Source of the DNA: an uncultured Synechococcaceae cyanobacterium
Lineage (GTDB): Bacteria > Cyanobacteriota > Cyanobacteriia > PCC-6307 > Cyanobiaceae
Direction of reading: 5' to 3'
DNA: 64,000 bases
Assembly (NCBI GenBank): GCA_902634405.1
Contig: CACPJY010000003.1
Span: 62,001-126,000, forward strand
The notes beneath the pieces are model-generated. The model did no database searches. It had not been told where the DNA came from and was given only the letters and a program-made list of their open reading frames with translations. The position numbers were made by a program, and so were the translations under genes. Within the stretch, counting starts at the first letter, position 1. Every line of letters begins with the position of its first letter. This document shows, piece by piece, positions 1 to 64,000 of the stretch.

Positions 1-64
1 GGCTTGCATAGACAGACATATTATACTTATAGTTGAAAAAATATTTAACTCACATTCAAAAAAA

Positions 65-583
65 ATGTTCTCTGAAGATGAAAAAATATATTTCTATGAC
101 AACCAATTATCTGAGATTTTCACAAGTAATGAAAATGCATTGATCGATTTTATAAAAGAGTACATCGAAGACGATAAGATTAGAGAGAGCTTGAAAGGTT
201 GGCCTGATGAAATAAAAATTAAAATTGTAGATAAATTCCTAGAAGGGAAAATTGATAATGATAGTAATGATGAAGACGTTAAATCTTGGGAAGAATATTA
301 CGAGATGTATGATGGCAAGTTCGATGAGTATAATATGATTCATATCACGATCTACAAACAATACAGAAGTGAGTTAGAGGATCTAGACTACGAAATGCAA
401 GAAATTGATGAAAATTGGCACAAGCCAGGTTCTGGAGAATTCAAACTTAATGAGCATGGTGATTTAGTAATTATTCATAGCTGCCCAGATAGAGAAATAT
501 TTAAGTTCGGAGTTGATCAATTGCTAGAGGATCTTTGGATAAAACAGGAGTGGGTAAGAGAAGCTGCATTGACAGCCATGTGA
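65..583 (+). CDS. hypothetical acidic protein
   Basis: I do not recognise this 172-residue protein. It is rich in Asp, Glu, Ile and Tyr, strongly acidic, and has no signal peptide or membrane segment, so it is probably soluble and cytoplasmic. The ATG follows an A-rich run without a clear Shine-Dalgarno, which is common in Prochlorococcus. It stands alone, with a gap of about 420 bases after it. Coding status is supported by length and even composition only; function is unknown. Confidence 0.6.
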   Translation: MFSEDEKIYFYDNQLSEIFTSNENALIDFIKEYIEDDKIRESLKGWPDEIKIKIVDKFLEGKIDNDSNDEDVKSWEEYYEMYDGKFDEYNMIHITIYKQYRSELEDLDYEMQEIDENWHKPGSGEFKLNEHGDLVIIHSCPDREIFKFGVDQLLEDLWIKQEWVREAALTAM

Positions 584-1006
584 GGTCGAAAATGTCCAGC
601 TAATGTAAAGTTGAACTGGATCATTGGTATCAACCGGTAAAGCAAAATTAAAAAGAAGGGTTAAATACTTTATCTAGAGATGATGAAAACATTTTCAATC
701 GCAAAACTCTATAAAGAAAAGAAGAGGTTAATACTTTAGTAAATACTGATAAGAAGAGAAACAAACTTTTTAAAAATTTATTCAAGAGCCAATAGCTAGT
801 ATCCCTATAATTAAAGCCAGGCGTACATCTAAATAGTTTTTATTAAAGAGTCAATAAGTTATCTCAGATTAAAGTGGTAATTACTATTAAAGTTAAGCAT
901 TAAGGTTATACAAATCAGAATGTTAGAAGAGATAAAAAGATTCGGGTAAACAAAAACTAGTTTGATTATCTGGCATAAGTAGGGCTAGAATGGAATAGAA
1001 ATTAAA
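584..1006. other. intergenic, no gene seen
   Basis: This is AT-rich sequence with frequent stops in all frames. I see no RNA gene, hairpin terminator or convincing small ORF. It may be decayed sequence between two orphan genes. Confidence 0.5.
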
Positions 1007-1843
1007 TTGGCCTTAAAAGCTAGAGCTCTATCACAACTAAGTAATATGTATTTTAGCAATAATGATTTTCTAATACACCTTAGAGAGATTAAGTCAAAGG
1101 GGTTAATAGCTTTAAAATCGGAATATGAGACTGAAGGGGTTAGAAGGGAAGAGTTTCAGGCGTTAGCGGATATTTGCAAATCACTTTCAATACCACTATC
1201 ACTCAAAATAGGTGGTTGTGAGGCAATAACAGACTTATACGACTGTCGCAAATACAACGTTGACTATATAATTGCTCCTATGATAGAGAGCATATATGCT
1301 GTCAAAAAATTCTCAAGAGCAATAAACAGAGTATTCCCAGATCCTGCATGTAAGAATAATTTTCTAATCAACATTGAAACAATTTCAGCATTTAAAAACA
1401 TTGACGGGATACTCGATGAAGTCAATAAAAGCAAGTACTTAAATGGTGTTGTTTTTGGGAGAGTAGATTTCACATCATCACTCAATAAAGGTTCCTCAGG
1501 CATAGACTCAGATGTTGTAAGGGAAGCGGTGATAACTGTGGCAATAAAGTGTAGAGAAAGAAATATTGATTTTGTAGTTGGGGGAGGCATCTCTGCAAAG
1601 TCGGTAGGTTTTCTAACAAAGTTATCGGAAATAAATTTAACAAGATTTGAAACTAGGAAATGTATTTTCGAGTCATCAGTATTGCATAATACAGAAGTAG
1701 ATTCTATTTTAAGACAAGCCCTACAAGTAGAGCTATTGTGGCTAAATGCCAAAAGAAAATACTATCAAGAAATTTCATCTGAAAATAACGATCGATTAGA
1801 TATTCTCTCAAGAAGGCATATTGACCGTATAGAAGATAGTTAG
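1007..1843 (+). CDS. HpcH/HpaI aldolase / citrate-lyase-like protein
   Basis: This 278-residue protein resembles the HpcH/HpaI (CitE-like) TIM-barrel lyases, which cleave or form C-C bonds on 2-oxo or acyl-CoA acids with a divalent metal. Visible features are an early ETEG segment, SLKIGGCEA (~residue 66), APMIES (~90) where the family coordinates metal through acidic residues, INIET (~122) and VVFGRVDF (~149). The start is a TTG within an AT-rich leader. CitE-like genes of this size also occur in cyanobacterial surface-sugar clusters, but the neighbours here do not identify a substrate. Fold assignment is fairly confident; the reaction is unknown. Confidence 0.72.
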   Translation: MALKARALSQLSNMYFSNNDFLIHLREIKSKGLIALKSEYETEGVRREEFQALADICKSLSIPLSLKIGGCEAITDLYDCRKYNVDYIIAPMIESIYAVKKFSRAINRVFPDPACKNNFLINIETISAFKNIDGILDEVNKSKYLNGVVFGRVDFTSSLNKGSSGIDSDVVREAVITVAIKCRERNIDFVVGGGISAKSVGFLTKLSEINLTRFETRKCIFESSVLHNTEVDSILRQALQVELLWLNAKRKYYQEISSENNDRLDILSRRHIDRIEDS

Positions 1844-2119
1844 ATACCTGTAGTTATTTAAAAATTAAGGTTTATTTTTATAAAAAATGAAAAATTCTAA
1901 ATCAATGCTAAAAAAGAAATATTACTATTGATGCTTCTAGATCTTTTTACAAATCAGGCAGACCTCTAATAATTTAATATTATTTGCTTTTTTAATTTCA
2001 AAGAGTTTATTATAATAATTAACTATAGATGATCCTCATTGATTTCATATTTGACCACTAAAAATAATTTTTTAGTGTTACTGGTCTATTGAAAAGCTTT
2101 ATTTAATTCAATAATGACT

Positions 2120-2380
2120 CTAAGGCTCGGTTAACTTAAAACCCTTGTCGAGAAGTTTCTGGTATGTGAGCCTTGCTTGATAAGCAAGGAACTTCTCAAA
2201 CACCTCATCATTTTTATTGATATTAAACCAATTTCCATCTTGTGAGTCCTTTGAAAATTTTACAAATTCTTCACCATTAACCAATGTCCATTCTCCTAGA
2301 GATGATTGGGTTTGATCCGGTCCGAAGTCCCAAGGGCAACTTGCTGGATATTTTTCCTGAGGCATGAAAACTAGATGCAA
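2120..2380 (-). CDS. small hypothetical protein
   Basis: An 86-residue soluble protein with a Trp/Pro-rich N-terminal half (PWDFGPDQTQSSLGEW) and a helical C-terminus ending YQKLLDKGFKLTEP. It has the look of a small conserved picocyanobacterial protein, but I cannot name a family. The true start may be the second Met (MPQEKYP) near the N-terminus. It runs toward, and is convergent with, the aldolase gene. Confidence 0.55.
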   Translation of the reverse strand: MHLVFMPQEKYPASCPWDFGPDQTQSSLGEWTLVNGEEFVKFSKDSQDGNWFNINKNDEVFEKFLAYQARLTYQKLLDKGFKLTEP

Positions 2381-2521
2381 ATGTTTCTAGAGAAGTTTTA
2401 GCGCATTAGTGGCTTCAATCAAACTCCCCAAACCTTTTAAAAGCTGCTGAAGGGTTTTTTCATATTTCCAGCCTGGTCAACAGATTTTAGATATGATAAA
2501 AATTCTTCTGAAAATAAAAAA

Positions 2522-2656
2522 GTGTCGACAAACAAAGGCAGAGAGCTTGCGACCGTATCTGTTTATTTGAACACCGGGATTGTTATAGGTATTTTTTCCA
2601 TTGGATTTATATCCTCAGCTCTGATCTTCGCTGCACTAACACTTATAATTAGGTGA
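2522..2656 (+). CDS. possible 44-aa single-pass membrane peptide
   Basis: This ORF is too short for the track: GTG start, reading MSTNKGRELATVSVYLNTG then a long hydrophobic stretch and a terminal Arg before TGA. It forms one clean transmembrane helix. The frame is open about 27 codons upstream but has no ATG, GTG or TTG before this GTG, and there is no obvious Shine-Dalgarno. It ends 22 bases before the stop of the convergent GIY-YIG-like gene. Moderate to low confidence. Confidence 0.4.
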   Translation: MSTNKGRELATVSVYLNTGIVIGIFSIGFISSALIFAALTLIIR

Positions 2657-2678
2657 AGAAAAGATAATTGGGAAATCT

Positions 2679-3053
2679 TTAAAAAAGCTTACCACCAAAT
2701 AGAGGCCTTACTCCATACCAACAAATCAGACCAGACAAAGATAACCACCAAGTTAGTACAACAAAAATATTTGCGCCCCCTAAGAACCTAAATCGACTCG
2801 AAGGTCCTGATTTGACTAGGAAACGTTTGCAATCCTCAGCCTCAACTTTAGATAATCGATAGTATTGGGATTCGGGTAGTTGCTTATCTAAATAACGTCT
2901 AGTTAATCTTTTGAAAACATCATTAGAATTTTCGGTCTCTAGAACAGCTAAAACCTCTGTAGGCCTTAACTTTTTCAGCTTATTATTAAGGTTATCTGTA
3001 AAGCCAATGTTATATAAATCATTATTTCTAATTAAGTAGGTATACACAACCAT
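2679..3053 (-). CDS. T5orf172/GIY-YIG-like protein with C-terminal membrane segment
   Basis: The 124-residue product starts with YTYLIRNNDLYNIGFTDNL, matching the first strand and YxIG-type motif of T5orf172/MUG113 (GIY-YIG superfamily) domains, followed by the basic KKLRP segment typical of that family. Residues ~90-118 form a hydrophobic segment with WW and WYG, so the domain is probably membrane-anchored. GIY-YIG family members are often nucleases, but the full catalytic set (distal Arg and Glu) is not evident, so nuclease activity should not be assumed. The domain hint is moderately confident; function is unknown. Confidence 0.6.
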   Translation of the reverse strand: MVVYTYLIRNNDLYNIGFTDNLNNKLKKLRPTEVLAVLETENSNDVFKRLTRRYLDKQLPESQYYRLSKVEAEDCKRFLVKSGPSSRFRFLGGANIFVVLTWWLSLSGLICWYGVRPLFGGKLF

Positions 3054-3087
3054 TGTCTAAGAAGTAGGGAAATCAAATGAAAATTCT

Positions 3088-3231
3088 CTATCGACTAGAT
3101 CCTTGAAAAACAGGTTGCAATGTTCCACCACCACCTTCATCATCATCTTCATTGTCGCTTAGAAAGAAGATATAGCCAATGACCAAAGCGACCAAAGTCC
3201 AAAGGAGAGTAGGATTGTAAAAGTCTACCAA
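3088..3231 (-). CDS. 47-aa conserved-looking membrane protein, Asp/Gly-rich tail
   Basis: This small ORF is absent from the track. TTG start, reading MVDFYNPTLLWTLVALVIGY then FFLSDNEDDDEGGGGTLQPVFQGSSR. It has one transmembrane helix followed by an acidic/Gly-rich soluble tail. A GAGG Shine-Dalgarno lies five bases before the TTG, which supports this start. It sits just upstream, on the same strand, of the GIY-YIG-like membrane protein, so the two may be co-transcribed. The pattern (helix, DDDDEGGGG, short tail) looks like a conserved picocyanobacterial small protein; no function known to me. Confidence 0.65.
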   Translation of the reverse strand: MVDFYNPTLLWTLVALVIGYIFFLSDNEDDDEGGGGTLQPVFQGSSR

Positions 3232-3419
3232 AAAAACCTCCAGCAAAATTTCAGAGATTTTCTCATACCCACAGTTGAAAATATGTTCAATTTGAACAAA
3301 AAGCCCACGTCCTGTATAAAGAGGGAGTTTTATTTGAATTTTTGATTGTTACCTGTAGGTTTTTATATATAGCGTGCTTAAAAGTGCGATTTTCATCTAA
3401 CGGTTAAAGGTGAGTTTTT

Positions 3420-3815
3420 ATGACCACAACAAAATCGAACAAATCAAATGTTTTAAACGTACTTGGAGAGCCACTTAAAGAATGCAGTTGCACCCCTATG
3501 ACTGGTTGGTATAGAGATGGTTTTTGTAAGACCGACTCAACTGACCTCGGCCAACATACTGTTTGCTGTGTAATGACCGAATCATTTTTAAGTTACAGCA
3601 AGGCCCAAGGTAATGATCTTTCTACACCTATAAAGCAATTTGGATTTTCAGGACTAAAGCCTGGAGATCATTGGTGCCTATGCGCGCCCCGATGGAAACA
3701 AGCTTATGAAGATGGCATGGCACCTTCTGTATGCCTAGATTCAACAGAAATCAGCGCATTATTAGTAATAGGTATTGAGCTGCTCCTTCAACATGCATAT
3801 AAGGAAATTCCATAA
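3420..3815 (+). CDS. DUF2237 family protein
   Basis: A 131-residue Cys-rich soluble protein that matches DUF2237: NVLGEPLKECSCTPMTGWYR near the start, CCVMTESFLSYSKAQGNDL mid-protein, and LKPGDHWCLCAPRW plus a PSVCLDSTE segment toward the end. The family covers small bacterial proteins with conserved Cys, Asp and Trp residues and no established activity. The ATG follows GGTGAG, a plausible ribosome binding site. It lies upstream of pstS on the same strand, separated by about 140 bases. Confidence 0.85.
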   Translation: MTTTKSNKSNVLNVLGEPLKECSCTPMTGWYRDGFCKTDSTDLGQHTVCCVMTESFLSYSKAQGNDLSTPIKQFGFSGLKPGDHWCLCAPRWKQAYEDGMAPSVCLDSTEISALLVIGIELLLQHAYKEIP

Positions 3816-3954
3816 ATCATCATGACCAAGCACCGAAAGATCCCTAATCAAAAATGCTTGATTTCATCAATATCTTTTTGATGGAGTCTTGACTTTGCAT
3901 GACTGGTTAACTTTTCTGAGTTATTTATTAGGTGCCGATATCTCAAAAGCTCTT

Positions 3955-4947
3955 ATGACCTTCTCCAAGAAGGCCTTCCCCTTTACTTTTCTGCTCGTTC
4001 TTGGAGCTGGCTTAACCTCTTGCAGCTCCTCCGAATCCACTTCAAAGGTCTACCTAAGTGGGGCTGGAGCTACATTCCCTGCAAAAATCTATACCCGATG
4101 GTTCTCTGATCTTGCTAAGTCAGGTGGTCCTAAAGTTAGCTATCAAGCTACTGGTTCTGGTTCTGGGCGAAAAGCGTTCATTGATCAAACAGTTGACTTT
4201 GGTGCATCTGACGATCCCATGAAGTCAAATGATATTGCCAAGGTAGCTAGAGGACTGGTTCAAATACCTATGGTCGGAGGCACCATTGCCTTTGGGTATA
4301 ACAATCCTGATTGCGAGCTCAAACTGACGCAAACCCAGGCAGTGAGAGTCGCCATGGGTAAAATTCAAAACTGGAGCGAACTTGGTTGCCCCGCGCGGAA
4401 AGTAACATGGGCCCACAGGTCAGACGGCTCAGGTACAACAAAGGCTTTTACAAACTCGATGCAAGCCTTCTCAAGAGAATGGAATCTTGGAATAGGTAAA
4501 TCTGTTAAATGGCCCGCTGGGGTGGGAGGGAAAGGTAACGCTGGTGTTGCGGCAATAATCAGAAATACGCCTGGTGCCATTGGCTACGTTAACCAGTCAT
4601 ACATCAAAGGAAATTTGAGAGCAGCTGCTCTTCAGAATCGTTCTGGAGAATACCTAAAACCAACTACTAAAGCAGGTGCTGCGGCTCTTAATGCGATTAC
4701 TCTCGACAGCAATCTTGCTGGTAATAATCCTAATCCAAAAGCAGAGGGTGCCTACCCAATCGCAACTCTAACTTGGGTCTTAGCTTACGAGTCCGGTAAC
4801 GGCAGCAAACATAAATCAATACAAGAGGCTCTTTACTACTTATTGAGTGAGGAAGCTCAAACTAAAGCTCCTCATCTAGGGTTTGTACCTCTTAAAGGTG
4901 AAATCCTGGAGAAGTCTCGTGCAGCTATAAAACAGATTGGCAAATAA
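3955..4947 (+). CDS. pstS: phosphate ABC transporter periplasmic phosphate-binding protein PstS
   Basis: PstS binds phosphate in the periplasm for the high-affinity PstSCAB importer. I chose the ATG at 3955 because it gives a proper lipoprotein signal (MTFSKKAFPF, hydrophobic core, LTSC lipobox); the track ORF begins earlier at a TTG whose extra 22 residues spoil the signal. The mature part starts with SGAGATFPAKIY, followed by the phosphate-loop segments TGSGSGRKAF, DFGASD and RSDGSGTTKAF, all diagnostic for PstS. No pstC/A/B genes are adjacent. Immediately downstream lies a decayed ArsR-type regulator gene. It is likely phosphate-regulated, although I did not identify a Pho box. Confidence 0.93.
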   Translation: MTFSKKAFPFTFLLVLGAGLTSCSSSESTSKVYLSGAGATFPAKIYTRWFSDLAKSGGPKVSYQATGSGSGRKAFIDQTVDFGASDDPMKSNDIAKVARGLVQIPMVGGTIAFGYNNPDCELKLTQTQAVRVAMGKIQNWSELGCPARKVTWAHRSDGSGTTKAFTNSMQAFSREWNLGIGKSVKWPAGVGGKGNAGVAAIIRNTPGAIGYVNQSYIKGNLRAAALQNRSGEYLKPTTKAGAAALNAITLDSNLAGNNPNPKAEGAYPIATLTWVLAYESGNGSKHKSIQEALYYLLSEEAQTKAPHLGFVPLKGEILEKSRAAIKQIGK

Positions 4948-4960
4948 TTGCCTAAGTAAA

Positions 4961-5304
4961 ATAATTCTTAGAGGAAAGATTACAGCAAAAATCACAAAAG
5001 TTGTCCTTCAAGATTCTCAAGCAAGAGATCTTTTAAAAGCACTTTCAGATCCATTTTGGTTAGAAATAATCAAATCACTATCCTATGGTAAAAATGCTTT
5101 TGAGACCTGATTAAGCTATTAGGAATCGCTCAATCTAGAATATCATTTCATTGAAAAATTTTAAAAAATTGCGGGTTAATTAAAAATCGCCAAAGTGTTA
5201 GATGGGTATATTAGAGAATCAACATTAGTGAAATAGATTCACTTCAAGAATGGTTAAAGAGCCTATCTAAAGATTGCAAGAAATCAACAAACTATTATGA
5301 CTAA
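4961..5304 (+). pseudogene. decayed ArsR/SmtB-family repressor gene
   Basis: Reading codons by hand gives an ArsR-type winged-helix sequence broken by stops: LLKALSDPFWLEIIKSLSYG then a stop, a frame change, KLLGIAQSRISFH, stop, KILKNCGLIKNRQSVRWVY, stop, RINISEIDSLQEWLKSLS. Repairing the breaks yields the canonical order (wing-helix start ALSDP..LEII, recognition-helix region GIAQSRISFHLKILK, beta-wing R..RWVYYRI). There are thus three in-frame stops plus at least one frameshift, and no clear start codon. It follows pstS directly on the same strand. ArsR genes sit near phosphate/arsenate genes in some Prochlorococcus, so this may be a lost arsenate-responsive regulator. Confidence 0.85.
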
Positions 5305-5361
5305 AACTCTTTACTTAAAGCATGTCTTTGAAGAAAAACTCCAATATCTCTTTAGAAAAAT

Positions 5362-5568
5362 CTACAGGTAAATAGTTTTCTCTACGAAATTAAAAGTAAG
5401 GTTCCCAAAACCTTCAAGTGTTCTCAGAGAGATAACATCACAACCTTCAAAGTCAAAAAGCCTACTTGCTGTTTCACAAAATTCAATGCCTGATTTTAAG
5501 AGAATCAGTCGAAACATACTAGTGAAAGTCTTCAAAATAGAAGTTGAGCGTGAGATATGAAAAGTCAT
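5362..5568 (-). CDS. hypothetical protein, uncertain
   Basis: A 68-residue ORF with mixed composition (C-terminal half FDFEGCDVISLRTLEGFGNL). No recognisable domain, signal or membrane segment. It could be cotranscribed with the small gene at 5694-5855 on the same strand. An overlapping plus-strand ORF looks less protein-like. I include it with low confidence. Confidence 0.35.
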   Translation of the reverse strand: MTFHISRSTSILKTFTSMFRLILLKSGIEFCETASRLFDFEGCDVISLRTLEGFGNLTFNFVEKTIYL

Positions 5569-5693
5569 CTGTGCTCTTCTAGGTTAATTTTCTTAAGAAG
5601 TTGCTTTCGAAGAATCTTCCCACCCAACGAGCCGAAAAGAAAAGTACTGAATATTGTGTTAAAAGAAGGAGGCTCGCCTAGAGAAGATAGCCA

Positions 5694-5855
5694 TCAAGCA
5701 GCAAGGTCTTCAAAAGCGGTCCAATCATCTTGGTCAATAGCAACCAAACGTTCTATTACCTGGTCAAGCTCTTCGTTCTGGTAATTGCAAAGGGAGTCCT
5801 CTTGCAAAAAACATTCATCAACAAAATCATCAAAAGCAATGCTTCTATGAATCAT
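5694..5855 (-). CDS. 53-aa acidic small protein
   Basis: This ORF is too short for the track. It reads MIHRSIAFDDFVDECFLQED, then a helical acidic segment LDQVIERLVAIDQDDWTAFE and a short tail. It is strongly acidic, with no membrane segment and protein-like composition, unlike the two plus-strand track ORFs covering the same bases. ATG start, no clear Shine-Dalgarno. Function unknown; I regard it as more likely real than either overlapping plus-strand ORF. Confidence 0.55.
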   Translation of the reverse strand: MIHRSIAFDDFVDECFLQEDSLCNYQNEELDQVIERLVAIDQDDWTAFEDLAA

Positions 5856-6037
5856 GAAAGGAAGCAGCAATTGAGCCTATATGAGCAGAACATGATGGAA
5901 TGTCAACAGAGATTGAAACTCATCGAAATCATGTAGTTTATATAAATAAAAGCAAGCTGAGAGTTAAAGCAAAGTTGAAATTAAATTTGGCAAGAAAAAT
6001 CTAAGCAATAGTTATTCTTTTCATTTGAGAGTTTATA

Positions 6038-6286
6038 TTATTTGGAATTTGCTTCAATATCTAATATTCTAGCAACTAGTTCATTAGCCAATATTTTTGG
6101 ATATAACCAAACAGCAGCAACTATGGAAAACAAAGCAGTGATCAGAAAAGTGGCAAGCTGGCCTAGAGAACCTGCTGAATAAATTTCCGCATTAAGAAAT
6201 GGCAGGTCAACAAGTGATCCAATAGTGCCCCATATAATCACCCAGATAGATACATATCCGATTCCAAACCAGTCTTTCTTAGTCAT
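6038..6286 (-). CDS. small two-helix membrane protein
   Basis: An 82-residue protein with two predicted transmembrane helices (GIGYVSIWVIIWGTIGSLVD and QLATFLITALFSIVAAVWLY) and a charged C-terminal tail ending DIEANSK. It looks like a conserved cyanobacterial inner- or thylakoid-membrane protein of unknown function. The cytoplasmic MTKKDW start and the Pro-containing link between helices are typical of such small hairpin proteins. It stands alone on this strand. Confidence 0.6.
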   Translation of the reverse strand: MTKKDWFGIGYVSIWVIIWGTIGSLVDLPFLNAEIYSAGSLGQLATFLITALFSIVAAVWLYPKILANELVARILDIEANSK

Positions 6287-6468
6287 GTGCCTTAAAGGGA
6301 GATTAGTTATAAAAAGGCTTGTCGAGCCTAATGATTCAGAACGAACCTTAATCTATAGATACTAACTTACATCAAGCCAGGGCTTTTAGCTTGAAGAGAA
6401 TTAAATCCTCACCTGAAAGATTTCTTCTACGAATCAAATCGATAATCTATGAACCTCTTATGAAAAGT

Positions 6469-6624
6469 TCAATATGGCAGTGACTTCCCCTGAGGGTGCA
6501 ACCTTGCAATTGCATTAGCTTGCTCGTTAGCCTTAGCTAACTTCTCTTTTCTTGCTTCCCTTTCTCCATCAAGAATACTGAACATGAGCCAAATAGCTAA
6601 AATCAGCAATAATAAAAATGTCAT
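6469..6624 (-). CDS. 51-aa membrane-anchored small protein
   Basis: This ORF is too short for the track: MTFLLLLILAIWLMFSILDG, then the charged helix EREARKEKLAKANEQANAIA and the tail RLHPQGKSLPY. It has one N-terminal membrane anchor followed by an amphipathic, Ala/Lys/Glu-rich helix. The layout (anchor, then A/K/E helix, then a short R-L-Y/H-P tail) closely resembles the 56-aa protein at 12660-12830, whose end reads AKAIERLYPKEKTI, suggesting a paralogous small-protein family. ATG start; function unknown. Confidence 0.6.
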   Translation of the reverse strand: MTFLLLLILAIWLMFSILDGEREARKEKLAKANEQANAIARLHPQGKSLPY

Positions 6625-6757
6625 GCTCTCTGTAAGATCCAAAAGTGCTATTTATAGCTTGGTAACAAAAACTTTTACAGCCAACTTTTCTAAACACAAA
6701 TTTCTAATGGCAATTTACTGAAAAAGGCAGTTAACTTCTATATATAACTATTTTGTT

Positions 6758-7513
6758 ATGCCCTTAACTGCCACTTACTACGGTTCAAATGGTTGGCTTT
6801 TGGAGTTTGATGATTTTCGTATTCTTGTAGATCCCTGGCTTAGAGATTCACTCAAATTCAAGCCAGGGGCTTGGCTCTTTGAAGGTAAATTACCCAAGAA
6901 AATAGAGCTTCCAAAGGGAGTAGACCTTGTTTTACTGACTCAAGGTCTTGCTGATCACTCTCATCCTCCAACACTTAAATCATTACCTAAATCAATCCCA
7001 GTAATCGGTTCCTCTACGGCTTCAACTGTATGCAAAGATTTGGGTTTTCTTAAGGTCTCTACAATTCATCCGGGAGACATTCTCCAAATAAATGACCTAA
7101 AAATAGAAGCTACTGCTGGGGCATCTGTACCAAGATTAGAAAACGGCTATTTACTTAATCACCCTTCAGGGGCAGTATATTTAGAACCTCATGGATACCT
7201 TGATCCTAAAATCACTCCTCAACAAATAGATGCAGCTATAACACCTGTCATAGATATAAAATTGCCATTATTTGGAGCATTTGTCAGAGGTAAAAGCGTT
7301 TTACCTGATTTAATTAATAGATTAAATCCACTAACAGTTCTTTGTAGTACGGCCGGTGGGAATGCAAGCTATAGCGGGCTAATCCAGAGTTTAATTCAAA
7401 CAGATGGCAGTCCAACAGAGATTTTAGAAACATTTTCAGAAAAGACCTTCTTCATAGATCCAGTCCCTGAAACCCCTTATGCACTAAGGACTAGAACCTA
7501 TTCAGGGAAATAA
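6758..7513 (+). CDS. metallo-beta-lactamase-fold hydrolase-like protein (UlaG-type)
   Basis: This 251-residue protein follows the UlaG-like beta-lactamase fold: TYYGSNGWLLEFDDFRILVD with DPWL (residues ~3-28), a first-loop segment TQGLADHSHPPT (~61-72), PVIGSSTA, and a C-terminal region with KLPLFGAFVRGKSVLPDL. In the canonical family the loop is THxHxDH; here the leading His is replaced (TQGLADHSH), so metal binding is altered. Homologous plastid-lineage proteins share this loop, so it may have a special chemistry rather than being dead. ATG start; monocistronic between minus-strand genes. Confidence 0.75.
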   Translation: MPLTATYYGSNGWLLEFDDFRILVDPWLRDSLKFKPGAWLFEGKLPKKIELPKGVDLVLLTQGLADHSHPPTLKSLPKSIPVIGSSTASTVCKDLGFLKVSTIHPGDILQINDLKIEATAGASVPRLENGYLLNHPSGAVYLEPHGYLDPKITPQQIDAAITPVIDIKLPLFGAFVRGKSVLPDLINRLNPLTVLCSTAGGNASYSGLIQSLIQTDGSPTEILETFSEKTFFIDPVPETPYALRTRTYSGK

Positions 7514-7764
7514 GCAATATTCAAATTACTAACGACTTTAGTCATTTATATTCACTGTAAAATGAATTCTTAAATCCACAAAAATTTCTGTTCCTTGATA
7601 CTCAGGTGAGCAGGGATAAGGTTAACAAAAACGTGACAAAAAATTCATTGTTAGCTATTACAAGAAAATATAAAATTGACTCTCATTACTTCTCACCCTA
7701 CGGGGAACTTACTCATAAAGTTTTTCCCATTTTCATACTCTCAGCAGAAAAGATGTGAGTAGAC

Positions 7765-7797
7765 AAAAAAAACCCCCGCTAAAAAGCGGGGGTTTTT
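7765..7797 (-). terminator. intrinsic terminator of the first pcb gene
   Basis: An 8-bp GC-rich stem (cccccgct / agcggggg) with an AAAA loop, flanked by A-runs and T-runs on both sides, so it can act in both directions. It lies 20 bases past the pcb stop and also downstream of the plus-strand hydrolase gene. Confidence 0.9.
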
Positions 7798-7816
7798 AAA
7801 AGGAATAACTTGAATC

Positions 7817-8881
7817 CTATGGGTTCAAGTTGAAACGAAGGTCAGGGCCTCCATTACCTGCTGCCTCGATTACACGTTTGAAATCAAAGCCCATCGCTCT
7901 AAGTGCATGCCAAAGATGACCTTGTAAAGCAAAGAATCCCAAACCATAGTGGATGTTAACTATGGCCATACGTGTTGTATGTCCAAAGAAAGCACCATCA
8001 GTTAAAGGGACAGTATCTATCCAATAAGGAGCAATACTAAATTTCAATGCCAAGGGCTCACCAAACCATTCAATTGGATAGACGGTTGTATTAGTTGAAG
8101 CCCAGAAAGCAGCAACAATTGCCATCCAACCAATACCAGCTAGAGACCAAGAAAGTATGGCTTCTGCCGAAAGTAAATTTGCACCTTTGAATTCAGTGTA
8201 TTCGCCAATTTGCTTTGTAGCGATGTGGAAAGCTCCACCACCAATTTCAAAGAAAGCTAAAAAGGCATGTCCACCCATTACATCTTCAAGGCTGTCAATT
8301 GTGAGGAAGTCAAATTGATGATTCCAGATAGCTGTCAAGTCAAGGTTGTAATTGACCTGTCTGACTGCACCAATTGCAGGGTCATAGATACCGTGAACCC
8401 TTGCCCACTCAACAAACCATATGCAGGCAACTCCAAAGAAAATCAGATGGTGGCCAAGAATAAAGGTCTGATTATCTGGGTTATCCCACTCAAGCTTGAA
8501 CTTTCTTACTTGAAGCACCTCTTCATTCTGGGTATCCGCTTCAAAAAGAACGGCATGTAAAAGCCCACCAGCTCCATAAACCATTGAGAAGACCAGATGC
8601 AGAAGGGCAATTGTGACTACACCTGCTCCTGTCCAAGCACCAGTTTCATCAAAACCAATGCCTATAGATGCCAAATGGCCAAGAAATATTGAGCTCTGAT
8701 GCCCCATTGGGATTGATGGGTCATAGCGAGCAAGCTCAGAAAGGGTTGCTGCACCTGCCGCGAAGCAAATCATTCCGGTATGCGCAGCATGCGAAGCTAT
8801 GAATCGGCCTGAGCGGTTAGTAACCGAGGCATTCCCAGCCCACCACCCGTAGGTGACATCTGGATTTCCATAGGTCTGCAT
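7817..8881 (-). CDS. pcb: divinyl-chlorophyll a/b light-harvesting antenna protein Pcb
   Basis: Pcb proteins are the thylakoid antenna of Prochlorococcus, six-helix relatives of CP43 and IsiA that bind divinyl chlorophylls a and b and surround PSII or PSI. The 354-residue product starts MQTYGNPDVTYGWWAGNASV, keeps the family segments NRSGRFIASHAAHTG, FILGHHLIFFGVACIWFVEW, SLEDVMGGHAFLAFFEIGGG and LSWSLAGIGWMAIVAAFW, and ends with GHLWHALRAMGFDFKRV. The conserved helix histidines are chlorophyll ligands. It resembles the copies at 9831 and 44770 far more than the one at 22473, so a PSII-type role is likely (inference). It shares its upstream leader with the copy at 9831. I do not assign a paralogue letter. 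Confidence 0.95.
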   Translation of the reverse strand: MQTYGNPDVTYGWWAGNASVTNRSGRFIASHAAHTGMICFAAGAATLSELARYDPSIPMGHQSSIFLGHLASIGIGFDETGAWTGAGVVTIALLHLVFSMVYGAGGLLHAVLFEADTQNEEVLQVRKFKLEWDNPDNQTFILGHHLIFFGVACIWFVEWARVHGIYDPAIGAVRQVNYNLDLTAIWNHQFDFLTIDSLEDVMGGHAFLAFFEIGGGAFHIATKQIGEYTEFKGANLLSAEAILSWSLAGIGWMAIVAAFWASTNTTVYPIEWFGEPLALKFSIAPYWIDTVPLTDGAFFGHTTRMAIVNIHYGLGFFALQGHLWHALRAMGFDFKRVIEAAGNGGPDLRFNLNP

Positions 8882-9063
8882 AATTTAAGGGCGGAAGTCG
8901 GTAATACACCACGCACACTACACTCATGTGGAGCTTAATTAGCAAGCTATCCCGTCATCCTTAAATGACTGCTACATAAGGGATTTGCTAATTCAGTTGT
9001 GAATACGAAATGATTAGAGCATTCAACAAAAGTCGTAATGCCGTTATCACTTTTCCTGACTGG
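8882..9063 (-). promoter_or_regulatory. pcb upstream leader/promoter block, shared with the second pcb
   Basis: The bases upstream of this pcb align with those upstream of the pcb at 9831-10916. Shared blocks, written on the plus strand, are cactcatNtggagctt, taaatgactgcNacataaggg and, further out, cctgactgg. The two copies read outward from the start codon in the same order with similar spacing. Coding duplication alone would not preserve non-coding blocks, so a regulatory leader or promoter is likely. Confidence 0.6.
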
Positions 9064-9341
9064 GTTCTGAGCAAATTCAAAAGCTCGAAAATTTGCTAAC
9101 AATCATCAAAGCATGTCGAAAAAAATATTTCTTTTCTAAAACAAGCCTTAGGACACTCCGTAAAACGAACACAACTATTACATTCCAAATCACCAAGCGT
9201 TCATACGGTCATTTCCCTAGGAATTGCAAAAAACATCAATTTTGAGTTTTCAAGATGCAACAGAGATCCCAGAGTGAACCAGTTCTGGTTTATAAATAGC
9301 CAACTATCCAAAAAAGGGTTCTCCAAAGCCCCTCTTTATTG

Positions 9342-9536
9342 ATGATTGATTTAACTCACCTCCTTGATTTCGCTACACAGCTTCCTCATCCTTCAGACAT
9401 TGGACTTATCAAGCCAACCGGAGGATTTAACCTTGCAGCTGCACTATGTGGCTTAGGTGCTTTTTTTGGGGCCTCTCAATTTTTATATTATTCGGACGAC
9501 TCCAAGCGAGTAGATCCCTGGGCCAAGCCTGACTGA
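9342..9536 (+). CDS. small single-helix membrane protein between two pcb genes
   Basis: A 64-residue protein from the ATG at 9342 (the track uses a TTG one codon earlier). It has an N-terminal segment MIDLTHLLDFATQLPHPSD, one transmembrane helix FNLAAALCGLGAFFGASQFL, and a charged tail YSDDSKRVDPWAKPD. Size and layout are like small photosystem accessory subunits, and it is sandwiched between two antenna genes, but I do not recognise it as a known Psa or Psb protein. It is followed by its own strong terminator. Confidence 0.65.
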   Translation: MIDLTHLLDFATQLPHPSDIGLIKPTGGFNLAAALCGLGAFFGASQFLYYSDDSKRVDPWAKPD

Positions 9537-9600
9537 GAAACTGTTAGTCACAACTAACTCTCACCCCCCTTCTCCTCTTAAATAAATTAGGGATTTGAAA

Positions 9601-9633
9601 AGGGCCTAGCAAAAGATGCTAGGCCCTTTTTTT
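9601..9633 (+). terminator. intrinsic terminator of the small membrane-protein gene
   Basis: A perfect 10-bp stem agggcctagc / gctaggccct with a 7-base loop, followed by a run of T. It lies about 65 bases past the stop of the gene at 9342. Confidence 0.92.
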
Positions 9634-9776
9634 AGTTATAAAAAACGCCCACCTTTTAACTTCTTTATCATTATCTTAACTTTTAAGAATTGAATGCAAT
9701 ATGCATTAAAAATAATTCAGATGGTAAGTGATTTATTCATAAGGAGAAAAAACACGCCATAGCTATTTAAAGCTAT

Positions 9777-9807
9777 AAAAAAGCCTCGCTTTCAAGCGAG
9801 GCTTTTT
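9777..9807 (-). terminator. intrinsic terminator of the second pcb gene
   Basis: A perfect stem aagcctcgct / agcgaggctt with a four-base loop, flanked by A-run and T-run. It lies about 25 bases beyond the pcb stop, in the same arrangement as at the first pcb. Confidence 0.9.
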
Positions 9808-9830
9808 CGACGGAAATAGTGGAAAAAGAT

Positions 9831-10916
9831 TCAGCTTTTAACGAAAAAGCTTTCGTCCTTCTCATTCCCTACAGCACTAGTTAACTTTTTAAAGTCAAAA
9901 CCTAAAGCGCGAAGAGCATGCCAAAAATGACCTTGAAGGTAAAAGAACCCAAGGTAATAGTGAACATTGGTCAAAGCAGCACGGGTGGTATGTCCGAAGA
10001 ATGGGCCTCCTTCAGGCAAATCAACGCTATCAATCCAATAAGGAGAAATTCCAAACTTGATTTGTAAAACCTCTCCATACCAAGCCTCAGGATAAACAGT
10101 TGTATTGGTTGCACACCAGAAAGCAGCAACAATTGCCATCCAACCGATACCAGCTAGAGACCAAGAAAGAATAGCTTCAGCAGAAAGCAAATCAGCGCCT
10201 TTGAATTTGCTGTATTCACCAAGCCGCTTATCTTCCCAAGCTGTTGATCCTGCTATTACGTGAAAAGCACCACCAGTAATTTCTGCGAAGGCCAAAAAGG
10301 CATGACCACCCATTACATCTTCAAGGCTGTCAATCCCAATGAAATCAAACTGACGGGCCCAAATCATTGAGAGGTCAAGATTGTAATTAACTTGCCGTAC
10401 AGCCCCGACAGCTGGATCGTAAATACCATGAATTCGAGCCCATTCAACAAACCAAACACAAGCAACACCAAAGAAGATCAAATGATGTCCAAGGATAAAA
10501 GTCTGATTATCTGGGTTGTCCCACTCAAGCTTGAATTTTCTAGCCTGTAGAACCTTGCTTTGCTGCATGTCTTCGTCAAAAAGAACTGCATGCAACAAAC
10601 CTCCTGCCCCATAAACCATTGAAAGGATTAGGTGAAGGATTGCCAGAGTTACAACCCCAGCTCCTGTCCAAGCTCCAGCTTCATCGAACCCGATGCCAAT
10701 TGAAGCCAAATGTGCAAGAAAAATCGAACTCTGATGCCCCATAGGGATAGAGGGATCAAAACGCGCAAACTCCCAAAGGGTTGAAGCACCAGCCGCAAAA
10801 GCAATAAGACCGGTATGCGCAGCATGAGAGGAAATGAATCGTCCTGAGCGGTTAGTCACCACAGAATTACCAGCCCACCACCCGTAGGAAGGGTTTGGAT
10901 TTCCATAGGTCTGCAT
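9831..10916 (-). CDS. pcb: divinyl-chlorophyll a/b light-harvesting antenna protein Pcb
   Basis: This is a 361-residue Pcb antenna protein with all six helices of the CP43/IsiA family: MQTYGNPNPSYGWWAGNSVV, NRSGRFISSHAAHTG, FILGHHLIFFGVACVWFVEW, SLEDVMGGHAFLAFAEITGG, GHFWHALRALGFDFKKL. Compared with the copy at 7817 it carries a short insertion, GSTAWEDKRLG, in the loop after the GGAFH helix. It lies 900 bases upstream of that copy on the same strand, separated by the oppositely oriented gene at 9342, so the pair looks like an old tandem duplication. It has its own terminator and shares the leader with the first copy, so the two are probably separate transcripts under similar control. Confidence 0.95.
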   Translation of the reverse strand: MQTYGNPNPSYGWWAGNSVVTNRSGRFISSHAAHTGLIAFAAGASTLWEFARFDPSIPMGHQSSIFLAHLASIGIGFDEAGAWTGAGVVTLAILHLILSMVYGAGGLLHAVLFDEDMQQSKVLQARKFKLEWDNPDNQTFILGHHLIFFGVACVWFVEWARIHGIYDPAVGAVRQVNYNLDLSMIWARQFDFIGIDSLEDVMGGHAFLAFAEITGGAFHVIAGSTAWEDKRLGEYSKFKGADLLSAEAILSWSLAGIGWMAIVAAFWCATNTTVYPEAWYGEVLQIKFGISPYWIDSVDLPEGGPFFGHTTRAALTNVHYYLGFFYLQGHFWHALRALGFDFKKLTSAVGNEKDESFFVKS

Positions 10917-11102
10917 AATTTTTTAAGCGTGGAAGACGGCAATACGTTTCGCACCTTACACTCATCTGGAGCTTGATCGTCAAGGCAGTTCAGCATCCGT
11001 AAATGACTGCCACATAAGGGTTTTAACTAAGCGATCATTAATGCTTAATTATGCGCCTAAGAACACGCTAGTTTCGACCTGGTTTTCACTGTCCCTGACT
11101 GG
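10917..11102 (-). promoter_or_regulatory. pcb upstream leader/promoter block, second copy
   Basis: This matches the block at 8882-9063: ggaagNcggNaatac, acactcatNtggagctt, taaatgactgccacataaggg and a distal cctgactgg, in the same order. The leader upstream of the pcb at 44770 does not share these blocks. Beyond it (11103-11355) I see no further gene. Confidence 0.6.
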
Positions 11103-11355
11103 ACTTTGAAGGATTGAGAAAAGATGACGTCCAAGCAAAATATCCCTTTATAAAGAAAATCATTTGAAACCCCCTTTTTTCATATCAACGCAATATGAAG
11201 GCCTGTAAAAAAACTGTTAGGTTTTTATGACTTACCTATGAAGCGAGTTTCACGTAGGACAAGCTGAAAACTAGTAGCAGAACAAAAAACCTTAAAAGGT
11301 TTCGGACTGAAAGCATTAATCCCATTGATCAACAAAGTGGTTGGCTATCTAATCG

Positions 11356-11514
11356 TCAATGACAAAAGAGAAAGCTAAATACCGCATTGTGTATTGAAGG
11401 GACTGCACGATCCAAACCAATGTAGAAAATCCCAATCGAAAAGAAGCTTATTGCTACGTTTTGAGCCCAATGGAAGCGAGATTGCTGAAGAGCTGACTGC
11501 AAAGCTGAGTTCAT
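11356..11514 (-). CDS. small hypothetical membrane protein
   Basis: The track ORF is 95 aa from 11643, but the first 43 residues look non-native. From the internal ATG at 11514 the product reads MNSALQSALQQSRFHWAQNV, then a transmembrane helix SFFSIGIFYIGL, then a short hydrophobic tail. That start gives a compact 52-aa protein resembling other small cyanobacterial membrane proteins. Function unknown; both starts remain possible. Confidence 0.45.
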   Translation of the reverse strand: MNSALQSALQQSRFHWAQNVAISFFSIGIFYIGLDRAVPSIHNAVFSFLFCH

Positions 11515-11942
11515 AAAGGGGTATAGACCTCGAAATAAGATAAATGGTTTTAAATTTAAGCTTGTATTAAAAGGAACATATGTACCTAATGTCAAAACAC
11601 TAGTTTGGTGAGACCAGTATTTTTCCCCATAGAACAAAAACACAAGCTTGGGTAAAAAGAAATGGATTTTTTTTTCTTATGTTTCATAGCATCGCTTTGC
11701 AGATTCTCTTGACACTTGTTGGGATCACCTTCCTATTGAGAATCAAACCTAAATCATCTATCTAACCCATCCTTGAGATTTCCTAAAGCAAACTTGATCT
11801 CTTTTGTTTACTTTCAATTTGCATTTTTGCCTTTGGCTGGCAAATGGAAAACCAATAAGTTTTTAACTAATTTAACTTTATAAAAACATAACATCTGCTT
11901 ATTTAAATAATTCTGGCAATTCTGAGGGAGGAGTTTGGAACT

Positions 11943-12110
11943 TTATTTGAGAATCAGAGCAACAATCCAAGCTACAAAAAAACCTTTAAAAAAAACCAAC
12001 CAAAGCAATCCATAATTACTTAAGCCAAGTTTTTTTTGATACCAAGCTATAAACTTCTTATGTCTTTTAACAATCATGAGGAGAAGTCTTTGAAATCTTG
12101 ATCTATCCAT
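11943..12110 (-). CDS. 55-aa small membrane protein
   Basis: Not in the track. It reads MDRSRFQRLLLMIVKRHKKF, then WYQKKLGLSNYGLLWLVFFK and a hydrophobic C-terminus. A basic amphipathic N-terminus is followed by one transmembrane helix. The LGLSxYxLLWLVFFKG segment has the regular look of a conserved cyanobacterial protein. It begins seven bases past the stop of the 12118 gene on the same strand, so it is probably the last gene of a small operon. Confidence 0.6.
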   Translation of the reverse strand: MDRSRFQRLLLMIVKRHKKFIAWYQKKLGLSNYGLLWLVFFKGFFVAWIVALILK

Positions 12111-12117
12111 AAAAAAC

Positions 12118-12510
12118 TTATTGAAAATAATTGATAAAGCTTATACCTTCATACCTTTGAAAATCCAAGATCCAAATTCCACTCGTAAACTTTCTAAGCT
12201 GCTCTAAGAAAACTTCTGTATTACCTGATTTAATCCAAGCAGCTTTATAAAGAGGAAGCTTTTCCTGCATAGAATCGAAAGGCATTTGAATGAGAAGCAA
12301 GCTTTTATCTCCAGCGATTCTTCGTAATAACCCTTTTTCACTTCGTTGCATAACCCTAACAAGTAACTCCAGAGAGATCGCCTCAGCTAACTGGCAACTG
12401 TTTTCTATGTCATAAATTGGGCTAGGAATAGACTTCCCCCCCAAAGGCATGGATCTTTTACCATCTTGTTCTATTAATGCTATTGCTATTAGATATGGAT
12501 TTTGAGCCAT
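12118..12510 (-). CDS. hypothetical protein
   Basis: A 130-residue soluble protein beginning MAQNPYLIAIALIEQDGKRS, with a central LELLVRVMQRSEKGLLRRIAG helix and a C-terminal YEGISFINYF. No recognisable domain. Composition and the even hydrophobic pattern support a real gene. It sits immediately upstream of the 55-aa membrane protein at 11943 and downstream of three further minus-strand small genes. Confidence 0.65.
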   Translation of the reverse strand: MAQNPYLIAIALIEQDGKRSMPLGGKSIPSPIYDIENSCQLAEAISLELLVRVMQRSEKGLLRRIAGDKSLLLIQMPFDSMQEKLPLYKAAWIKSGNTEVFLEQLRKFTSGIWILDFQRYEGISFINYFQ

Positions 12511-12659
12511 TTCTTTTAATAAATTGATTGACTAAATTACATATTAAGTAGCTTACCTTGGAAATAAAAAAAATGCTTACCGAAGAGATGTATAAAATAT
12601 AAATCTATTTGCATTCAAATCAAGCTGAAAGACAACTCTATTATAAAACTATTAGAAAA

Positions 12660-12830
12660 TCAAATAGTTTTCTCTTTTGGGTAAAGCCTCTCTATAGCTT
12701 TAGCCTGTTTTTCGGCCTTTGCTTCAATTGCGCGCTGCTTTAGAAAGCCTCTCAAAAAAAATCCTGGAGCAAACCAGATGATAGGAAGGGCAATAAGAAA
12801 CAAAAGGTGAACAAGCTCATTAGTACTCAT
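12660..12830 (-). CDS. 56-aa membrane-anchored small protein
   Basis: Not in the track. MSTNELVHLLFLIALPIIWF forms an anchor; the rest is a basic/acidic amphipathic helix QRAIEAKAEKQAKAIERLYP ending KEKTI. The layout resembles the 51-aa protein at 6469-6624. It lies between small genes on the same strand and probably belongs to their operon. Function unknown. Confidence 0.6.
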   Translation of the reverse strand: MSTNELVHLLFLIALPIIWFAPGFFLRGFLKQRAIEAKAEKQAKAIERLYPKEKTI

Positions 12831-12871
12831 TGACTCTTCAAAGGAAATACTTCAGTAATAGAAACTTCATT

Positions 12872-13012
12872 CTAAGGTTTACTCTCCTTAGATTCGGGTC
12901 TAACCCACTTCTTTCCAGAAGGGAGCTTCTTTGTCAATCTCCTAACTCCTAAAGTTGTCAGGATGCCGAATACCAACATCCAGAAAAGTGGCAAGAGGAG
13001 ATCGTTTTCCAT
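12872..13012 (-). CDS. 46-aa small membrane protein
   Basis: Not in the track. MENDLLLPLFWMLVFGILTT forms a transmembrane helix, followed by a basic tail RRLTKKLPSGKKWVRPESKE. Its ATG directly abuts the stop codon of the upstream gene (13013-13234), strong evidence for translational coupling. Function unknown. Confidence 0.65.
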   Translation of the reverse strand: MENDLLLPLFWMLVFGILTTLGVRRLTKKLPSGKKWVRPESKESKP

Positions 13013-13234
13013 CTAAGTCCTCTTAATAGGCTGAACAATGGGTTCATTGGACTGGATCAATTCTGGAGGAACTTCTAGCCCAAATTCCTCAAGAAGCGAT
13101 TTCAAAAGAACTTTCCCCTCATCCGCCTTCTTCGTTTGAGCATTTGAAAATCTTTTAAAAAAGTAAGCTCCCACAAGGCTCACTAAAGCAAGTAGCCCAG
13201 CCAAAGAAAAAGTAAAAACAATGTCTTGTCGCAA
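13013..13234 (-). CDS. 73-aa small membrane protein
   Basis: One N-terminal helix (FTFSLAGLLALVSLVGAYFF), then a basic stretch KRFSNAQTKKADEGK and a soluble tail LLKSLLEEFGLEVPPELIQS. Its TAG stop is immediately followed by the ATG of the next gene. It heads a cluster of four to five minus-strand small genes, mostly single-pass membrane proteins, which may form a complex or simply an operon. Function unknown. Confidence 0.65.
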   Translation of the reverse strand: MRQDIVFTFSLAGLLALVSLVGAYFFKRFSNAQTKKADEGKVLLKSLLEEFGLEVPPELIQSNEPIVQPIKRT

Positions 13235-13655
13235 ATCGGTGTAAAGCTATGGTCTCTCTATTCTCACAGCTGTATTCGATTAAAGCCACAAGCAGTAATA
13301 AAGGGTCGTGATTCGATAAATGCACTTCATTCTGAGAAAATTCCATTTATCAAACTTAGTATTTTCAAGGTCTATAGTGAATATCCAATGGGCTTGACAT
13401 TAAAAACTCTTTCTAGAAATAAGTTGATTAAAAGCTGTCTTGAATTTTAATGATTTAAAAAAATAAAAAGGCTAATACCTCTTTATAACTTTAATTTAAT
13501 TCCCATTATTTAAAGAAAAAATATAACATACTTCTCAAATTATTTAGAAGAATCAGTTGCTTAACAGGAGTATTTAAAAAAATAAAAGATTAGAGCAAAT
13601 GACTTTTTAAATCACTTACTCTAAATCATTTATAAAAACATGGGAAAGCAAGGAA
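13235..13655. other. intergenic, no convincing gene
   Basis: Two overlapping antiparallel track ORFs at 13155-13450 have unconvincing composition, and one overlaps the real gene at 13013. The rest is very AT-rich with no terminator or RNA signature that I can see. Confidence 0.45.
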
Positions 13656-13781
13656 TCAGAAAATACCTGGAATTATTTGGCCAGTAGTCGCATAAGTACC
13701 TACAGCAATAATGAATCCAAGCATTGCAGCCCAGCCATTAAGCTTTTCAGCTTTTTCAGTCATCCAGTTTTGAAAATCCAC
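13656..13781 (-). CDS. hli: high-light-inducible protein (Hli/SCP)
   Basis: A 41-residue ORF missing from the track. GTG start, then MDFQNWMTEKAEKLNGWAAM, followed by LGFIIAVGTYATTGQIIPGIF. The segment EKLNGWAAMLGF with a conserved E..N..AAM and the TGQIIPGI end are diagnostic of the one-helix chlorophyll a/b-binding-like Hli family. These proteins sit in the thylakoid and protect photosystem assembly under light or nutrient stress. An internal ATG (MTEKAEKL) and an upstream TTG are alternative starts. It stands alone on the minus strand, divergent from the riboswitch unit that follows. Confidence 0.93.
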   Translation of the reverse strand: MDFQNWMTEKAEKLNGWAAMLGFIIAVGTYATTGQIIPGIF

Positions 13782-13979
13782 GAGCAAGTTAAAAATTGAG
13801 TTACATTAAGAACTGTAACGTATTTTATTGCGAAGTGTGAAGAGGCTCGTCGTTATATGGTGGATATCTTTATACGAGAGGCGCTTATAAGCATCTCTTA
13901 AGTCAAAAGTTCATTTCCCGACTCCAAGGCTATTGAATACCCTCTTGCAAAAAAAGAGAAAATAGTCAATAATTATTTT

Positions 13980-13993
13980 GTAGCAATCACTAC
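13980..13993 (+). promoter_or_regulatory. GTAN8TAC site (NtcA-box-like) at the start of a riboswitch transcript
   Basis: The sequence gtagcaatcactac fits the NtcA consensus GTA-N8-TAC exactly and is also a 4-bp inverted repeat GTAG-N6-CTAC. A -10-like AT stretch (taattatt) lies just before it, so it would fall at or just after the transcription start, a repressing position for NtcA. The alternative is a small 5' hairpin in the RNA. An equivalent site sits at 19568-19581 in the same position. Confidence 0.6.
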
Positions 13994-13994
13994 A

Positions 13995-14062
13995 GAAAAC
14001 GTTCACCTAGCGAAATCGCAAGGCGCAGTTCGACTCAGGCCAAGGAACGGGGACCTGAGCCA
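13995..14062 (+). ncRNA. glutamine-II riboswitch (Downstream-peptide RNA motif)
   Basis: The order aaaacgttcacc, hairpin cctagcg-aaat-cgcaagg, gcgcag, then ctcagg-ccaaggaacgggga-cctgag matches the cyanobacterial glnA/Downstream-peptide RNA family. This binds L-glutamine, and in Synechocystis the related aptamer upstream of gifB activates expression when glutamine is high. The stems and the conserved CGTTCA and AAGGAACGGGG elements are also present in the copy at 19582-19650, with compensating changes in the stems. It ends about 15 bases before the ATG of the DUF4278 gene, so control is probably at ribosome access (inference). Confidence 0.85.
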
Positions 14063-14076
14063 ACTAGGAGAACCAA

Positions 14077-14178
14077 ATGACTCTTATCTACCGTGGACAT
14101 AAATATGTCCAAAACAAGGAGGCTGAAAAAAAGCCAGAGATACTACTGACCTATAGAGGAAAGCAGTACCAACGTTAA
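14077..14178 (+). CDS. 33-aa DUF4278 peptide (PirA-like family)
   Basis: A very short ORF: MTLIYRGHKYVQNKEAEKKP then EILLTYRGKQYQR. It contains two copies of the DUF4278 repeat core (L-x-YRG-x-x-Y). The Synechocystis PII-interacting regulator PirA belongs, as I recall, to this family and modulates arginine synthesis through PII; a similar nitrogen role is inferred here. The start is 14 bases behind the glutamine riboswitch with an AGGAG site (ctaggagaaccaaATG). It is followed at once by a strong terminator, making a self-contained unit. Confidence 0.85.
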   Translation: MTLIYRGHKYVQNKEAEKKPEILLTYRGKQYQR

Positions 14179-14182
14179 AAGC

Positions 14183-14213
14183 AAAAAAAGCCCTTTATCA
14201 GGGCTTTTTTTTT
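14183..14213 (+). terminator. intrinsic terminator of the riboswitch-DUF4278 unit
   Basis: An A-run, stem agccct / agggct and a T-run of nine, beginning about 5 bases past the stop. It also faces the convergent end of the glycerate kinase gene. Confidence 0.9.
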
Positions 14214-14242
14214 AAGAATAGGGAGATCCTAAACTCATATTT

Positions 14243-15211
14243 TTATTTATCTTGACTTCTTCCTACCCACTTAATACTCCTACTTTGATTGAGTAAGATC
14301 AAAACATTAGAGGCTATACATTCAAGGCTGGTTTGTGGAAGTGAAGCTTCAATCATTCGAATAAAAGAGTCCAAAGAGTCACCAGAAAGACCTGACCCTC
14401 TTTCTCTAATGAGATTACTTTCCTGTTGAGCTTTCCAATACTTAGTTGATCGAAAATCATCTGCCTTAAAATGCCATAAGCGGTCAAATTCTTCCCATAT
14501 TTGTATATATTCCTCTAAACACTTCTGAACAGTTGATCGATATTTCTTCTCTGAGAGTGAAAGTGGAGGGGAAAGTAACTCTAAATCTTCATTGCTATCT
14601 GGCTCTAATTTAGATAAAGGACACCCTAAAAACCAACCCTCAATAATCAGAATTTGTGGGGAGCATTCTCTCCATCCAGAACGATCTCCCTTCCCATTCC
14701 TTAATGCTTTATCAAAAACAGGGGCTACAAAATTGCCATCCCTTTTCCATCTTTGAATAGTTTGCATGATGAGCTCAGTCGAATGACTTCCTGGCAAGGC
14801 TCTAGGTACATTCCATGGATTGCCGGCCATAGCCAAATCAAGCTGGGGAGATGGCAAATAAAAGTCATCAAGCGAGATAACAGCTAAGGAAATATTCAAT
14901 TCCAAAGCAGCTGCCTCTAACCATCTTCCAAAAGTTGTCTTTCCACATCCAGGGAGTCCAGAAATACCAAACAAAACAGGCTTACTATCACTCTTTAAAT
15001 GCCTTTCTAGATCCGATAAAAAAGGAAATCCTACAGACCAGAACCAATCTGATCTAACACCGTCAGGCCACGAATTTGCTGCTATAGACTCACCACCTCT
15101 ATCCAACCAATAATCTAACCATTCTGCAGAATTAGGCCACCCTAACTCTGCAAGAAGAGTTGAAAAGTTAGTTGAATTAATAAATAACTTTGAGTTATTA
15201 ATAAGACTCAT
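14243..15211 (-). CDS. glyK: D-glycerate 3-kinase (GLYK-type)
   Basis: This kinase phosphorylates glycerate to 3-phosphoglycerate, the last step of photorespiration and, here, of glucosylglycerate breakdown. The 322-residue protein has a P-loop GISGLPGCGKTTFGRW (~83-98), an acidic DDFYLP (~117), NPWNVPRALPGSH (~135) and IIEGWFLG (~190), matching plant/cyanobacterial P-loop glycerate kinases. It is the last gene of a minus-strand run after the GpgP-type phosphatase and the GH13 phosphorylase, with 36 bases between it and gpgP, which ties it to glucosylglycerate metabolism. Confidence 0.88.
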   Translation of the reverse strand: MSLINNSKLFINSTNFSTLLAELGWPNSAEWLDYWLDRGGESIAANSWPDGVRSDWFWSVGFPFLSDLERHLKSDSKPVLFGISGLPGCGKTTFGRWLEAAALELNISLAVISLDDFYLPSPQLDLAMAGNPWNVPRALPGSHSTELIMQTIQRWKRDGNFVAPVFDKALRNGKGDRSGWRECSPQILIIEGWFLGCPLSKLEPDSNEDLELLSPPLSLSEKKYRSTVQKCLEEYIQIWEEFDRLWHFKADDFRSTKYWKAQQESNLIRERGSGLSGDSLDSFIRMIEASLPQTSLECIASNVLILLNQSRSIKWVGRSQDK

Positions 15212-15247
15212 TATGGGTTTTAAAAAACTACAAAATCAAAAACTAGA

Positions 15248-16063
15248 CTAATCATTAATCTTGCTATCCAACTGTTTGATGCAAGAAGTTACCACAAGAG
15301 ACCATCCCTCTGCATGAGGTGCGGGTGCTAAAAGATAGGTTCCATTATGAATCTGCTCCAAAAATATTGAGTGCGGGCCATTAGAACTAGGTACGACAAT
15401 TGAAATATCAGCGGCTTGCAATAAAGCGAGGTCGTTAGGGGAATCTCCAAGAGCAATTATTTTTACATTGGGATTTTTTAAAAACAGTTTTAGCTCTTGT
15501 AAAGCAATACCTTTGTCAGTGTTCTTACTCAATAAGTGACTCATTCTATTCCCTTGAAGTACTTTTAAATCAAGATCAAAAGCAATTTGTCTAATCCGTT
15601 CAGAATATTGACTTGGAGGATTCAGAAAAGGAACGCTCCATTCTCTTTTACAAGCAAGGGTTACTGCATTTCCTGAGAGACCAGTTAATTGAGTAATCTC
15701 TGTATAGCTAAGGTCAGTTAAAGCAGTTAATTGGAAGCCAAGGTGATCACTTACTATATCAAGATAAGTTCTCAGCTCCTTATAAGATCTTCCTAGTATT
15801 AATTCCCATCTTTTATTAGAATCATCATCCTTAGATCCATAAATAGCACCACCATTTTCAACAATATAGGGATCATGGAGATTATATTCCCTTCTTAGGA
15901 GCTCCACCTCTGAGGCAGTCTTACTAGTACAAGGTATCACTGGTATCCCTAATTTTTTTAACCAGCGCAAGGTTTTTAATGCTGGTTGCAAATCATAATT
16001 ATGATCCATTAAAGTTCCATCAATATCTGTAACCACCCAAACATTTAGTTGATTGCTATCCAT
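15248..16063 (-). CDS. gpgP: glucosyl-3-phosphoglycerate phosphatase (HAD-IIB, MPGP-like)
   Basis: A 271-residue HAD-IIB hydrolase related to mannosyl-3-phosphoglycerate phosphatases. Motif I is VVTDIDGTLMDHNYD (~10-24), motif II CTSKT (~45), followed by YIVENGGAIYG, and motif IV GDSPNDLALLQAAD (~206-219). With GpgS nearby the expected reaction is dephosphorylation of glucosyl-3-phosphoglycerate to glucosylglycerate, a compatible solute of marine cyanobacteria. It starts only five bases past the stop of the GH13 gene, so the two are cotranscribed. The substrate is inferred from context. Confidence 0.85.
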   Translation of the reverse strand: MDSNQLNVWVVTDIDGTLMDHNYDLQPALKTLRWLKKLGIPVIPCTSKTASEVELLRREYNLHDPYIVENGGAIYGSKDDDSNKRWELILGRSYKELRTYLDIVSDHLGFQLTALTDLSYTEITQLTGLSGNAVTLACKREWSVPFLNPPSQYSERIRQIAFDLDLKVLQGNRMSHLLSKNTDKGIALQELKLFLKNPNVKIIALGDSPNDLALLQAADISIVVPSSNGPHSIFLEQIHNGTYLLAPAPHAEGWSLVVTSCIKQLDSKIND

Positions 16064-16068
16064 TTCTA

Positions 16069-17817
16069 TTAATCCTTAATAAGCCACATAACTTGATAGG
16101 GTTCAAGCAAAAGCATTTCGCTATCAATATAAGAATTACTCAAAATGTCCTTTAGTCCTTTAGGGTGAATTTGATCATTCTTGCTCAAAAAATGGGAGTC
16201 CAAAATCCTTACTGTAGATTTTGTGAAATTATAAATTGCCCATACCTTTTCATAAGAATTGCCTCTAGAAATTATAACAACCTTACAAGTATTTAGTCTT
16301 ATTAGTTTCATTTCTGAGTCAGGGTGGAATGCTTGGAGTTGTGAACGTATTTCCATAGCAGATTTCAAAGAGTTCAAAATCTTACTTGCATAGGATTCCT
16401 CATCTTTCAACTGAGCATATAATTCATTAGCTTGAAACTTGTGCCTATTCAGATCACGTCTATGTCCAGAACTTCTAAAAGCTGGAATATCATTTTCTGA
16501 AGCCAGTATTGCCTGTAAATAAAAGGCCGGAATCCCCTTTAGAGCCATAACAAAAAGTTGGCTCAGCACAAAACGTTCTAACTGTAATCGACTTGGATCA
16601 ATCCCTTCATCCGCCATAGCACTCCACCAACTAATATTTAATTCATATGGTTCCTCTGTCCCGTCAGGCAAAGATCTGTGACTGACAAGTCCTCCCCTCT
16701 TCTCACATCCAACTAATAATCTATGAAAACGTTCGTTATTAATTAGCCCCTTAAGAGGCCTTAATCCTATCCCATCATGTGAAGCTGAAAAGTTCAATAA
16801 CAATGTATTGGGAGGTAATTCAGGCCAAAGATCTATCCATTGGTTTAGGAGGTCTGCTTTGTTGCTAAATATTGACTCCAGTAATAAAGGCGGCAAAGGA
16901 AAATTATATGCCATATGTGCTTCTTTCCCACTCTGAAGATATGATAAATTTTCTTCCTGAGGAACATTTGTTTCCGTTATTAGAACGGTCGTATTGGCAA
17001 GTATTTGCAACTGAATTCTTAGTGCTGTTACTAATTTATGTACTTCTTCTCTATGCAGACATGAAGTACCTGGTTCTTTCCATATAAAGCCCACTGCATC
17101 TAAGCGTATCCATTTAACACCATGCCTAAGGTATCGAACTATAAGCTTTAAAAATTCAACTAATAGAAGAGGTTCCTTCCAATTCAAATCAACTTGATCA
17201 GCACCAAATGTTGTCCACAACAACTTATTCCCATCCTGAGAATTAAAAGTAGTAAACAAAGATGAATTCCGCGGCCTTGAGACTTTGGACCAGTCAACTT
17301 CTTTAGAAGGAGAAAGAATATATCTTGAACCTGGCATCTCAGAGTTAATAAATTGCTGTACCCACGGGTGTGCAGCTGAAACATGATTAAGAATAAGGTC
17401 GGCCATTAATAAATGGGTTTGGCCTATACTCTCAAGGGCATTCCAGTCTCCAAAAGTGGGGCCTATTTCATCATGGCTTGATACAGCAAATCCCCCATCA
17501 CTAGTTGACTTTAAAAATGGTAAAATATGAATAATTGAAGCTAGATTCCCCAAATAAGTATTAATTAAATCTTTCAGAGTTGTTAATGATGGTTCTCCTG
17601 TTTTTTTAATCGCATCTGGATAGGCAATCAACACCACTGTTGAAGCATCCCAAAGTTCAGAGCCCAAGTTGATGTCATTCAGAGAAAGGTCTGAATTCTC
17701 TTGAAAAATCTGCAACAATTGCGACCACACCGAATCGATATCTTCGAGAGGATGGCTCTTGTAAATAGACCTGAGCAAATTCCTCAATTCTTCGAATTGC
17801 TTTTCTAAAGCACCCAC
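16069..17817 (-). CDS. GH13_18 sucrose-phosphorylase-like enzyme, probable glucosylglycerate phosphorylase
   Basis: The 582-residue protein has the GH13 alpha-amylase fold: GPTFGDWNALESIG and LMADLILNHVSAAHP (~140-165), the nucleophile region WIRLDAVGFIWK (~237-248), the acid/base region LITETNVP (~280) and the third acidic motif FSASHDGIGLRP (~345). The architecture is that of sucrose phosphorylases, a clade that includes glucosylglycerate phosphorylase. Clustering with gpgS, gpgP and glycerate kinase favours phosphorolysis of glucosylglycerate to glucose-1-phosphate and glycerate. Sucrose or glucosylglycerol phosphate as substrate remains possible. GTG start, about 70 bases from the divergent gpgS. 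Confidence 0.82.
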   Translation of the reverse strand: MGALEKQFEELRNLLRSIYKSHPLEDIDSVWSQLLQIFQENSDLSLNDINLGSELWDASTVVLIAYPDAIKKTGEPSLTTLKDLINTYLGNLASIIHILPFLKSTSDGGFAVSSHDEIGPTFGDWNALESIGQTHLLMADLILNHVSAAHPWVQQFINSEMPGSRYILSPSKEVDWSKVSRPRNSSLFTTFNSQDGNKLLWTTFGADQVDLNWKEPLLLVEFLKLIVRYLRHGVKWIRLDAVGFIWKEPGTSCLHREEVHKLVTALRIQLQILANTTVLITETNVPQEENLSYLQSGKEAHMAYNFPLPPLLLESIFSNKADLLNQWIDLWPELPPNTLLLNFSASHDGIGLRPLKGLINNERFHRLLVGCEKRGGLVSHRSLPDGTEEPYELNISWWSAMADEGIDPSRLQLERFVLSQLFVMALKGIPAFYLQAILASENDIPAFRSSGHRRDLNRHKFQANELYAQLKDEESYASKILNSLKSAMEIRSQLQAFHPDSEMKLIRLNTCKVVIISRGNSYEKVWAIYNFTKSTVRILDSHFLSKNDQIHPKGLKDILSNSYIDSEMLLLEPYQVMWLIKD

Positions 17818-17885
17818 TTCTATCAGCAGCTGTTCATTACACGATCTTGCCAGATCTCAACTGTTTCTGTTCTTCTTATCAACAA

Positions 17886-19106
17886 ATGGACTTTCAACAG
17901 GGATTAATTACAACCATTCACGATTATGGTGTTTGCCCTGATTCCTTGGATGAGCTCAGATCAGGTCTGCACCAAAGGCCTACAGCACTTGTTGTCCCAT
18001 GCCTTTTTGAAGAGTTCAAAAGACCCGCTTTATTGCTAACGAAAGATGTTCTTAAAGAACTTGAAGGGCTTGGTCAATTAGTCATCGCACTATCCGCCAA
18101 GTCATCAGAAGAAGTTCTTCAAGCAAAAACATTCTTTGAGGGAATGCCATTCCCAGTGCATGTTCAATGGACCAACAGTCCAGCTGTTAATGAACTTCTT
18201 AAAGGACAAGAAAAAAAGAATGGCCTTGAATTACTAGTGCCCCCTGGTAAAGGATGGGCGGTTTGGCAAGGCGTTGGCATAGCAACGAAATCAGCTGAGG
18301 TAATTGCTCTTTTTGATGCTGATATAAAGACCTTTAAGCCCTCTTACCCAACAAGGATGCTTCTACCACTATTAGATCCCTCTCATGGAATCTCCTATGT
18401 AAAAGCTTTTTATAGTCGACTCTCATTACAAAATAATTCTTTGCAGGGAAGAGCGACCAGGCTTTTTGTAGGGCCATTACTTACCAGCCTGGGAAAGATC
18501 TTTGGAGAGAGTCCCTTCCTAAACTATTTACAAGCATTTAGATATCCACTGGCTGGAGAATTTGCTTTCACTAAATCTTTAGCAATGAATCTAAGAATTC
18601 CTTGTGATTGGGGTTTGGAAATAGGACTACTTTCTGAGGTTTATAGACATGTAAGAACTAGCAGAATCGCACAAGTTGATCTTGGCATATTTGACCATAA
18701 ACATAAAGATATAGGTGCTTCAGCAGAAGAAGGCCTGCAAAGAATGTGTTCGGAAATATTATCTACCGTATTAAGAGGTTTAATGGAGCATGAATCTCAA
18801 GGACTATCTCAAACCCAAATATCATCTTTAGAAGTATTATACAGCCGTGTTGGAGAAGATAGAGTCAAGCAATTTGGGCTTGATTCTGTAATGAATCAAC
18901 TTCCATATAATCGCCATATTGAAGAACTCTCTGTACAGAAATTTGCTAAATTAATTAAAACATCAACTCAAAAATTCTTAGATTACCCAATCACAAAGCA
19001 ACTTCCAGCTTGGTCTAGGGTTATTTCATGTGAAAATAATTTAAGAGACGAACTTGAAGCTGCCGGCAAAATCAGTACCCAGCAAGAAGAAAAACAAAAA
19101 ATTTAG
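17886..19106 (+). CDS. gpgS: glucosyl-3-phosphoglycerate synthase (GT81)
   Basis: GpgS transfers glucose from a nucleotide sugar to 3-phosphoglycerate, the first step of glucosylglycerate synthesis. I chose the ATG at 17886 (MDFQQGLITTIHDYG); the track TTG at 17847 adds 13 unlikely residues. Key features are ALVVPCLFEEFKRPAL (~34-49), the metal-binding ALFDADIKTF (~142), LLDPSHGISYVKAFYSR (~162) and PLAGEFAF (~221), the family's acceptor region. It is divergent from the catabolic GH13 gene across a very short promoter region, so synthesis and breakdown may be reciprocally controlled. Confidence 0.9.
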   Translation: MDFQQGLITTIHDYGVCPDSLDELRSGLHQRPTALVVPCLFEEFKRPALLLTKDVLKELEGLGQLVIALSAKSSEEVLQAKTFFEGMPFPVHVQWTNSPAVNELLKGQEKKNGLELLVPPGKGWAVWQGVGIATKSAEVIALFDADIKTFKPSYPTRMLLPLLDPSHGISYVKAFYSRLSLQNNSLQGRATRLFVGPLLTSLGKIFGESPFLNYLQAFRYPLAGEFAFTKSLAMNLRIPCDWGLEIGLLSEVYRHVRTSRIAQVDLGIFDHKHKDIGASAEEGLQRMCSEILSTVLRGLMEHESQGLSQTQISSLEVLYSRVGEDRVKQFGLDSVMNQLPYNRHIEELSVQKFAKLIKTSTQKFLDYPITKQLPAWSRVISCENNLRDELEAAGKISTQQEEKQKI

Positions 19107-19223
19107 ACGATATGAAATTAGCGTGAAGAAAAATAATATCAGCCTAATAGATTAATAAGCTTTATAAGCAGAAGGCTATTATTAGATCTTAGAAAAATAC
19201 TTTTAATTCCAACAATGACTATA

Positions 19224-19448
19224 TTAATGTCTACTTTTGTTGCCATAAATCGACTTAGCAAGAGCTCCAAGAAAGAAGATCCCAATCAACACATATGCAA
19301 ATCTTTCTAAAAGGAGACTGATCGGATTGGCTATTGGTTGATCCACTTCTTCTGAAGTAAGTATTTCGCCACAAATTATATGACGAAATAGGAATGATGA
19401 ATTAAGATATTTTCCAAAATTGGCGAAAAGAAGTAATAGATTTATCAC
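19224..19448 (-). CDS. small hypothetical membrane protein
   Basis: A 74-residue ORF whose C-terminal half has one transmembrane helix (LLLERFAYVLIGIFFLGALA) and a basic tail. The N-terminal half LLLLFANFGKYLNSS is also hydrophobic. The true start may be internal. No family recognised. It is convergent with gpgS and divergent from the second riboswitch unit. Confidence 0.45.
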   Translation of the reverse strand: MINLLLLFANFGKYLNSSFLFRHIICGEILTSEEVDQPIANPISLLLERFAYVLIGIFFLGALAKSIYGNKSRH

Positions 19449-19567
19449 TCAATTCTTTTAGAGTCCCAAAACAGCAAATAAGCTAAATTACCTATCCGAA
19501 AAGATAAAAATGTTCTTGTATTTGCCTTTATTGACGAAGCAATTGAAAACATGCTAGACAAAGGAAT

Positions 19568-19581
19568 GTAGTAACCGCTAC
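19568..19581 (+). promoter_or_regulatory. GTAN8TAC site (NtcA-box-like) at the second riboswitch
   Basis: The sequence gtagtaaccgctac fits GTA-N8-TAC exactly and again forms GTAG-N6-CTAC. A plausible promoter lies just upstream (ttgacg at 19531-19536, ctagac at 19554-19559, 17-base spacing), which would place the start of transcription at or within this site, consistent with repression by NtcA. Spacing to the aptamer's CGTTCA element matches the first copy within one base. Confidence 0.6.
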
Positions 19582-19650
19582 CAAAACGTTCACCTTGCTA
19601 ATAAGCAGGGCGCAGGTCGCACCAAGCCAAGGAACGGGGACTTGGGCATT
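19582..19650 (+). ncRNA. glutamine-II riboswitch (Downstream-peptide RNA motif), second copy
   Basis: The same architecture as at 13995: aaaacgttcacc, hairpin ccttgct-aat-aagcaggg, gcgcag, then ccaag-ccaaggaacgggga-cttgg. The second stem differs from copy 1 (ccaag/cttgg against ctcagg/cctgag), yet both strands pair, which is covariation supporting an RNA structure rather than a DNA site. It lies 14 bases before the next ATG. Confidence 0.85.
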
Positions 19651-19664
19651 CCGGAGTCGCAATT

Positions 19665-19838
19665 ATGTCTACACTCCTTTATAGAGGGCAAGACTATGTC
19701 CAACACAAAGAGGTCTCATCTACTAAGCAGTGCATAGAGCTGACCTATCGGCGAGAGCATTACAACACTTGCAGAGAGTCGAGCCAGCCAGTAGCTCAAA
19801 AACAGCTCGCCTATAGAGGGGTTCATTACACAAAGTGA
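19665..19838 (+). CDS. 57-aa DUF4278 protein with three repeats (PirA-like family)
   Basis: Not in the track. It reads MSTLLYRGQDYVQHKE, then IELTYRREHYNT, then KQLAYRGVHYTK: three copies of the L-x-YRG/R-x-x-Y repeat, against two in the 33-aa relative at 14077. A charged, Gln/Ser-rich linker joins repeats two and three. It is preceded by ccggag as ribosome binding site and followed by a long terminator hairpin. Role in nitrogen/PII signalling is inferred from the riboswitch and the PirA resemblance. Confidence 0.85.
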   Translation: MSTLLYRGQDYVQHKEVSSTKQCIELTYRREHYNTCRESSQPVAQKQLAYRGVHYTK

Positions 19839-19850
19839 GGCTTTAAATTC

Positions 19851-19900
19851 CTCAGACAAAAAAGGCTCTCTTACTAATTAGAGGGCCTTTTTTGTCTGAG
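19851..19900 (+). terminator. long intrinsic terminator of the second riboswitch unit
   Basis: The outer stem ctcagacaaaaaagg pairs with ccttttttgtctgag around an inner ctctc/gaggg hairpin, with T-runs. It is symmetrical, so it also serves the convergent gene at 19921. Confidence 0.9.
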
Positions 19901-19920
19901 CTTTTGAAAGCAATTCGAAA

Positions 19921-20244
19921 TCAATCCTCAGAATTTTCAAACTGCCTCAAAAGACGAAATCCTTTCCGAATTACTAAAGTCAGTCCATATACACCAAATG
20001 CCAAAGGGGCAAATATCAATGGGTTTAAGGCCGTCTGTTCTGTAAAATCCTTGACACCATCAACATAGCTATGGGAATGACAAGGAGCTAAGAACATTAA
20101 GCTCCCAAAAACAAGTGCCCAGCCAATCAAAGGAACAAAAGCCTCCTTTGTCTTACCTTCGTAAAATCTGTCTAGGCCTAAACCCCACCCCAAAGAAAGT
20201 ACAGCTAAGCGGGTCAAGGCCTTCTTCTCATCCTTACGCAGCAT
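19921..20244 (-). CDS. TM2-like small membrane protein
   Basis: A 107-residue protein: MLRKDEKKALTRLAVLSLGW, the TM2-like LGLDRFYEGKTKEAFVPLIG (charged residues between two helices), a His/Cys-containing loop APCHSHSYVDG, and a third helix ALNPLIFAPLAFGVYGLTLV with a basic tail. The GxDRFYxGK motif is characteristic of TM2-domain proteins, whose function in bacteria is unclear. It ends against the second riboswitch unit's bidirectional terminator. Confidence 0.65.
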   Translation of the reverse strand: MLRKDEKKALTRLAVLSLGWGLGLDRFYEGKTKEAFVPLIGWALVFGSLMFLAPCHSHSYVDGVKDFTEQTALNPLIFAPLAFGVYGLTLVIRKGFRLLRQFENSED

Positions 20245-20346
20245 TGCTTGAAAAAATTAAACTTTGTTTGTTATAGGCATTCAAGATTAAAAGTGCGTAG
20301 GGTAAACCGACAAAATTAAAAAATCCAATTAAGCAACTAATTCCCT

Positions 20347-20880
20347 ATGAAATTGAAAAGCCTCAACAGTTGCAGGCTAGCGATAGGTAGTTATCCAGCT
20401 TTTCATTATGACGCCAGAGGCGGAGGAGGAATAGGTAGGAAATCAATTAAAAAAAAGGGTGAGATCCAATGTATTGATTTTGACCCAAAAGATTTTTCGA
20501 TTCCTTCACTGAACTGGCGCTCAGCGAGGATTGGTCCTCTGCCTATACCGCCAGGGATAGAAATTAAAATGATTTTAAACAAACTTAAAGGGAGCATCAA
20601 TGAAATTACTAATTACATTTCACTAGATTTCGAAGCCGAGTTTGAACTAAATATTTGGCCGGATATCAAGTTCAGCAGAATATTCATCAGAAGCTGTCTT
20701 CATAGTGGGGATCTCAATACTAAACTTCATAGCGTAAGAGGCATTAATATTCAGAAAGATGGGTATACAAGACTAGTAGGAAAAGCAAATGTCCAAAGGA
20801 CTGGTGACAGAGTATTGGATAACTTTCTAGGACTGCCGAATGAAGCATTAGCAGTCCTAGAATGTCAATTATCGGATTAA
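20347..20880 (+). CDS. conserved-looking hypothetical protein
   Basis: A 177-residue soluble protein with a Gly-rich early segment (DARGGGGIGRKS), central PPGIEIKMILNKLKGSINE and a C-terminal VQRTGDRVLDNFLGLPNEAL ending in LECQLSD. The pattern looks like a picocyanobacterial conserved hypothetical with a lipid-binding-like beta fold (speculative). No catalytic motif seen. ATG start. Confidence 0.65.
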   Translation: MKLKSLNSCRLAIGSYPAFHYDARGGGGIGRKSIKKKGEIQCIDFDPKDFSIPSLNWRSARIGPLPIPPGIEIKMILNKLKGSINEITNYISLDFEAEFELNIWPDIKFSRIFIRSCLHSGDLNTKLHSVRGINIQKDGYTRLVGKANVQRTGDRVLDNFLGLPNEALAVLECQLSD

Positions 20881-21001
20881 TTATATCTAAAGTGTAATAA
20901 TTAATATCAATTTAGAATTAATCACCAATATGATAAAAGTATAGATATAAGTATTGTATTATCAAAAGTTTGTACAATACTTCAAAAGTTAAATTTAGAA
21001 A

Positions 21002-21139
21002 TTAGATGTATCTTTTATTATTTTTATAGAGTTGGGCCAAAATCTGCTGAGATCTGAGTTGTCTTTTACCTGTATAGTTTGATGATTCTTGAATTGGCCT
21101 GATAATCCTTTGGATCTGCATACTTAATGGAATTTCCAT
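21002..21139 (-). CDS. 45-aa basic small protein
   Basis: Not in the track. It reads MEIPLSMQIQRIIRPIQESS, then NYTGKRQLRSQQILAQLYKN and NKRYI. It is basic, without a membrane segment, and composition suggests coding rather than chance. ATG start. It lies in an otherwise empty stretch near the isiB locus. Unknown function; an RNA-binding role would be a guess. Confidence 0.45.
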   Translation of the reverse strand: MEIPLSMQIQRIIRPIQESSNYTGKRQLRSQQILAQLYKNNKRYI

Positions 21140-21246
21140 GAAAATTTGCATAATTTATTTATTTTCTTTTTTAGCATAAAACAAAAGCTTAGATAAGACA
21201 AATAAATCAAATAAAGGAATCAAACGTGACAAATTTCTTATTACAA

Positions 21247-21280
21247 CAAGAAACCTTGCTTTAAGAAGCAAGGTTTCTTG
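21247..21280 (-). terminator. intrinsic terminator downstream of isiB
   Basis: A perfect 14-bp stem caagaaaccttgct / agcaaggtttcttg with a six-base loop. It lies about 105 bases past the flavodoxin stop, so the isiB transcript has a sizeable 3' end. Confidence 0.88.
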
Positions 21281-21385
21281 CATATTCCGTATCTATTATC
21301 TTTTCTTGCAAGAGAGGACAGTAGGTAAAAGAATATTCTCAATGTATCTAATTTAGCAAATATAAGCTTAAAATCAAACAAATTT

Positions 21386-21910
21386 CTATAAAATTCCAGG
21401 AATCTCACGCTTAAGTTGTTGAGCCCATTTCTCCAACCTTTCATCTGTCAAGTCAGATTCACTATCTTCATCTAGAGGGAGGCCACAAAATCTTTCTCCT
21501 ACAACACTTTTAGAATCCTCAAATGTATATCCAGACTTCTCTACATAGCCAACCATTGTTGCTCCTGCCTTTTGAAAGTAAGAATGTAATTCCTCCATTG
21601 CATCGCAGAAATTTTCAGTATAAGTAGACGAATCACCTAATCCAAAAATCGCAACTTTCTTACCGCTTAAAGAGAGTCCCCCAATATCTTCCAACATAGA
21701 ATCCCATGCTGTACCTGACCTTTCGGAGTCTGCTCCAGTATTCCAGGTAGGAATACCACAAACAATTGCATCCAAATCATTAAACTCACTTATATCTGGC
21801 AGATCAGCAAGGTCCTTAGGGGCATTTGCTGATTTAAGCAAATCATGAAGCCTATCGGCGATATCTTCTGTTTTGCCTGTTGTTGTGGCAAAGAAAATTC
21901 CTAAAGCCAT
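21386..21910 (-). CDS. isiB: flavodoxin
   Basis: Flavodoxin replaces ferredoxin as electron carrier from PSI under iron limitation. The 174-residue protein is a long-chain flavodoxin: FMN phosphate loop GIFFATTTGKTEDIADRL (~4-21), IPTWNTGADSERSGTAW with the Trp that stacks on FMN (~54-70), the FGLGDSSTYTENFCDAMEEL segment (~89-108) with its aromatic FMN partner, and a C-terminal acidic helix. It is transcribed away from an IsiA/PSI-type pcb gene, with about 560 bases between them that also hold a tiny membrane-protein ORF. This arrangement recalls the cyanobacterial isi locus. Confidence 0.95.
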   Translation of the reverse strand: MALGIFFATTTGKTEDIADRLHDLLKSANAPKDLADLPDISEFNDLDAIVCGIPTWNTGADSERSGTAWDSMLEDIGGLSLSGKKVAIFGLGDSSTYTENFCDAMEELHSYFQKAGATMVGYVEKSGYTFEDSKSVVGERFCGLPLDEDSESDLTDERLEKWAQQLKREIPGIL

Positions 21911-22077
21911 CTTGAGTCAATAAATAACATATACTTCCTAATACAATAGTGGTCAGAGTGTGATACTAAGTGTTACATATAATTGTACTAGTTGATACTA
22001 TCTTATAGAATTTTTAGTTGGTCAACCTCATAAGAGTGTCTAATGAAATGTACTTAGCTAAGGTTCTCTTAAAAAAC

Positions 22078-22185
22078 TTAATTCTTAGCATATTTACGAG
22101 CTCTGAGAATAGTAATAATAAGCGGAATTCCAATCACAAAATGAGCTATTGAAATCAGATACAAATCAATGGAGTATCTAGACAT
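22078..22185 (-). CDS. 35-aa single-helix membrane peptide in the isiB-pcb interval
   Basis: Not in the track: MSRYSIDLYLISIAHFVIGI, then PLIITILRARKYAKN. One transmembrane helix with a basic C-terminus, similar in shape to small photosystem or cytochrome subunits, though I cannot match it to one. Same strand as isiB and 167 bases upstream of it, so cotranscription with flavodoxin is possible. Very short, so a chance ORF cannot be ruled out. Confidence 0.45.
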   Translation of the reverse strand: MSRYSIDLYLISIAHFVIGIPLIITILRARKYAKN

Positions 22186-22472
22186 TGAATAAAGAAAGTA
22201 TGAATACTTTAATATGATGCACGAGGGATAGCTATTTTTAAGATGTCATCCATTTAATGAAAAGAGCATGTGAGATTTATCACATCAAAATGATTCAAAT
22301 TTCCATTAATCCATCGAAGAAATTTAGCCAATAAAAACCGATACTCTTCTTTGTAATCAATGACAACAAAATGCTATACATAAAGAACATATGTAATAAG
22401 CCATATGAAGTTAGAGGATAACTAGTGCCATTTAATTAATAAGTTCATCTTGTCCTATCAACTGTCTACCTC

Positions 22473-23528
22473 GTGCAGACTTACGGAAACCCTAACGTCA
22501 CATATGACTGGTACGCGGGTAATTCTGGTGTAACAAACCGCTCAGGTAAATTCATCGCAGCTCATGCAGCACATGCAGGGTTGATGATGTTCTGGGCTGG
22601 TGCATTCACACTTTTTGAATTAGCTCGTTATGACCCTTCATTGCCAATGGGCAATCAAGGCTTAATTTGCCTGCCTCATTTAGCAGGCCTGGGTATTGGT
22701 GGAATTGAAGGTGGTGTTATTACAGACCCTTATGGTTGCACCGTTATCGCTGTATTGCATCTAATTTTCTCAGGAGTATTAGGAGCTGGGGGTCTTCTCC
22801 ATTCATTGAAATTTGAAGGAGATCTTGCAAATGCCACTGGAAGACCCAAAAAGTTTGATTACGACTGGGATGATCCTGATCGTCTGACTTCGATCCTGGG
22901 ACATCATTTAATTTTCTTAGGCCTTGGTGCTATCCAATTCGTTGAATGGGCCAAGTATCACGGTATTTACGATGCCGCTCAGGGAATTGTTCGAACAGTT
23001 GAGCCAAATTTAAGTGCTGCAATGGTCTGGAATTATCAAGCTGATTTCCTATCCATTTCAAGCCTAGAAGATGTAATGGGAGGACATGGCATCCTTGCTT
23101 TTATTCTTATTAGCGGAGGAGCCTTCCACATAGCTACTAAACAATTTGGTGAGTACACCGAATTCAAAGGCAAAGGCTTGTTATCAGCCGAATCTGTTCT
23201 CTCATATTCACTAGCAGGAATTGGGTACATGGCTTTTATTGCAGCCTTCTGGTGCTCGATGAACACTACTGTTTACCCAACAGAGTTGTACGGTGAAGTC
23301 CTGAAAATCAATTTTGAATTTTTCCCTTACTTCACTGATACAGCGAATAACCTTCCTATAGATGTGCACACATCTCGCGCCTGGTTATCAAATGCTCATT
23401 TCTTCCTAGGATTCTTCTTCTTACAAGGCCATCTATGGCATGCATTAAGAGGAATGGGTTTTGACTTCAGAAGAGTAGGAAAGGCTTTCGAAAATTTTGA
23501 GAATGCCAAGATTACAGCAAATGACTAA
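22473..23528 (+). CDS. pcb: Pcb antenna protein, IsiA/PSI-associated type
   Basis: A 351-residue Pcb, clearly divergent from the other three in this window. It starts from GTG (MQTYGNPNVTYDWYAGNSGV), has MMFWAGAFTLFELARYDPSL, QGLICLPHLAGLGIGGIEGG with a short loop insertion, FILISGGAFHIATKQFGEYT, and ends GHLWHALRGMGFDFRRVGKA. Where the others read SIGIGFDETGAWTGAGV this has a GIEGG/DPYGCTV version, as in iron-stress IsiA. In SS120-type strains the iron-induced, PSI-associated Pcb is of this kind (pcbC); placement next to flavodoxin supports that role (inference). A strong terminator follows. Confidence 0.92.
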   Translation: MQTYGNPNVTYDWYAGNSGVTNRSGKFIAAHAAHAGLMMFWAGAFTLFELARYDPSLPMGNQGLICLPHLAGLGIGGIEGGVITDPYGCTVIAVLHLIFSGVLGAGGLLHSLKFEGDLANATGRPKKFDYDWDDPDRLTSILGHHLIFLGLGAIQFVEWAKYHGIYDAAQGIVRTVEPNLSAAMVWNYQADFLSISSLEDVMGGHGILAFILISGGAFHIATKQFGEYTEFKGKGLLSAESVLSYSLAGIGYMAFIAAFWCSMNTTVYPTELYGEVLKINFEFFPYFTDTANNLPIDVHTSRAWLSNAHFFLGFFFLQGHLWHALRGMGFDFRRVGKAFENFENAKITAND

Positions 23529-23570
23529 CAAGAGGAAGTTTCAGTTCTTCTAAATTGATCTTCACAAGTC

Positions 23571-23610
23571 CATATAAAAAGCCCTGCAATTATGCAGGGC
23601 TTTTTATATG
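23571..23610 (+). terminator. intrinsic terminator of the IsiA-like pcb
   Basis: A nearly perfect 18-bp stem catataaaaagccctgca / tgcagggctttttatatg with a four-base loop, 42 bases past the stop codon. Confidence 0.92.
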
Positions 23611-23736
23611 GGAGAACAAAGAAGATTCAAATTACTGGTAGCAATCATTGACTAGTTATCTAATAGGAATAGAAAAACTTATAAATCAATAATTAAAGCC
23701 CTTACGAATTAAAGGCAAGGGCTAAAGCAGTTCTAA

Positions 23737-23901
23737 TTATTTGTTTAGATAGGGTGAGGAATTGGTCCCTTGACCATCATTGTCTTGCTTCCCTCCAATA
23801 GCAAATACAGCGAAACCGATTACACCAAGGATCCCAAAGATTGGAGCTGACAGATCAGTAATTACAGCTGGAGCACCTGTAGTTATAGAAGAAAAAAGCA
23901 T
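23737..23901 (-). CDS. 54-aa small membrane protein
   Basis: The track ORF starts at 23949, but the ATG at 23901 gives a neater product: MLFSSITTGAPAVITDLSAP, transmembrane helix IFGILGVIGFAVFAIGG, and a polar tail KQDNDGQGTNSSPYLNK. It is a single-pass protein with a short soluble end, convergent with the pcb gene. Shape is like small photosystem subunits, but no match recognised. Confidence 0.55.
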   Translation of the reverse strand: MLFSSITTGAPAVITDLSAPIFGILGVIGFAVFAIGGKQDNDGQGTNSSPYLNK

Positions 23902-23949
23902 TGAAACGGTAGAATTAAATTGCTTGACAAGCCTGAAGCAAAAGTGCAT

Positions 23950-24385
23950 ATTTTGCTAGGTAAAAAAAATAAATGAAAAGCTTATGTGATTTATAATACC
24001 AAGGAATGTAATAGTTGTAATAAAAACGAAGGCTTAAATTATCTATTGAGAAGTTGAATAAAATAGGGCAATACCGTTAGACCAAACCTAGCTAAGAATT
24101 GAAAAAGAAAATCAACGTAAAAAGAAAAGTAAAATTTGATTCACTAGAAAGCAAGACTGAACAAGTGCTTAGAAAGCATTAATGACATCGAAAGGGGACG
24201 CTCGAATTAATATATTGATGGCTGGTCGATGGGGGCACGTCGATCCAGGAACAGCGACTAAGCATCTTATAGGCATGAGAGCTTATAGGGTGCTTATTTA
24301 ATAGAAAGGTGTAGATGATCAAAAAAGAAGATGAAATTAAAAATTGAGGATGATTATTTTAGTAATGGAGAACAAAAGACAACTG
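23950..24385. other. intergenic with one tiny possible ORF
   Basis: Mostly AT-rich. A 27-codon ORF, MAGRWGHVDPGTATKHLIGM then RAYRVLI (about 24218-24301, plus strand), has unusual Gly/His content and a GC-richer patch, but is too short to call. No terminator or tRNA seen. Confidence 0.35.
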
Positions 24386-25018
24386 CTAAGGTAAAGTTGA
24401 AGCAGCTTTTCTAAAAATCAAACATAAGTTATTAGCAGGCATTGAGATAGTGGCACTATTTTCGAAGTGAAAGTCATAGCCCATCTCAATAACTGTCTCT
24501 AAATTCCTAATTCCCCAGAGAGTATTTGTGGAGCGTAAAGAAAGATCAAAGGAACTATTGTTATCACTAATATGGGCATTATTAACCTTAAAAGGGCCAT
24601 AAAGAATTAATGGCATATCGCAGGTTAGTATCTCGGAAGCCTGCATAAACAACGTTTTTGTGACGTTCCATGCTGAAACATGAGTAAGATTAATAGCTAC
24701 TATTGCTGAAATCCTAGAGAGAATAGAATTAGAAAGGTGCCAAGGACATTTCTCAATATTCAGGTGAATTGGCTGGGGCATTTTGCCGACCATACCTGAA
24801 TACTTAATCCAAGACCTGATACTTAGTAAATTCGCAGGGTCTTGATCACTAGCCTGCCAGAGAATGTTGGGAAACATTCTCTGAAATGCTAGAGCGTGCT
24901 CTCCACTACCACTAGCAACTTCAAGGACCATTCCATTTTTTGGTAAAAACTCAGCGAGGACACTTCCAATAGGCTCCATATTGCGCTGGGTAGCAGGAAA
25001 AAAAAGTCTTCCATCCAT
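24386..25018 (-). CDS. DUF938 SAM-dependent methyltransferase-like protein
   Basis: From the ATG at 25018 (MDGRLFFPATQRNMEPIGSV) the 210-residue product matches DUF938, a class I methyltransferase-like family. The SAM loop is MVLEVASGSGEHALAFQ (~30-46), followed by an acidic ASDQDPANL (~56) and a post-motif NLTHVSAW. The track start at 25144 adds 42 residues that do not fit the family. Substrate unknown. Divergent from the gene at 25208. Confidence 0.82.
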   Translation of the reverse strand: MDGRLFFPATQRNMEPIGSVLAEFLPKNGMVLEVASGSGEHALAFQRMFPNILWQASDQDPANLLSIRSWIKYSGMVGKMPQPIHLNIEKCPWHLSNSILSRISAIVAINLTHVSAWNVTKTLFMQASEILTCDMPLILYGPFKVNNAHISDNNSSFDLSLRSTNTLWGIRNLETVIEMGYDFHFENSATISMPANNLCLIFRKAASTLP

Positions 25019-25207
25019 ATGAATAAAGGAAAACTGAGATAGTGAGTTTAAGGAAAGATCTAACTTACTGCCGAATGAACCGAATAAACCTGTCAAATAA
25101 TTACTAAACAGTGATAATTTTAAAAAGATTAGAAAATATAGCAAAAGTTAATGTGAAGATATAGGAGTCGCTTTATTGAATAAAATAAAAGGAGTTAAAG
25201 AAGTAAG

Positions 25208-25771
25208 ATGAAAAAACGATTTTCCTTAACACTAATAAGCAGCTTATTAATTGCAAGTGGTTATTTGTACGCAACTCCATATTTATCAATATTAAGCTTT
25301 AAGATGGCAATAGATAATAAAAATCCTGAGAAGGCAGAAAAGTTTATAGATTTTCCATCTGTAAGAGAAAACATGAAAACACAAATCAGTAAAGAACTGA
25401 GTACTAAAGCAGAGAGACAAATTGCTGATAGACCTTATAAGCAATTTACAATGTTGATAGTTCAACCAGTAATAAAGGCTGTGGTGAGTTCAACTATAAA
25501 CGCAACTGTAACTCCTACAGGATTAAGTAGCCTCATTACAAAAGGGACCTTAACTAAACCTCAAAAAACAAACTCTAAAATCACAGAAGGAAAGAATAAA
25601 GACAATAAAAATAAAATAAGCTTGTTTTACAAAGATCTGAATATCTTCGTATTAAAAAGTGAACTCGAAAATAGCGATGAAGTGGTAATCGCTTTGTGGA
25701 AAAGAGAGCGCTTCTCACATTGGAGACTGTACTCAATAGAACTTCCAAAGAGCCTGATTAATGCTATGTAG
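25208..25771 (+). CDS. DUF2939 family exported/membrane protein
   Basis: A 187-residue protein with an N-terminal signal or anchor (MKKRFSLTLISSLLIASGYL), then the DUF2939 hallmarks: PYLSILSFKMAIDNKNPEKA, EKFIDFPSVRENMKTQI, and a C-terminal ALWKRERFSHWRLYSIELP. The middle is Thr/Lys/Asn-rich and probably disordered. The family is widespread in Proteobacteria and cyanobacteria without known function. ATG with nearby AAGTAAG. Confidence 0.78.
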   Translation: MKKRFSLTLISSLLIASGYLYATPYLSILSFKMAIDNKNPEKAEKFIDFPSVRENMKTQISKELSTKAERQIADRPYKQFTMLIVQPVIKAVVSSTINATVTPTGLSSLITKGTLTKPQKTNSKITEGKNKDNKNKISLFYKDLNIFVLKSELENSDEVVIALWKRERFSHWRLYSIELPKSLINAM

Positions 25772-25832
25772 GATTACAAATTATAGCAAATAAATCAGTT
25801 AAATTACAGTTTAAAAAGTAGCATGTCAAGAG

Positions 25833-26657
25833 TTGTTCAATAAGGTAAATTTGAAAAGATTGAGGAATCAGGTGGAACTAAAAGGAATTCTTCTTTTTGA
25901 TATTGACGGTGTGATACGTGATGTATCAAATAGTTATAGACTAGCGATAAAAAAAACAGTCCATAAATTCTGTGATTGGGAGCCTAGTTTAAATGACATA
26001 GATAATTTAAAGCAAGAAGGGTGCTGGAATAACGACTGGGAAGCAACATTGGAGCTAATTAAAAGGTACTGCTCAAAAAATCAAACTGAAAGAGATATAC
26101 CTTCTCTGGAAAGAGTAATTAAAAGATTTAACGATTATTATTTTGGGGGGAGACCTACTAAAGAATCTATTAGATGGACTGGATTTATTAATAATGAACC
26201 GCTACTTGTAGACAAAAGTATATTTAAAGAGCTGTCAGATAGAATGATAGCGTGGGGATTCGTGAGTGGAGCCGAACCACCATCAGCTAAATATGTATTA
26301 GAAGAAAGACTAGGTTTAATATCACCACCATTAATAGCAATGGGAGATGCGCCAGACAAACCAGATCCAACAGGCTTACTCAAGCTGGTTGAAAGGATTA
26401 GTAAAGATATGTCAGTACCAGAATCAGCTCCTATTGCCTACATTGGCGATACAGTGGCTGACGTGATTACAGTAATGCGTGCCAAAGAACTAGTACCAAA
26501 TAAACAATTTATAAGCCTAGCAATTTGCCCCCCTCACATTCAATCGAACAAAGATAGTTTTATTAGAGTAGATTATGAAAAGTCTTTGGTTGAAGCTGGA
26601 GCGGATAAGATTCTAGCCTCAACAGAAGAGGTGGTTAATGTTCTAGATTACTTTTAG
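25833..26657 (+). CDS. HAD-superfamily phosphatase (TIGR01548-type)
   Basis: A 274-residue HAD protein: motif I LLFDIDGVIRDVSNSYR (~20-36), a long cap with GCWNNDWEATLELIKR, motif II region WGFVSGAEPPSAKYVLEERL and motif IV AYIGDTVADVITVMRA (~207-222). It matches the HAD-IA 'hypothetical 1' group, which in cyanobacteria and archaea is of unknown substrate, with an histidinol-phosphatase-like relationship sometimes suggested. TTG start at 25833; a later TTG (LKRLRNQ) is possible. Confidence 0.8.
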   Translation: MFNKVNLKRLRNQVELKGILLFDIDGVIRDVSNSYRLAIKKTVHKFCDWEPSLNDIDNLKQEGCWNNDWEATLELIKRYCSKNQTERDIPSLERVIKRFNDYYFGGRPTKESIRWTGFINNEPLLVDKSIFKELSDRMIAWGFVSGAEPPSAKYVLEERLGLISPPLIAMGDAPDKPDPTGLLKLVERISKDMSVPESAPIAYIGDTVADVITVMRAKELVPNKQFISLAICPPHIQSNKDSFIRVDYEKSLVEAGADKILASTEEVVNVLDYF

Positions 26658-26666
26658 AATAAGATA

Positions 26667-27545
26667 CTAAGTTAAGGCTATACAGACACCTAAAACAGTC
26701 ATAATGGAGGCTAATATCGCTGATGTTCTTAATTTCTCCCCCTCATATCTAGACAAAAATAGGGAGAAAACAGGTGTCGTACTTAGCAAAGTCCAGCCTA
26801 GACCTAGAGGTAGAAATTTAAAAGTTACTTGTTGCAATAAAATTCCTAAATTTGTACCCAATACAGTAGCAATTAAAATATTGAATTTATATAAACTTGA
26901 AAATTTATATATAGATATTTTTTGGGGTTGGAAACATAAGAATAGAAGTAAAAAAATAGATGCTGATAATAATCTAATCTCTGTTGTCTGAAAAGGGTTT
27001 AAGTCAGATGAAAGAAGGACAAATCTTGAAATCAAAGATGCAAGAGTGGCAAATAAAACAGATAATATTGCGAAAATAAAGCCTTTCAATTTTAAAATCT
27101 GATGATCAATGTAGGTGTCATCAGATTTATCATATCGTTTGAAAGCGACAAACAATAAAGAAATGGTCACCAGGAATGCACCTAATAAAAGTTTAAATGT
27201 AATCACTTCATTCAAAAAGATAACTCCTATCAAATGTGAGAGTAAGGGGGATGTGGCTTCTACAGAAAGAGTTCGTCTAGTACCGATATATTTTAAGGAG
27301 TTTAAATAACAAGTATCGCCTAGAAAAATACCAATAAATCCACTGAAAATAAGTAATAAAATAAAGTTATTCTGGGAAACAATATCTTGAGAAAAAAGAA
27401 ATGGGGCAAATAAAATAGCAGCTAATGAGGTCTTGATGAAATTAATAAGTATTGGGGAAATAGATTTAGAGTGGTCTCTCCAAATAAAAGAAGAAAGGGT
27501 CCAAAAAAAAGAACCACTTAAAGCAGATATGATCCCAATGTACAT
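26667..27545 (-). CDS. EamA/DMT-family membrane transporter
   Basis: A 292-residue protein with about ten transmembrane helices arranged as two repeats of five, as in the drug/metabolite transporter superfamily: GIISALSGSFFWTLSSFIWR, LIFSGFIGIFLGDTCYLNSL, then after a short charged loop (KRYDKSDDTYIDHQ) GFIFAILSVLFATLASLISR and LPLGLGWTLLSTTPVFSLFL. The substrate cannot be told from sequence. It is convergent with the HAD gene, nine bases apart. Confidence 0.85.
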   Translation of the reverse strand: MYIGIISALSGSFFWTLSSFIWRDHSKSISPILINFIKTSLAAILFAPFLFSQDIVSQNNFILLLIFSGFIGIFLGDTCYLNSLKYIGTRRTLSVEATSPLLSHLIGVIFLNEVITFKLLLGAFLVTISLLFVAFKRYDKSDDTYIDHQILKLKGFIFAILSVLFATLASLISRFVLLSSDLNPFQTTEIRLLSASIFLLLFLCFQPQKISIYKFSSLYKFNILIATVLGTNLGILLQQVTFKFLPLGLGWTLLSTTPVFSLFLSRYEGEKLRTSAILASIMTVLGVCIALT

Positions 27546-27766
27546 AAAAATGGCGATTTACTAAATTGAATTAAAAGTCAAAATGAAATAGGCTATTTTA
27601 ATAGAAATGTTCAATCCCCTGATGCTAAAATTAAGGAAATTCAAAATCGAAAGCTCAATTAACAGAGGATTGACTACGTAATATTATATTCCATAGCAAC
27701 TATTATATAATTAACCAATGCTATCATGAACAGGTAAACTTAATTTGAATCATAGCAATAAAAAAC

Positions 27767-28108
27767 ATGTTAAATTTTCTTCTTAGTTTTCTTATTAGTA
27801 TATACCCACCTCAGATGATGGCCCCGGATAACTCAGATTATATATGTGGTGAGAAACATTTAACAGCTGTTATATATAACAATTTAAATGGAAATGCGTA
27901 CAAGGTTAAACCAAATAATGAGATAGATGCAGGTGCTTTCGTGGTATTAGCGTGGGGTGATTTAAATCTTATGCTGCCTAGAACATTTAATAATGGAGAG
28001 AGCAGCTTTACCGATGGAAGATGGTGGTGGGGGTACTCGAATAAAAATGAGGCCAAGCTAAAATACAGAAGAACAGATGGAATAGTTGAGGAATATCAAT
28101 GTAAATAA
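27767..28108 (+). CDS. exported hypothetical protein
   Basis: A 113-residue protein with a short N-terminal hydrophobic stretch (LNFLLSFLISIYPPQMMAPD) that may be a signal peptide. The mature part contains CGEKHLTAVIYNNLNGNAYK, ending DGRWWWGYSNKNEAKLKYRR and a final Cys, so the two cysteines might form a disulfide. Looks like a conserved picocyanobacterial secreted protein; no family name. Confidence 0.6.
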   Translation: MLNFLLSFLISIYPPQMMAPDNSDYICGEKHLTAVIYNNLNGNAYKVKPNNEIDAGAFVVLAWGDLNLMLPRTFNNGESSFTDGRWWWGYSNKNEAKLKYRRTDGIVEEYQCK

Positions 28109-28185
28109 AAAATATATATCCTGTTTAGATGTGATTAATAGGAGATTAAAATATATATAATAAATACAAAAGAGGAGTTGCAAAC

Positions 28186-28386
28186 TTGTCAATTCATACT
28201 CAGCTTGCTTTGGAAGCTATAAAATTGTCAAAGGGGAAATCAAATGAACTAGAGAGATTTTGTTGGATGATCGTTCACAAGCATAAGCACGGATGTCTTC
28301 CATCTGAGTATGACATCAGAGAGATCGACGAGAGTCTATACATAGAAGTTCTTAAAATCGCTAAAGACATGTTGCAAGTTGGTTAA
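28186..28386 (+). CDS. 66-aa small soluble protein
   Basis: TTG start preceded by AGAGGAG, a good Shine-Dalgarno that supports translation: MSIHTQLALEAIKLSKGKSN, then ERFCWMIVHKHKHGCLPSEY and a helical acidic tail. A basic, His-rich centre with two Cys and three His could bind metal, but that is conjecture. Convergent with the methyltransferase downstream. Confidence 0.55.
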   Translation: MSIHTQLALEAIKLSKGKSNELERFCWMIVHKHKHGCLPSEYDIREIDESLYIEVLKIAKDMLQVG

Positions 28387-28424
28387 ACTATCAAAATATA
28401 CTATGAGGTATCAAACAACTTAAA

Positions 28425-29066
28425 TCATTTGTTGGTTGCTATAACAGAAAAGAAAGGATCTTTGGTTCCAAAGGGTAGCCCAAAAAGTGATTTCGAGGTT
28501 TCATATAAATATTCAGGTTTGCTCCAACCCTGAGACATTAATATAGAAGAAATATAATTAATATGATCCATATCATTACCTTCAACCCAAACACGTGGAG
28601 CCTTTGACCAAAAAGCACGATTAGTAAAAGAAATAATTAATTTGCCATCTTGCCTTATAACTCTTTTGAGCTCAAATGCTAGTTCTTCGGGATACTGTAA
28701 GTACTGCCAACCTGCAACAATTAAACAAAAGTCAACCGAAGCATTCTCTAATGGAATTGCCTGATCCTTATTTAGGTCTTGAATCCAAAAAGTATCAAGT
28801 CTATTGTTGTGGTGTAATTCTTTTGAGTTTAATCCGTGGCCTATAACCTTCTTATATCTAACATTCTCTGGTAAATGGCTAACCCAACTACTCATCAAAT
28901 CTAAAACTACAGCTTCTCGAGGTATTTGTTTTTTGTAAAGTTGAGTTAGACGGTCTCTAAAGCCTTGATCTAAGTGGTGAACGATTCTTGGCTCTAAATA
29001 AAAAATGAAGTCGTCATTAGAGTCCTCTTTGCTTCGTTGGTAAGGGGTAAGGACTTCCTTTATCAT
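28425..29066 (-). CDS. class I SAM-dependent methyltransferase
   Basis: A 213-residue protein of the methyltransferase-11 kind: AVVLDLMSSWVSHLPENV (motif I, DLMSSW replacing the usual Gly-rich loop), VIGHGLNSKEL (motif II), and VDFCLIVAGWQYLQYPEELA (post-motif) with LIISFTNRAFWSKAPRVWVE. The unusual motif I also appears in a set of plant/cyanobacterial methyltransferases, so activity is plausible. Substrate unknown. Confidence 0.8.
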   Translation of the reverse strand: MIKEVLTPYQRSKEDSNDDFIFYLEPRIVHHLDQGFRDRLTQLYKKQIPREAVVLDLMSSWVSHLPENVRYKKVIGHGLNSKELHHNNRLDTFWIQDLNKDQAIPLENASVDFCLIVAGWQYLQYPEELAFELKRVIRQDGKLIISFTNRAFWSKAPRVWVEGNDMDHINYISSILMSQGWSKPEYLYETSKSLFGLPFGTKDPFFSVIATNK

Positions 29067-29426
29067 CTCTAAAAGATTAAGCTAAACTATTAGATAGAAA
29101 TCATACAATAAACCAAGGTAAAAGATTCTATATATAGAGTCAAAATAAAGATAATTTTATATTAACAAGTAATTTAATAAATTCTAAAAATTAATAGGAG
29201 TGGTTAAATTAACTAGCTATTTAAAGAACCCTAATCAAGAAAATGAACTAATATCACTTAAAGATGTTAAGGAAATCACTTGAATGACTATTCTTTTGAT
29301 TATGTGAATATTTATTCTATCCTGAGGAACCCTCTTTAAAACAACCAAAACCCTTATACTAGTGATGAATTCAAACCGGCTTCCACATGGATGGTTTTCT
29401 ACTAAGTCCCATGGAGGTTAAAAACT
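29067..29426. other. intergenic, no convincing gene
   Basis: AT-rich. It contains a 27-codon GTG ORF (VVKLTSYLKNPNQENELISL, about 29200-29283) whose AGGAG site is too close to the start to be convincing. The end of the gap holds the ribosome binding site for the next gene. Confidence 0.4.
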
Positions 29427-29612
29427 ATGCCTTATGAACCAGGCAGTACGCAATGTCTTGGCCTCATAGCAGCCAAAGAAAGCCTCCTTACTGCTATGAG
29501 CTCACTGCACAACATCGAAAACATCGATCACATCCTTTCTCAACTAAAAAGTATCTACAAAGAATTAGATGAAATTCACGAAGGTAGAAAAATTCTTGAA
29601 AACGAAGATTAA
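29427..29612 (+). CDS. 61-aa small protein
   Basis: ATG preceded by ATGGAGGTT, a strong Shine-Dalgarno. The sequence MPYEPGSTQCLGLIAAKESL is followed by a long amphipathic helix SLHNIENIDHILSQLKSIYK and an acidic end. Soluble, probably helical, and possibly a coiled-coil dimer. Unknown function. Confidence 0.6.
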   Translation: MPYEPGSTQCLGLIAAKESLLTAMSSLHNIENIDHILSQLKSIYKELDEIHEGRKILENED

Positions 29613-29730
29613 ACTAAAGTCATTTGAAAGGATTTAAAAGTATGCACAAAAGAGTTGATGTATAAAAATTAAATTGGTATTAAAAGACTATAAATTTACA
29701 CGCAGTAAATATCATTTCATTTTAGATAGT

Positions 29731-30069
29731 TTAGGCGGCCAAAACAACTCCCGCCTCTCTAAGGACTCCATTTATCCTAGACATCCTACTAGCACCAATT
29801 TCAATAGGTCTAACAGTATCCAAGATTGCTGCATTACATACAATCCAATAACTACCCCTAGTTACTCCAGCCGCATCACAAACGTCTGAAGGTGCAAAGT
29901 TGGGGAATTTGGCATAGTGGAAGGAGTTCAATGAATCAAGCCAACACTTTTCAAGAATATCTAGATCCTCGTCTGAGATCTTTCCTGAGTAGCTGTAGTT
30001 CTCCAAAATTGCAGACATATAAGGAGCAGAAGGCATACAATTGATCGTAAATATGGAGAAAACTACCAC
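29731..30069 (-). CDS. hypothetical protein
   Basis: A 112-residue ORF. Internal Met starts (MPSAPYMSAILENYSYSG or MSAILENYSYSG) are more likely than the hydrophobic first dozen residues. The core FAPSDVCDAAGVTRGSYWIV and the C-terminal PIEIGASRMSRINGVLREAG look like a small globular protein. No family known to me. Confidence 0.5.
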   Translation of the reverse strand: MVVFSIFTINCMPSAPYMSAILENYSYSGKISDEDLDILEKCWLDSLNSFHYAKFPNFAPSDVCDAAGVTRGSYWIVCNAAILDTVRPIEIGASRMSRINGVLREAGVVLAA

Positions 30070-30183
30070 TATTTATTTAAGATTAGCTCGTTTACTTTCT
30101 TTAGTAATCATTAAGAGGAGACTTGAGGTGGAAATTACTAAATTTCGATGCCATGAACGAACTGAGAAAAGAAAGGCCGAATA

Positions 30184-30237
30184 GCCCCATCACCCGGCCA
30201 CTTGGCAAGGATAGTGGTTGTCAAGTGATTATGGGGC
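30184..30237 (+). repeat. inverted-repeat hairpin, possible small RNA or regulatory element
   Basis: The outer stem gccccat / atggggc and an inner stem acttg / caagt enclose about 20 bases in a region of locally higher GC. A 31-codon ORF (MNELRKERPNSPITRPLGKD) overlaps it. It lacks a T-run, so it is not a standard terminator. The remaining bases of the 30070-30463 gap show no gene. Confidence 0.4.
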
Positions 30238-30463
30238 AGTTGTAACACTAGATATAGATCACCCCTTGCCTATCCTTAACATGAAATGTTGACCTAATTA
30301 CGAAAAAGCATCCATTGTCCCGGGAAATGAAATTTGAAAAGATTAAAAGGAGAACCCATTAGATAGATAATCCCTTTAGAGAAGAAGAAGCTAGGATACG
30401 TTTGTATTATTTATCATTGTCCTTCTTGCTGCAAAAAGTGATCTGCTAATAGATTTGCTGAAG

Positions 30464-30787
30464 TCAATTTCCCGAAGCTGGTAATAACTTTTTCTTAGTT
30501 TTATTCGAAGAGGGAATCTCCTTAGGCAAATCTGAGCGAACACCATCCAAAATGTCAGCCAAGGTACGGAAGCTTTCAGAGAATTGCCAAAAACTTTCTA
30601 CTCTCTGGAAGCCTCCTAAAAAATGCCTACTGAAATTCGCCTGAAGGCCCCACCTTTGCTCATTCTTTTCAAAATTTTCAGTTTGATTCAAATCAAAAAA
30701 AAATAAACTGGCTCTTTCGTGGCGAAGACATTCCTCCTCTGTTTCGAAGAGCTTGCCATCATTGGCTTGCCAAACTTGCTTACCCAT
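30464..30787 (-). CDS. conserved-looking hypothetical protein
   Basis: A 107-residue soluble protein starting MGKQVWQANDGKLFETEEEC, with acidic and aromatic content (FFFDLNQTENFEKNEQRWGL), SFRTLADILDGVRSDLPKEI and a basic end. The opening (W-x-x-N-D-G-K-x-F-E-T-E-E-E-C-x-x-H) resembles short bacterial proteins that pair with a putative substrate-sensing domain, but I cannot name one. ATG start. Confidence 0.6.
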   Translation of the reverse strand: MGKQVWQANDGKLFETEEECLRHERASLFFFDLNQTENFEKNEQRWGLQANFSRHFLGGFQRVESFWQFSESFRTLADILDGVRSDLPKEIPSSNKTKKKLLPASGN

Positions 30788-31036
30788 TAATCACTGGAAT
30801 TAATTAACCCACTATAGGAACAGCTTAGTTTGAATGAAAAGCAAGGCCAAGATTTGTATAAGACTATTCTCAAACCAAATACAGCAAAATATGCCAATAA
30901 TGGCAAGTCTAAGTAGGATAAGTCTGTTCGTATATAGTAAAGAATTAAAGTCTAGGAATAAGAGAATATTATAAGTCTTTTTTTTAATTAAAAGTTCAGA
31001 TGAAATATACTATTATAGATATCTTATGATAAATAA

Positions 31037-32224
31037 TTAGATATCTTCAATACCTACAACCTTAACATATTTTGCTGATTCATCTGCATTGATCCTTGCC
31101 TCTATACAGCTAACTCCTGTGGCCAATACAACAGCCATTCGTCTACCCTTTTTAGCATTTGGTTTTCCAAAAATTAAAAGTTTTACATTCTCATTTGATA
31201 AACAGTTATTGACACCTTTATAAGCTACTCGCTCTAAGTCATTGTCAGCTAAAACAACTCGACTAGCTCCTGGACTTTTACATATAATACTTGGTATAGG
31301 CAAACCTAATATTGCTCTGAGGTGCAGTTCAAATTCACTTAGATTCTGACTTACAAGTGTAACCAATCCCGTATCATGAGGCCTCGGAGATAATTCTGAA
31401 AAAATCACATCATCCTTTGTAATAAAGAATTCTACGCCAAAAATCCCTTCCCCACCTAGCTTATCTGTGACCAGTTTTGCTATAAATTGTGCTCTTTCTA
31501 ATTGATATTTAGAGAGTTCCATTGGTTGCCAGCTACATTGGTAATCGCCATTGATCTGCTCATGTCCAATTGGAGGGCAAAAGATTGTATGACCGTCTCT
31601 TTGACGAATAGTTAATAAGGTTATTTCAAATTGAAAATCTATAAATTCTTCAACAATAACCTTTTGAGATCTCCCCCTTGATCCCTGAATAGCACTCTCC
31701 CATGCCGTTTCCAACTCATCCTTGGAGTTAATTAAGCTTTGCCCTTTACCCGATGAACTCATTACTGGTTTTATAAATAAGGGCCATGTCATTTCATTTA
31801 CTGCATTACTCAATTCCTCTAAGCTAGAAGCATAGGCATATCTAGCTGTTTTAATATTCAACTCATTCGAAGCCAAGTCTCTTATCTTATCTCGATTCAT
31901 TGTTATTGCTGTAGCATTTGCTGTTGGAATAACCTTAACACCATCTTTTTCTAGTAAAGTAAGAGCTTCAACAGAAAGTGCCTCTATTTCAGGTACAAGA
32001 AAATCTACATTATGTTTCTTTACTACCTCTTCAAGTAAAGATGAATTTGTCATATCAAAAACATCAAATTCATCTGCAACTTGCATCGCTGGAGCACCCA
32101 AGTAACGATCACATGCAATGACTTTACATCCTAGCCTTTTAGCCGCAATGGCCAGCTCCTTTCCTAGTTCTCCACTACCAAGAAGCATCAAAGTTTTAGG
32201 TAGCATGTCCGAAAACGTAACCAA
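31037..32224 (-). CDS. purT: phosphoribosylglycinamide formyltransferase 2 (formate-dependent)
   Basis: PurT makes formyl-GAR from GAR, ATP and formate, an alternative to the folate-dependent PurN in purine synthesis. The 395-residue ATP-grasp protein has a pre-ATP-grasp LMLLGSGELGKELAIAAKRL, DFLVPEIEALSVEAL, the ATP-binding WPLFIKPVMSSSGKGQSLI (~148-166), GIFGVEFFITKDDVIFSELS and RPHDTGLVTLVSQ (~280-292). The start may be the ATG at 32206 (MLPKTLMLL) rather than this TTG. It is monocistronic. The window also encodes PurU, a source of formate. Confidence 0.93.
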   Translation of the reverse strand: MVTFSDMLPKTLMLLGSGELGKELAIAAKRLGCKVIACDRYLGAPAMQVADEFDVFDMTNSSLLEEVVKKHNVDFLVPEIEALSVEALTLLEKDGVKVIPTANATAITMNRDKIRDLASNELNIKTARYAYASSLEELSNAVNEMTWPLFIKPVMSSSGKGQSLINSKDELETAWESAIQGSRGRSQKVIVEEFIDFQFEITLLTIRQRDGHTIFCPPIGHEQINGDYQCSWQPMELSKYQLERAQFIAKLVTDKLGGEGIFGVEFFITKDDVIFSELSPRPHDTGLVTLVSQNLSEFELHLRAILGLPIPSIICKSPGASRVVLADNDLERVAYKGVNNCLSNENVKLLIFGKPNAKKGRRMAVVLATGVSCIEARINADESAKYVKVVGIEDI

Positions 32225-32357
32225 TTAAGCTAAAATAATTTAGCAGAATATACTAGATTTCACTATAAAGAAGTATCGAATTTTAATTAGGTTTATTCTT
32301 AAAAGTTCTAACCACAGTATTTCTTTAAAACAAGTTAGCCATCTAAAATTTTGGTAG

Positions 32358-32936
32358 TTAAACTTCTATAGCTTGAACATAAGCTCTACCTAAAGCTATT
32401 AGCGGGTCTCCACTCCAAGCTTGGAGTGTCTTCTGCAAGGGGCAGAAGCCCATGTTCTCTATTGATAAAAACATGTCCTCACCTGAAAGGACATGTTTCC
32501 CGACTAAAATCTTGGTAATAAATTCAAAATCACCGTGATGCTTTGCAACAATTTCAGGGAGCTCAGCTAAAGCTTTTTGAACTTCCAGTCCTTTCAAAGA
32601 AGCATGTTTTTCGAATTCATATCGAGCGGCCTGGGTATATGCAGTTGCTCCTTCATCAGTAAAACGCTTACCTTCTAATCCCTTGATTTCGTGAGAAGAA
32701 ACAGAGAAGGTTCCTTTCTGTTCTAAAAGCGCAGTGGGGTTCTCAACAGGCAATTGAATATCGGTATCTTGTGATGATGAAGAGACTGAAAGGGCCTGTG
32801 CCAACAGCTTATCTGCTAAATCCTCTACTGATACACCTAATTTCAGAGCCCTTGAGTTTAAAGAGCTAAGTGTTTGTGAATTAATATTCAAGTGGCTAGT
32901 AAGTTCACCCACGCAGGAATGTTTAATTTGATACAA
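32358..32936 (-). CDS. ribbon-helix-helix-like protein with C-terminal alpha domain (paralogue of 57398)
   Basis: The N-terminal part LNINSQTLSSLNSRALKLGV and SVEDLADKLLAQALS has the strand-helix-helix spacing of Arc/CopG-type DNA-binding domains. After a Ser/Gln-rich linker a second domain (KRFTDEGATAYTQAARYEFE, AELPEIVAKHHGDFEFITKI, CPLQKTLQAWSGDPLIALGR) aligns with the C-terminal domain of the protein at 57398-57973, so the two are paralogues. They may be small regulators; DNA binding is inferred. Divergent from rpsU. Confidence 0.65.
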   Translation of the reverse strand: MYQIKHSCVGELTSHLNINSQTLSSLNSRALKLGVSVEDLADKLLAQALSVSSSSQDTDIQLPVENPTALLEQKGTFSVSSHEIKGLEGKRFTDEGATAYTQAARYEFEKHASLKGLEVQKALAELPEIVAKHHGDFEFITKILVGKHVLSGEDMFLSIENMGFCPLQKTLQAWSGDPLIALGRAYVQAIEV

Positions 32937-33090
32937 AATAAAGCCATAACCTCAAATGAGGTACCTTCGGTGTAGAAAAGTGTTCATACCGTTACAAAAA
33001 GTTCTTTTAGGCTCCTATTAGGGCAAAAAATTTGATCAAAGTGTCCTATGAGGCTGTAAATTTATGCAATTACAGAATTGCAGGCTCACT

Positions 33091-33267
33091 TTGACACAAG
33101 TTACTGTTGGAGAAAACGAAGGTATTGAATCAGCCCTTCGGAGATTTAAGAGACAAGTCTCTAAAGCTGGGATTTTTTCAGATCTCAAAAGGATTCGTCA
33201 TCATGAAACACCTGTAGAAAAGTACAAAAGAAAGCTGCAGCAGAGGCGAAGAAGCCGTAGAAAATAA
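33091..33267 (+). CDS. rpsU: 30S ribosomal protein S21
   Basis: The product from the TTG at 33091 is [20 protein letters not shown], then [20 protein letters not shown] and a basic tail [13 protein letters not shown], a clean S21. The track start at 33064 adds nine residues not found in S21. S21 sits in the small-subunit head-platform region and helps initiation. Monocistronic; no strong terminator seen beyond a weak aaccct/agggtt hairpin around 33338-33352. Confidence 0.95.
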
Positions 33268-33666
33268 ATCAGAATTCTTAAAAGGTTGGTTACAAGACCA
33301 AGATTTAAAAAAGTCACTAGTTAAGGTTTATCCCTAAAACCCTTTCAGGGTTAGGCTTAATGAGATTCAACTGTTATAGGAATAGAGATACTCTTTAAAT
33401 AAAACTATTATTTTACCTATAACATTAGTAGATTGGAAATATAGTACTAACTTCGAGAGTTGAGGTTAATAAATGAGACCTATAGAGAGTTATTTCTCGA
33501 TAATTAAGTAATTTAATGATTAACGTAGATCCTGAGAAGGCAAACAATTCGGAACTCCTTTGTTAGAATTGATAGATTAGAGTCCAGGGATAGAGAAGGA
33601 TAGGTAGTGAAATATCGCTATAAATGAAAAGGAGCTGATAGTATAAAAGGATTGGAGTGAACAATC
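33268..33666. other. intergenic, weak hairpin only
   Basis: A small aaccct/agggtt hairpin just past rpsU without a good T-run. The rest is AT-rich with no ORF or RNA signature found. Confidence 0.45.
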
Positions 33667-33840
33667 ATGTTAATTCTAATCCCAGCTGCGTTTTTAATAA
33701 TAGGATTGCAGCTCTACACATTATCTTCAATAGTTAGGAATGAAAAAGGTGAAAGATACTTGTTTAACAGAACACGCATGTACGCAATACAAATTAGGTT
33801 AGAAAAATGGTTTGGAAGAATTCATACAAGAAAAGATTAA
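33667..33840 (+). CDS. 57-aa small membrane protein
   Basis: Not in the track. An N-terminal helix MLILIPAAFLIIGLQLYTLS, then a strongly basic tail RNEKGERYLFNRTRMYAIQI and RLEKWFGRIHTRKD. One membrane anchor plus a positively charged cytoplasmic end. Followed 14 bases later by the gene at 33855, so the two may be cotranscribed. Confidence 0.6.
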   Translation: MLILIPAAFLIIGLQLYTLSSIVRNEKGERYLFNRTRMYAIQIRLEKWFGRIHTRKD

Positions 33841-33854
33841 CTGAGTAAGATCAA

Positions 33855-34265
33855 ATGATTACCTGTATGATAATGAGGCCAATTACACCAGTCGAGAAGT
33901 TTGAAGAGGCTATCAGATCGTCGAGACTATCCGACGAGGAACTAGAAATAGTTGAACACATTAGATATACAGGTGTTTTTAACCAAGTTACATTGTCAAA
34001 ATCTCTAAGACTAAAGGCGAAACCTCCAGCACTTACTGTTATATGTAACATATGTAGAAAAATCGGGAAACATATGCCAAAACATTTAGCGCTAGTGCGT
34101 GAATGGTCTAAAAAAGAGAGTGAATATGGAGTTCATTGGGATGGAAACCTAATTTGTAGCATTGCATGGAATAGCGATGGTGAGAGGTTGACTCCTGAAT
34201 CAGGAACAAGTCAATATCACACCTTTGCAGTTCACAAAGAACTATTTCAAGGACTAGAAATGTAA
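33855..34265 (+). CDS. HNH-less hypothetical with Cys pair, possible cyanobacterial conserved protein
   Basis: A 136-residue protein with three possible Met starts (residues 1, 5, 7). Helical N-terminus PVEKFEEAIRSSRLSDEELE, a central VICNICRKIGKHMPKH with a CxxC that may bind metal, and a C-terminal GVHWDGNLICSIAWNSDGER. No catalytic motif of a named nuclease. The Arg/Lys-rich CNICRKIGKH and shape suggest nucleic-acid contact, but that is a guess. Confidence 0.5.
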   Translation: MITCMIMRPITPVEKFEEAIRSSRLSDEELEIVEHIRYTGVFNQVTLSKSLRLKAKPPALTVICNICRKIGKHMPKHLALVREWSKKESEYGVHWDGNLICSIAWNSDGERLTPESGTSQYHTFAVHKELFQGLEM

Positions 34266-34487
34266 ATATAGCAAAAGTAAGAAGAATTCAAAATAGGATT
34301 AAAGGGATAATCGATAGAAAATATTATCTCAACAAATAGGCTAACAATGCTCGCTTCAATGATACACCCAGGATTGATTATAATGATAATCCAAGAGAAG
34401 TAATAAGTTTTAAAAAGAAGTCCAATTTATATGTTATCATAGGAGTTAAATAGTGAATTCCATAAGTGAATTAAGTGGGAGCAAGGA

Positions 34488-36326
34488 ATGCTAAGTAGAA
34501 TTAATAAATCCTTAAAAGTGAATAATTTAAATGGAATAGCTTACATATGGGTTGGTTTAATATTAGTAGGAGTTGCTATCAGAGTATATTTAATTTCTAT
34601 CCACTTTCCTCATTATGATGACCTTTACGGCCACTATCGAGCACTTCATATAAAAAACCTAGGCAGTTCGGAGTTGATAAGTAAAATGCCCAAACAAATA
34701 AGTATTTTTATAGAATTAATACCTGATAATTTACTAACAATATCTAAAGAACTAATTGCACAAATAGCAGCTGTTTATGAAACAGTAAATGGAGCAACAT
34801 TTGCTCCATTTCACTATTTTATTTCCCATGCATTTGCACTTAATTTAGATAACTATAATTCAACATTAGTATCAGCAAGGATAACATCATTCTTTGAATA
34901 CATTATATTTTTTATAGCTTCGATCTATCTAATTAAATCGAACACAACCTCAATCGATAGAAGATTTGGCTATTTTCTTATATCGCTAAGCTTAGTATCT
35001 GGAATATATGTAATATACTCAATTCAGGGACATAACTATATGGCAAGTGCTTTAATGATGAGCATTATGCTGATTTTTATAAATAAAAAGATTAAGGTCA
35101 TTAAACCTCTAAATTTAACAATTCTCTATTCTGTGGCAATACTATCAAGTTACAGTTTTATATTATACTTGCCTACATTCTTCATCTTTTACTTAATAGT
35201 CTTATATAGTAAACCTAATAATCTGAGATGGAAGATAGGAAGAGCTATAACTTCCCTTGGGGTAATTTCTGTGCCGCTTATATTATCCTACTTCTTATGT
35301 ATTAGACATAGAAACCAACCTGAATCCATTGGTGTTGGTTGGCAAGCAGGGTTTAATAATGAATTTGTTGTAAATTATACGAGTCCAATATCATTTTTAG
35401 GACATCTTATTCAGTCAGTAAAGCATACATTAGAAGCTTTATTCCTACCACCAGCGTTCTTGCCTATTGTAGGATACTTATTTAGTGGCGTAATTGTAAT
35501 TTTAATTCTTGGTAGGTTACTTGTAAAAACTATAGTTGGCTTTAAAGAGAATAAGGTTCTAAAGAATTCGACTTTATTTTCCTATTTATTACTTATCAAT
35601 CACACCTTATTGTATTTAACTGGCAAGATTGCTATGTCACCAACAAGGCATTCTATTATAATATTTCTACCTATTGTTTTATGCGCTATTGATGGATTTG
35701 ATTCGATCCTGAATAGATTTATAGTTTCTTTTAATAAGAACAACGAAAAGATAATTTCGAATAAAATCAGTATAGCTAATAAGGCTAGACAAATAAGAGT
35801 CTCAAAATTATCTAATATGGCAATATATTTAATTTGTACAGTTTTTTTTACTAGTGGTTATAAAACATGGGGCGATGAAGTTGTCAAGCGAATTGACTTA
35901 CTGGATACTCAGAAATTAAATTATATTAAAGATTCAAGAAAAATAATGTACGAAAAACCAGGAAATTATTCACTTTTAGTTGCTCCTGAAATTCGAGCAA
36001 ATTTTAAAGAGGAAAATATGAATAGTAAAAATAATAATATTAAACTAGAGTTCCTATTGCTTAATACTAAACAAAAAAGAGATACAAATAAAATGTTCTA
36101 CGTCAGTAATAATTTTGAGACCAGCTCGCTTGAGGATATCGAAGAGGCAGCCGAGAGCATCGGATGTAAAAATCCTAATGCAAGAACTCTGTATAGCCGA
36201 TCGAGCACAACAATTCCTGACCCTGTAATAGTAACATCTATAGGGACCAATTCATTGCACATACATGAGGTGTCTTGCTCAGAAATACTAGACAGGGATG
36301 ATCAAGTGAAAATATCAAACCCATGA
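34488..36326 (+). CDS. polytopic membrane protein, GT-C-like glycosyltransferase candidate
   Basis: A 612-residue protein with about eleven or twelve transmembrane helices. An early outside loop IHFPHYDDLYGHYRA carries an acidic DD just after the first helix, where GT-C glycosyltransferases (dolichol/undecaprenyl-phosphate-sugar users) place their catalytic Asp; SPTRHSIIIFLPIVLC is another typical segment. The C-terminal ~180 residues are soluble. It probably transfers sugars at the outer face of the inner membrane, in surface-glycan synthesis (inference). Very low GC and an isolated setting suggest strain-variable content. Confidence 0.6.
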   Translation: MLSRINKSLKVNNLNGIAYIWVGLILVGVAIRVYLISIHFPHYDDLYGHYRALHIKNLGSSELISKMPKQISIFIELIPDNLLTISKELIAQIAAVYETVNGATFAPFHYFISHAFALNLDNYNSTLVSARITSFFEYIIFFIASIYLIKSNTTSIDRRFGYFLISLSLVSGIYVIYSIQGHNYMASALMMSIMLIFINKKIKVIKPLNLTILYSVAILSSYSFILYLPTFFIFYLIVLYSKPNNLRWKIGRAITSLGVISVPLILSYFLCIRHRNQPESIGVGWQAGFNNEFVVNYTSPISFLGHLIQSVKHTLEALFLPPAFLPIVGYLFSGVIVILILGRLLVKTIVGFKENKVLKNSTLFSYLLLINHTLLYLTGKIAMSPTRHSIIIFLPIVLCAIDGFDSILNRFIVSFNKNNEKIISNKISIANKARQIRVSKLSNMAIYLICTVFFTSGYKTWGDEVVKRIDLLDTQKLNYIKDSRKIMYEKPGNYSLLVAPEIRANFKEENMNSKNNNIKLEFLLLNTKQKRDTNKMFYVSNNFETSSLEDIEEAAESIGCKNPNARTLYSRSSTTIPDPVIVTSIGTNSLHIHEVSCSEILDRDDQVKISNP

Positions 36327-36334
36327 TTAATTAC

Positions 36335-36550
36335 TCAATTATACTCTCCAGGCACGTCATTCTTTTTAACAGTGACTTTCCCGACCTTTTTCCCGGAAAA
36401 TCGAAGTAGCTCATCTCCAGAAAATTCATAACCATGTCTAAGAGCAATTTGAGCAACATCATCTGCTGTTGAAGAAGAAAGTACTTGCTGCTTTAAGGTT
36501 TGATCTTCTTGCATGGTTTTAAGAAAAGCTTTTAATTGATCTAGAGACAT
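36335..36550 (-). CDS. Nif11-domain protein
   Basis: A 71-residue protein with an almost complete Nif11 domain: MSLDQLKAFLKTMQEDQTLK, then QQVLSSSTADDVAQIALRHG and YEFSGDELLRFS. This is the family used as leader peptide for prochlorosins (lanthipeptides) in Prochlorococcus and Synechococcus. Here the sequence ends GKKVGKVTVKKNDVPGEYN, without a Gly-Gly cleavage site or Cys-rich core, so it is probably not a lantipeptide precursor. No LanM-like enzyme is nearby. Confidence 0.85.
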   Translation of the reverse strand: MSLDQLKAFLKTMQEDQTLKQQVLSSSTADDVAQIALRHGYEFSGDELLRFSGKKVGKVTVKKNDVPGEYN

Positions 36551-36626
36551 TTGTGAGATTTTGGAACGGGCTAATGATAATCTAAGAGTATATTAATAAT
36601 AACAATAATTAAGTAAAGGGAATTAT

Positions 36627-36809
36627 TTAATTATGGGCAGGACTATTCTGAGACAAATAAAATTCAGCTACATTATTAAGCATTTTAATAACTACTGAAT
36701 TTGGACATGATGTTCTTTCTTGTAATCTCATACAAGCTTCTTTCACATTAACAAAGGCATCTTCACAGATTTCTGAAAGCTCGGCCTCAGTAAGATTTTG
36801 GTCTTGCAT
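36627..36809 (-). CDS. 60-aa small helical protein
   Basis: MQDQNLTEAELSEICEDAFV, then NVKEACMRLQERTSCPNSVV and a C-terminal helix IKMLNNVAEFYLSQN. Acidic and helical with three Cys, without signal peptide. It follows behind the Nif11 gene's start on the same strand. Unknown function. Confidence 0.55.
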   Translation of the reverse strand: MQDQNLTEAELSEICEDAFVNVKEACMRLQERTSCPNSVVIKMLNNVAEFYLSQNSPAHN

Positions 36810-37073
36810 CTAGGTAAATAGGCTAATATAATTTTATTATACAGTAATAAGTGTAAAAGTAAGGAGTATCTTCGATGAGATATAAATTCCTGATTAATTA
36901 TACTTTATAGCCTCAGAAAATACTGATCTAATACCTTAGTTTAAATTCTATCATCATAGGAGAAATCAATAAATCCTAGATTTAACAATAGGCTGCTCTA
37001 TCTACTAGAGGTTCTTGCTGCTAGGAGATCCAGATTATGCTTTCAATAAAAAGGGATGCTCTGATTAGATTAG

Positions 37074-38432
<1,359 letters not shown>

Positions 38433-38488
38433 AAGTAATATGTTTGTTGAACAAGAATTATTTTATTATTCTAAACTAGATTAGAAAA

Positions 38489-38818
38489 ATGTATTCTAAA
38501 ATCATTGGGCAATTTGTATTAATTATACTGCTAGTAGTTAATCCGAATCTGTCATTTAATCAAAAGAGCTTTAGTGAATACATGGAAAGTTGGGACACAA
38601 AAATCGAGCTTGCGAGTAAGTATTTAACAGAAGCAGAGTCTGAATTTAAAGCTGGGGATGAGTTGACAGGTTGCGTTACTCAAAGACGCGCTGCAGATTA
38701 CGGTATCGAGGCAACGGAATCTCTATTAATGGCTTTTAAAATAAGTAAAACAACAACAGACCTTTCTGATATCGAATCAGGTTTGAACAAATGGAAGGAG
38801 ATTCGGGATTTCTGCTAA
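38489..38818 (+). CDS. exported hypothetical protein
   Basis: A 109-residue protein with a signal-like N-terminus (IGQFVLIILLVVNPNLSFNQ) and an acidic helical mature part: KIELASKYLTEAESEFKAGD, CVTQRRAADYGIEATESLLM, with a Cys near the middle and a Cys at the very end that could pair. Probably periplasmic. No family known; same strand as metY, about 56 bases after it. Confidence 0.55.
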   Translation: MYSKIIGQFVLIILLVVNPNLSFNQKSFSEYMESWDTKIELASKYLTEAESEFKAGDELTGCVTQRRAADYGIEATESLLMAFKISKTTTDLSDIESGLNKWKEIRDFC

Positions 38819-39197
38819 TAAATTCGTAAAATTTTGATCTTAAAGATAAATAAATCACGAAATTCATCAAAAAATAAGTTATTTAAGAAAGGCCTCCCTA
38901 CTCATTAAAGCTAAATCAAGTCCTTACTACACTATTCCCTATGATTGTGCTGCCAAAAGGAGAAAGTAAATTGAATTCGCTTTGAAAAGTTGCGAAAACT
39001 ACGTAATATTATGAGAGATCAGTGACGGGGGCGCAAACGGAATGATTTGGCCAAAGAAGGATTCAGTAGTAGTAGTAAGGGTTCTAAGAGAATCTGATGA
39101 CATAATTTTCTAAAGGGAATTGACCCTTGGCTAAAACTGCTAGTCATAACTGCTCATGACCCAATATATTTAGTAAATAGTTTCAGAGAAATTTGCT
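38819..39197. other. intergenic, possible very short ORF
   Basis: A 23-codon reading MIWPKKDSVVVVRVLRESDD (about 39042-39113) looks like the start of a longer protein cut off by an early stop, perhaps a remnant. Otherwise AT-rich with no terminator visible. Confidence 0.35.
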
Positions 39198-39509
39198 TTG
39201 GTTACTGACAAAGAACTGCTAAAAGAAGTGACAAAAGAGCTTTGGCATTCGGTTACAAAACTCCGTCCCGGCTTACCTAAGGAGGCCAGAACACAACTCG
39301 TCCTCAAAGCGCTTATAACAATCGGAGACCTAGCAAACCCAATTGACGCAGCTATGGTCGTAGGGACATCACTTGAACTAGAAACGGAAAGAGAGGGTAA
39401 CGAAGAGCAGCGAGAAGCTAAAAGTGAAACTTCGTCCGAACCAACAAAAACGGATGTTGCTTCGGAAGGGAAAAGGACAGTCCGTAGAAGGTCCTCAACA
39501 ACCTCATAG
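39198..39509 (+). CDS. small hypothetical protein with disordered basic tail
   Basis: A 103-residue protein from TTG. A helical N-terminal half (LLKEVTKELWHSVTKLRPGL, ARTQLVLKALITIGDLANPI) is followed by a Glu/Ser/Thr-rich low-complexity tail ending in KRTVRRRSSTTS. The base composition is noticeably less AT-rich than its neighbours. Unknown function. Confidence 0.55.
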   Translation: MVTDKELLKEVTKELWHSVTKLRPGLPKEARTQLVLKALITIGDLANPIDAAMVVGTSLELETEREGNEEQREAKSETSSEPTKTDVASEGKRTVRRRSSTTS

Positions 39510-39700
39510 CTGGAAAATCAATCTAAATAATTTAAAAAGTAAAAGGGAGTTAGACAAATATCATTCTAATTTTAACGAAAGGCATAATTTATGAATAGTT
39601 GAAATACTCAGTCAATTCAACCGAGCTTGATCCAGTTTATAAACTTAAAATAATTATGCTTATGAAAGATAGAAGCTTAAAGATAGATAATTTTATTTAA

Positions 39701-41635
39701 CTAAGTACCTGCTTTGTTGATAATAGAATCAATCCTAGATGGCAATCTAAAAGCCTCAGAAAATTTTGATGAATATTGAACTCGAGGTCCCTTGATTGAA
39801 TTTAGTACAGAGACTGTTAATTTATAATCAGATAGATCTTCGGAAAGGCGATTAGGAGTTATGGATAAAGAGATTGGATCATTAAGAATCATTTTATCAT
39901 CTATCGGAAATTGATAATTTCTAGTATTAGGTCTAAGTTGTGTTGAATAAATTAGTTCACTATTAGCTGGTTTGTTTAAATTAGTGATAGAAGAGATTTC
40001 TAGTGAATAAAGAGGATCATTATTCCTACGAAACAAACGTTTAGAAAGGTTGGAAAAAGAATCTAAGGGATTATTCTTCAAGGATAATTTATCTAATTTA
40101 AATACAAGACTTTCGAGTCTGGTTTCGGGTGAAAGGATGCTTTCGTCTAAAGTGAGTGAAATGATAGGAATAGAGGCATTGAAAGTGATCACTCTAAGCT
40201 CAATCTCCTGGCAGTTTCGGTTTAGGGTATTTATATAGGGAGAATTCCAATTCTCCGGGCCTGGGTAATAACATCTTTGTTTAGAAGGCTCCAAAGTGTG
40301 GTGATTAAGGTCCAAAAATGTACTGTGCTGTGAAAATACAAAAGGATCAGAAAGTGAAAGGTTAATTATATGTCTATAGAATAAAATATTTATTGGAATA
40401 GAGAATAAATAGGCAATAGTCCAAAAAAGTCGTTTAAGTATGGAGGTAAATTGAAATATCGTGAATTGAGTTCTAAATAAAAATGGAGATAAATAAGCCA
40501 ATAGGAAGGAAGGCAACAAGATCACCCAATCTCTAATTCCTATAGTTGTCGGATAAAATCGAGAATCTGAGATAGTAATAACATATGACAAGGGAATAGA
40601 GCAAGTTACAATTACACAAATAAGTGTTGGGAAGATTATTTTCTTTACTTTAAATCTAGAACGATAAAGTCTAGTGGTTTTGATTAATTTGCCTATGGCT
40701 AAAAATGGCAATGAAAGCGAAATAGTTGTGATATAAATAAAAATAAGGTTTATAAAGCTCTTAATAAGTATTTCAGACTCTCCAGAAATCAATAGCCTTA
40801 GACTATCAAGAGGGTTCAATTTTTCAGTTATAGTATTATGAATAGGAGAAGCAATTGAAATATTAGTAGATTTAAACGGATCCAGTGTGATTAGAAAGAT
40901 GCCGAAGCATATAAAAAGTATAATAGGTCCTAATTGATATGAATTAAGAAGAGATCGCCTCTCCTTACTTTGAGGTAAATGGTAAGTATTCATCATCTGA
41001 GAAAATCCTATCGCCAAACATAGTGGCCATAAAAGAGGTTTAGAAAGGCAGCAGAGGTATAAGATTATATTGTCTATAACATTTAAAAGGATTTTTGAAG
41101 ATTTGCTAGCAGAAACCATCCGTATTGGTGAGATACAATTTCTACATAATTGGCCTAACAAAAATGGAATTGTTAGATACGGCAAATGAAAAGAACTAGT
41201 TAAAATGCCAGCATTGGACAAAATAAAAATAGTAGACAACGTAGTGTATAAAAGTATTTTTGTACTAGGCTTACAGAAGTCCAATAAAGGATTAATAAAA
41301 AAGAAAGTCCTAGTAAAAAGATACATACTTAAAGCTATTGTTATTATTCTCACGAAAATTACTGTATCGGCAATTTTCTTACCAGATGCGATCCAAGAAA
41401 GTCTCCATAACAAATGAACAGGCACTGCTGGGTATCCATAGTCTGGTCTCTGGATAGCTTTTATAAAAGGTAAGTTAAGAGAATCTACAAATAAAACTGC
41501 TTCTTCAGCATAAGGATTCTTCAAAGCAGCTGTCCCAAATACCAAAGCAAAGAAAACTATCAATATTAATAGTAGTAATAGACCAATGATTATTTGGCCT
41601 ATTAATGATTTTCGCTTAATGACCAATCGTTGCAT
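39701..41635 (-). CDS. large polytopic membrane protein, surface-polysaccharide type
   Basis: The 644-residue protein has a long N-terminal helix (LIGQIIIGLLLLLILIVFFA), about ten helices in all, an external loop LKNPYAEEAVLFVDSLNLPF with acidic residues after helix 1, and an extended soluble C-terminal domain. The pattern resembles GT-C or O-antigen-related membrane proteins, but no catalytic motif can be stated with confidence. Extremely AT-rich; it lies upstream of a sugar-related operon of the same strand. Confidence 0.55.
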   Translation of the reverse strand: MQRLVIKRKSLIGQIIIGLLLLLILIVFFALVFGTAALKNPYAEEAVLFVDSLNLPFIKAIQRPDYGYPAVPVHLLWRLSWIASGKKIADTVIFVRIITIALSMYLFTRTFFFINPLLDFCKPSTKILLYTTLSTIFILSNAGILTSSFHLPYLTIPFLLGQLCRNCISPIRMVSASKSSKILLNVIDNIILYLCCLSKPLLWPLCLAIGFSQMMNTYHLPQSKERRSLLNSYQLGPIILFICFGIFLITLDPFKSTNISIASPIHNTITEKLNPLDSLRLLISGESEILIKSFINLIFIYITTISLSLPFLAIGKLIKTTRLYRSRFKVKKIIFPTLICVIVTCSIPLSYVITISDSRFYPTTIGIRDWVILLPSFLLAYLSPFLFRTQFTIFQFTSILKRLFWTIAYLFSIPINILFYRHIINLSLSDPFVFSQHSTFLDLNHHTLEPSKQRCYYPGPENWNSPYINTLNRNCQEIELRVITFNASIPIISLTLDESILSPETRLESLVFKLDKLSLKNNPLDSFSNLSKRLFRRNNDPLYSLEISSITNLNKPANSELIYSTQLRPNTRNYQFPIDDKMILNDPISLSITPNRLSEDLSDYKLTVSVLNSIKGPRVQYSSKFSEAFRLPSRIDSIINKAGT

Positions 41636-41778
41636 GATAAAGTATAAATACTTCTAGATCTATAAAATTTATCTGATTATTTTCATAATTCTAGTTTTAT
41701 TATTAATTCTTTCTAATTTGATAAAAAGCATTATGTCCATACTATGGATATATTGACTTAAAAGAATTAATCTCAACA

Positions 41779-42174
41779 TTAGTCAAGGTCCTTTTTCTGG
41801 CAAAGATAATGCAAAGATGGCCGACCTGTTAGGGCTAATCTTGATCTTGCCCAAATTTCATAGATGAAATCAACAAAAGGTTTTAACAATGGCCAACCTG
41901 TCGGCTGATAGATCCATCCTACTCCAATTAACTTGTAAGCCTCTCTAAATACTGCAACACCACTCAAAATCTCGCCTGTTTTAGAAATTCCATATATTCT
42001 ACGCATAGCATCCCTATAAGTAATACCTAAGAAGTTCTCTGGTATATAGTCTTGAGAATCAATGTCCACAAAAGAAATCAAGTTCATACGATCTCGAGAT
42101 CGCAGAAAGGCAACCTCCCGTCGACAAAGAGGGCATCCGCCGTCAAAGAGTAAAGTCAGATCTGCTTGGTTCAA
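41779..42174 (-). CDS. DUF393 (DCC family) thiol-disulfide-like protein
   Basis: A 131-residue protein of the DCC/DUF393 family: LTLLFDGGCPLCRREVAFLR has the family's DGxCPxC redox-like motif (residues ~11-18), and LIGVGWIYQPTGWPLLKPFV with IYEIWARSRLALTGR closes the domain. Members have a thioredoxin-like fold and are thought to handle disulfides or electron transfer. Same strand as, but separate from, the transketolase genes upstream. Confidence 0.85.
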   Translation of the reverse strand: MNQADLTLLFDGGCPLCRREVAFLRSRDRMNLISFVDIDSQDYIPENFLGITYRDAMRRIYGISKTGEILSGVAVFREAYKLIGVGWIYQPTGWPLLKPFVDFIYEIWARSRLALTGRPSLHYLCQKKDLD

Positions 42175-42275
42175 TGGAGCTAGAGGATTTCTAGTATTTT
42201 ATACTTTTCAACTTATCATTTACTAAAAATAATTTTTGCATTGACCCTAATAGCTTATCGGAAAGTTATTTCATG

Positions 42276-43154
42276 CTATAGCCTTGAAAGTAAATACTGT
42301 TCCCTTGCTCTTTCGCGAGAAATCTTCTGGTAAACAAGTTCTTGATTGATAAAGCTATGATCAGTTATGAAAGAACTAGAAAGTAGTTTGGAAAGCTTAG
42401 AATAAATACCACAGTACTCAAAAGACTCTTCTATTAAATGAAGGCTAGAGTGGCTATTTAAGATATTTATAGTCTCTTTACATTCATCAAACAATGACAG
42501 ATCCTCTAGAATTAAAATGGAATTATTCGTGCGTTCAAAAATATCTAAAGCAACAGATCCGTAAGTTACGATTAAATTATCGCTATCTCCCTTCTTAAAA
42601 AGACTTCTACCTACTTTATGGATGGTAAAAGGAATGTCAGAAATATTATCTGGTGTAGGCTGTCGATCCAAGCGTAAATAGAACTTGCCTCCATTATTTA
42701 CATATTTTTTGGTTATTTGAAGTGCTGATTGTGATGTGAAAGGAGTATAAATTTGGAATCCAGGAATCGAATAAAACAAGCTGATATCTTCTAAAGAATA
42801 ATGGGACAATGTATTATGGTCATAACCTATACCATGCCCTACTGTCATTAGTAGAATATTCTCGTTGGTCTGTCCAAAAAGAACCTTAAATTGCTCAATA
42901 CATCTAGTAGTGAGAAAAGGGCTCATTCCATATAAAATTGGATTTTTCCCTAAGAGTGAAGCTCCATAACAATAGTCAACCGAAAATTGTTCCGATATAC
43001 CTGGGAAAATAAATAATTCGGGATTAGTCTCTCTATATAAGTCTAGAGCCTTAGCTCCGAAATCTGGGGTCACAAATAACAACTTATTTTTAACACCGTT
43101 CTCTAAAAATGTGAGATGATCAATAACTCGATCTCGTTGCAGACTTTTATTCAT
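42276..43154 (-). CDS. transketolase C-terminal half (split transketolase, subunit B)
   Basis: A 292-residue protein equal to the pyrimidine-binding and C-terminal domains of transketolase: FIFPGISEQFSVDYCYGASL (glutamate region expected to activate ThDP), ILLMTVGHGIGYDHNTLSHY and LIVTYGSVALDIFER. Its start overlaps the end of the N-terminal subunit gene by eight bases, the mark of a translationally coupled pair. Such split enzymes occur in secondary sugar or isoprenoid pathways rather than in the Calvin cycle, so the substrate is probably a special ketose in surface-sugar synthesis (inference). Confidence 0.85.
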   Translation of the reverse strand: MNKSLQRDRVIDHLTFLENGVKNKLLFVTPDFGAKALDLYRETNPELFIFPGISEQFSVDYCYGASLLGKNPILYGMSPFLTTRCIEQFKVLFGQTNENILLMTVGHGIGYDHNTLSHYSLEDISLFYSIPGFQIYTPFTSQSALQITKKYVNNGGKFYLRLDRQPTPDNISDIPFTIHKVGRSLFKKGDSDNLIVTYGSVALDIFERTNNSILILEDLSLFDECKETINILNSHSSLHLIEESFEYCGIYSKLSKLLSSSFITDHSFINQELVYQKISRERAREQYLLSRL

Positions 43155-43959
43155 CCTTCAAACTAGCTAAAAGCTGAGAGATTGCATAATCAAGCTCTTC
43201 ATTAGTAGGCATTTTATTATGCCATAGATGTGATGCTTCCATAAAATCTATACCTTTACCTTTTATAGTTTTAGCATATATTGCAAACGGACCTTTATCT
43301 GTATTCTCTTTTATATATTGAAAAGATTTTTTAATATCTACATAGGAGTGACCATCAATAGATTGCGTATCAAAGCCACATGCTCTGAAAAGATCCAGTG
43401 TCTTCAAATTTGGATAGGTCATATCAAGATCACCCAGAATGCTTCTATTGTTTCCATCTATAATTACAACTATATTCTTTAATTTCTTAGCTCCTACATA
43501 TTGAGCAGCTTCCCATATAGATCCTTCTGTACATTCACCATCTCCTAAAAAAATAAAAATACTTGAATTATTTTCTTTAGTTGACTCTGACATGCCTGCC
43601 GCCACCCCCAAGCCATGCCCTAAGGATCCAGAAGGCATTAGAATGAATGGTATATCTGTATTAGGGTAAATACCAAAAGGAGAGCCTTCTTTTCCGTAGG
43701 AAATTTTGCTGAAATCCACTAAACCTCTTCTTACGAGAAAAGGGTAAACAACACTTGCCGCATGCCCTTTACTAATTATGAGATTTTTGACATTCGTATC
43801 ATGAAGGATTAATTGGTTTATATATAAATAGGAAATTATATCTATAATAGAAAAGACAGAAGGTGTTAATGCCTCTCTCGAACCATAAATAATTCTCAAG
43901 TATTCTATACGAAGTAGTGTTGTTATTCTCTGAAACTCTTTAGGAGTTATTTGTGTCAT
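43147..43959 (-). CDS. transketolase N-terminal half (split transketolase, subunit A)
   Basis: A 270-residue protein carrying the ThDP diphosphate-binding half: LIISKGHAASVVYPFLVRRG, GSLGHGLGVAAGMSESTKEN and the ThDP motif FLGDGECTEGSIWEAAQYVG through IDGNN (~129-160), then GHSYVDIKKSF and AKTIKGKGIDFMEASHLWHN. Together with the overlapping downstream gene it makes a complete two-subunit transketolase. Upstream lies an SIS-domain isomerase gene on the same strand, 30 bases away, likely in the same operon. Confidence 0.88.
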   Translation of the reverse strand: MTQITPKEFQRITTLLRIEYLRIIYGSREALTPSVFSIIDIISYLYINQLILHDTNVKNLIISKGHAASVVYPFLVRRGLVDFSKISYGKEGSPFGIYPNTDIPFILMPSGSLGHGLGVAAGMSESTKENNSSIFIFLGDGECTEGSIWEAAQYVGAKKLKNIVVIIDGNNRSILGDLDMTYPNLKTLDLFRACGFDTQSIDGHSYVDIKKSFQYIKENTDKGPFAIYAKTIKGKGIDFMEASHLWHNKMPTNEELDYAISQLLASLKDE

Positions 43960-43989
43960 GGTTTAACTTTTAGATGCAAGAAAAGGCTT

Positions 43990-44550
43990 TTAGGAAATAC
44001 GTGGGGAAACCCAGCCAGCACTAACTATCAGTTGATAACCTATTGCTAATGCTACAACCTCTGACTTGTGATAGGTATCACAATTAGTATTTAAGATATT
44101 ACACTTGCTAGGAAGATTAAGAGATTCTTTTGCTGTTATCAAGGATGTATTCACCCCAACTGAGTCTGCATATTTGATTAACTTTAAAGTATCTTTACTC
44201 CTGCCAGAACTTGAAATCCCTATTAGCAATGTTGACTCAAACTCTAACATTTTCTCAAAAGATTTAAACCAACTAACTAGCCATTCTTCAAAACTCGAGT
44301 CATTAATATGTGATGTAGCATGTATTACAGAACCTGGGGAAAAAGTTATTTTCTCCCCTTTAGTCAATCTAGAGGTATCAACAGCAATATGATCAGCTAT
44401 TGCAAGATTTCCACCATGACCAACAAAAATAATATATTTTGCTTTTTTGTAGGAATCTAGTAACTTTGTCCAGGATTCACCACAGAATAAATCTGTCAAC
44501 AGGTCGTCTACATTACCTATCCCTAGAGAAGGGTTTTCAGTTACTCTCAA
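43990..44550 (-). CDS. SIS-domain sugar isomerase (GmhA/phosphoheptose-isomerase-like)
   Basis: A 186-residue single SIS domain: IIFVGHGGNLAIADHIAVDT (sugar-phosphate binding), ITFSPGSVIHATSHINDSSF, LLIGISSSGRSKDTLKLIKY (Ser/Thr-rich phosphate loop) and a C-terminal VVALAIGYQLIVSAGW. This is the GmhA type that isomerises sedoheptulose-7-phosphate. First gene of the transketolase operon. A transketolase that makes sedoheptulose-7-phosphate followed by a GmhA-like isomerase would give a heptose-phosphate, but kinase and nucleotidyl transferase genes are not next to it. Confidence 0.78.
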   Translation of the reverse strand: MRVTENPSLGIGNVDDLLTDLFCGESWTKLLDSYKKAKYIIFVGHGGNLAIADHIAVDTSRLTKGEKITFSPGSVIHATSHINDSSFEEWLVSWFKSFEKMLEFESTLLIGISSSGRSKDTLKLIKYADSVGVNTSLITAKESLNLPSKCNILNTNCDTYHKSEVVALAIGYQLIVSAGWVSPRIS

Positions 44551-44715
44551 GTCTAGCTAAGCATTTATTTGATCCTAGCATGTGAGATTAACCTCGCTAT
44601 AAAATCACCTTATTTAGGGAATTAGGCAGAACATTAGGAATTTCCTTTTGAAGTAAAGGGTATTGAAAAATGATATAAGTTAATAGTTAATGTCACTTAT
44701 ATAGAAATTTCGGTA

Positions 44716-44744
44716 AAAAAAAAGCCCCGAGAGTCTCGAGGCTT
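44716..44744 (-). terminator. intrinsic terminator of the fourth pcb gene
   Basis: Stem aagccccgaga / tctcgaggctt with one internal mismatch, preceded (plus strand) by a run of A that becomes the T-run on the minus strand. About 25 bases past the pcb stop. Confidence 0.85.
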
Positions 44745-44769
44745 GGATTAGTTTTAAACAAAGCTATTT

Positions 44770-45813
44770 TCAAGTAGAGGCGAAATTAAGTTTTGCACCT
44801 ATATCCTTGAAATTAAATCCCATAGATCTCAATGCATGCCAGAGATGACCCTGAAGTGCAAAGAATCCAACTATGTAGTGGAAATTAGCTAAGTAACAAC
44901 GTCCAGAAAACTGTGAGAAGCCTACAAGGTTGTTGTAATCAGCTGTGTCTTGAAAAGCTGGAGCAACTAAGAAAACCTGCTTAAGAGGTTCTCCATAAAA
45001 CTCGACTGGATAAACAGTTGTATTGGTTGCGCACCAAAAAGCAGCAACTATTGCCATGAAACCAATTCCAGCTAGAGAGAAAGAAAGAATTGATTCTGCT
45101 GAAAGCAAACCAGAACCTTTGAATTTGGTGTATTCACCAAGTTGCCTAGTCGCAATATGGAATGCCCCACCTGTTATTTCCAAGAAGGCCAAAAATGCAT
45201 GTCCTCCCATCACATCTTCAAGGCTGTCAATTGTAAGGAAATCAGTCTGATGGCCCCAAATCTGACTTAAATCAAGGTTGTAATTCACCTGACGAATTGC
45301 CCCTATAGCCGGGTCATAAATGCCATGGACTCTTGCCCATTCGACAAACCAAACGCAAGCAACTCCAAAAAAGATCAAATGGTGGCCAAGGATAAATGTC
45401 TGATTATCTGGGTCCCCCCAGTCGAGCTTGAATTTTTGAGCCTGTATAACCTCACTTTTTTGCATGTCATCAGGGAAATAGATTGCATGCATCAATCCTC
45501 CCGCTCCATAAACCATCGAAAGGATGAGGTGAACGATTGCGATTGTCACAACCCCTGCCCCAGTCCAAACGCCTGTCTCATCAAAGCCAAGACCAATTGA
45601 AGCCAAATGTGGAAGGCTTACAAAACCTTGGGCACCCATTGGAACAGATGGGTCAAAACGAGATAGCTCAAAAAGAGTGTTGGCACCAGCCGCAAATGAG
45701 ATCAGTCCTGTATGCGCAGCATGCGAGGCAATAAAACGACCTGAGCGGTTGGTGACCATTGAATTACCAGTCCACCAACCATAGGTGACACTTGGATTTC
45801 CATAGGTCTGCAT
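44770..45813 (-). CDS. pcb: divinyl-chlorophyll a/b light-harvesting antenna protein Pcb
   Basis: A 347-residue Pcb of the same type as those at 7817 and 9831: MQTYGNPSVTYGWWTGNSMV, VTNRSGRFIASHAAHTGLIS, TFILGHHLIFFGVACVWFVE, SLEDVMGGHAFLAFLEITGG, YIVGFFALQGHLWHALRSMG. It differs in the SVPMGAQGFVSLPHL segment and in the lumenal loop before the last helix (PAFQDTADYNNLVGFSQFSG), and it lacks the C-terminal extension of the 9831 copy. Its upstream region does not share the leader of the other two. Likely PSII-type; letter not assigned. Confidence 0.95.
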   Translation of the reverse strand: MQTYGNPSVTYGWWTGNSMVTNRSGRFIASHAAHTGLISFAAGANTLFELSRFDPSVPMGAQGFVSLPHLASIGLGFDETGVWTGAGVVTIAIVHLILSMVYGAGGLMHAIYFPDDMQKSEVIQAQKFKLDWGDPDNQTFILGHHLIFFGVACVWFVEWARVHGIYDPAIGAIRQVNYNLDLSQIWGHQTDFLTIDSLEDVMGGHAFLAFLEITGGAFHIATRQLGEYTKFKGSGLLSAESILSFSLAGIGFMAIVAAFWCATNTTVYPVEFYGEPLKQVFLVAPAFQDTADYNNLVGFSQFSGRCYLANFHYIVGFFALQGHLWHALRSMGFNFKDIGAKLNFAST

Positions 45814-46095
45814 AAAGAATTAATCCATCACTACGACTGAACATTACAAGCAGTTCAATTAAATTTCTCGTAATGATCGTAATAATTAAAAGTATTGATT
45901 CCTTTAGGATTAAAGAAAGCGTTGAAAAACTGCTCAGATATTCTGAAATTCCAACCTGTCAAAGGGGTTTTTACAGTGGTGAATGAACTTTATTTTTATT
46001 GGTATTAAGGGTTCAGCATGAAGGAATGGCAGAGTGTGATGGCAATAATTTTAGAGAACACTCTCACTTACGAAAGATGAAGTGGTCTTAGGAAA

Positions 46096-46212
46096 ATGAA
46101 ATTCAAACTTACCTTCAGAACGCAAAGAGGCCACCAACGAAATGTGATTACTAAATTTCAGGGTCAATTGATACGAGTGATCTACCACACTTTAGGTAGT
46201 TTTACCGATTGA
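46096..46212 (+). CDS. 38-aa basic peptide
   Basis: Not in the track. ATG preceded by TTAGGAAA: MKFKLTFRTQRGHQRNVITK, then FQGQLIRVIYHTLGSFTD. Basic, Arg/Gln/His-rich, alternating polar and hydrophobic like a small beta protein. Short, so chance is possible. It sits alone upstream of the fourth pcb on the opposite strand. Confidence 0.4.
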   Translation: MKFKLTFRTQRGHQRNVITKFQGQLIRVIYHTLGSFTD

Positions 46213-46284
46213 GAGTTTCAATGGACCTAGGTGTAAGAGAATAGGAAGGTTGAGAAACTTAGTAAGCAAGTGTGAAATTTAAAT

Positions 46285-46473
46285 TTAGATAGGCTTTTGT
46301 GAGGCTTTGGGTGGCTCACTACCAAAATGAACCTCTACACACTCCGTGATGCATTCAATATCCTCGCCCTCAAGCCCGTAACAAGAAGTTATGCACTGAT
46401 AATAAGAATCAAATGCATCTGAATTGGCCAGTTTTTCCAGGCCATCTTGTGATTTCTTCTTCATTTTACCCAT
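46285..46473 (-). CDS. small twin CX3C protein
   Basis: A 59-62-residue protein (likely start MKKKSQDGLEKLANSDAFDS) whose centre reads YYQCITSCYGLEGEDIECIT followed by ECVEVHFG. The two CX3C motifs, nine residues apart, are set in helices and could form two disulfides or a metal site, in the manner of small-Tim/CHCH helical hairpins. No signal peptide. Such motifs are rare in bacteria. Function unknown. Confidence 0.6.
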   Translation of the reverse strand: MGKMKKKSQDGLEKLANSDAFDSYYQCITSCYGLEGEDIECITECVEVHFGSEPPKASQKPI

Positions 46474-46771
46474 TCAACTCACAAAATATTATTTAGCATA
46501 CATCTCAACAATAGGGAGAAGTAAATCAATAAATGTAAAGCTAAATAAGCAATATCTACTAGGTAATTTATCTACTCAAGTGAAATTAATATTCGTGATC
46601 TACGCGAATGATTTAATGGCACATACCTTCGGTTAAGAAACCTGCTAACTCTTAACTATAAAAATCTTGAGTTGTTTGATATTAAATAATCGATGAATCA
46701 ATCTTAGAAAAGATCAATCTGCTAATTACCTATAGTAATTAATAAAAAAGCTGAAGAAATGTCAACTCAAG

Positions 46772-47038
46772 TCAAAATGCATTAAATTTGCCTGTTCCAC
46801 TATCGCGATGGTTATCCGGCAAGAACGGGAAAATCTCTTTAGGTCCTAAAAGAGCATCAATGTCCTGGGTCTCACTCTGAATATCTTGTGATAGTTGATG
46901 GCCAGAATCAGGTAGACCGGCTGCAGGCATTTCAGGCACTAAGAGGTCTTCTAAAGGAATTTCATCCGCACAAACCGCATTTACAAGCAATATCAAAGGA
47001 AGCAAGAAGGAGAAGATGAGACGCGTCAACGAAGGCAT
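46772..47038 (-). CDS. exported acidic small protein
   Basis: An 88-residue protein with a clear signal peptide (MPSLTRLIFSFLLPLILLVN with AVCADE as likely cleavage site). The mature part is Pro/Asp-rich and ends DALLGPKEIFPFLPDNHRDS. The end resembles the exported protein at 53073 (MQDIFGDEQIYPFEQGIGG), suggesting a shared C-terminal motif (D-x-F/L-G-x-x-x-I/V-F/Y-P-F). Probably periplasmic; unknown function. Confidence 0.6.
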   Translation of the reverse strand: MPSLTRLIFSFLLPLILLVNAVCADEIPLEDLLVPEMPAAGLPDSGHQLSQDIQSETQDIDALLGPKEIFPFLPDNHRDSGTGKFNAF

Positions 47039-47247
47039 GAAGAAACTTGCAGGGTTGATGATATCTTATTAAAGATGTCATCAGAAAAAGCATGAAGTGA
47101 TAACTGAGATTTGAAAATAGGTACTTGAGAAATACAATTGATATTTACACTATATTGAAAATATTTAGTTTAATAAAAATAAAACAGATCTATGACTTGA
47201 AAAATGGGCAGTAAATTAACGGTAAGAACAAAAAGTCGGAGATTAAC

Positions 47248-48429
47248 CTAAGCTTTTATAGTTTCACTGAAGAGTTTTAAATAGAGCTCAATTCGCTTTT
47301 GAAGTAGTGATTGGTTAATTGGATAATTTAAAAGCTTTCTAGCAAAGGGATTCTTAGCAGATATTCTAAACAACGGATTGTTATAACAGGAGGAAAATAA
47401 AAATAAATTCCTTAAGGAGAATAATGAAGTCAAAGGAGGCATAGAAGTTTTATAAATACTTGTATAGAATTTCTCAGTAATATCTTTGGAAAAAAAAGAT
47501 CCTGAACGAGAAATAGCAAGATATGTAAGAAGAGTAAATAGAGACTCCTCTAGAAAGCTAGAAGTGTATTTTGTACCTTTAATTTGAACTAGTCTAGAAA
47601 AGGATCTGACTGAATTCTTAAAGAGATCGTATTCATCACTTGAATGTAAAAGACCAATTATCGCTCCTCTATTCTCAATAGTACCTTCTAATGATAATTG
47701 GTTAGTAATGCCATCTATACGGTCATGATTACTGCGAATCGACATTCGATGATGAGGAATAAATTTAGATTTACCAGCAATGCTGATGAGTGTCATCCAA
47801 GAGATCTCTTCGGACAACCACCATAATGAATTATCTATATCAACAGAAAATGGATGTGTTCCATAGATCTTACGGTATTCCTTGACGAGAGAATCGCATG
47901 AATCTTTTGAAACTACTCCGAAATAAAGAAGTGAGCTAAGGCAAAAATATTCAAAAATACGATCCATTGGATCGTCAGAGTTTGGGTGATCGGACCAGTA
48001 TTTGTTGAAGTCGACGTCTGGTTTAGAGCCTGTAAAGTTTATTTTGACTTCATTCGAATGGACTGCAGAATAATCAGTATTTGAACTTAGAAAATTCGTT
48101 GCATAATCAAAAAAGTCATGAACGAGTGATACATCATCATCACAAGCAATGGTAAAGTATTTCTCTTCAACAAGCTCTATTGTATTGATTGTAGAAAGAT
48201 TAACTCTGGCACCTCTATTATGTAGATTAGAAGTAGGACTTATGTAATGATATAGCTTTAATTTAGAGTTGTAATCTCTAACAATTTTCACATTTTGATC
48301 TAAAGATTGTCCTTGAGAATCGTCAGCTATATAAATAGTACCTTTATAGTTAGTAAAGAAATAAAAATCTAGGCAATTTTTCAGAAGTTTGTGCCTATTT
48401 CGAGTTCGAATTATCAAAGCATGATCCAT
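47248..48429 (-). CDS. TIGR00180-type glycosyltransferase
   Basis: A 393-residue family-2-like glycosyltransferase: MDHALIIRTRNRHKLLKNCL, a strand IYIADDSQGQS (first acidic pair), FTIACDDDVSLVHDFFDYAT with the DDD metal/nucleotide motif (~95-97), and the family's SIRSNHDRIDGITNQLSLEG. Substrate unknown; probably transfers a sugar in surface-glycan synthesis. Divergent from the radical SAM gene at 48596. Confidence 0.78.
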   Translation of the reverse strand: MDHALIIRTRNRHKLLKNCLDFYFFTNYKGTIYIADDSQGQSLDQNVKIVRDYNSKLKLYHYISPTSNLHNRGARVNLSTINTIELVEEKYFTIACDDDVSLVHDFFDYATNFLSSNTDYSAVHSNEVKINFTGSKPDVDFNKYWSDHPNSDDPMDRIFEYFCLSSLLYFGVVSKDSCDSLVKEYRKIYGTHPFSVDIDNSLWWLSEEISWMTLISIAGKSKFIPHHRMSIRSNHDRIDGITNQLSLEGTIENRGAIIGLLHSSDEYDLFKNSVRSFSRLVQIKGTKYTSSFLEESLFTLLTYLAISRSGSFFSKDITEKFYTSIYKTSMPPLTSLFSLRNLFLFSSCYNNPLFRISAKNPFARKLLNYPINQSLLQKRIELYLKLFSETIKA

Positions 48430-48595
48430 GTTTTAATGACTAGATTAATTATGAGTAAGAAATTTAATTATACACAATACAGATCATTTATGAATATCTT
48501 GCAAGGACTTAACCTGAAAGGGTTAAATTTAACACTCGAATTATTCATAAGCTTGATTTTGCTGAGTTTGGGATGTAGCGTAAAATATAGGATAA

Positions 48596-50200
48596 ATGAG
48601 TCATAGTAAACTCCTGACCCAAAACAAAATTGACATGAATACTGAAAGGATTGATTGCGTATTTGTAAATGCTTCGAGCAACTCAGTAGCATTTCAAGAA
48701 TTAGCAAATAATTACTCAGCGGTTGAGACTCCTACTTGGGCGCTGCTATTAGCCGATTCAGCGAGATCCAAAGGTTTCAAAGTTAAGATAATTGATGCAG
48801 AAGCAGAAAGACTAACTGATTCAGAGGTGAGTTCCAGGTTACAAGATTTAAACCCTAGCCTTATTGTTTTAGTTGTTTACGGTGGTTCTCCTAATGCCGG
48901 CACTACATGCATGATTGGAGCCAGCAGAACTGCTAAGGAACTAGCGAAACACTTTTCTAATATTGCCTTTGTAGGATCACATGTAAGTGCATTACCAAAA
49001 GAAGTTCTTGCTGCAAACTATGTTGATATAGTATTTACAAATGAAGGTGTGTATGCTCTACATAACCTACTTTCATTGATTAGGCTAAAACCAAATGAAT
49101 GGAAAGATGAATTAGCTATGATCAAGGGCATAGGGTATAAAGATAAGAATAAGAATATAATTTTAAATGATCCCGAAAAGATAGTCCCGCAAGATCGAAT
49201 GGACATTGACCTACCCGGCTATGCTTGGGATTTACTACCTTTTAAGAAAAGGCCTCTCGACCTATATAGATCTCACTACTGGCATTCCAATTTTAACGAT
49301 CAGGAAAGAACACCTTTTGCTGCAATTTATACTTCATTAGGCTGCGTTTACGGATGTGGCTTCTGTATGATTAATATTTTAAATAGAACAGACAATAATG
49401 ATGGTATAAGTTCATCAGATTCAAGAATAATGAGATTTTGGTCTAAGCAATGGATCTCGAAAGAACTGGAAAAATTGGCAGGTTATAAAGTAAAAACTCT
49501 AAAATTTTCAGATGAAATGTTTTATTATAATGAGAAGCACTACATCCCAATATTAGAAGCTCTAGAAAAACAGAATCATGAGTTTAATATTTGGTGCTAT
49601 GCAAGAGTAGATACTGTAAGGCCTAAACATTTGGCAAGGTTTAAGAACGCAGGTATAAATTGGCTTTGTCTTGGGATTGAGTCAGGAAATCGTTTAGTGA
49701 GGAGAGAGGTAAGCAAGGGTTCATTTAAGGATGTAAAAGTAGAAAGCGTAGTTGAAGAAATTCAAAGGAATGGTTTATTTGTACTGGGAAACTATATTTT
49801 TGGTTTACCTGAAGATGACATGCAAACAATGCAAGACACTCTGAGCATGGCGCTCGAAATGCCTACAGAACATGCGAATTTTTATACTTGTGTAGCGTTG
49901 CCAGGATCACCTCTATACGTAGAGGCTTTAGCTCAAGGCAAACCTTTGCCTAATCATGATGAATATGAAAAATTTGCATTCTTAAGTTATGAACATATAC
50001 CATTAGCGTCTGCTTACTGCTCTCAAGTAGAAATACTAGAGTTCAGAGATAGAGCTTGGAATAAATATTTTACAAATAAAAGATATCTAAATTTTGTAGA
50101 AGAAAGATTGGGTAAAATAGCTAAGGAAAACGTAATAAAAATGTCCAAAATCAAACTCAAGAGGAGAATTATTGATGAGTCGTCTTCAGAAAACAATTAA
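48596..50200 (+). CDS. B12-binding-domain radical SAM enzyme
   Basis: A 534-residue protein with an N-terminal cobalamin-binding-type Rossmann domain (IDCVFVNASSNSVAFQELAN, LLLADSARSKGFKVKIIDAE, SLIVLVVYGGSPNAGTTCMI, FVGSHVSALPKEVLAANYVD, residues ~18-165) and a radical SAM domain whose cluster motif is SLGCVYGCGFCMIN (CxxxCxxC, ~247-260), followed by LGIESGNRLVRREVSKGSF and YIFGLPEDDMQTMQDTLSMA. Such enzymes do methylations or rearrangements on natural products, sugars or lipids. Next to a StrG-like dioxygenase on the same strand, it is likely part of a surface-sugar or secondary-metabolite pathway (inference). Start may be the second ATG (MNTERID). Confidence 0.88.
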   Translation: MSHSKLLTQNKIDMNTERIDCVFVNASSNSVAFQELANNYSAVETPTWALLLADSARSKGFKVKIIDAEAERLTDSEVSSRLQDLNPSLIVLVVYGGSPNAGTTCMIGASRTAKELAKHFSNIAFVGSHVSALPKEVLAANYVDIVFTNEGVYALHNLLSLIRLKPNEWKDELAMIKGIGYKDKNKNIILNDPEKIVPQDRMDIDLPGYAWDLLPFKKRPLDLYRSHYWHSNFNDQERTPFAAIYTSLGCVYGCGFCMINILNRTDNNDGISSSDSRIMRFWSKQWISKELEKLAGYKVKTLKFSDEMFYYNEKHYIPILEALEKQNHEFNIWCYARVDTVRPKHLARFKNAGINWLCLGIESGNRLVRREVSKGSFKDVKVESVVEEIQRNGLFVLGNYIFGLPEDDMQTMQDTLSMALEMPTEHANFYTCVALPGSPLYVEALAQGKPLPNHDEYEKFAFLSYEHIPLASAYCSQVEILEFRDRAWNKYFTNKRYLNFVEERLGKIAKENVIKMSKIKLKRRIIDESSSENN

Positions 50201-50276
50201 TAATTGTACATCATTATAGAATAAAATTATATAGTATAGAATTTTATTCTATAATGAATACATTGAAGTTGTAAAG

Positions 50277-51092
50277 ATGAATCCAAATGAGCAAAAAGCT
50301 TGTGAGCAATCGGTTAGAAATTACTATGAAGAGCCTGTTCAAACATGGAGGATAAATAGCGAAGTGAATATTCCCTATATTGAGAAGCTAAGAGAAATAA
50401 TAGGAAATCAGATAAAAAATAAGTTTAATATCCTAGAGGAAGTAAGTCTTGAAAAAATTTATAAATTTATAGATCCTTCGAAATTAACGAATGACAATCA
50501 TGGAATTACAGCAATCACACAAGAACTTTATGAAGCTGGTGAGGAGTTCTTCTTTTACTATAAAAAGTTAACCAAGCATATTCTTGCTATTTTCGGGGAC
50601 AATTATGTAATCCAAAGGCAACCAACTATACGAGCACATTTCGAGCCCTTTTCTAAATATGGCTTTTACCCATCTTGGCATTCTGACTTATTATTAGGTC
50701 ATCCTCCAGGAACAATTAACCTCTGGATGCCTTTTACTAGGCCAGACCCTATCAATTCTCATGGGTTTAGTCTAACTAGTCATTCAACAAGTCAGCATAC
50801 ATTTAAAAGATATTGCTTTGATTCACCATATGATGGAGTCAAGTTAATATCAAAAGCCGAGCAATTAAATCAACAACAAATTCCAGTTAAAATAGAACCT
50901 GGCAAAGCGCTTATTTTTGACAGTAGGACAATACATTCAGGCCTCCCCTCTGACAGACATTTACGTGTTTCAATGGATATCAGGGTTATTAATAGAAGGT
51001 ATTTGAGTCCTCCTAACCCTCTATATCGATCTGGTAGGAAGCGAGTACCATTCAGCGAGGGTTATTTCTATATAAATTACAAAGATAATTAA
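50277..51092 (+). CDS. StrG/PhyH-like Fe(II)/2-oxoglutarate dioxygenase
   Basis: A 271-residue protein. The iron-binding triad fits SWHSDLLLGHPPGTINLW (HxD, ~135-152) and a distal His in IFDSRTIHSGLPSDRHLR (~214-231), with an Arg nearby for 2-oxoglutarate. The GxINLWMPFTRP segment and C-terminal SMDIRVINRRYL resemble StrG-type sugar hydroxylases in aminoglycoside clusters. Follows the radical SAM gene by about 77 bases on the same strand, so the two may modify the same sugar. Reaction is inferred. Confidence 0.75.
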   Translation: MNPNEQKACEQSVRNYYEEPVQTWRINSEVNIPYIEKLREIIGNQIKNKFNILEEVSLEKIYKFIDPSKLTNDNHGITAITQELYEAGEEFFFYYKKLTKHILAIFGDNYVIQRQPTIRAHFEPFSKYGFYPSWHSDLLLGHPPGTINLWMPFTRPDPINSHGFSLTSHSTSQHTFKRYCFDSPYDGVKLISKAEQLNQQQIPVKIEPGKALIFDSRTIHSGLPSDRHLRVSMDIRVINRRYLSPPNPLYRSGRKRVPFSEGYFYINYKDN

Positions 51093-51311
51093 ATAGTGGG
51101 ATACTGATTAGTAAACTTAATTGATAAAGTTACTATTTGTCTCTATGCCTTATTCTTTAAAGAACAGAGACCTGATTAGCATATATGCACACAAAACTCT
51201 TCATATTTATCAATCCGCTTTAAATCTAAAGTTTAAGTACTAAAAGCTGAAGGCCAATTAGCAAACAATTAGGAAAATTGCTATATTATATGGGGAAAAG
51301 GATGCTTAGTC

Positions 51312-51527
51312 TTGAAGAAATCTACGACCTTGCTAATTGTATTTTCAACAACCTTTATAATTGGTTGTTCAACTAACTCTCAGGAAAAAGGCACTCCAGC
51401 CCTGTTTGAGACTAGAGAAGAAGCTGAAAAAGTAGCTCCAAGTTTCAACTGCAATGGAGCACACAAAATGGGAGATTTATGGATGCCCTGTGAAAAACAT
51501 CTCAATCACCATCACAAACATCACTAA
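51312..51527 (+). CDS. DUF3721 lipoprotein
   Basis: A 71-residue protein from TTG, with a lipoprotein signal (MKKSTTLLIVFSTTFIIGCS, lipobox IIGC) and one DUF3721 unit: PALFETREEAEKVAPSFNCN, GAHKMGDLWMPC. The His-rich end HLNHHHKHH could bind metal. It is followed within 3 bases by a second DUF3721 gene. Probably membrane-attached in the periplasm; unknown role, possibly metal related. Confidence 0.8.
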   Translation: MKKSTTLLIVFSTTFIIGCSTNSQEKGTPALFETREEAEKVAPSFNCNGAHKMGDLWMPCEKHLNHHHKHH

Positions 51528-51530
51528 TAA

Positions 51531-51968
51531 ATGACTAGTCTTCAAAACCAGAATGAACCACAAGATCATGGACATTGTGGAAGTAAGCCTAAAAAAATTG
51601 CCATAGGAATAGCCCCCCTTGGACTTATCTCTATTGGCATTGTTCCTATGGGTATCATTACTATTGGAATCGTACCTATGGGAGTTGTATCTCTTGGGGT
51701 AGTAGCTATGGGAGTCGTTAATGCTTCAATTGTTGGAATGGGAATATTCTCTGCTGGCATGACAACTATGGGGGTAAAAGTCTGGAGCCCTGGAGGACCA
51801 GTCATTGAGCAAAAAACTAATACTAAGAAGAATTCTTCTCCTAATAATTTATATGCATATCCCTCTAGATCTGAAGCAGAAACTCAAGCTGATAAATTAG
51901 GCTGTCTAGGTGTTCATAAAATGGGAAGTTTATGGATGCCGTGCTCAACACATGGTTCGACTAAGTGA
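51531..51968 (+). CDS. DUF3721 protein with octad repeats
   Basis: A 145-residue protein in two parts. Residues ~25-82 are a repeat of eight residues with consensus I-x-I-G-I-V-P-M-G: GIAPLGLISIGIVPMGIITI, GIVPMGVVSLGVVAMGVVNA, SIVGMGIFSAGMTTMGV. It is hydrophobic, small-residue rich and could form a beta-roll or pack as helices in the membrane. The C-terminal part YAYPSRSEAETQADKLGCLG and VHKMGSLWMPCSTHG is a DUF3721 unit like that of the upstream gene. Immediately adjacent, hence cotranscribed. Confidence 0.75.
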   Translation: MTSLQNQNEPQDHGHCGSKPKKIAIGIAPLGLISIGIVPMGIITIGIVPMGVVSLGVVAMGVVNASIVGMGIFSAGMTTMGVKVWSPGGPVIEQKTNTKKNSSPNNLYAYPSRSEAETQADKLGCLGVHKMGSLWMPCSTHGSTK

Positions 51969-52076
51969 GCAAAGCTAAGTGCGCTCATTAAATCTTGAAT
52001 CATTGAGATGAAATAAAAAATTATACTCTAACCATTAATTCTTAGTCACTTATCACTTACTTTTAAATAAAAATTC

Positions 52077-52931
52077 CTATGCAAAGACAGCTGTTCTACC
52101 ACGGTAGACCATAACTTGATGGTTCAAGTGTAACCTAACAGCAGTAGCTAAAGCTAATCGCTCTGTATCCCGCCCTTTACGTATTAAGTCTGTTACCTCG
52201 TCACGGTGACTTACATGTGCGATTGTTTGTTCAATAATAGGTCCATTGTCTAATTCCTTGGTTACATAATGGGCAGTTGCACCTATTAACTTTACACCTC
52301 TAGACCATGCTTGGTGGTAGGGTTTTGCTCCTTTAAAGGCAGGCAGAAAAGAATGATGGATGTTAATAATAGATGGGAATTTCTGAATAAAATCTTCTGA
52401 TAATATTTGCATATACTTAGCTAAAATCACTAATTCAATCTTATTATTTCTAAGCAGGTCAAGTATAATTTTTTCCGAAGTATTTTTAGATTCTTTACTA
52501 GTCGGAACGAACTGATAGTTAACAGATAGTTCCTTACAAATAGATTCTAATTCAAGATGATTAGAGACAATAAGAGGTACCTCCATTTTGATCTCGCAAC
52601 TGCTTACTCTCCAAAGCAGATCTAGCAGACAATGGCTTTGCTTACTAGCAAAAATAGCCACTCTAGGAATCTCATCAGAAAAGTGTACATTCGCCTGGCC
52701 ACATAACTGAGATGCTAACTGATTAACCTGTAAGCTAATAGATTTACGGTCTAAAGAAAAGCCATCTAAATCCCATTCGATTCTGCTAAGGAAAAGGCCC
52801 ACATCTGAATCCGTATGATGGTCTGCATGAAGAATATTTCCATTATTCTTTGTAATCCAACCAGCTAATTCACTTACTAATCCTGGCCTGTCAGGGCAAA
52901 TAAGTTGAAGAATACAAGAGGTTTTATTCAT
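52077..52931 (-). CDS. purU: formyltetrahydrofolate deformylase
   Basis: PurU hydrolyses 10-formyl-THF to THF and formate. The 284-residue protein has an N-terminal ACT domain (LQLICPDRPGLVSELAGWIT, NILHADHHTDSDVGLFLSR) and a formyltransferase-like catalytic domain with VAIFASKQSHCLLDLLWR, INIHHSFLPAFKGAKPYHQA (~205-224) and GATAHYVTKELDNGPIIEQ, which includes the conserved His and Asp. The formate produced can feed PurT, encoded in the same window at 31037. Confidence 0.93.
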   Translation of the reverse strand: MNKTSCILQLICPDRPGLVSELAGWITKNNGNILHADHHTDSDVGLFLSRIEWDLDGFSLDRKSISLQVNQLASQLCGQANVHFSDEIPRVAIFASKQSHCLLDLLWRVSSCEIKMEVPLIVSNHLELESICKELSVNYQFVPTSKESKNTSEKIILDLLRNNKIELVILAKYMQILSEDFIQKFPSIINIHHSFLPAFKGAKPYHQAWSRGVKLIGATAHYVTKELDNGPIIEQTIAHVSHRDEVTDLIRKGRDTERLALATAVRLHLNHQVMVYRGRTAVFA

Positions 52932-53072
52932 CAGATTTGAGATTCATTAATAAAAGGGTTTTAATGGAATTGTTTATTTGGAAGCAGTCTGCAATTAATT
53001 AAATGTTAGGACTTCACTAAAAACTCAAGAAATCATCAATTCGGTTAAATCGATTTCCCCAACAAGAAGTAG

Positions 53073-53387
53073 TTAGTCAAGATCTCCCCCACCATGTCCA
53101 CCTATACCCTGCTCAAACGGGTAGATCTGCTCATCGCCAAAAATATCTTGCATACTCATACCATTAATCAAGTTTTCACTCTCTTTGTTTGTATTCTCCT
53201 CAGGCAACTCAATCGCACTTTCAAGTATATTGCCTGAATTATTTTCTGAACGTGAAAGGGTTTCTTCTGGGGGTGTCCAGCCTTTAATCAGAGCATAAGA
53301 ACTATCCTCTCCTAAAAAGAGAATCGAGAGTGTGCACAGCAATGCTAGTACTGCCAAAGAGGTTGCTCTAAAAAATTTTTCCAACAT
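53073..53387 (-). CDS. exported acidic small protein
   Basis: A 104-residue protein with a signal peptide or anchor (FFRATSLAVLALLCTLSILF) and an acidic mature part rich in Asn/Glu. The end MQDIFGDEQIYPFEQGIGGH is similar to the end of the exported protein at 46772 (LLGPKEIFPFLP). Probably periplasmic or thylakoid lumenal. Function unknown. Confidence 0.6.
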   Translation of the reverse strand: MLEKFFRATSLAVLALLCTLSILFLGEDSSYALIKGWTPPEETLSRSENNSGNILESAIELPEENTNKESENLINGMSMQDIFGDEQIYPFEQGIGGHGGGDLD

Positions 53388-53645
53388 AACAAGAATTTTT
53401 AAGCCGCATTAATTTAAGCATCTCTTCGGTCCGCTAATTCGAAAACAAATTAATCCACGAAAGTTCTTGTTTTGGCGATTTCTACTTTTATAGCAAGAGG
53501 CAGGCTTTTAATAATGATGTAAGCTAAACAAAAGTCATTAGCTTCTAGTTGAGGCAAATGATTTGAAGCATATAAAACGAACCTTTTCTAATAATTGCTT
53601 AGGGTTTGGCCTTATTAAAAAGATATAAAGAGATTTCCTGTATGT

Positions 53646-54083
53646 TTATTCTTCTATTGAAGGCTTGATTTGACGACTTTGCTTCAAAAAACCACGTTGT
53701 TTCTTAGCGGCTATTCTGCGGTTACGTGATGCATAAGTTGGCCTGGTTTCTTTCCTTGATTGAAGAGGTGGTTTCAAGCCCTCTCTTAACAGCACTGCTA
53801 AACGAGCTAATGCCAATTTTCTATTTTGATATTGTGAACGGTTTTCAGATGCAACAACATTTAGGCAACCATCTATACACCGAGTCCCAAGTTTTTGAAG
53901 CAACCTCTGCTTAACAAAAGGGTCGATTACAGAGGAACTGTTTATATCGAATACAAGCTCAACCCGACTATCAGTTTTATTAACTCCTTGTCCACCAGGC
54001 CCTGATGATCTAGAAAACCTCCATTTGAGCTCCTGGCGAGGAATGACTAAGTGAGAATTGATAGTTAAGTTCATTGAAATCAA
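53646..54083 (-). CDS. arfB: ArfB/ICT1-type peptidyl-tRNA hydrolase (GGQ rescue factor)
   Basis: A 145-residue single-domain release factor with the catalytic GGQ: FSRSSGPGGQGVNKTDSRVE (~23-42), then a basic C-terminal tail KETRPTYASRNRRIAAKKQR of the kind that inserts into the empty mRNA channel. It releases peptides from stalled ribosomes lacking a stop codon. Length and the SSGPGGQ context fit ArfB (YaeJ) rather than full RF1/RF2. ATG start at MNLTINSHL is also possible. Confidence 0.92.
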   Translation of the reverse strand: MISMNLTINSHLVIPRQELKWRFSRSSGPGGQGVNKTDSRVELVFDINSSSVIDPFVKQRLLQKLGTRCIDGCLNVVASENRSQYQNRKLALARLAVLLREGLKPPLQSRKETRPTYASRNRRIAAKKQRGFLKQSRQIKPSIEE

Positions 54084-54154
54084 AAAACCAGGTCCAACTC
54101 CACCAATTAATTAATTACTTATTTCATCTTCCCAAGACTTTTTAATTTTAACTC

Positions 54155-54337
54155 CTACGCCGCACTATTACAGACAGCTAATGCAAGTGAATCTTTAGCT
54201 TGTTCACTCAACTGCCGAAAATCAGCCACTTCATTGATCCATGCAACAGTGTTCTCAAGACAGCAGTTCCAATAGGCAGCCTTTCTATAAAAAGGAATCA
54301 ACGCAATTGCTATATACAAAATTTCCAAAGCAGCCAA
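54155..54337 (-). CDS. 60-aa small protein, hydrophobic N-terminus
   Basis: MAALEILYIAIALIPFYRKA, then AYWNCCLENTVAWINEVADF, then the Ala-rich helix LSEQAKDSLALAVCNSAA. A membrane-associated N-terminus and helical C-terminus are likely; it carries three Cys. Pattern looks conserved-cyanobacterial, but no family named. Confidence 0.5.
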   Translation of the reverse strand: MAALEILYIAIALIPFYRKAAYWNCCLENTVAWINEVADFRQLSEQAKDSLALAVCNSAA

Positions 54338-54508
54338 TCCGAAAAAAGCCTTCTAAGGGGGTTCACCCATTACCCTACCCCCTGGGATGTCAAAAGGAAG
54401 CTTAACTTCTAATGTTACTAAAAGTTCCTGGGTAGCAGGTATATGCAGAAAGGCTAAAGGTAAAACAATATTTAGACCTATCCAAGCAACTCTCACTATT
54501 GCTACCCA

Positions 54509-54658
54509 TCACCCACTTTTTTTCAGAAGACTTTCTTTCTGCTTTTCATTAGTCATTTCAGACCTAAAAGGTTTGCGAAGAACATGTTGGCCAAAATCTA
54601 ATGAAATTGCTTTTTCGTGGATGATCTCTCTAATCCAGTTAAGAAGAAAGTTCAGCAT
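54509..54658 (-). CDS. 49-aa small protein
   Basis: Not in the track. MLNFLLNWIREIIHEKAISL, then DFGQHVLRKPFRSEMTNEKQ and a Lys-rich tail. An amphipathic helix with a basic end. It covers the same DNA as plus-strand ORFs in the track that look less natural. Unknown function. Confidence 0.5.
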   Translation of the reverse strand: MLNFLLNWIREIIHEKAISLDFGQHVLRKPFRSEMTNEKQKESLLKKSG

Positions 54659-54691
54659 TCCTTAGATTAATACTAACTAGGGAAGGTAAAA

Positions 54692-54853
54692 TCATTTCTC
54701 GACTCTGCCTTCGATTCGGTCTATATATTCCAATGATTGTTTAACGTAATCCATCCTCTTCTGAGTAGCTATTAGGGTTCTTGTTAATTCAAACCTTCGC
54801 ACTCGACGCCATAGGCGCATAAAAGATTTAGGGATGGGCTTGTTGAGGGGCAT
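54692..54853 (-). CDS. 53-aa basic helical protein
   Basis: Not in the track. It reads MPLNKPIPKSFMRLWRRVRR, then FELTRTLIATQKRMDYVKQS and LEYIDRIEGRVEK. Strongly basic first half, helical second half with a coiled-coil look. Ten bases from the next gene (54863), so likely in the same operon. Unknown function. Confidence 0.6.
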   Translation of the reverse strand: MPLNKPIPKSFMRLWRRVRRFELTRTLIATQKRMDYVKQSLEYIDRIEGRVEK

Positions 54854-54862
54854 CTTTGAAAA

Positions 54863-55000
54863 CTATTGCAAGAACGGTAGAAACTTCCCAAAAGACTCTG
54901 AGAATGACCCAACAACTGTAAGTGCTGCTCCAACTACAATAGCAACAATCGCTGTATCTACTAATAGATCTTTCCATCCATAAGAAGGTTTGTCAGCCAT
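54863..55000 (-). CDS. 45-aa small membrane protein
   Basis: The track ORF begins at 55096, but MADKPSYGWKDLLVDTAIVA from the ATG at 55000 gives a compact protein with one transmembrane helix (VDTAIVAIVVGAALTVVGSF) and ending SFGKFLPFLQ. The motif SYGWKDLLVDTAIVA looks conserved. Precedes the basic 53-aa gene on the same strand. Confidence 0.65.
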   Translation of the reverse strand: MADKPSYGWKDLLVDTAIVAIVVGAALTVVGSFSESFGKFLPFLQ

Positions 55001-55456
55001 TCGTTCTTTAAACTTGAGTTTGACCAGCCACCCTTTTCGTTCTAAGTCCGAAAGTAGATTGCCATGGTAGCAGATAAAAAATATAGGAATAGTCACTAAA
55101 TACTAAATATTTTTTTATTTAACAACACCTTATCCAATAAATTAAAGGACATTAATCTTGCAAGTTTGATTGATTAAACGATCCAAAATTGTTAATGTTT
55201 TATAGCTATTTAACACTGAATCCTAAAATTTTACAATTGATTCACACTATCTATTAAGAGAATACAAGTATATTCCATACTAAACATTTAGGAAATGTCC
55301 ATGTCATGAAGCTAAATAATTAAGGGAGTTAGTTTCTTTTTTATTGGCATATACAAAGGTGAGCTAAGTCTTACTAATTAAAGATCTGCAAATATTTTAC
55401 TTTATGGGCTTTATAGATTAAGTGAATTCAGTGAGGCTTATCCTATTTTGCATTAA
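55001..55456. other. intergenic, no gene seen
   Basis: AT-rich. Apart from the unlikely N-terminal extension of the gene at 54863, I find no ORF, terminator or RNA element. It may hold promoter signals for the 54.9 kb genes. Confidence 0.45.
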
Positions 55457-55786
55457 TCACCCCCACCCTTTCGAAGACTGAGATTCAACATAAGAGGCAA
55501 CTTCAGAAATTTCCGAAGGAGTTAATACATCCTTAAAAGAAGGCATTGGTCCAGCACCGTTAGTCACTTGAGCAACGATCGCCCCTTCATGGTCTGAGCT
55601 GTAGTTAGCTAAAAAACTTTTTAAATCAGCTTGAGAGAGAGTCCTTTCTGGGTTAACAAGATTTCCACCAGCAGCGTGACAAGCGGCACAATTTGCTGAA
55701 AAGACTCCAGCCCCGTCTGCCATTGCTATCTGTGGGGTGATAAGACCAATAGCCAAGGCAGCTATTGCAGCAAGCAGAAATCTCAT
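55457..55786 (-). CDS. petJ: cytochrome c6
   Basis: A soluble lumenal electron carrier between cytochrome b6f and PSI. From the ATG at 55786 (MRFLLAAIAALAIGLITPQI, AMADGAG) there is a Sec signal ending AMA, then FSANCAACHAAGGNLVNPER with the heme-binding CAACH and a distal Met in GAGPMPSFKDVLTPSEISEV, as in cytochrome c6. The Trp near the C-terminus (SQSSKGWG) also fits. The track start at 55816 adds 10 residues to the signal. Monocistronic. Confidence 0.93.
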   Translation of the reverse strand: MRFLLAAIAALAIGLITPQIAMADGAGVFSANCAACHAAGGNLVNPERTLSQADLKSFLANYSSDHEGAIVAQVTNGAGPMPSFKDVLTPSEISEVASYVESQSSKGWG

Positions 55787-56007
55787 CTCTAAGCAGAAGC
55801 GTATTAATGGTTCCATTCTGAAGTAGTTTTTGCGACTCCTATTAGATTTTGTTTATACAATCATATTTTGAAATTATATTCCTTAATGCTACGTGGAGGG
55901 CGTTGAAAGTCTTTAGATCTACTGAGGTCAAAATGGTTGACCCTTTTCATGCCACTATTGAGTATCGAGTAGACCTCTGATGGCCTAGCAAGAGGTACAA
56001 AGGAGTG

Positions 56008-57150
56008 CTAGCAATGTCTCTTAAAAAGATATTGAGCTTGACCCTTGCGATCTGAAGTAATGAATTGAGTCTTGAATCCATCGCCTTTAATATCAAAAGT
56101 TCTGCGCTTACAGTCAATAATCAATCTCCGTGCTCTAAACCAACCTTCTGGCTTAGATTGCCCCTGCAAAAGAAGTGAATTAACGCAATCTTCATTACTT
56201 CCTTGGGAACAATTAATAGCTCCTAGTACACCGGCAAAAAGATTGCCAGCAATTTGCCTACCCCTCTCAATTTCAAACCTATAAACATCAAAAGAAATAT
56301 GATGTTTATAGTCAGGGTTTTTAACAACTCTAGAAAAGGTCTCACGAGTATCTTGAAGCCATTCGCCAGCAAAACGCCCTACACCCATAGATTCATCATT
56401 AAACCCATTCATAAAAGCATGAAATCGATTTTTAGGGTTGTCATGCTTAGAGAGCAAATGGAAGTCACCAACACTAAAAAACATATTGGCTCCCTTTGTG
56501 AAACCTTCTAGAGGGATTAACTGCTTATATATTACATATGAAAAGTATTTACCCGCTTTCCAATCTGCCTCATTCTCCTCATTATCAAGGTACTTTTCTC
56601 TGCCAATATGATGATTCACATGATGTCCGAACTCATGAGAAAGAATGGCCAAGCTTAGGTAACTAATATTAAGACTTCTCCTATCGGTGAGACCACTTAT
56701 CAATGGGCGAACGTCAAGTGTTATTTCACTAGATTCAGGGCAGTAAATATTAGGAAGTTTAGAAATTCTTTTGCCTCCACATCCTCTAAGATATCCATCG
56801 TCAAGGCGGAGGGTTGGAGGAGGCAGATTCAATCCACGATTATTGGCATGCTCACTCCAAAATGCATGCATCAATTTCAAATGAAGCCTCAGAAATTCTT
56901 TATCAGCCTTATTGACTTCTGGTATACCATGATTACGCAACTCATTTATCAAGGTTTCATTAGAGTCATTTTCTACTAAGATTTTTGTATCTATTTTTGG
57001 ATACATTCGAGAGTAGTATAGATAACAAAAATTGTAGTCGTCTCCTTTTCTAGCCTTACATTTTTCGTGTGCTTTGGAATTAAAATCCTGAGCATTTATA
57101 GATCCGAGTCCCGCAACTAAAGATAGCAATAATAGCAAGCTCTTCTTCAT
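56008..57150 (-). CDS. secreted zinc metallopeptidase-like protein (HEFGHH)
   Basis: A 380-residue protein with a signal peptide (MKKSLLLLLSLVAGLGSINA) and a gluzincin-like motif LAILSHEFGHHVNHHIG (~170-186), followed by an acidic NEENEADWKAGKYFS segment about 20 residues later that provides the third ligand in HExxH...E(xx)D families. The upstream part has paired Cys (CARKGDDYNFC, CGGKRISKLPNIYCPE) that may form disulfides. Substrate unknown; the form is reminiscent of YpfJ/neutral zinc metallopeptidases. Confidence 0.72.
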   Translation of the reverse strand: MKKSLLLLLSLVAGLGSINAQDFNSKAHEKCKARKGDDYNFCYLYYSRMYPKIDTKILVENDSNETLINELRNHGIPEVNKADKEFLRLHLKLMHAFWSEHANNRGLNLPPPTLRLDDGYLRGCGGKRISKLPNIYCPESSEITLDVRPLISGLTDRRSLNISYLSLAILSHEFGHHVNHHIGREKYLDNEENEADWKAGKYFSYVIYKQLIPLEGFTKGANMFFSVGDFHLLSKHDNPKNRFHAFMNGFNDESMGVGRFAGEWLQDTRETFSRVVKNPDYKHHISFDVYRFEIERGRQIAGNLFAGVLGAINCSQGSNEDCVNSLLLQGQSKPEGWFRARRLIIDCKRRTFDIKGDGFKTQFITSDRKGQAQYLFKRHC

Positions 57151-57397
57151 GGTTGGAAAGTATGTTCAAATCTAGTAGAAGAATCATTCATGATGATTTT
57201 TGGAATTGGTTGTGGATCTTCTGGGGGTATTTCTAAGAAAAGTTAAATAATTTATAGAATATTTCTCAACAAACTATTTAGCCTCCTGGCTTTTATAGTG
57301 ATATCAACTGATTGCACTTGAGGCAACAAAATCTTAAAGAGTTTGTTAATTAGAAAGGGAAGTTTGATCTTGCATCTTTCATGGTAAACCAAGCTAC

Positions 57398-57973
57398 TTA
57401 AGCAAGGCTCTTTGAGATTACAGCATTTAAGAAAGCTTCATTTAATCTTTCAAGAGGATTTTGGGTCCAATCATTTAAAGCACTTCTCATTGCACAGGAT
57501 CCATGTCGATAGGCCTTTGTCATCTCTAAACCAGTTAGCACATGGGTACCCATTAAGATTTGATAGACCAGCTCAGGATTGCTATATGGATGCTTCTTAA
57601 GGTGGAAAGATACTTCTTGCAAAGCCTGTTGGAGAGTAAGTTTCTTCTTTTTCATATGCGCTTCAAACTCTAATCTGGCGACCTCTGCATAGGCCTTTGC
57701 ACCCTCATCAGAAAAAATTGAACCTATCTGCTTTTCCTTGCCAGGATTCGGAGATACCGACTTAAGATTCCATAAGTGGTCGCCCAAAATGCTTTCTACT
57801 TTTGCAAGCCTTGTTTCAAGCAATTCGTTCGGTTCTTCACTAGGTACAGCCTTTAAAAGGTCAGTAACAAAATCAGTAAGTGTTTTCCCTTCCTTAATTG
57901 CTTGAGACTTTAGTTTTAAAAGCAATTCTGGATCAATATTAATATTAAGCTGGGATCTCTTTCGTGCCATCAT
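57398..57973 (-). CDS. ribbon-helix-helix protein with C-terminal alpha domain (paralogue of 32358)
   Basis: The N-terminus RSQLNINIDPELLLKLKSQA and IKEGKTLTDFVTDLLKAV is a textbook Arc/CopG ribbon-helix-helix pattern (polar strand, two helices). After a linker, the C-terminal domain IFSDEGAKAYAEVARLEFEA, QQALQEVSFHLKKHPYSNPE and AMRSALNDWTQNPLERLNEA aligns with that of the gene at 32358. Likely a dimeric DNA-binding regulator with a family-specific effector domain. Target unknown. Confidence 0.72.
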   Translation of the reverse strand: MMARKRSQLNINIDPELLLKLKSQAIKEGKTLTDFVTDLLKAVPSEEPNELLETRLAKVESILGDHLWNLKSVSPNPGKEKQIGSIFSDEGAKAYAEVARLEFEAHMKKKKLTLQQALQEVSFHLKKHPYSNPELVYQILMGTHVLTGLEMTKAYRHGSCAMRSALNDWTQNPLERLNEAFLNAVISKSLA

Positions 57974-58300
57974 CTTACTTCATTATAACCAGTCTATCAC
58001 AGTACCTTAGACGACAAGCAAGGTCTAATCTATGATCTAGATCGACTAGAAATCCGTTCGCTTATTGGCCAGGCTACGCTCCCCATAAGGGTAAGAATCG
58101 AAGATAATTGCTTAAAGCATGAGAGATTTGGTTCTTAAATATTGTATTAGTAAGTAATATTAAAAGGTTAAAGTAAAATATTTTATCGATATTTCTCTAC
58201 AAACTTATAAAACATAAGCTTGGTTTAAGTGTATAGATTCCTTGACAATCAAACTTCTGAAATCTTATTGGTGATTAAAATTATTAAGGTTTTTTTTGGA

Positions 58301-58585
58301 ATGACGCTCGAAACCACCATTTTTGATTTCAAACTCAGCAAAAGTTTTAAAGAGTGGGCTGCTGTTTATGACAGCGAAAAAAACAAAGCGATGTTGCAAG
58401 CTGGCGGAATCACCTCTCTCTATAGAGGAATAAATAAACAAGACTCTTCAAGGGCAATAGTTATCTTCCAAGCAGAAGAAGGAATTGCTATGGGCATGTG
58501 GAAAGACCCAGAGGCAAAAGCAATGATCGAATCTAGTGGTCATATTTATGAACAAACCACCATCACTCAATGGACTCATGGTTAG
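58301..58585 (+). CDS. DUF3764 family protein
   Basis: From the ATG at 58301 the 94-residue product reads MTLETTIFDFKLSKSFKEWA, then AGGITSLYRGINKQDSSRAI, then IAMGMWKDPEAKAMIESSGH, the pattern of DUF3764, a small ferredoxin-like-fold family of marine bacteria. The track start at 58229 adds 24 hydrophobic residues not expected in the family. Same strand as, and similar in fold to, the ABM-like gene at 58721. Unknown role. Confidence 0.72.
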   Translation: MTLETTIFDFKLSKSFKEWAAVYDSEKNKAMLQAGGITSLYRGINKQDSSRAIVIFQAEEGIAMGMWKDPEAKAMIESSGHIYEQTTITQWTHG

Positions 58586-58720
58586 TTCAGAAGTTCTCAG
58601 AATATTTGACTTATTGATAGAGGCTTCGACACCTATTAGGAGGTGACGTGTCAGGGGATGATAAGCAAGAAAGCCTTGTCTAGAAAAGCATGATCTAATT
58701 CTATGAGTTGATTTTTAAAA

Positions 58721-59014
58721 ATGTCCAAAGCCACCTTCATGAATGTTGTTCGCTACCAACTCAAGCCCGCGTTTGTAGATGACTACTTCGAGAAGTTGGC
58801 TCAATTCAACACCGAAGGTCTTATCGCTAAATACGTTGCGAGAACGGGCTCAAATGATTATTGCTTTGTTGGACTTTGGGAGAGTGAAGAAGCCATAGCG
58901 TCGGCAAGGCCAAAAATGCTCGCACATCTTGATGAGGTGAGAGGTTTTATGGAAGAGTTGTCTCCAGAACTAGGAGTTACTGATCCAGTTTCGGGACCGC
59001 TTGTCACAAGCTGA
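58721..59014 (+). CDS. ABM-like dimeric alpha/beta-barrel protein
   Basis: A 97-residue protein with the ABM/dimeric alpha-beta barrel pattern: MNVVRYQLKPAFVDDYFEKL, a RTGSNDYCFVGLWESEEAIA strand-helix, and RPKMLAHLDEVRGFMEELSP. Families of this fold include small monooxygenases and stress-related proteins, but the catalytic residues are not fixed, so the activity cannot be given. ATG start. Confidence 0.65.
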   Translation: MSKATFMNVVRYQLKPAFVDDYFEKLAQFNTEGLIAKYVARTGSNDYCFVGLWESEEAIASARPKMLAHLDEVRGFMEELSPELGVTDPVSGPLVTS

Positions 59015-59331
59015 GTTAACTTAATCAGGCAAACCTTGTCTTGGCATGAGGGTGTTCTTGTTTATAAAAATATTATTTTCGCCTGTTTTGGATGAGCTAA
59101 TAGAAAGCCATTAAACATCTTTCATTGTGGGGCGCCCGAGAATTGGCTGTCGTGCTTTTTGTCATGAGCTATTTCCATAACTCCAACAATGAAATAACAG
59201 GTTGACATAACCACCAATCAGAAGTAGAACAGGTGTACTACAGAAAGGCTCATGGCATCATCTGCTTCCCCGTATGCGGTTTTTAAAGCTGAAGACTGGA
59301 TGCATCCAGCAGCCCCCATTGGGATAGGTCA

Positions 59332-59613
59332 ATGCGTAAGAATCAGACCAAAAAAGCGTTACTCCCAAAATCCTTCAATCCAACTGAAGGATGGGAACCT
59401 CTCAAGCAGGGACTACTTAAAGAATCACGTTCAGCTTGCGTTTGCATGACATGCCAACACTTCAACTATTCCTGTGATAAGCATTGTCGAACCATTCTCA
59501 CCTGCAACATTCAAGAAAAACTAATCCCAAATGGAAAGCACCTCACCTCGAAATGTGCCCTTTGGCAGCAGCGACAAGAGAAAGAGATTGGATGGTGTCC
59601 CGAGGCTGCATGA
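59332..59613 (+). CDS. Cys-rich small protein, possible metal binder
   Basis: A 93-residue basic protein: SRSACVCMTCQHFNYSCDKH, then CRTILTCNIQEKLIPNGKHL, then a C-terminal SKCALWQQRQEKEIGWCPEA. Nine Cys with several His in CxC, CxxC and CxxxC spacings suggest a zinc or Fe-S site. The overlapping track ORF at 59252 reads a different frame with poorer composition. Looks like a conserved picocyanobacterial protein; function unknown. Confidence 0.65.
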   Translation: MRKNQTKKALLPKSFNPTEGWEPLKQGLLKESRSACVCMTCQHFNYSCDKHCRTILTCNIQEKLIPNGKHLTSKCALWQQRQEKEIGWCPEAA

Positions 59614-59914
59614 TTTCCTTTGAGCCATCTGAACTTAAGGTTCATTACAGAGAGCCCGTATAAACCTGATCTTCTAATACTTGCGGGCTAAGAGTCCATA
59701 AGTATTCTTTGCAGAAGAAGGCTACCTATCTAATTTGTACTTAGAAGCGCATTTAGCTTATTCAATACTCATCCAATCCTTTGATGAGGAAAAATATCAT
59801 TAATATAAAGCTTAAGCACAGTTCAATCTTTTCCTGATCAAAGTTTTTTATTCACAAATACTTATAAGCTTAAAGCATTACTTTCTTTATTAAGATATTT
59901 CTTTACCTGGCTTT
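59614..59914. other. intergenic, no gene seen
   Basis: AT-rich with no ORF, terminator or RNA element that I can support, at the convergent end of two small genes. Confidence 0.45.
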
Positions 59915-60112
59915 TTATCGTCTAATTTTTTCAAAATACTTATAAGCGTAATAAATTCCCAAAATTATTAGGAGAGTGAACGCATAGCGATTCAAAAAGA
60001 TATAAATGCCATATACAAATAAAGGAATCAAGCAAAATCGTTTAAAGTTCAACCTGTCATTGGGAGACATATGCCTCCAATCGAGATCTTTCCATTGAAA
60101 AATTTTTTTCAT
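59915..60112 (-). CDS. 65-aa small membrane protein
   Basis: A basic, aromatic N-terminus (MKKIFQWKDLDWRHMSPNDR) is followed by two closely spaced hydrophobic segments (FCLIPLFVYGIYIFLN and AFTLLIILGIYYAYKYF) and a basic end KIRR. Probably a helical hairpin in the membrane. ATG start, no clear Shine-Dalgarno. Unknown function. Confidence 0.55.
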   Translation of the reverse strand: MKKIFQWKDLDWRHMSPNDRLNFKRFCLIPLFVYGIYIFLNRYAFTLLIILGIYYAYKYFEKIRR

Positions 60113-60605
60113 TCCTTACGTTTGAATACATATCCCATTCAACACCATCATGTTCTGTTGAGCTAGAAAGGAAAAACAGAACGAGCCACTTACCAATTAC
60201 CTATCTATCCAAACCTCTAACATCCGAGGTGTTTAGAGCTAAAGACACATGTTTTAGCTTTCTTCTCATTAGGTTCTAGAGCTCACAAATCTTCTTGGGA
60301 CTGTTTTTGTCGCTCGAAGAAGTTTTGATAGGAGCTGTATAAATCTCCCTTAGAAGAAGAAAGATTATGCAAAAAGAATCTGGAATAGATTGGAGTGTAA
60401 GGTTTTTGTTCTAAAGCTATATTATTTTGGCCTAAGCCTCAGGCTAGAGTGATACTAGGGTTGGAAAAACTTAATTAGTAAAACATTAACCACCTGGACC
60501 AAAAAGCTAATTCAACTAATTTAGGTAAGTACAATTGCCTGCGTAAAAACCCTATATGCAATTAAGAGCGATATGCTAGAAAAGGGTTAATCAAATAGGA
60601 GAGTC
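60113..60605. other. intergenic, no convincing gene
   Basis: About 490 bases with stops in every frame. There is no strong hairpin and no tRNA. The last bases carry an AGGAG ribosome binding site for the gene at 60606. Confidence 0.45.
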
Positions 60606-60770
60606 ATGAAACTAAAAACTCCATTTTCTGTCATTTCTAATCCCATTAGAGATATTGATTATATGCATGATTTCTCTTATGAATTACCTAAAGAAAAATC
60701 CCATGAGTTTTGGGAGCAAGAATGCAAGCTTAACCCCACAAAATCCACTTGTAAGCTCTACGAAGTGTAA
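60606..60770 (+). CDS. 54-aa small protein upstream of the OsmC gene
   Basis: Not in the track. ATG with AGGAG six bases upstream: MKLKTPFSVISNPIRDIDYM, then HDFSYELPKEKSHEFWEQEC and KLNPTKSTCKLYEV. Soluble, with two Cys near the C-terminus. Its stop codon overlaps the region where the OsmC-type ORF must begin, so the two are likely translationally linked. Unknown function. Confidence 0.6.
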   Translation: MKLKTPFSVISNPIRDIDYMHDFSYELPKEKSHEFWEQECKLNPTKSTCKLYEV

Positions 60771-60775
60771 CTAAG

Positions 60776-61711
60776 ATTATTTGTCGTTATTTAGGGGACT
60801 TACACACAGAGGCTGAGCATAAGAGCTCAGGGAAAATACTAAAAACAGATGCGCCAATTGACCACGCAGGTAAGGGAGAGAATTTCTCACCTACAGACTT
60901 AGTCGCAACAGCTTTAGGATCTTGCTTCCTTACAGTGATGGGTATCACCGCAAAAGAACAAGAGTGGAAGCTAGGGGAAACAACAATCGAAATTGATAAA
61001 AAGATGACTAGCAGAGGGCCTAGGAAGATTGAATTATTATCACTTCAAATAAAGATGCCTCCTGACTTAAAAGCCGATCAATTAAAGACCCTTAAGGAAG
61101 CCACGAATACTTGCCCTGTTTTGAGGAGTATAAATGGCTCAATAAAAATCAAAGTCAATTGGAGTCAACAAAGGAAGAAAAAAAAGACCTGCTTGAATTT
61201 TCTTCCAATTAATGCCTTTAGAGAAACTCCTCAAGTCACATTCTTTGATGCTGGAGTAAAGGGGGCAAATTGTTCTGACGTAGTAATTCATCATGGAAAC
61301 GCACTTTCACCACCTAATGACGATAACTTTGAGCAGTATTACGTGCATCGACATCAAATTGACCACAATTTGGTCTTAGAAGGGGGACGTACTTTTACCT
61401 TACTCAATCCTGCATGGGACGAACCACATCACGTGATTTACATGAACCCAAAAATGGGTGCTCTTGAGATACCTAGAGGTACTTTTCACAGATCCGTTTC
61501 AGGTAAGAAAGGGAGCATAGTGCTGAATCAAGCAATAAGAGATATCGAATTCGATCCAAGCAATGAATTTGAACCTGTTAGCTTGCGTGATAGAGAAGAT
61601 TTACGTCAAGCAAAAACATCCACTCCCGTTTATTGGATTTGGCATAAGGGAAAAATCAAAAGGCTGACGATAAGAAGAACTTCTAGAACCAAGAAAATAG
61701 TCGAGATTTAA
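60776..61711 (+). CDS. OsmC-cupin fusion protein with unclear start
   Basis: The track ORF begins at 60935 (MMGITAKEQEW), but the same frame is open back to 60755 and encodes the missing first part of an OsmC domain: RYLGDLHTEAEHKSSGKILK, PTDLVATALGSCFLTVMGIT. No ATG, GTG or TTG lies upstream of GTG 60935; ATT codons at 60776/60779 or a coupled restart are possible. The OsmC Cys pair is present (ALGSCF and NTCPVL). The second domain (~residues 190-260 from my start) reads QYYVHRHQIDHNLVLEGGRT, IYMNPKMGALEIPRGTFHRS and looks like a cupin barrel. OsmC proteins reduce organic peroxides. The fusion is unusual. Confidence 0.72.
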   Translation: MICRYLGDLHTEAEHKSSGKILKTDAPIDHAGKGENFSPTDLVATALGSCFLTVMGITAKEQEWKLGETTIEIDKKMTSRGPRKIELLSLQIKMPPDLKADQLKTLKEATNTCPVLRSINGSIKIKVNWSQQRKKKKTCLNFLPINAFRETPQVTFFDAGVKGANCSDVVIHHGNALSPPNDDNFEQYYVHRHQIDHNLVLEGGRTFTLLNPAWDEPHHVIYMNPKMGALEIPRGTFHRSVSGKKGSIVLNQAIRDIEFDPSNEFEPVSLRDREDLRQAKTSTPVYWIWHKGKIKRLTIRRTSRTKKIVEI

Positions 61712-61893
61712 TCACTGAAAAAATTTGAATTAAAAAGTTCTTAACCTACAAAAGAATAGAATAGGATTTACTAATTACTTCAATAGTTGTAGAAAATCAG
61801 TCAGGGTGAAAAATAGTTGAGGGAAATATCTCGCTGCCTAGTCCTGGAGCAATAGAAAGAGTCAATTAGTTGCATAAAATACATAGTAATCAA

Positions 61894-62802
61894 TCAAAAC
61901 TTAGTCCCCAGCTTTAACCTATAGATGTGCTCTTCACTAGGCTCCTTTATCTGGTCATAAATATTTTCATAACTCACAGTTGTGTAAAGATCTGATTGAC
62001 TAGACGGAAAGAATCGTATTGTTGTTAAAAACCTATTGCTAACATATGAGTAACTTGAAAATTGATTATTATATTTATTTTCGAGCAAAAACTCTAATTT
62101 TTTATTTATAGCCCATTTAAAATCTGTCCCAAATGAAGCACCTGGCTCCATATCTCCACAGCTTGATACTTTATAGCAATCTCCTCCTCCATCAATCCAC
62201 TCTAGGGATGGGCCAGCAGATAATCTAAGTTTGATTTGGTTGTTTTTAATTAACGCGTAAGCGATACCTGCTGATGAATTAACATCATTCACCCCTACTT
62301 TATTTAATGAATTGTATTCATAATCAGTGGAAAAGTACGAGGTCCATAAATCACCTATTGATCTGTCATACCTAATCTTAGTAAAAGATTTATTTACTCC
62401 AACAACAGTTTCCTTCTGTGCTTCTGATGTTTGTTTAAAATCATATCGGCTACCTAAATTTAATTCTGTTTTTTTATCCTGATATTTTGTATTAATCTCT
62501 AGCAAGTATCCTAATGAATTACTTAATTGTGTACTAGAGCCATCTAAACCGAATTCAAAATTACTAGACCATGTCTTGATCTTAGGATAAACAATAAAAG
62601 ATGTTTTTAATTCTATTTTACCCAAAAAGTCATGTAGAATTACTTTGATATCACCAGTACTTTCTTCTTTTAATAATTTGCCAGAGATTGAATCACCATT
62701 AATAAGCTTAAATATAACCTTCTCGGCATTCGCGGGTCCTGAAAAACATCCCAGACAGATTGCAGAAAACAACGAAAGGGGAAAGGATTTGAGAGCCTTC
62801 AA
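61894..62802 (-). CDS. DUF481 outer-membrane beta-barrel protein
   Basis: A 302-residue protein with a signal peptide (MKALKSFPLSLFSAICLGCF, then SGPANA as cleavage site), a short N-terminal domain VIFKLINGDSISGKLLKEES of the kind seen before DUF481, and a DUF481 barrel with alternating polar and aromatic strands: FEFGLDGSSTQLSNSLGYLL, IRYDRSIGDLWTSYFSTDYE, NRFLTTIRFFPSSQSDLYTT, ending in the aromatic YRLKLGTKF expected for outer-membrane insertion. Probably a barrel of unknown role. Confidence 0.82.
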   Translation of the reverse strand: MKALKSFPLSLFSAICLGCFSGPANAEKVIFKLINGDSISGKLLKEESTGDIKVILHDFLGKIELKTSFIVYPKIKTWSSNFEFGLDGSSTQLSNSLGYLLEINTKYQDKKTELNLGSRYDFKQTSEAQKETVVGVNKSFTKIRYDRSIGDLWTSYFSTDYEYNSLNKVGVNDVNSSAGIAYALIKNNQIKLRLSAGPSLEWIDGGGDCYKVSSCGDMEPGASFGTDFKWAINKKLEFLLENKYNNQFSSYSYVSNRFLTTIRFFPSSQSDLYTTVSYENIYDQIKEPSEEHIYRLKLGTKF

Positions 62803-63066
62803 GGATTAATTTGCTTCTTGTCTCCTAAGATGGGTCATAAGCTAGCCAATAGCTAGAAATTTTTAAGAAATATCTTTAACTCAATTTTTCCTAACTGAAA
62901 TTAAAATTGTTCTGAAAGGAAAGGCTTTCAAACTTTTTCAAGGAGGTTCAAAAGCCTCTAATGAAAAAATTCAAGTAAATTGACATATGAGAAATAATTT
63001 AATGTTTAAACTCGCACTACTTTCAAAATTTGTCTGCATTATCAGATAGATATATAGATATAAGGT

Positions 63067-63531
63067 TCAGTTTCTCAACCAATTGGCCAATGCCTTCTCA
63101 GGGTTCTTAATTTCCTCAATCGATGTATAGAAGTAATCTTCCCAGTTAGAAGAAGGCATACCTGCAAAAAGCATCAAGTTGAGTGGATAATCTTCTGAAT
63201 CAGAGCACTTTCTGAAGTCATCACGGAATAGAAAGGTTGGTTTTCTCAAGGCAATTGCGAGACCCAGTTCAACCATTACTCCTTCATCAGGTGGGGTGCC
63301 ATTAACTATGGCAAAGATAGCATCTGAGTTTTTCACATCATGAACATCAGCCATTGCTACTTTGTATGCCCAACCTGACTGAGAGCAATCAACTTGGTTA
63401 TTGCGTTGGAATGGCTCCAACACTTCAGCACCTAACGACTCAAGACTAGATACAAAATCCGGGAGTAGTCTCATCTTCCATTGCCGTGAGAAGCCATAAG
63501 GAGAAGCTAAGTAGATTGTTTTTTTACTCAC
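63067..63531 (-). CDS. nucleoside 2-deoxyribosyltransferase-like protein
   Basis: A 154-residue protein with family motifs: IYLASPYGFSRQWKMRLLPD (N-terminal binding loop), DVHDVKNSDAIFAIVNGTPP and DEGVMVELGLAIALRKPTFL, where the Glu (~105) is the expected nucleophile. Members exchange bases on deoxynucleosides or hydrolyse deoxynucleotides in salvage. Its start overlaps the end of the phosphoribosyltransferase gene by eight bases, so the two work or are made together. Confidence 0.85.
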   Translation of the reverse strand: MSKKTIYLASPYGFSRQWKMRLLPDFVSSLESLGAEVLEPFQRNNQVDCSQSGWAYKVAMADVHDVKNSDAIFAIVNGTPPDEGVMVELGLAIALRKPTFLFRDDFRKCSDSEDYPLNLMLFAGMPSSNWEDYFYTSIEEIKNPEKALANWLRN

Positions 63532-63925
63532 TACTTTTAGCCCTTGAACTTTTGTACGACTTCATGTCTAACTCACAACGACCTCTATTTTCCCATGGAA
63601 AAACAAGCCACTCATCAAGACTAGTTACTTCGATAGCATTCCACCACTCAGGAGTGATTTTGCTATACCAAACAAAAGTGGTTATATCACGAACGTCATG
63701 TACTTGAGACAGAGTTTTACCTGTTTCATAAACATCATCAACCACAAGGCAACGAGCTTGTGGTTCCTCAAGCCAAGGAATATTCAATGAATGACTCATT
63801 GCTACTGCTAAGCAAAGACCACCTCTAGGGAGACCATACACTCCGGAAAAATTTTTGTGCTTGCATGCTGCCGTCATAGAGGTGATACAAGAATCAAAGT
63901 CATCCCAACTAAGTATTCTCATCAA
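63524..63925 (-). CDS. phosphoribosyltransferase-like protein
   Basis: A 133-residue type I PRTase: GVYGLPRGGLCLAVAMSHSL (pyrophosphate loop) and the PRPP motif ARCLVVDDVYETGKTLSQVH (~58-77). Short and lacking a long hood domain, so it belongs to the small nucleobase-PRTase-like group. The eight-base overlap with the deoxyribosyltransferase gene suggests a coupled base/nucleoside salvage pair. The base used is unknown. ATG start. Confidence 0.82.
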   Translation of the reverse strand: MMRILSWDDFDSCITSMTAACKHKNFSGVYGLPRGGLCLAVAMSHSLNIPWLEEPQARCLVVDDVYETGKTLSQVHDVRDITTFVWYSKITPEWWNAIEVTSLDEWLVFPWENRGRCELDMKSYKSSRAKSSE

Positions 63926-64000
63926 TATTCAACCTGGTAAAATTCTTGCATTATCATAAATAAAATTTTATTTATCGGAGCTGAAAAGCTAATATTTTTG

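What the first reader, a model, noticed from the sequence alone, without database searches (positions are those of the whole stretch)
19531..19900. Second copy of the riboswitch-DUF4278 unit with covarying stems and three repeats
The second unit repeats the arrangement exactly (promoter, GTAN8TAC, aptamer, ORF, terminator). The stem ccaag/cttgg replaces ctcagg/cctgag with pairing kept, which is good evidence for the RNA fold. The peptide has three YRG repeats instead of two, so the family changes by repeat number. The two units flank the glucosylglycerate cluster, which makes a nitrogen-free osmolyte used when nitrogen is scarce. That placement may be chance or may link nitrogen status to osmolyte choice.
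Basis: partly seen in the sequence, partly recalled or inferred. Interest (0 to 1): 0.8.

Follow-up and report, generated by a model that had tools for sequence, protein, structure and literature searches.

The report
Second glutamine-II riboswitch with DUF4278 peptide
A short gene for a 57-residue peptide sits behind an RNA switch that senses the amino acid glutamine and a probable nitrogen-regulator site; this arrangement is already known from marine picocyanobacteria, and its position next to osmolyte genes is not conserved in relatives.

Summary
Window 19584-19646 is a Glutamine-II riboswitch aptamer (RF01704, 62.4 bits), preceded by GTAGTAACCGCTAC (GTAN8TAC, 19568-19581), followed by a 57-aa DUF4278 ORF (19665-19838) and a strong terminator hairpin. 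Its sister at 13980-14211 scores 65.9 bits.

Corrections: the repeats are YRG, YRR, YRG, and this unit's -10 box is poor. The two peptides are not one gene changing repeat number: a 33-aa two-repeat class (Yfr6 type) and a 55-58-aa three-repeat class coexist in several other genomes.

The glucosylglycerate link is not supported. In 52 other genomes with both gpgS and the riboswitch, units near gpgS are no more frequent than chance (3 within 10 kb, 2.1 expected), and none repeats this arrangement.

The arrangement is published: type 2 glutamine riboswitch, DUF4278 and NtcA motif in Prochlorococcus. I add that GTAGCN4GCTAC lies within 6 nt of the aptamer in 77 of 93 units, about 6 nt after a TATAAT-like box, so on the likely start site, suggesting NtcA repression. 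New member of a known kind.

The parts
19568..19581 (+). GTAGTAACCGCTAC, candidate NtcA operator (GTAN8TAC), probably at about +1 to +14 of the transcript
   Evidence: Sequence; position and 5+5 palindrome conserved in 77 of 93 units
19584..19646 (+). Glutamine-II riboswitch aptamer, unit 2
   Evidence: RF01704 62.4 bits; covariation in 62 relatives
19653..19656 (+). GGAG, candidate Shine-Dalgarno sequence of unit 2
   Evidence: Sequence; predicted paired in the ligand-free fold, inference
19665..19838 (+). 57-aa DUF4278 peptide with repeats YRG, YRR, YRG
   Evidence: PF14105 42.4 bits, residues 3-55 of 57
19851..19900 (+). Rho-independent terminator hairpin of unit 2 (21 bp; A-run/T-run, could serve both strands)
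   Evidence: -35.0 kcal, z -9.25
13968..13973 (+). Candidate -10 AATAAT of unit 1, with TTGCAA 17 nt upstream
   Evidence: matches the conserved TATAAT-like position
13980..13993 (+). GTAGCAATCACTAC, candidate NtcA operator of unit 1
   Evidence: Sequence
13997..14059 (+). Glutamine-II riboswitch aptamer, unit 1
   Evidence: RF01704 65.9 bits
14077..14178 (+). 33-aa YRG-repeat peptide, Yfr6-type
   Evidence: DUF4278 26.7 bits; one of 29 units with peptides of 33-35 aa
14183..14211 (+). Terminator hairpin of unit 1
   Evidence: -14.1 kcal, z -4.3
17847..19106 (+). GpgS-like glucosyl-3-phosphoglycerate synthase (neighbour, not part of the unit)
   Evidence: NF040724 384.5 bits, below its cut-off of 700; conserved cluster with GpgP and a GH13 gene in relatives

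Best explanation
This is a one-gene nitrogen-surplus switch of marine picocyanobacteria. Under nitrogen starvation NtcA (active at high 2-oxoglutarate) sits on the operator at the transcription start and blocks it. When nitrogen is plentiful NtcA lets go, the short mRNA is made, and glutamine binds the Glutamine-II aptamer, stabilises its pseudoknot and frees the ribosome-binding site, so the small DUF4278 peptide is translated. The peptide then most likely dampens nitrogen assimilation by a protein contact, perhaps with glutamine synthetase, as its relative IF17 does. Its place beside gpgS is incidental. Shown here: the aptamer, its covarying fold, the DUF4278 match, the conserved box and its position, the lack of conserved synteny. 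Taken from the literature: glutamine binding and ON switching of such aptamers. Inferred: NtcA repression, the exact sequestering pairing, and the peptide's target.
For: Aptamer match and fold: 96.3% of cells paired in 62 aptamers, 13 of 18 pairs with changes on both sides, 0 of 500 shuffles as high; pseudoknot kept in 93 of 93 units as CGUUC/GAACG, CGUUG/CAACG or CGUCC/GGACG. DUF4278 match. Operator GTAGCN4GCTAC within 6 nt of the aptamer in 77 of 93 units, with a TATAAT-like box ending about 6 nt upstream of it. In MED4 Yfr6 the reading frame starts at nt 97 of the mapped transcript, which begins with G (PMC1242208); counted back from the ATG of unit 1 this is 13981, next to the first G of its box. 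Yfr6 RNA fell under nitrogen depletion. Literature: type 2 glutamine riboswitches are ON switches, are linked to DUF4278 genes, and PMM1846 has an NtcA motif (PMC6316151); likely translational (PMC6698751). Unit 1 folds with GUUC-CCUAG of the aptamer paired to CUAGG-GAAC over its ribosome-binding site.
Against: Across 86 units the folding model gives no rise in accessibility of the ribosome-binding site in the bound state (0.31 free, 0.31 bound). Pairing of the 5' strand with the platform exceeds dinucleotide shuffles only weakly (p 0.011) and shows no co-evolution against swapped platforms. Unit 2 has a poor -10. The 57-aa peptide has no room for the C-terminal part of IF17, and the review says the DUF4278 part of IF17 is dispensable for its function.
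Confidence: 0.8

Rival explanations
1. The two units belong functionally to the glucosylglycerate cluster and tie osmolyte choice to nitrogen status.
For: In this genome two of three Glutamine-II units lie within 6 kb of gpgS, which is unlikely if placed at random (0.0002, reckoned after the fact). Three other genomes have a unit within 6 kb of gpgS.
Against: Over 52 other genomes units within 10 kb of gpgS number 3 against 2.1 expected, and within 20 kb 7 against 4.1 (p 0.13). None of 33 Prochlorococcus genomes reached through named gpgS loci has a unit within 10 kb, and a pattern scan of 80 gpgS loci found none. The near cases differ: G049 a convergent three-repeat unit, G024 a 33-aa unit on the 3' side, G060 a unit on the opposite strand with a longer peptide. 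GTAN8TAC occurs nowhere within the gpg genes.
Confidence: 0.05
2. The GTAGCN4GCTAC element acts in the RNA as a 5' hairpin that protects the transcript or helps the aptamer fold, rather than as an NtcA site.
For: The arms are 5+5 palindromic, would be transcribed if the start is at the G, and fold as a small hairpin (-3.0 and -3.6 kcal). L162 has GCAGCAACCGCTGC, which keeps pairing but breaks the NtcA consensus.
Against: The innermost pair tolerates mismatch (C-A in 7 of 85, including unit 1), as expected for a protein site that reads mainly GTA and TAC. A DNA palindrome for a dimer explains the same symmetry. Both roles may coexist.
Confidence: 0.12
3. The transcript is a regulatory RNA (as first proposed for Yfr6) or part of a toxin-antitoxin pair with an antisense RNA, and the peptide is secondary.
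For: Yfr6 was first described as an RNA with a 33-aa frame, with antisense Yfr14 (PMC1242208, PMC2518516).
Against: The frames are conserved as two peptide classes, many with DUF4278 scores over threshold, across genera, which points to the protein as the product.
Confidence: 0.07

Closest known systems
Glutamine-II (type 2 glutamine, formerly downstream-peptide) riboswitch, RF01704
   Same: Sequence, pseudoknot, P1 and P3 stems, placement just before a short ORF in a marine picocyanobacterium
   Different: Nothing material; P3 bases differ with pairing kept
PMM1846 of Prochlorococcus MED4 (DUF4278, glutamine riboswitch, NtcA motif)
   Same: Same parts as reported in PMC6316151
   Different: The review only says that the motif is in the promoter region; I did not compare its sequence
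Yfr6 of Prochlorococcus MED4 and SS120
   Same: 33-aa frame behind the same 5' element; resembles unit 1 in transcript length, peptide size and probable start at G
   Different: Unit 2 encodes the longer three-repeat class
Glutamine synthetase inactivating factor IF17 (gifB)
   Same: DUF4278 N-terminal part; glutamine riboswitch and NtcA control
   Different: 57 aa against 149 aa; lacks the C-terminal part; gifB uses the type 1 aptamer

Membership tests
Glutamine-II riboswitch (RF01704) | Covariance model score above gathering | tested here: met
   62.4 and 65.9 bits, cut-off 33
Glutamine-II riboswitch (RF01704) | Pseudoknot between the 5' strand and the P3 loop, with P1 and P3 | tested here: met
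Glutamine-II riboswitch (RF01704) | Binds L-glutamine and switches expression on | not testable with these tools
   Shown for relatives in PMC6316151 and PMC6698751
DUF4278 (PF14105) | HMM score above gathering | tested here: met
   42.4 bits for unit 2; 26.7 bits for unit 1 in the six-frame search; cut-off 25.3
NtcA regulon | GTAN8TAC at a conserved promoter position | tested here: met
   Conserved site and spacing in 77 of 93 units
NtcA regulon | NtcA binding and nitrogen-dependent expression | not testable with these tools
   Yfr6 RNA reduced under nitrogen depletion in MED4 (PMC1242208)
Glutamine synthetase inactivating factor IF17 | C-terminal inhibitory part beyond DUF4278 | tested here: not met
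   DUF4278 match covers residues 3-55 of 57 and no other Pfam family matches; size of IF17 from PMC7760959
Unit linked to the glucosylglycerate cluster | Conserved synteny with gpgS | tested here: not met

The most novel reading that the evidence does not exclude
The three-repeat DUF4278 peptides are the missing small-protein brakes on glutamine synthetase, or on another nitrogen enzyme, in marine picocyanobacteria, held shut twice by the same signal axis: NtcA on the start site and a glutamine ON switch in the leader.
Probability: 0.3. Interest if true: 0.55.

Novelty: new member of a known kind. Interest (0 to 1): 0.25.

Why it matters
It confirms a published regulatory module in another picocyanobacterium and removes a tempting but unsupported link to osmolyte genes. 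The position of the conserved palindrome on the likely start site makes a clear prediction, NtcA as repressor. The target of these widespread small peptides is still open and could be tested directly.

Tried and rejected
1) Synteny with gpgS: rejected. 2) Clustering of units with one another: 6 pairs within 10 kb against 2.8 expected, p 0.07, not convincing. 3) A general anti-ribosome-binding-site pairing: only weak support, no co-evolution; a first test against single-base shuffles looked strong (p 2e-8) but shrank to p 0.011 with dinucleotide shuffles. 4) AlphaFold of the 57-aa peptide alone: mean pLDDT 56, not used. 5) The original riboswitch paper (10.1093/nar/gky709) is not held, so its content is cited through reviews.

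Full report
What is there. Unit 2 consists of GTAGTAACCGCTAC (19568-19581), a Glutamine-II aptamer (19584-19646, RF01704, 62.4 bits), a candidate ribosome-binding GGAG (19653-19656), a 57-codon frame (19665-19838, DUF4278, 42.4 bits) and a 21-bp terminator hairpin (19851-19900, z -9.25). Unit 1 has the same order at 13980-14211, with a 65.9-bit aptamer and a 33-aa frame. Between them lie a kinase-like gene, a phosphatase over the cut-off of an NCBIfam mannosyl-3-phosphoglycerate phosphatase model, a GH13 sucrose-phosphorylase-like gene and a GpgS-like synthase. The GpgS match is below its model's cut-off, but the same four-gene order recurs around relatives. The genome is a 1.56-Mb, 78% complete assembly with three Glutamine-II aptamers and three DUF4278 matches.

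Is it more than chance. The aptamer E-values leave no doubt. In 62 aptamers from related genomes 96.3% of cells pair, 13 of 18 pairs have changes on both sides, and no shuffle of 500 and no slid register comes near. The pseudoknot is kept in all 93 units with three different base compositions. By itself the GTAN8TAC pattern is worthless in this window (6 found, 7.9 expected). What counts is its place: 77 of 93 units have it ending 0-6 nt before the aptamer, usually as GTAGCN4GCTAC, with a TATAAT-like box at -12 to -7 from its first base.

What follows from the position. With a -10 ending about 6 nt before the box, transcription should start at or near the G of GTA. The published Yfr6 transcript starts with G and its 33-aa frame starts at nt 97 (PMC1242208); counted back from the ATG of unit 1 this is 13981, and its box starts at 13980. 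A regulator bound over the start site should repress. NtcA represses gifA and gifB in Synechocystis (PMC7760959), and Yfr6 falls under nitrogen depletion in MED4. This fits a product made only when nitrogen is ample. It remains an inference: no start site of this organism is mapped, and in unit 2 the -10 region is poor.

Peptide classes. Of the 92 related units with a usable leader, 29 encode peptides of 33-35 aa and 50 encode peptides of 54-63 aa. Where three YR motifs are found the middle one is mostly YRR (34 of 47). Several genomes carry both classes (for example G010, G049, G051). So the two window peptides belong to two classes that coexist in other genomes, not to a recent change of repeat number. 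Unit 2 belongs to a cysteine-bearing subgroup (CIELTYRREHYNTC) with 11 relatives in the set.

The osmolyte link. I compared positions of aptamers and gpgS in 25 relatives and 27 further Prochlorococcus genomes with at least one aptamer (contig numbers were matched to accession suffixes, which held in the cases that could be checked). Within 10 kb there are 3 units against 2.1 expected, within 20 kb 7 against 4.1 (p 0.13). The three near cases differ from the window and from each other in side, strand or peptide class. Many of these assemblies are fragmentary, which lowers both counts somewhat.

Expression platform. For unit 1 the minimum-energy fold pairs GUUC-CCUAG of the aptamer with CUAGG-GAAC over the ribosome-binding site, which would exclude the pseudoknot: a plain ON-switch scheme. 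For unit 2 the 3' strand of P3 covers GGAG instead. Over all units the evidence for one shared sequestering pairing is weak, so the translational mechanism rests on the literature.

Known or new. The combination of type 2 glutamine riboswitch, DUF4278 peptide and NtcA motif in marine picocyanobacteria, with the riboswitch in multiple copies, is published (PMC6316151; also PMC2864571 for the motif). The window adds a member. The regular placement of the palindrome is a small refinement that I did not find stated in the papers I could read, but the primary paper was not available.

Noticed in passing
window 22866-23037 (- strand): Rfam IsrR match (57.9 bits, cut-off 52) antisense to a pcb/isiA-type chlorophyll-binding gene at 22473-23528, near a flavodoxin-like frame (21386-21910). 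IsrR lies antisense to coding sequence, so the match may only reflect the conserved protein.
   Followed up: no
L003:1501-1860 (G000:C10:37246): A third, weak Glutamine-II aptamer (33.5 bits) with GTATCCGTTGCTAC upstream precedes a 59-aa frame without YRG repeats (MNTLPLIRSHIKRANRIHKAQL...); relatives such as L199 and L208 combine a similar start (MNVLxxI) with YRG repeats.
   Followed up: partly
L180, L189: Glutamine-II aptamers in front of about 105-aa proteins without DUF4278 but with a probable membrane segment (AGFLGAFIVGSLGVQL), so the regulon may be wider than DUF4278.
   Followed up: no
L191, L193, L197, L200: A variant aptamer class with pseudoknot CGUCC/GGACG before a 33-aa peptide MVNMYFNGKSFVYC...LTYRG.
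   Followed up: partly
L005 and L153 (G000:C10:9755-9907): A 136-aa DUF4278 protein in the same genome with a non-DUF4278 C-terminal half; no Glutamine-II aptamer was found near it. It could be compared with IF17.
   Followed up: no

Follow-up and report, generated by a model that had tools for sequence, protein, structure and literature searches.

Cobalamin radical SAM enzymes most often catalyse C-methylation (PMC11659888; see also PMC13331322). AprD4 of the apramycin pathway, a 1,2-diol dehydratase that acts on a sugar, is partnered by the reductase AprD3 (PMC5461906). Branching of keto sugars has been proposed or shown for three classes of ThDP enzyme—YerE-like proteins, the two-subunit alpha-KADH2 and split-gene transketolases; the ketone-branching split transketolases are reported from Streptomycetes only, with a predicted function, and the accessible text of that source mentions no radical SAM partner for its sugar-branching enzymes (PMC12247030). 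Radical SAM genes have been noted without a function in marine T4-like phages, and for the Pelagimyophage host recognition cluster the accessible part of the same article reports neither a ThDP link nor a function (PMC7029224); one phage genome carries 12 radical SAM genes (PMC5332604). In a cyanobacterium, promiscuous household enzymes convert the radical SAM by-product 5-deoxyadenosine, through 5-deoxyribose, into 7-deoxysedoheptulose (PMC8261047).

The locus considered here lies in a cyanobacterial genome of 1.56 Mb (78% complete), within a window, the whole 64-kb stretch of DNA that was analysed, corresponding to positions 62001-126000 of contig C3 (Table 1). Its several pcb genes make Prochlorococcus a reasonable guess for the organism. 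A first-pass annotation had delineated a glycosyltransferase, a B12-binding radical SAM protein and a 'StrG-like' dioxygenase. Its coordinates for the three reading frames are exact, the radical SAM and B12-binding domains score above cutoff, and all three frames are real, intact and far above chance by profile E values. The genes are indeed very AT-rich in absolute terms, as it had stated, but ordinary against the window's own genes (z = -1.2, -0.4 and -0.6). The idea that a strong AT anomaly betrays transfer was accordingly rejected, and there is no tRNA within the 64-kb window that would suggest a tRNA-linked insertion. The coordinates of that annotation leave out the split transketolase and the SIS-domain isomerase at 42276-44550, and with them a ThDP enzyme that is a potential partner.

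Table 1. Genes of the locus, in window coordinates.
Feature	Position	Strand	Basis or remark
Split transketolase, pyrimidine-binding half	42276-43154	-	Catalytic Glu in GISEQ intact
Split transketolase, ThDP-binding half	43147-43959	-	GDG...NN motif intact
SIS-domain isomerase, GmhA-like	43990-44550	-	Sedoheptulose-7-phosphate isomerase family, below cutoff
pcb/isiA-type chlorophyll antenna gene	44770-45813	-	Lies between the transketolase pair and the radical SAM group
TIGR00180-type glycosyltransferase, 393 aa	47248-48429	-	DxD motif (CDDD); TIGR04440 slightly under cutoff
Radical SAM protein with B12-binding domain, 534 aa	48596-50200	+	PF04055 and PF02310; structure model
2OG-Fe(II) oxygenase, 271 aa, distant TIGR04324 (SpoChoClust_2) relative	50277-51092	+	Profile; motif

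The radical SAM protein is, judging by its sequence, a member of an uncurated family common to cyanobacteria, proteobacterial plasmids and marine T4-like phages. Pfam recognises both its radical SAM domain (E 1.6e-12, above the gathering score) and its B12-binding domain (E 7.5e-9, 35.9 bits against a cutoff of 32.1), and the latter predicts a cobalamin-dependent enzyme. PF02310 matches 26 of 30 family members at E<=0.001, and the cluster motif CxxxCxxC (C250/C254/C257) is invariant in the alignment of all 30. The predicted structure (pLDDT 92, pTM 0.91) contains the TIM-type core. Yet no curated NCBIfam radical SAM family, with cutoffs of 400-600, is passed by the protein. The highest scores, to HpnJ (TIGR03471, 102.8 bits against 577.6) and BchE (81.5 against 481.35), fall far below cutoff, and no hopanoid or bacteriochlorophyll genes were recognised near the gene; PhpK (63 bits, below cutoff), TIGR04295 B12_rSAM_oligo (54.9 bits against 400) and AprD4 (NF033070, 49.8 bits against 500) follow.

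Among solved structures, the closest relative by profile is the dehydratase AprD4 (E 3.9e-18), ahead of CysS, TokK and TsrM (4e-4 to 4e-3). AprD4 also leads the fold search by TMq (0.64), but MgmA, OxsB, AprD4, TsrM, CysS and TokK all match about equally, so that the fold cannot choose the reaction; neither curated profiles nor the fold search returned a match that fixes it. OxsB, TsrM, TokK, CysS and MgmA share the domain order and the fold of the window protein, N-terminal Rossmann domain included, at 13-17% identity and with different residues in the lower-face loop, and most of the substrates known for them are not sugars. MiaB and RimO match more weakly than these enzymes, which argues against a tRNA-thiolation protein and upholds the B12-type assignment made at first pass. 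C-methylation, suggested there with hydroxylation as the alternative, is not established and is one option among several.

How widely is this family distributed? Its presence in the cyanobacteria is sporadic: counting the present genome, the radical SAM gene was found in 4 of 400 genomes from the taxonomic family (E<=1e-30); a relative in one other cyanobacterial genome is 54% identical. Plasmids of Azospirillum and Solidesulfovibrio encode relatives at 35-38% within sugar clusters. A single-sequence query of genome and viral contigs returned almost nothing, and an alignment query was required; with it, 151 viral contigs of IMG/VR, which are predictions and in some cases short, yielded relatives, the best 80 of which are 46-55% identical. 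T4-type core genes (gp23, UvsW, gp46/47 and others) occur on 49 of these best 80 viral loci. Gene pairs of this kind had been described at first pass as more usual in antibiotic clusters than in the streamlined genome of Prochlorococcus; that they would be foreign to streamlined marine genomes does not hold for marine phages, in which radical SAM relatives are widespread. One 'cyanobacterial' copy (L013) is accompanied by a gp32-like SSB and has the appearance of a binned phage contig. Deposited phages from culture hold a single relative, in Streptomyces phage SF3, at 23%, and the family has no PHROG. In the family tree the window protein falls into a starred five-row clade with cyanobacterial members and one viral protein (L014), and it groups with E1-associated cyanobacterial proteins.

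The neighbourhoods of the relatives are rich in epimerases, DegT, HddA/HldE-like kinases, nucleotidyltransferases and glycosyltransferases. Together with the sporadic presence of the radical SAM gene, this makes the description of the trio region as a putative sugar-modification island well supported. The constant partner, however, is of another kind. Among 37 non-redundant loci, in which the radical SAM proteins are less than 90% identical to each other, 33 carry a ThDP enzyme no more than 3 kb away: an E1-type pair in 20, a split transketolase in 11, both in one and an AHAS-like enzyme in one. In the other four, either the locus is at a contig end or the ThDP enzyme is further off on the contig. 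Of the best 80 viral loci among the 151, 74 contain a ThDP enzyme, and for 63 of 81 radical SAM genes in viral loci a ThDP gene is the immediate neighbour. The association is reciprocal: a search with the N-terminal half of transketolase recovered a supported split-transketolase clade (98/92), all 15 of whose 15 rows adjoin a radical SAM gene; its sister clade mostly lies next to a more distant B12 radical SAM.

The type of partner changes repeatedly. Starred branches force 6-9 changes of partner type along the radical SAM phylogeny, where the type label of a locus takes in every ThDP gene that it contains. At the same phage position, moreover, radical SAM proteins with 77% mutual identity are found with different ThDP types. 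Both observations suggest functional interchangeability, and a linkage that survives the replacement of the partner by a different enzyme of similar chemistry argues strongly for joint function. In one T4-like lineage the common gene order runs UvsW, a small gene, radical SAM, the two ThDP halves, an HddA-like kinase, DegT, an epimerase, gp47 and gp46; non-phage loci repeat the set with a kinase, a split transketolase or E1 pair, GDP-fucose synthase, DegT and a nucleotidyltransferase. Some viral cassettes add further genes, which among the best 80 of the 151 loci comprise nine MTAN-like nucleosidases, six APT-like genes and three FNR-like reductases; three contigs (L079, L080 and L085) have MTAN-, APT- and FNR-like genes as neighbours. 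They fit the support of an active radical SAM enzyme, and it is plausible that they form a kit for the removal of 5'-deoxyadenosine and SAH and for electron supply.

What could be the product of such a gene pair? We favour, with moderate confidence, the view that the radical SAM protein and the ThDP carboligase jointly make an unusual surface-glycan sugar, probably a branched or deoxy sugar. In the scheme that we infer—the single pathway, the substrate, the reaction order, the type of sugar and the coupling of both gene groups in this strain alike—the radical SAM enzyme would modify an activated or phosphorylated sugar, by AprD4-like dehydration or deoxygenation to a keto sugar, by C-methylation or by rearrangement. 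The ThDP enzyme, be it split E1-type, split transketolase or AHAS/YerE-like, would then attach a short carbon fragment, probably branching from a keto carbon, and kinases, nucleotidyltransferases, epimerases and glycosyltransferases would complete the sugar. The ThDP architectures beside the family are similar to the split transketolases of miharamycin and amipurimycin, to alpha-KADH2 and to YerE-like enzymes, and their correspondence to the three keto-sugar-branching classes, as set out in the accessible text of PMC12247030, supports the branching reading. AprD4 has a reductase for its partner, whereas the partner of the present family is a ThDP enzyme. The GmhA-, HldE-, GmhB- and HddC-like genes in the split-transketolase clusters of picocyanobacteria offer a good alternative interpretation of the ThDP step, in which it may belong to a heptose-type or higher-sugar pathway. 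Marine T4-like phages would carry the module presumably for host-surface remodelling. In the Prochlorococcus island the radical SAM gene is grouped with those of a 2OG oxygenase and a glycosyltransferase, the only nearby ThDP enzyme being the split transketolase with its GmhA-like isomerase.

The remaining two members of the trio are less easily placed. The 'StrG-like' label of the oxygenase was not borne out (PhyH, PF05721, 16.7 against a cutoff of 22), and the nearest profile is TIGR04324 (E 2.4e-9, 37.2 bits against 150); the 2OG-Fe(II) class itself is visible, with H135, D137, H220 and R227 of the HxD...H...R motif conserved in the alignment with the TIGR04324 protein of another locus (L204). 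A single-sequence structure model of the oxygenase (pLDDT 31) was discarded. The glycosyltransferase matches TIGR04440 with E 3.2e-19, its 69.5 bits falling just short of the cutoff of 70. Relatives of the oxygenase were found neither in 60 related genomes (E<=1e-5) nor in the viral contigs, none of 300 genomes from the taxonomic family yielded a relative of the glycosyltransferase (E<=1e-8), and neither had a match in the searches of cultured phages.

Could the trio alone nevertheless be the functional unit, its radical SAM enzyme C-methylating a sugar that the 2OG enzyme hydroxylates and the glycosyltransferase attaches, with the transketolase pair unrelated? The three genes are contiguous, those for the radical SAM protein and the oxygenase are co-directional with a gap of 76 bases, C-methylation is the prevalent chemistry of the class, and the window transketolase falls outside the radical-SAM-linked clade. 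We nonetheless consider this rather unlikely, for the trio was seen in no other genome searched, the oxygenase is not the constant companion of the family, and the best profile match among solved structures is to an enzyme that is not a methylase.

The window copy is atypical for the radical SAM-ThDP module. Its nearest ThDP enzyme, the split transketolase, lies 4.6 kb off on the opposite strand with pcb in between, beyond the 3 kb that define the association in the relatives, and the genome, 78% complete, yielded no E1-type pair. In the transketolase tree the window protein forms a long branch (length 3.5) outside the 15-row linked clade, and the pair was therefore rejected as a direct member of the phage module. 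With the picocyanobacterial 'sporadic carbohydrate cluster' of TIGR04324 the window shares a split transketolase, a GmhA-like isomerase and a 2OG oxygenase. Split transketolases of picocyanobacteria are accompanied by GmhA-, HldE-, GmhB-, HddC- and nucleotidyltransferase-like genes and in some cases by TIGR04324, but most of that cluster (epimerases, HldE-like and nucleotidyltransferase genes) is missing near the window pair, and the oxygenase scores 37 against 150. As for the position of the island, pcb and purU are adjacent in one relative (G021), which is a candidate empty site only and may indicate an insertion next to purU; the window holds several pcb genes, the pcb of that relative is closer to another of them, and conserved synteny around purU is absent in 10 of 11 relatives.

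These peculiarities could also mean that the window copy is a drifting relic that has lost its E1-type partner, next to the remains of a heptose-type cluster represented by the transketolase pair and the isomerase. The cobalamin lower-face loop, which we place from the strand-3 loop described in PMC13331322, reads YGGS where relatives have a near-invariant YGQN, and these changes (Q97G, N98S) are unique to the window protein; the long transketolase branch and the incomplete cluster point the same way. Decay of this kind is still quite improbable, as all six reading frames are full-length and retain the catalytic motifs that were examined (CxxxCxxC, GDG...NN, GISEQ, HxD...H), and the radical SAM protein retains up to 55% identity to relatives over its full length and a confident model. 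Salvage of 5'-deoxyadenosine, with the split transketolase and isomerase turning 5-deoxyribose into a 7-deoxysedoheptulose-type sugar, has the cyanobacterial precedent (PMC8261047) and the MTAN- and APT-like genes of some phage cassettes in its favour, but is scarcely credible given that MTAN-like genes are confined to nine of the best 80 of 151 viral loci, with E1-type and transketolase-type partners alike, that the surroundings of the window genes yielded no recognisable nucleosidase and that the known route uses household enzymes. For the favoured joint synthesis of a glycan sugar, the altered loop, the intervening pcb, the transketolase outside the linked clade and the undetected E1 pair leave near even the chance that transketolase, isomerase, radical SAM enzyme, oxygenase and glycosyltransferase act together in this particular strain.

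The reciprocal link between radical SAM and ThDP genes in marine T4-like phages gives phage radical SAM enzymes a concrete, testable chemistry, in which each would be paired with a defined co-enzyme. Split transketolases and E1 pairs thereby become candidates for sugar branching outside Streptomyces. We tentatively raise the possibility that a cobalamin-type radical SAM enzyme and an exchangeable ThDP carboligase constitute a new route, built on two enzymes, to sugars that are branched or deoxy-branched, one that might serve marine T4-like phages as a surface-conversion cassette, in some of them with nucleosidase, adenine-salvage and electron-supply genes of their own, and recur in the islands of streamlined cyanobacteria. 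For Prochlorococcus, the locus would represent a glycan-modification island that is rare and strain-specific and may bear on recognition by phages.

The near-invariant Q-N of the YGQN motif is missing from the window radical SAM protein alone, which carries G-S at codons 97-98 (window 48884-48889) where its relatives have these two residues. The YGQN loop is expected to be positioned under the cobalt. A distant second family of B12 radical SAM proteins, with profile scores of about 300-360, adjoins a split-transketolase clade of its own (loci L123, L124, L131, L133, L161, L128 and L139), and the alignment shows the strand-3 cobalamin-loop region to be absent from several of its members. Split transketolases also lie 3-7 kb from TIGR04324 oxygenases in the picocyanobacterial clusters L204, L205, L206 and L207, most of which include GmhA-, HldE-, GmhB- or nucleotidyltransferase-like genes as well; clusters otherwise resembling these have a zinc alcohol dehydrogenase instead of the oxygenase.

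On T4-like phage contigs among the IMG/VR contigs L014-L093, a radical SAM gene is found in a set with a split thiamine-dependent (ThDP) enzyme, an HddA-like kinase, DegT and an epimerase, at a constant site with UvsW on one side and gp47/gp46 on the other (for example L024, L026 and L067). One viral contig, L016, encodes two differing B12-type radical SAM proteins (649-2034 and 7267-8811) and an E1-type pair. The contig L013 (G079:C3:22000-41000), from a picocyanobacterial bin, has the appearance of a T4-type phage, with a gp32-like SSB, and its radical SAM gene is accompanied by PanB-like and AHAS-like genes. The APT-, MTAN- and FNR-like genes on three viral contigs (Table) possibly provide by-product removal and electron supply for the radical SAM chemistry.

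Table. Antenna genes of the window and accessory genes of viral contigs
Feature	Sequence	Positions
pcb/isiA-type antenna gene	window	7817-8881
pcb/isiA-type antenna gene	window	9831-10916
pcb/isiA-type antenna gene	window	22473-23528
pcb/isiA-type antenna gene	window	44770-45813
Adjoining APT-like, MTAN-like and FNR-like genes close to phage radical SAM	L079	11436-13378
Adjoining APT-like, MTAN-like and FNR-like genes close to phage radical SAM	L080	11434-13376
Adjoining APT-like, MTAN-like and FNR-like genes close to phage radical SAM	L085	12300-14104

The presence of four pcb/isiA-type antenna genes within a single 64-kb window, together with synteny around purU of which almost none is common to the window and its relatives, suggests that the region is rearranged or variable.
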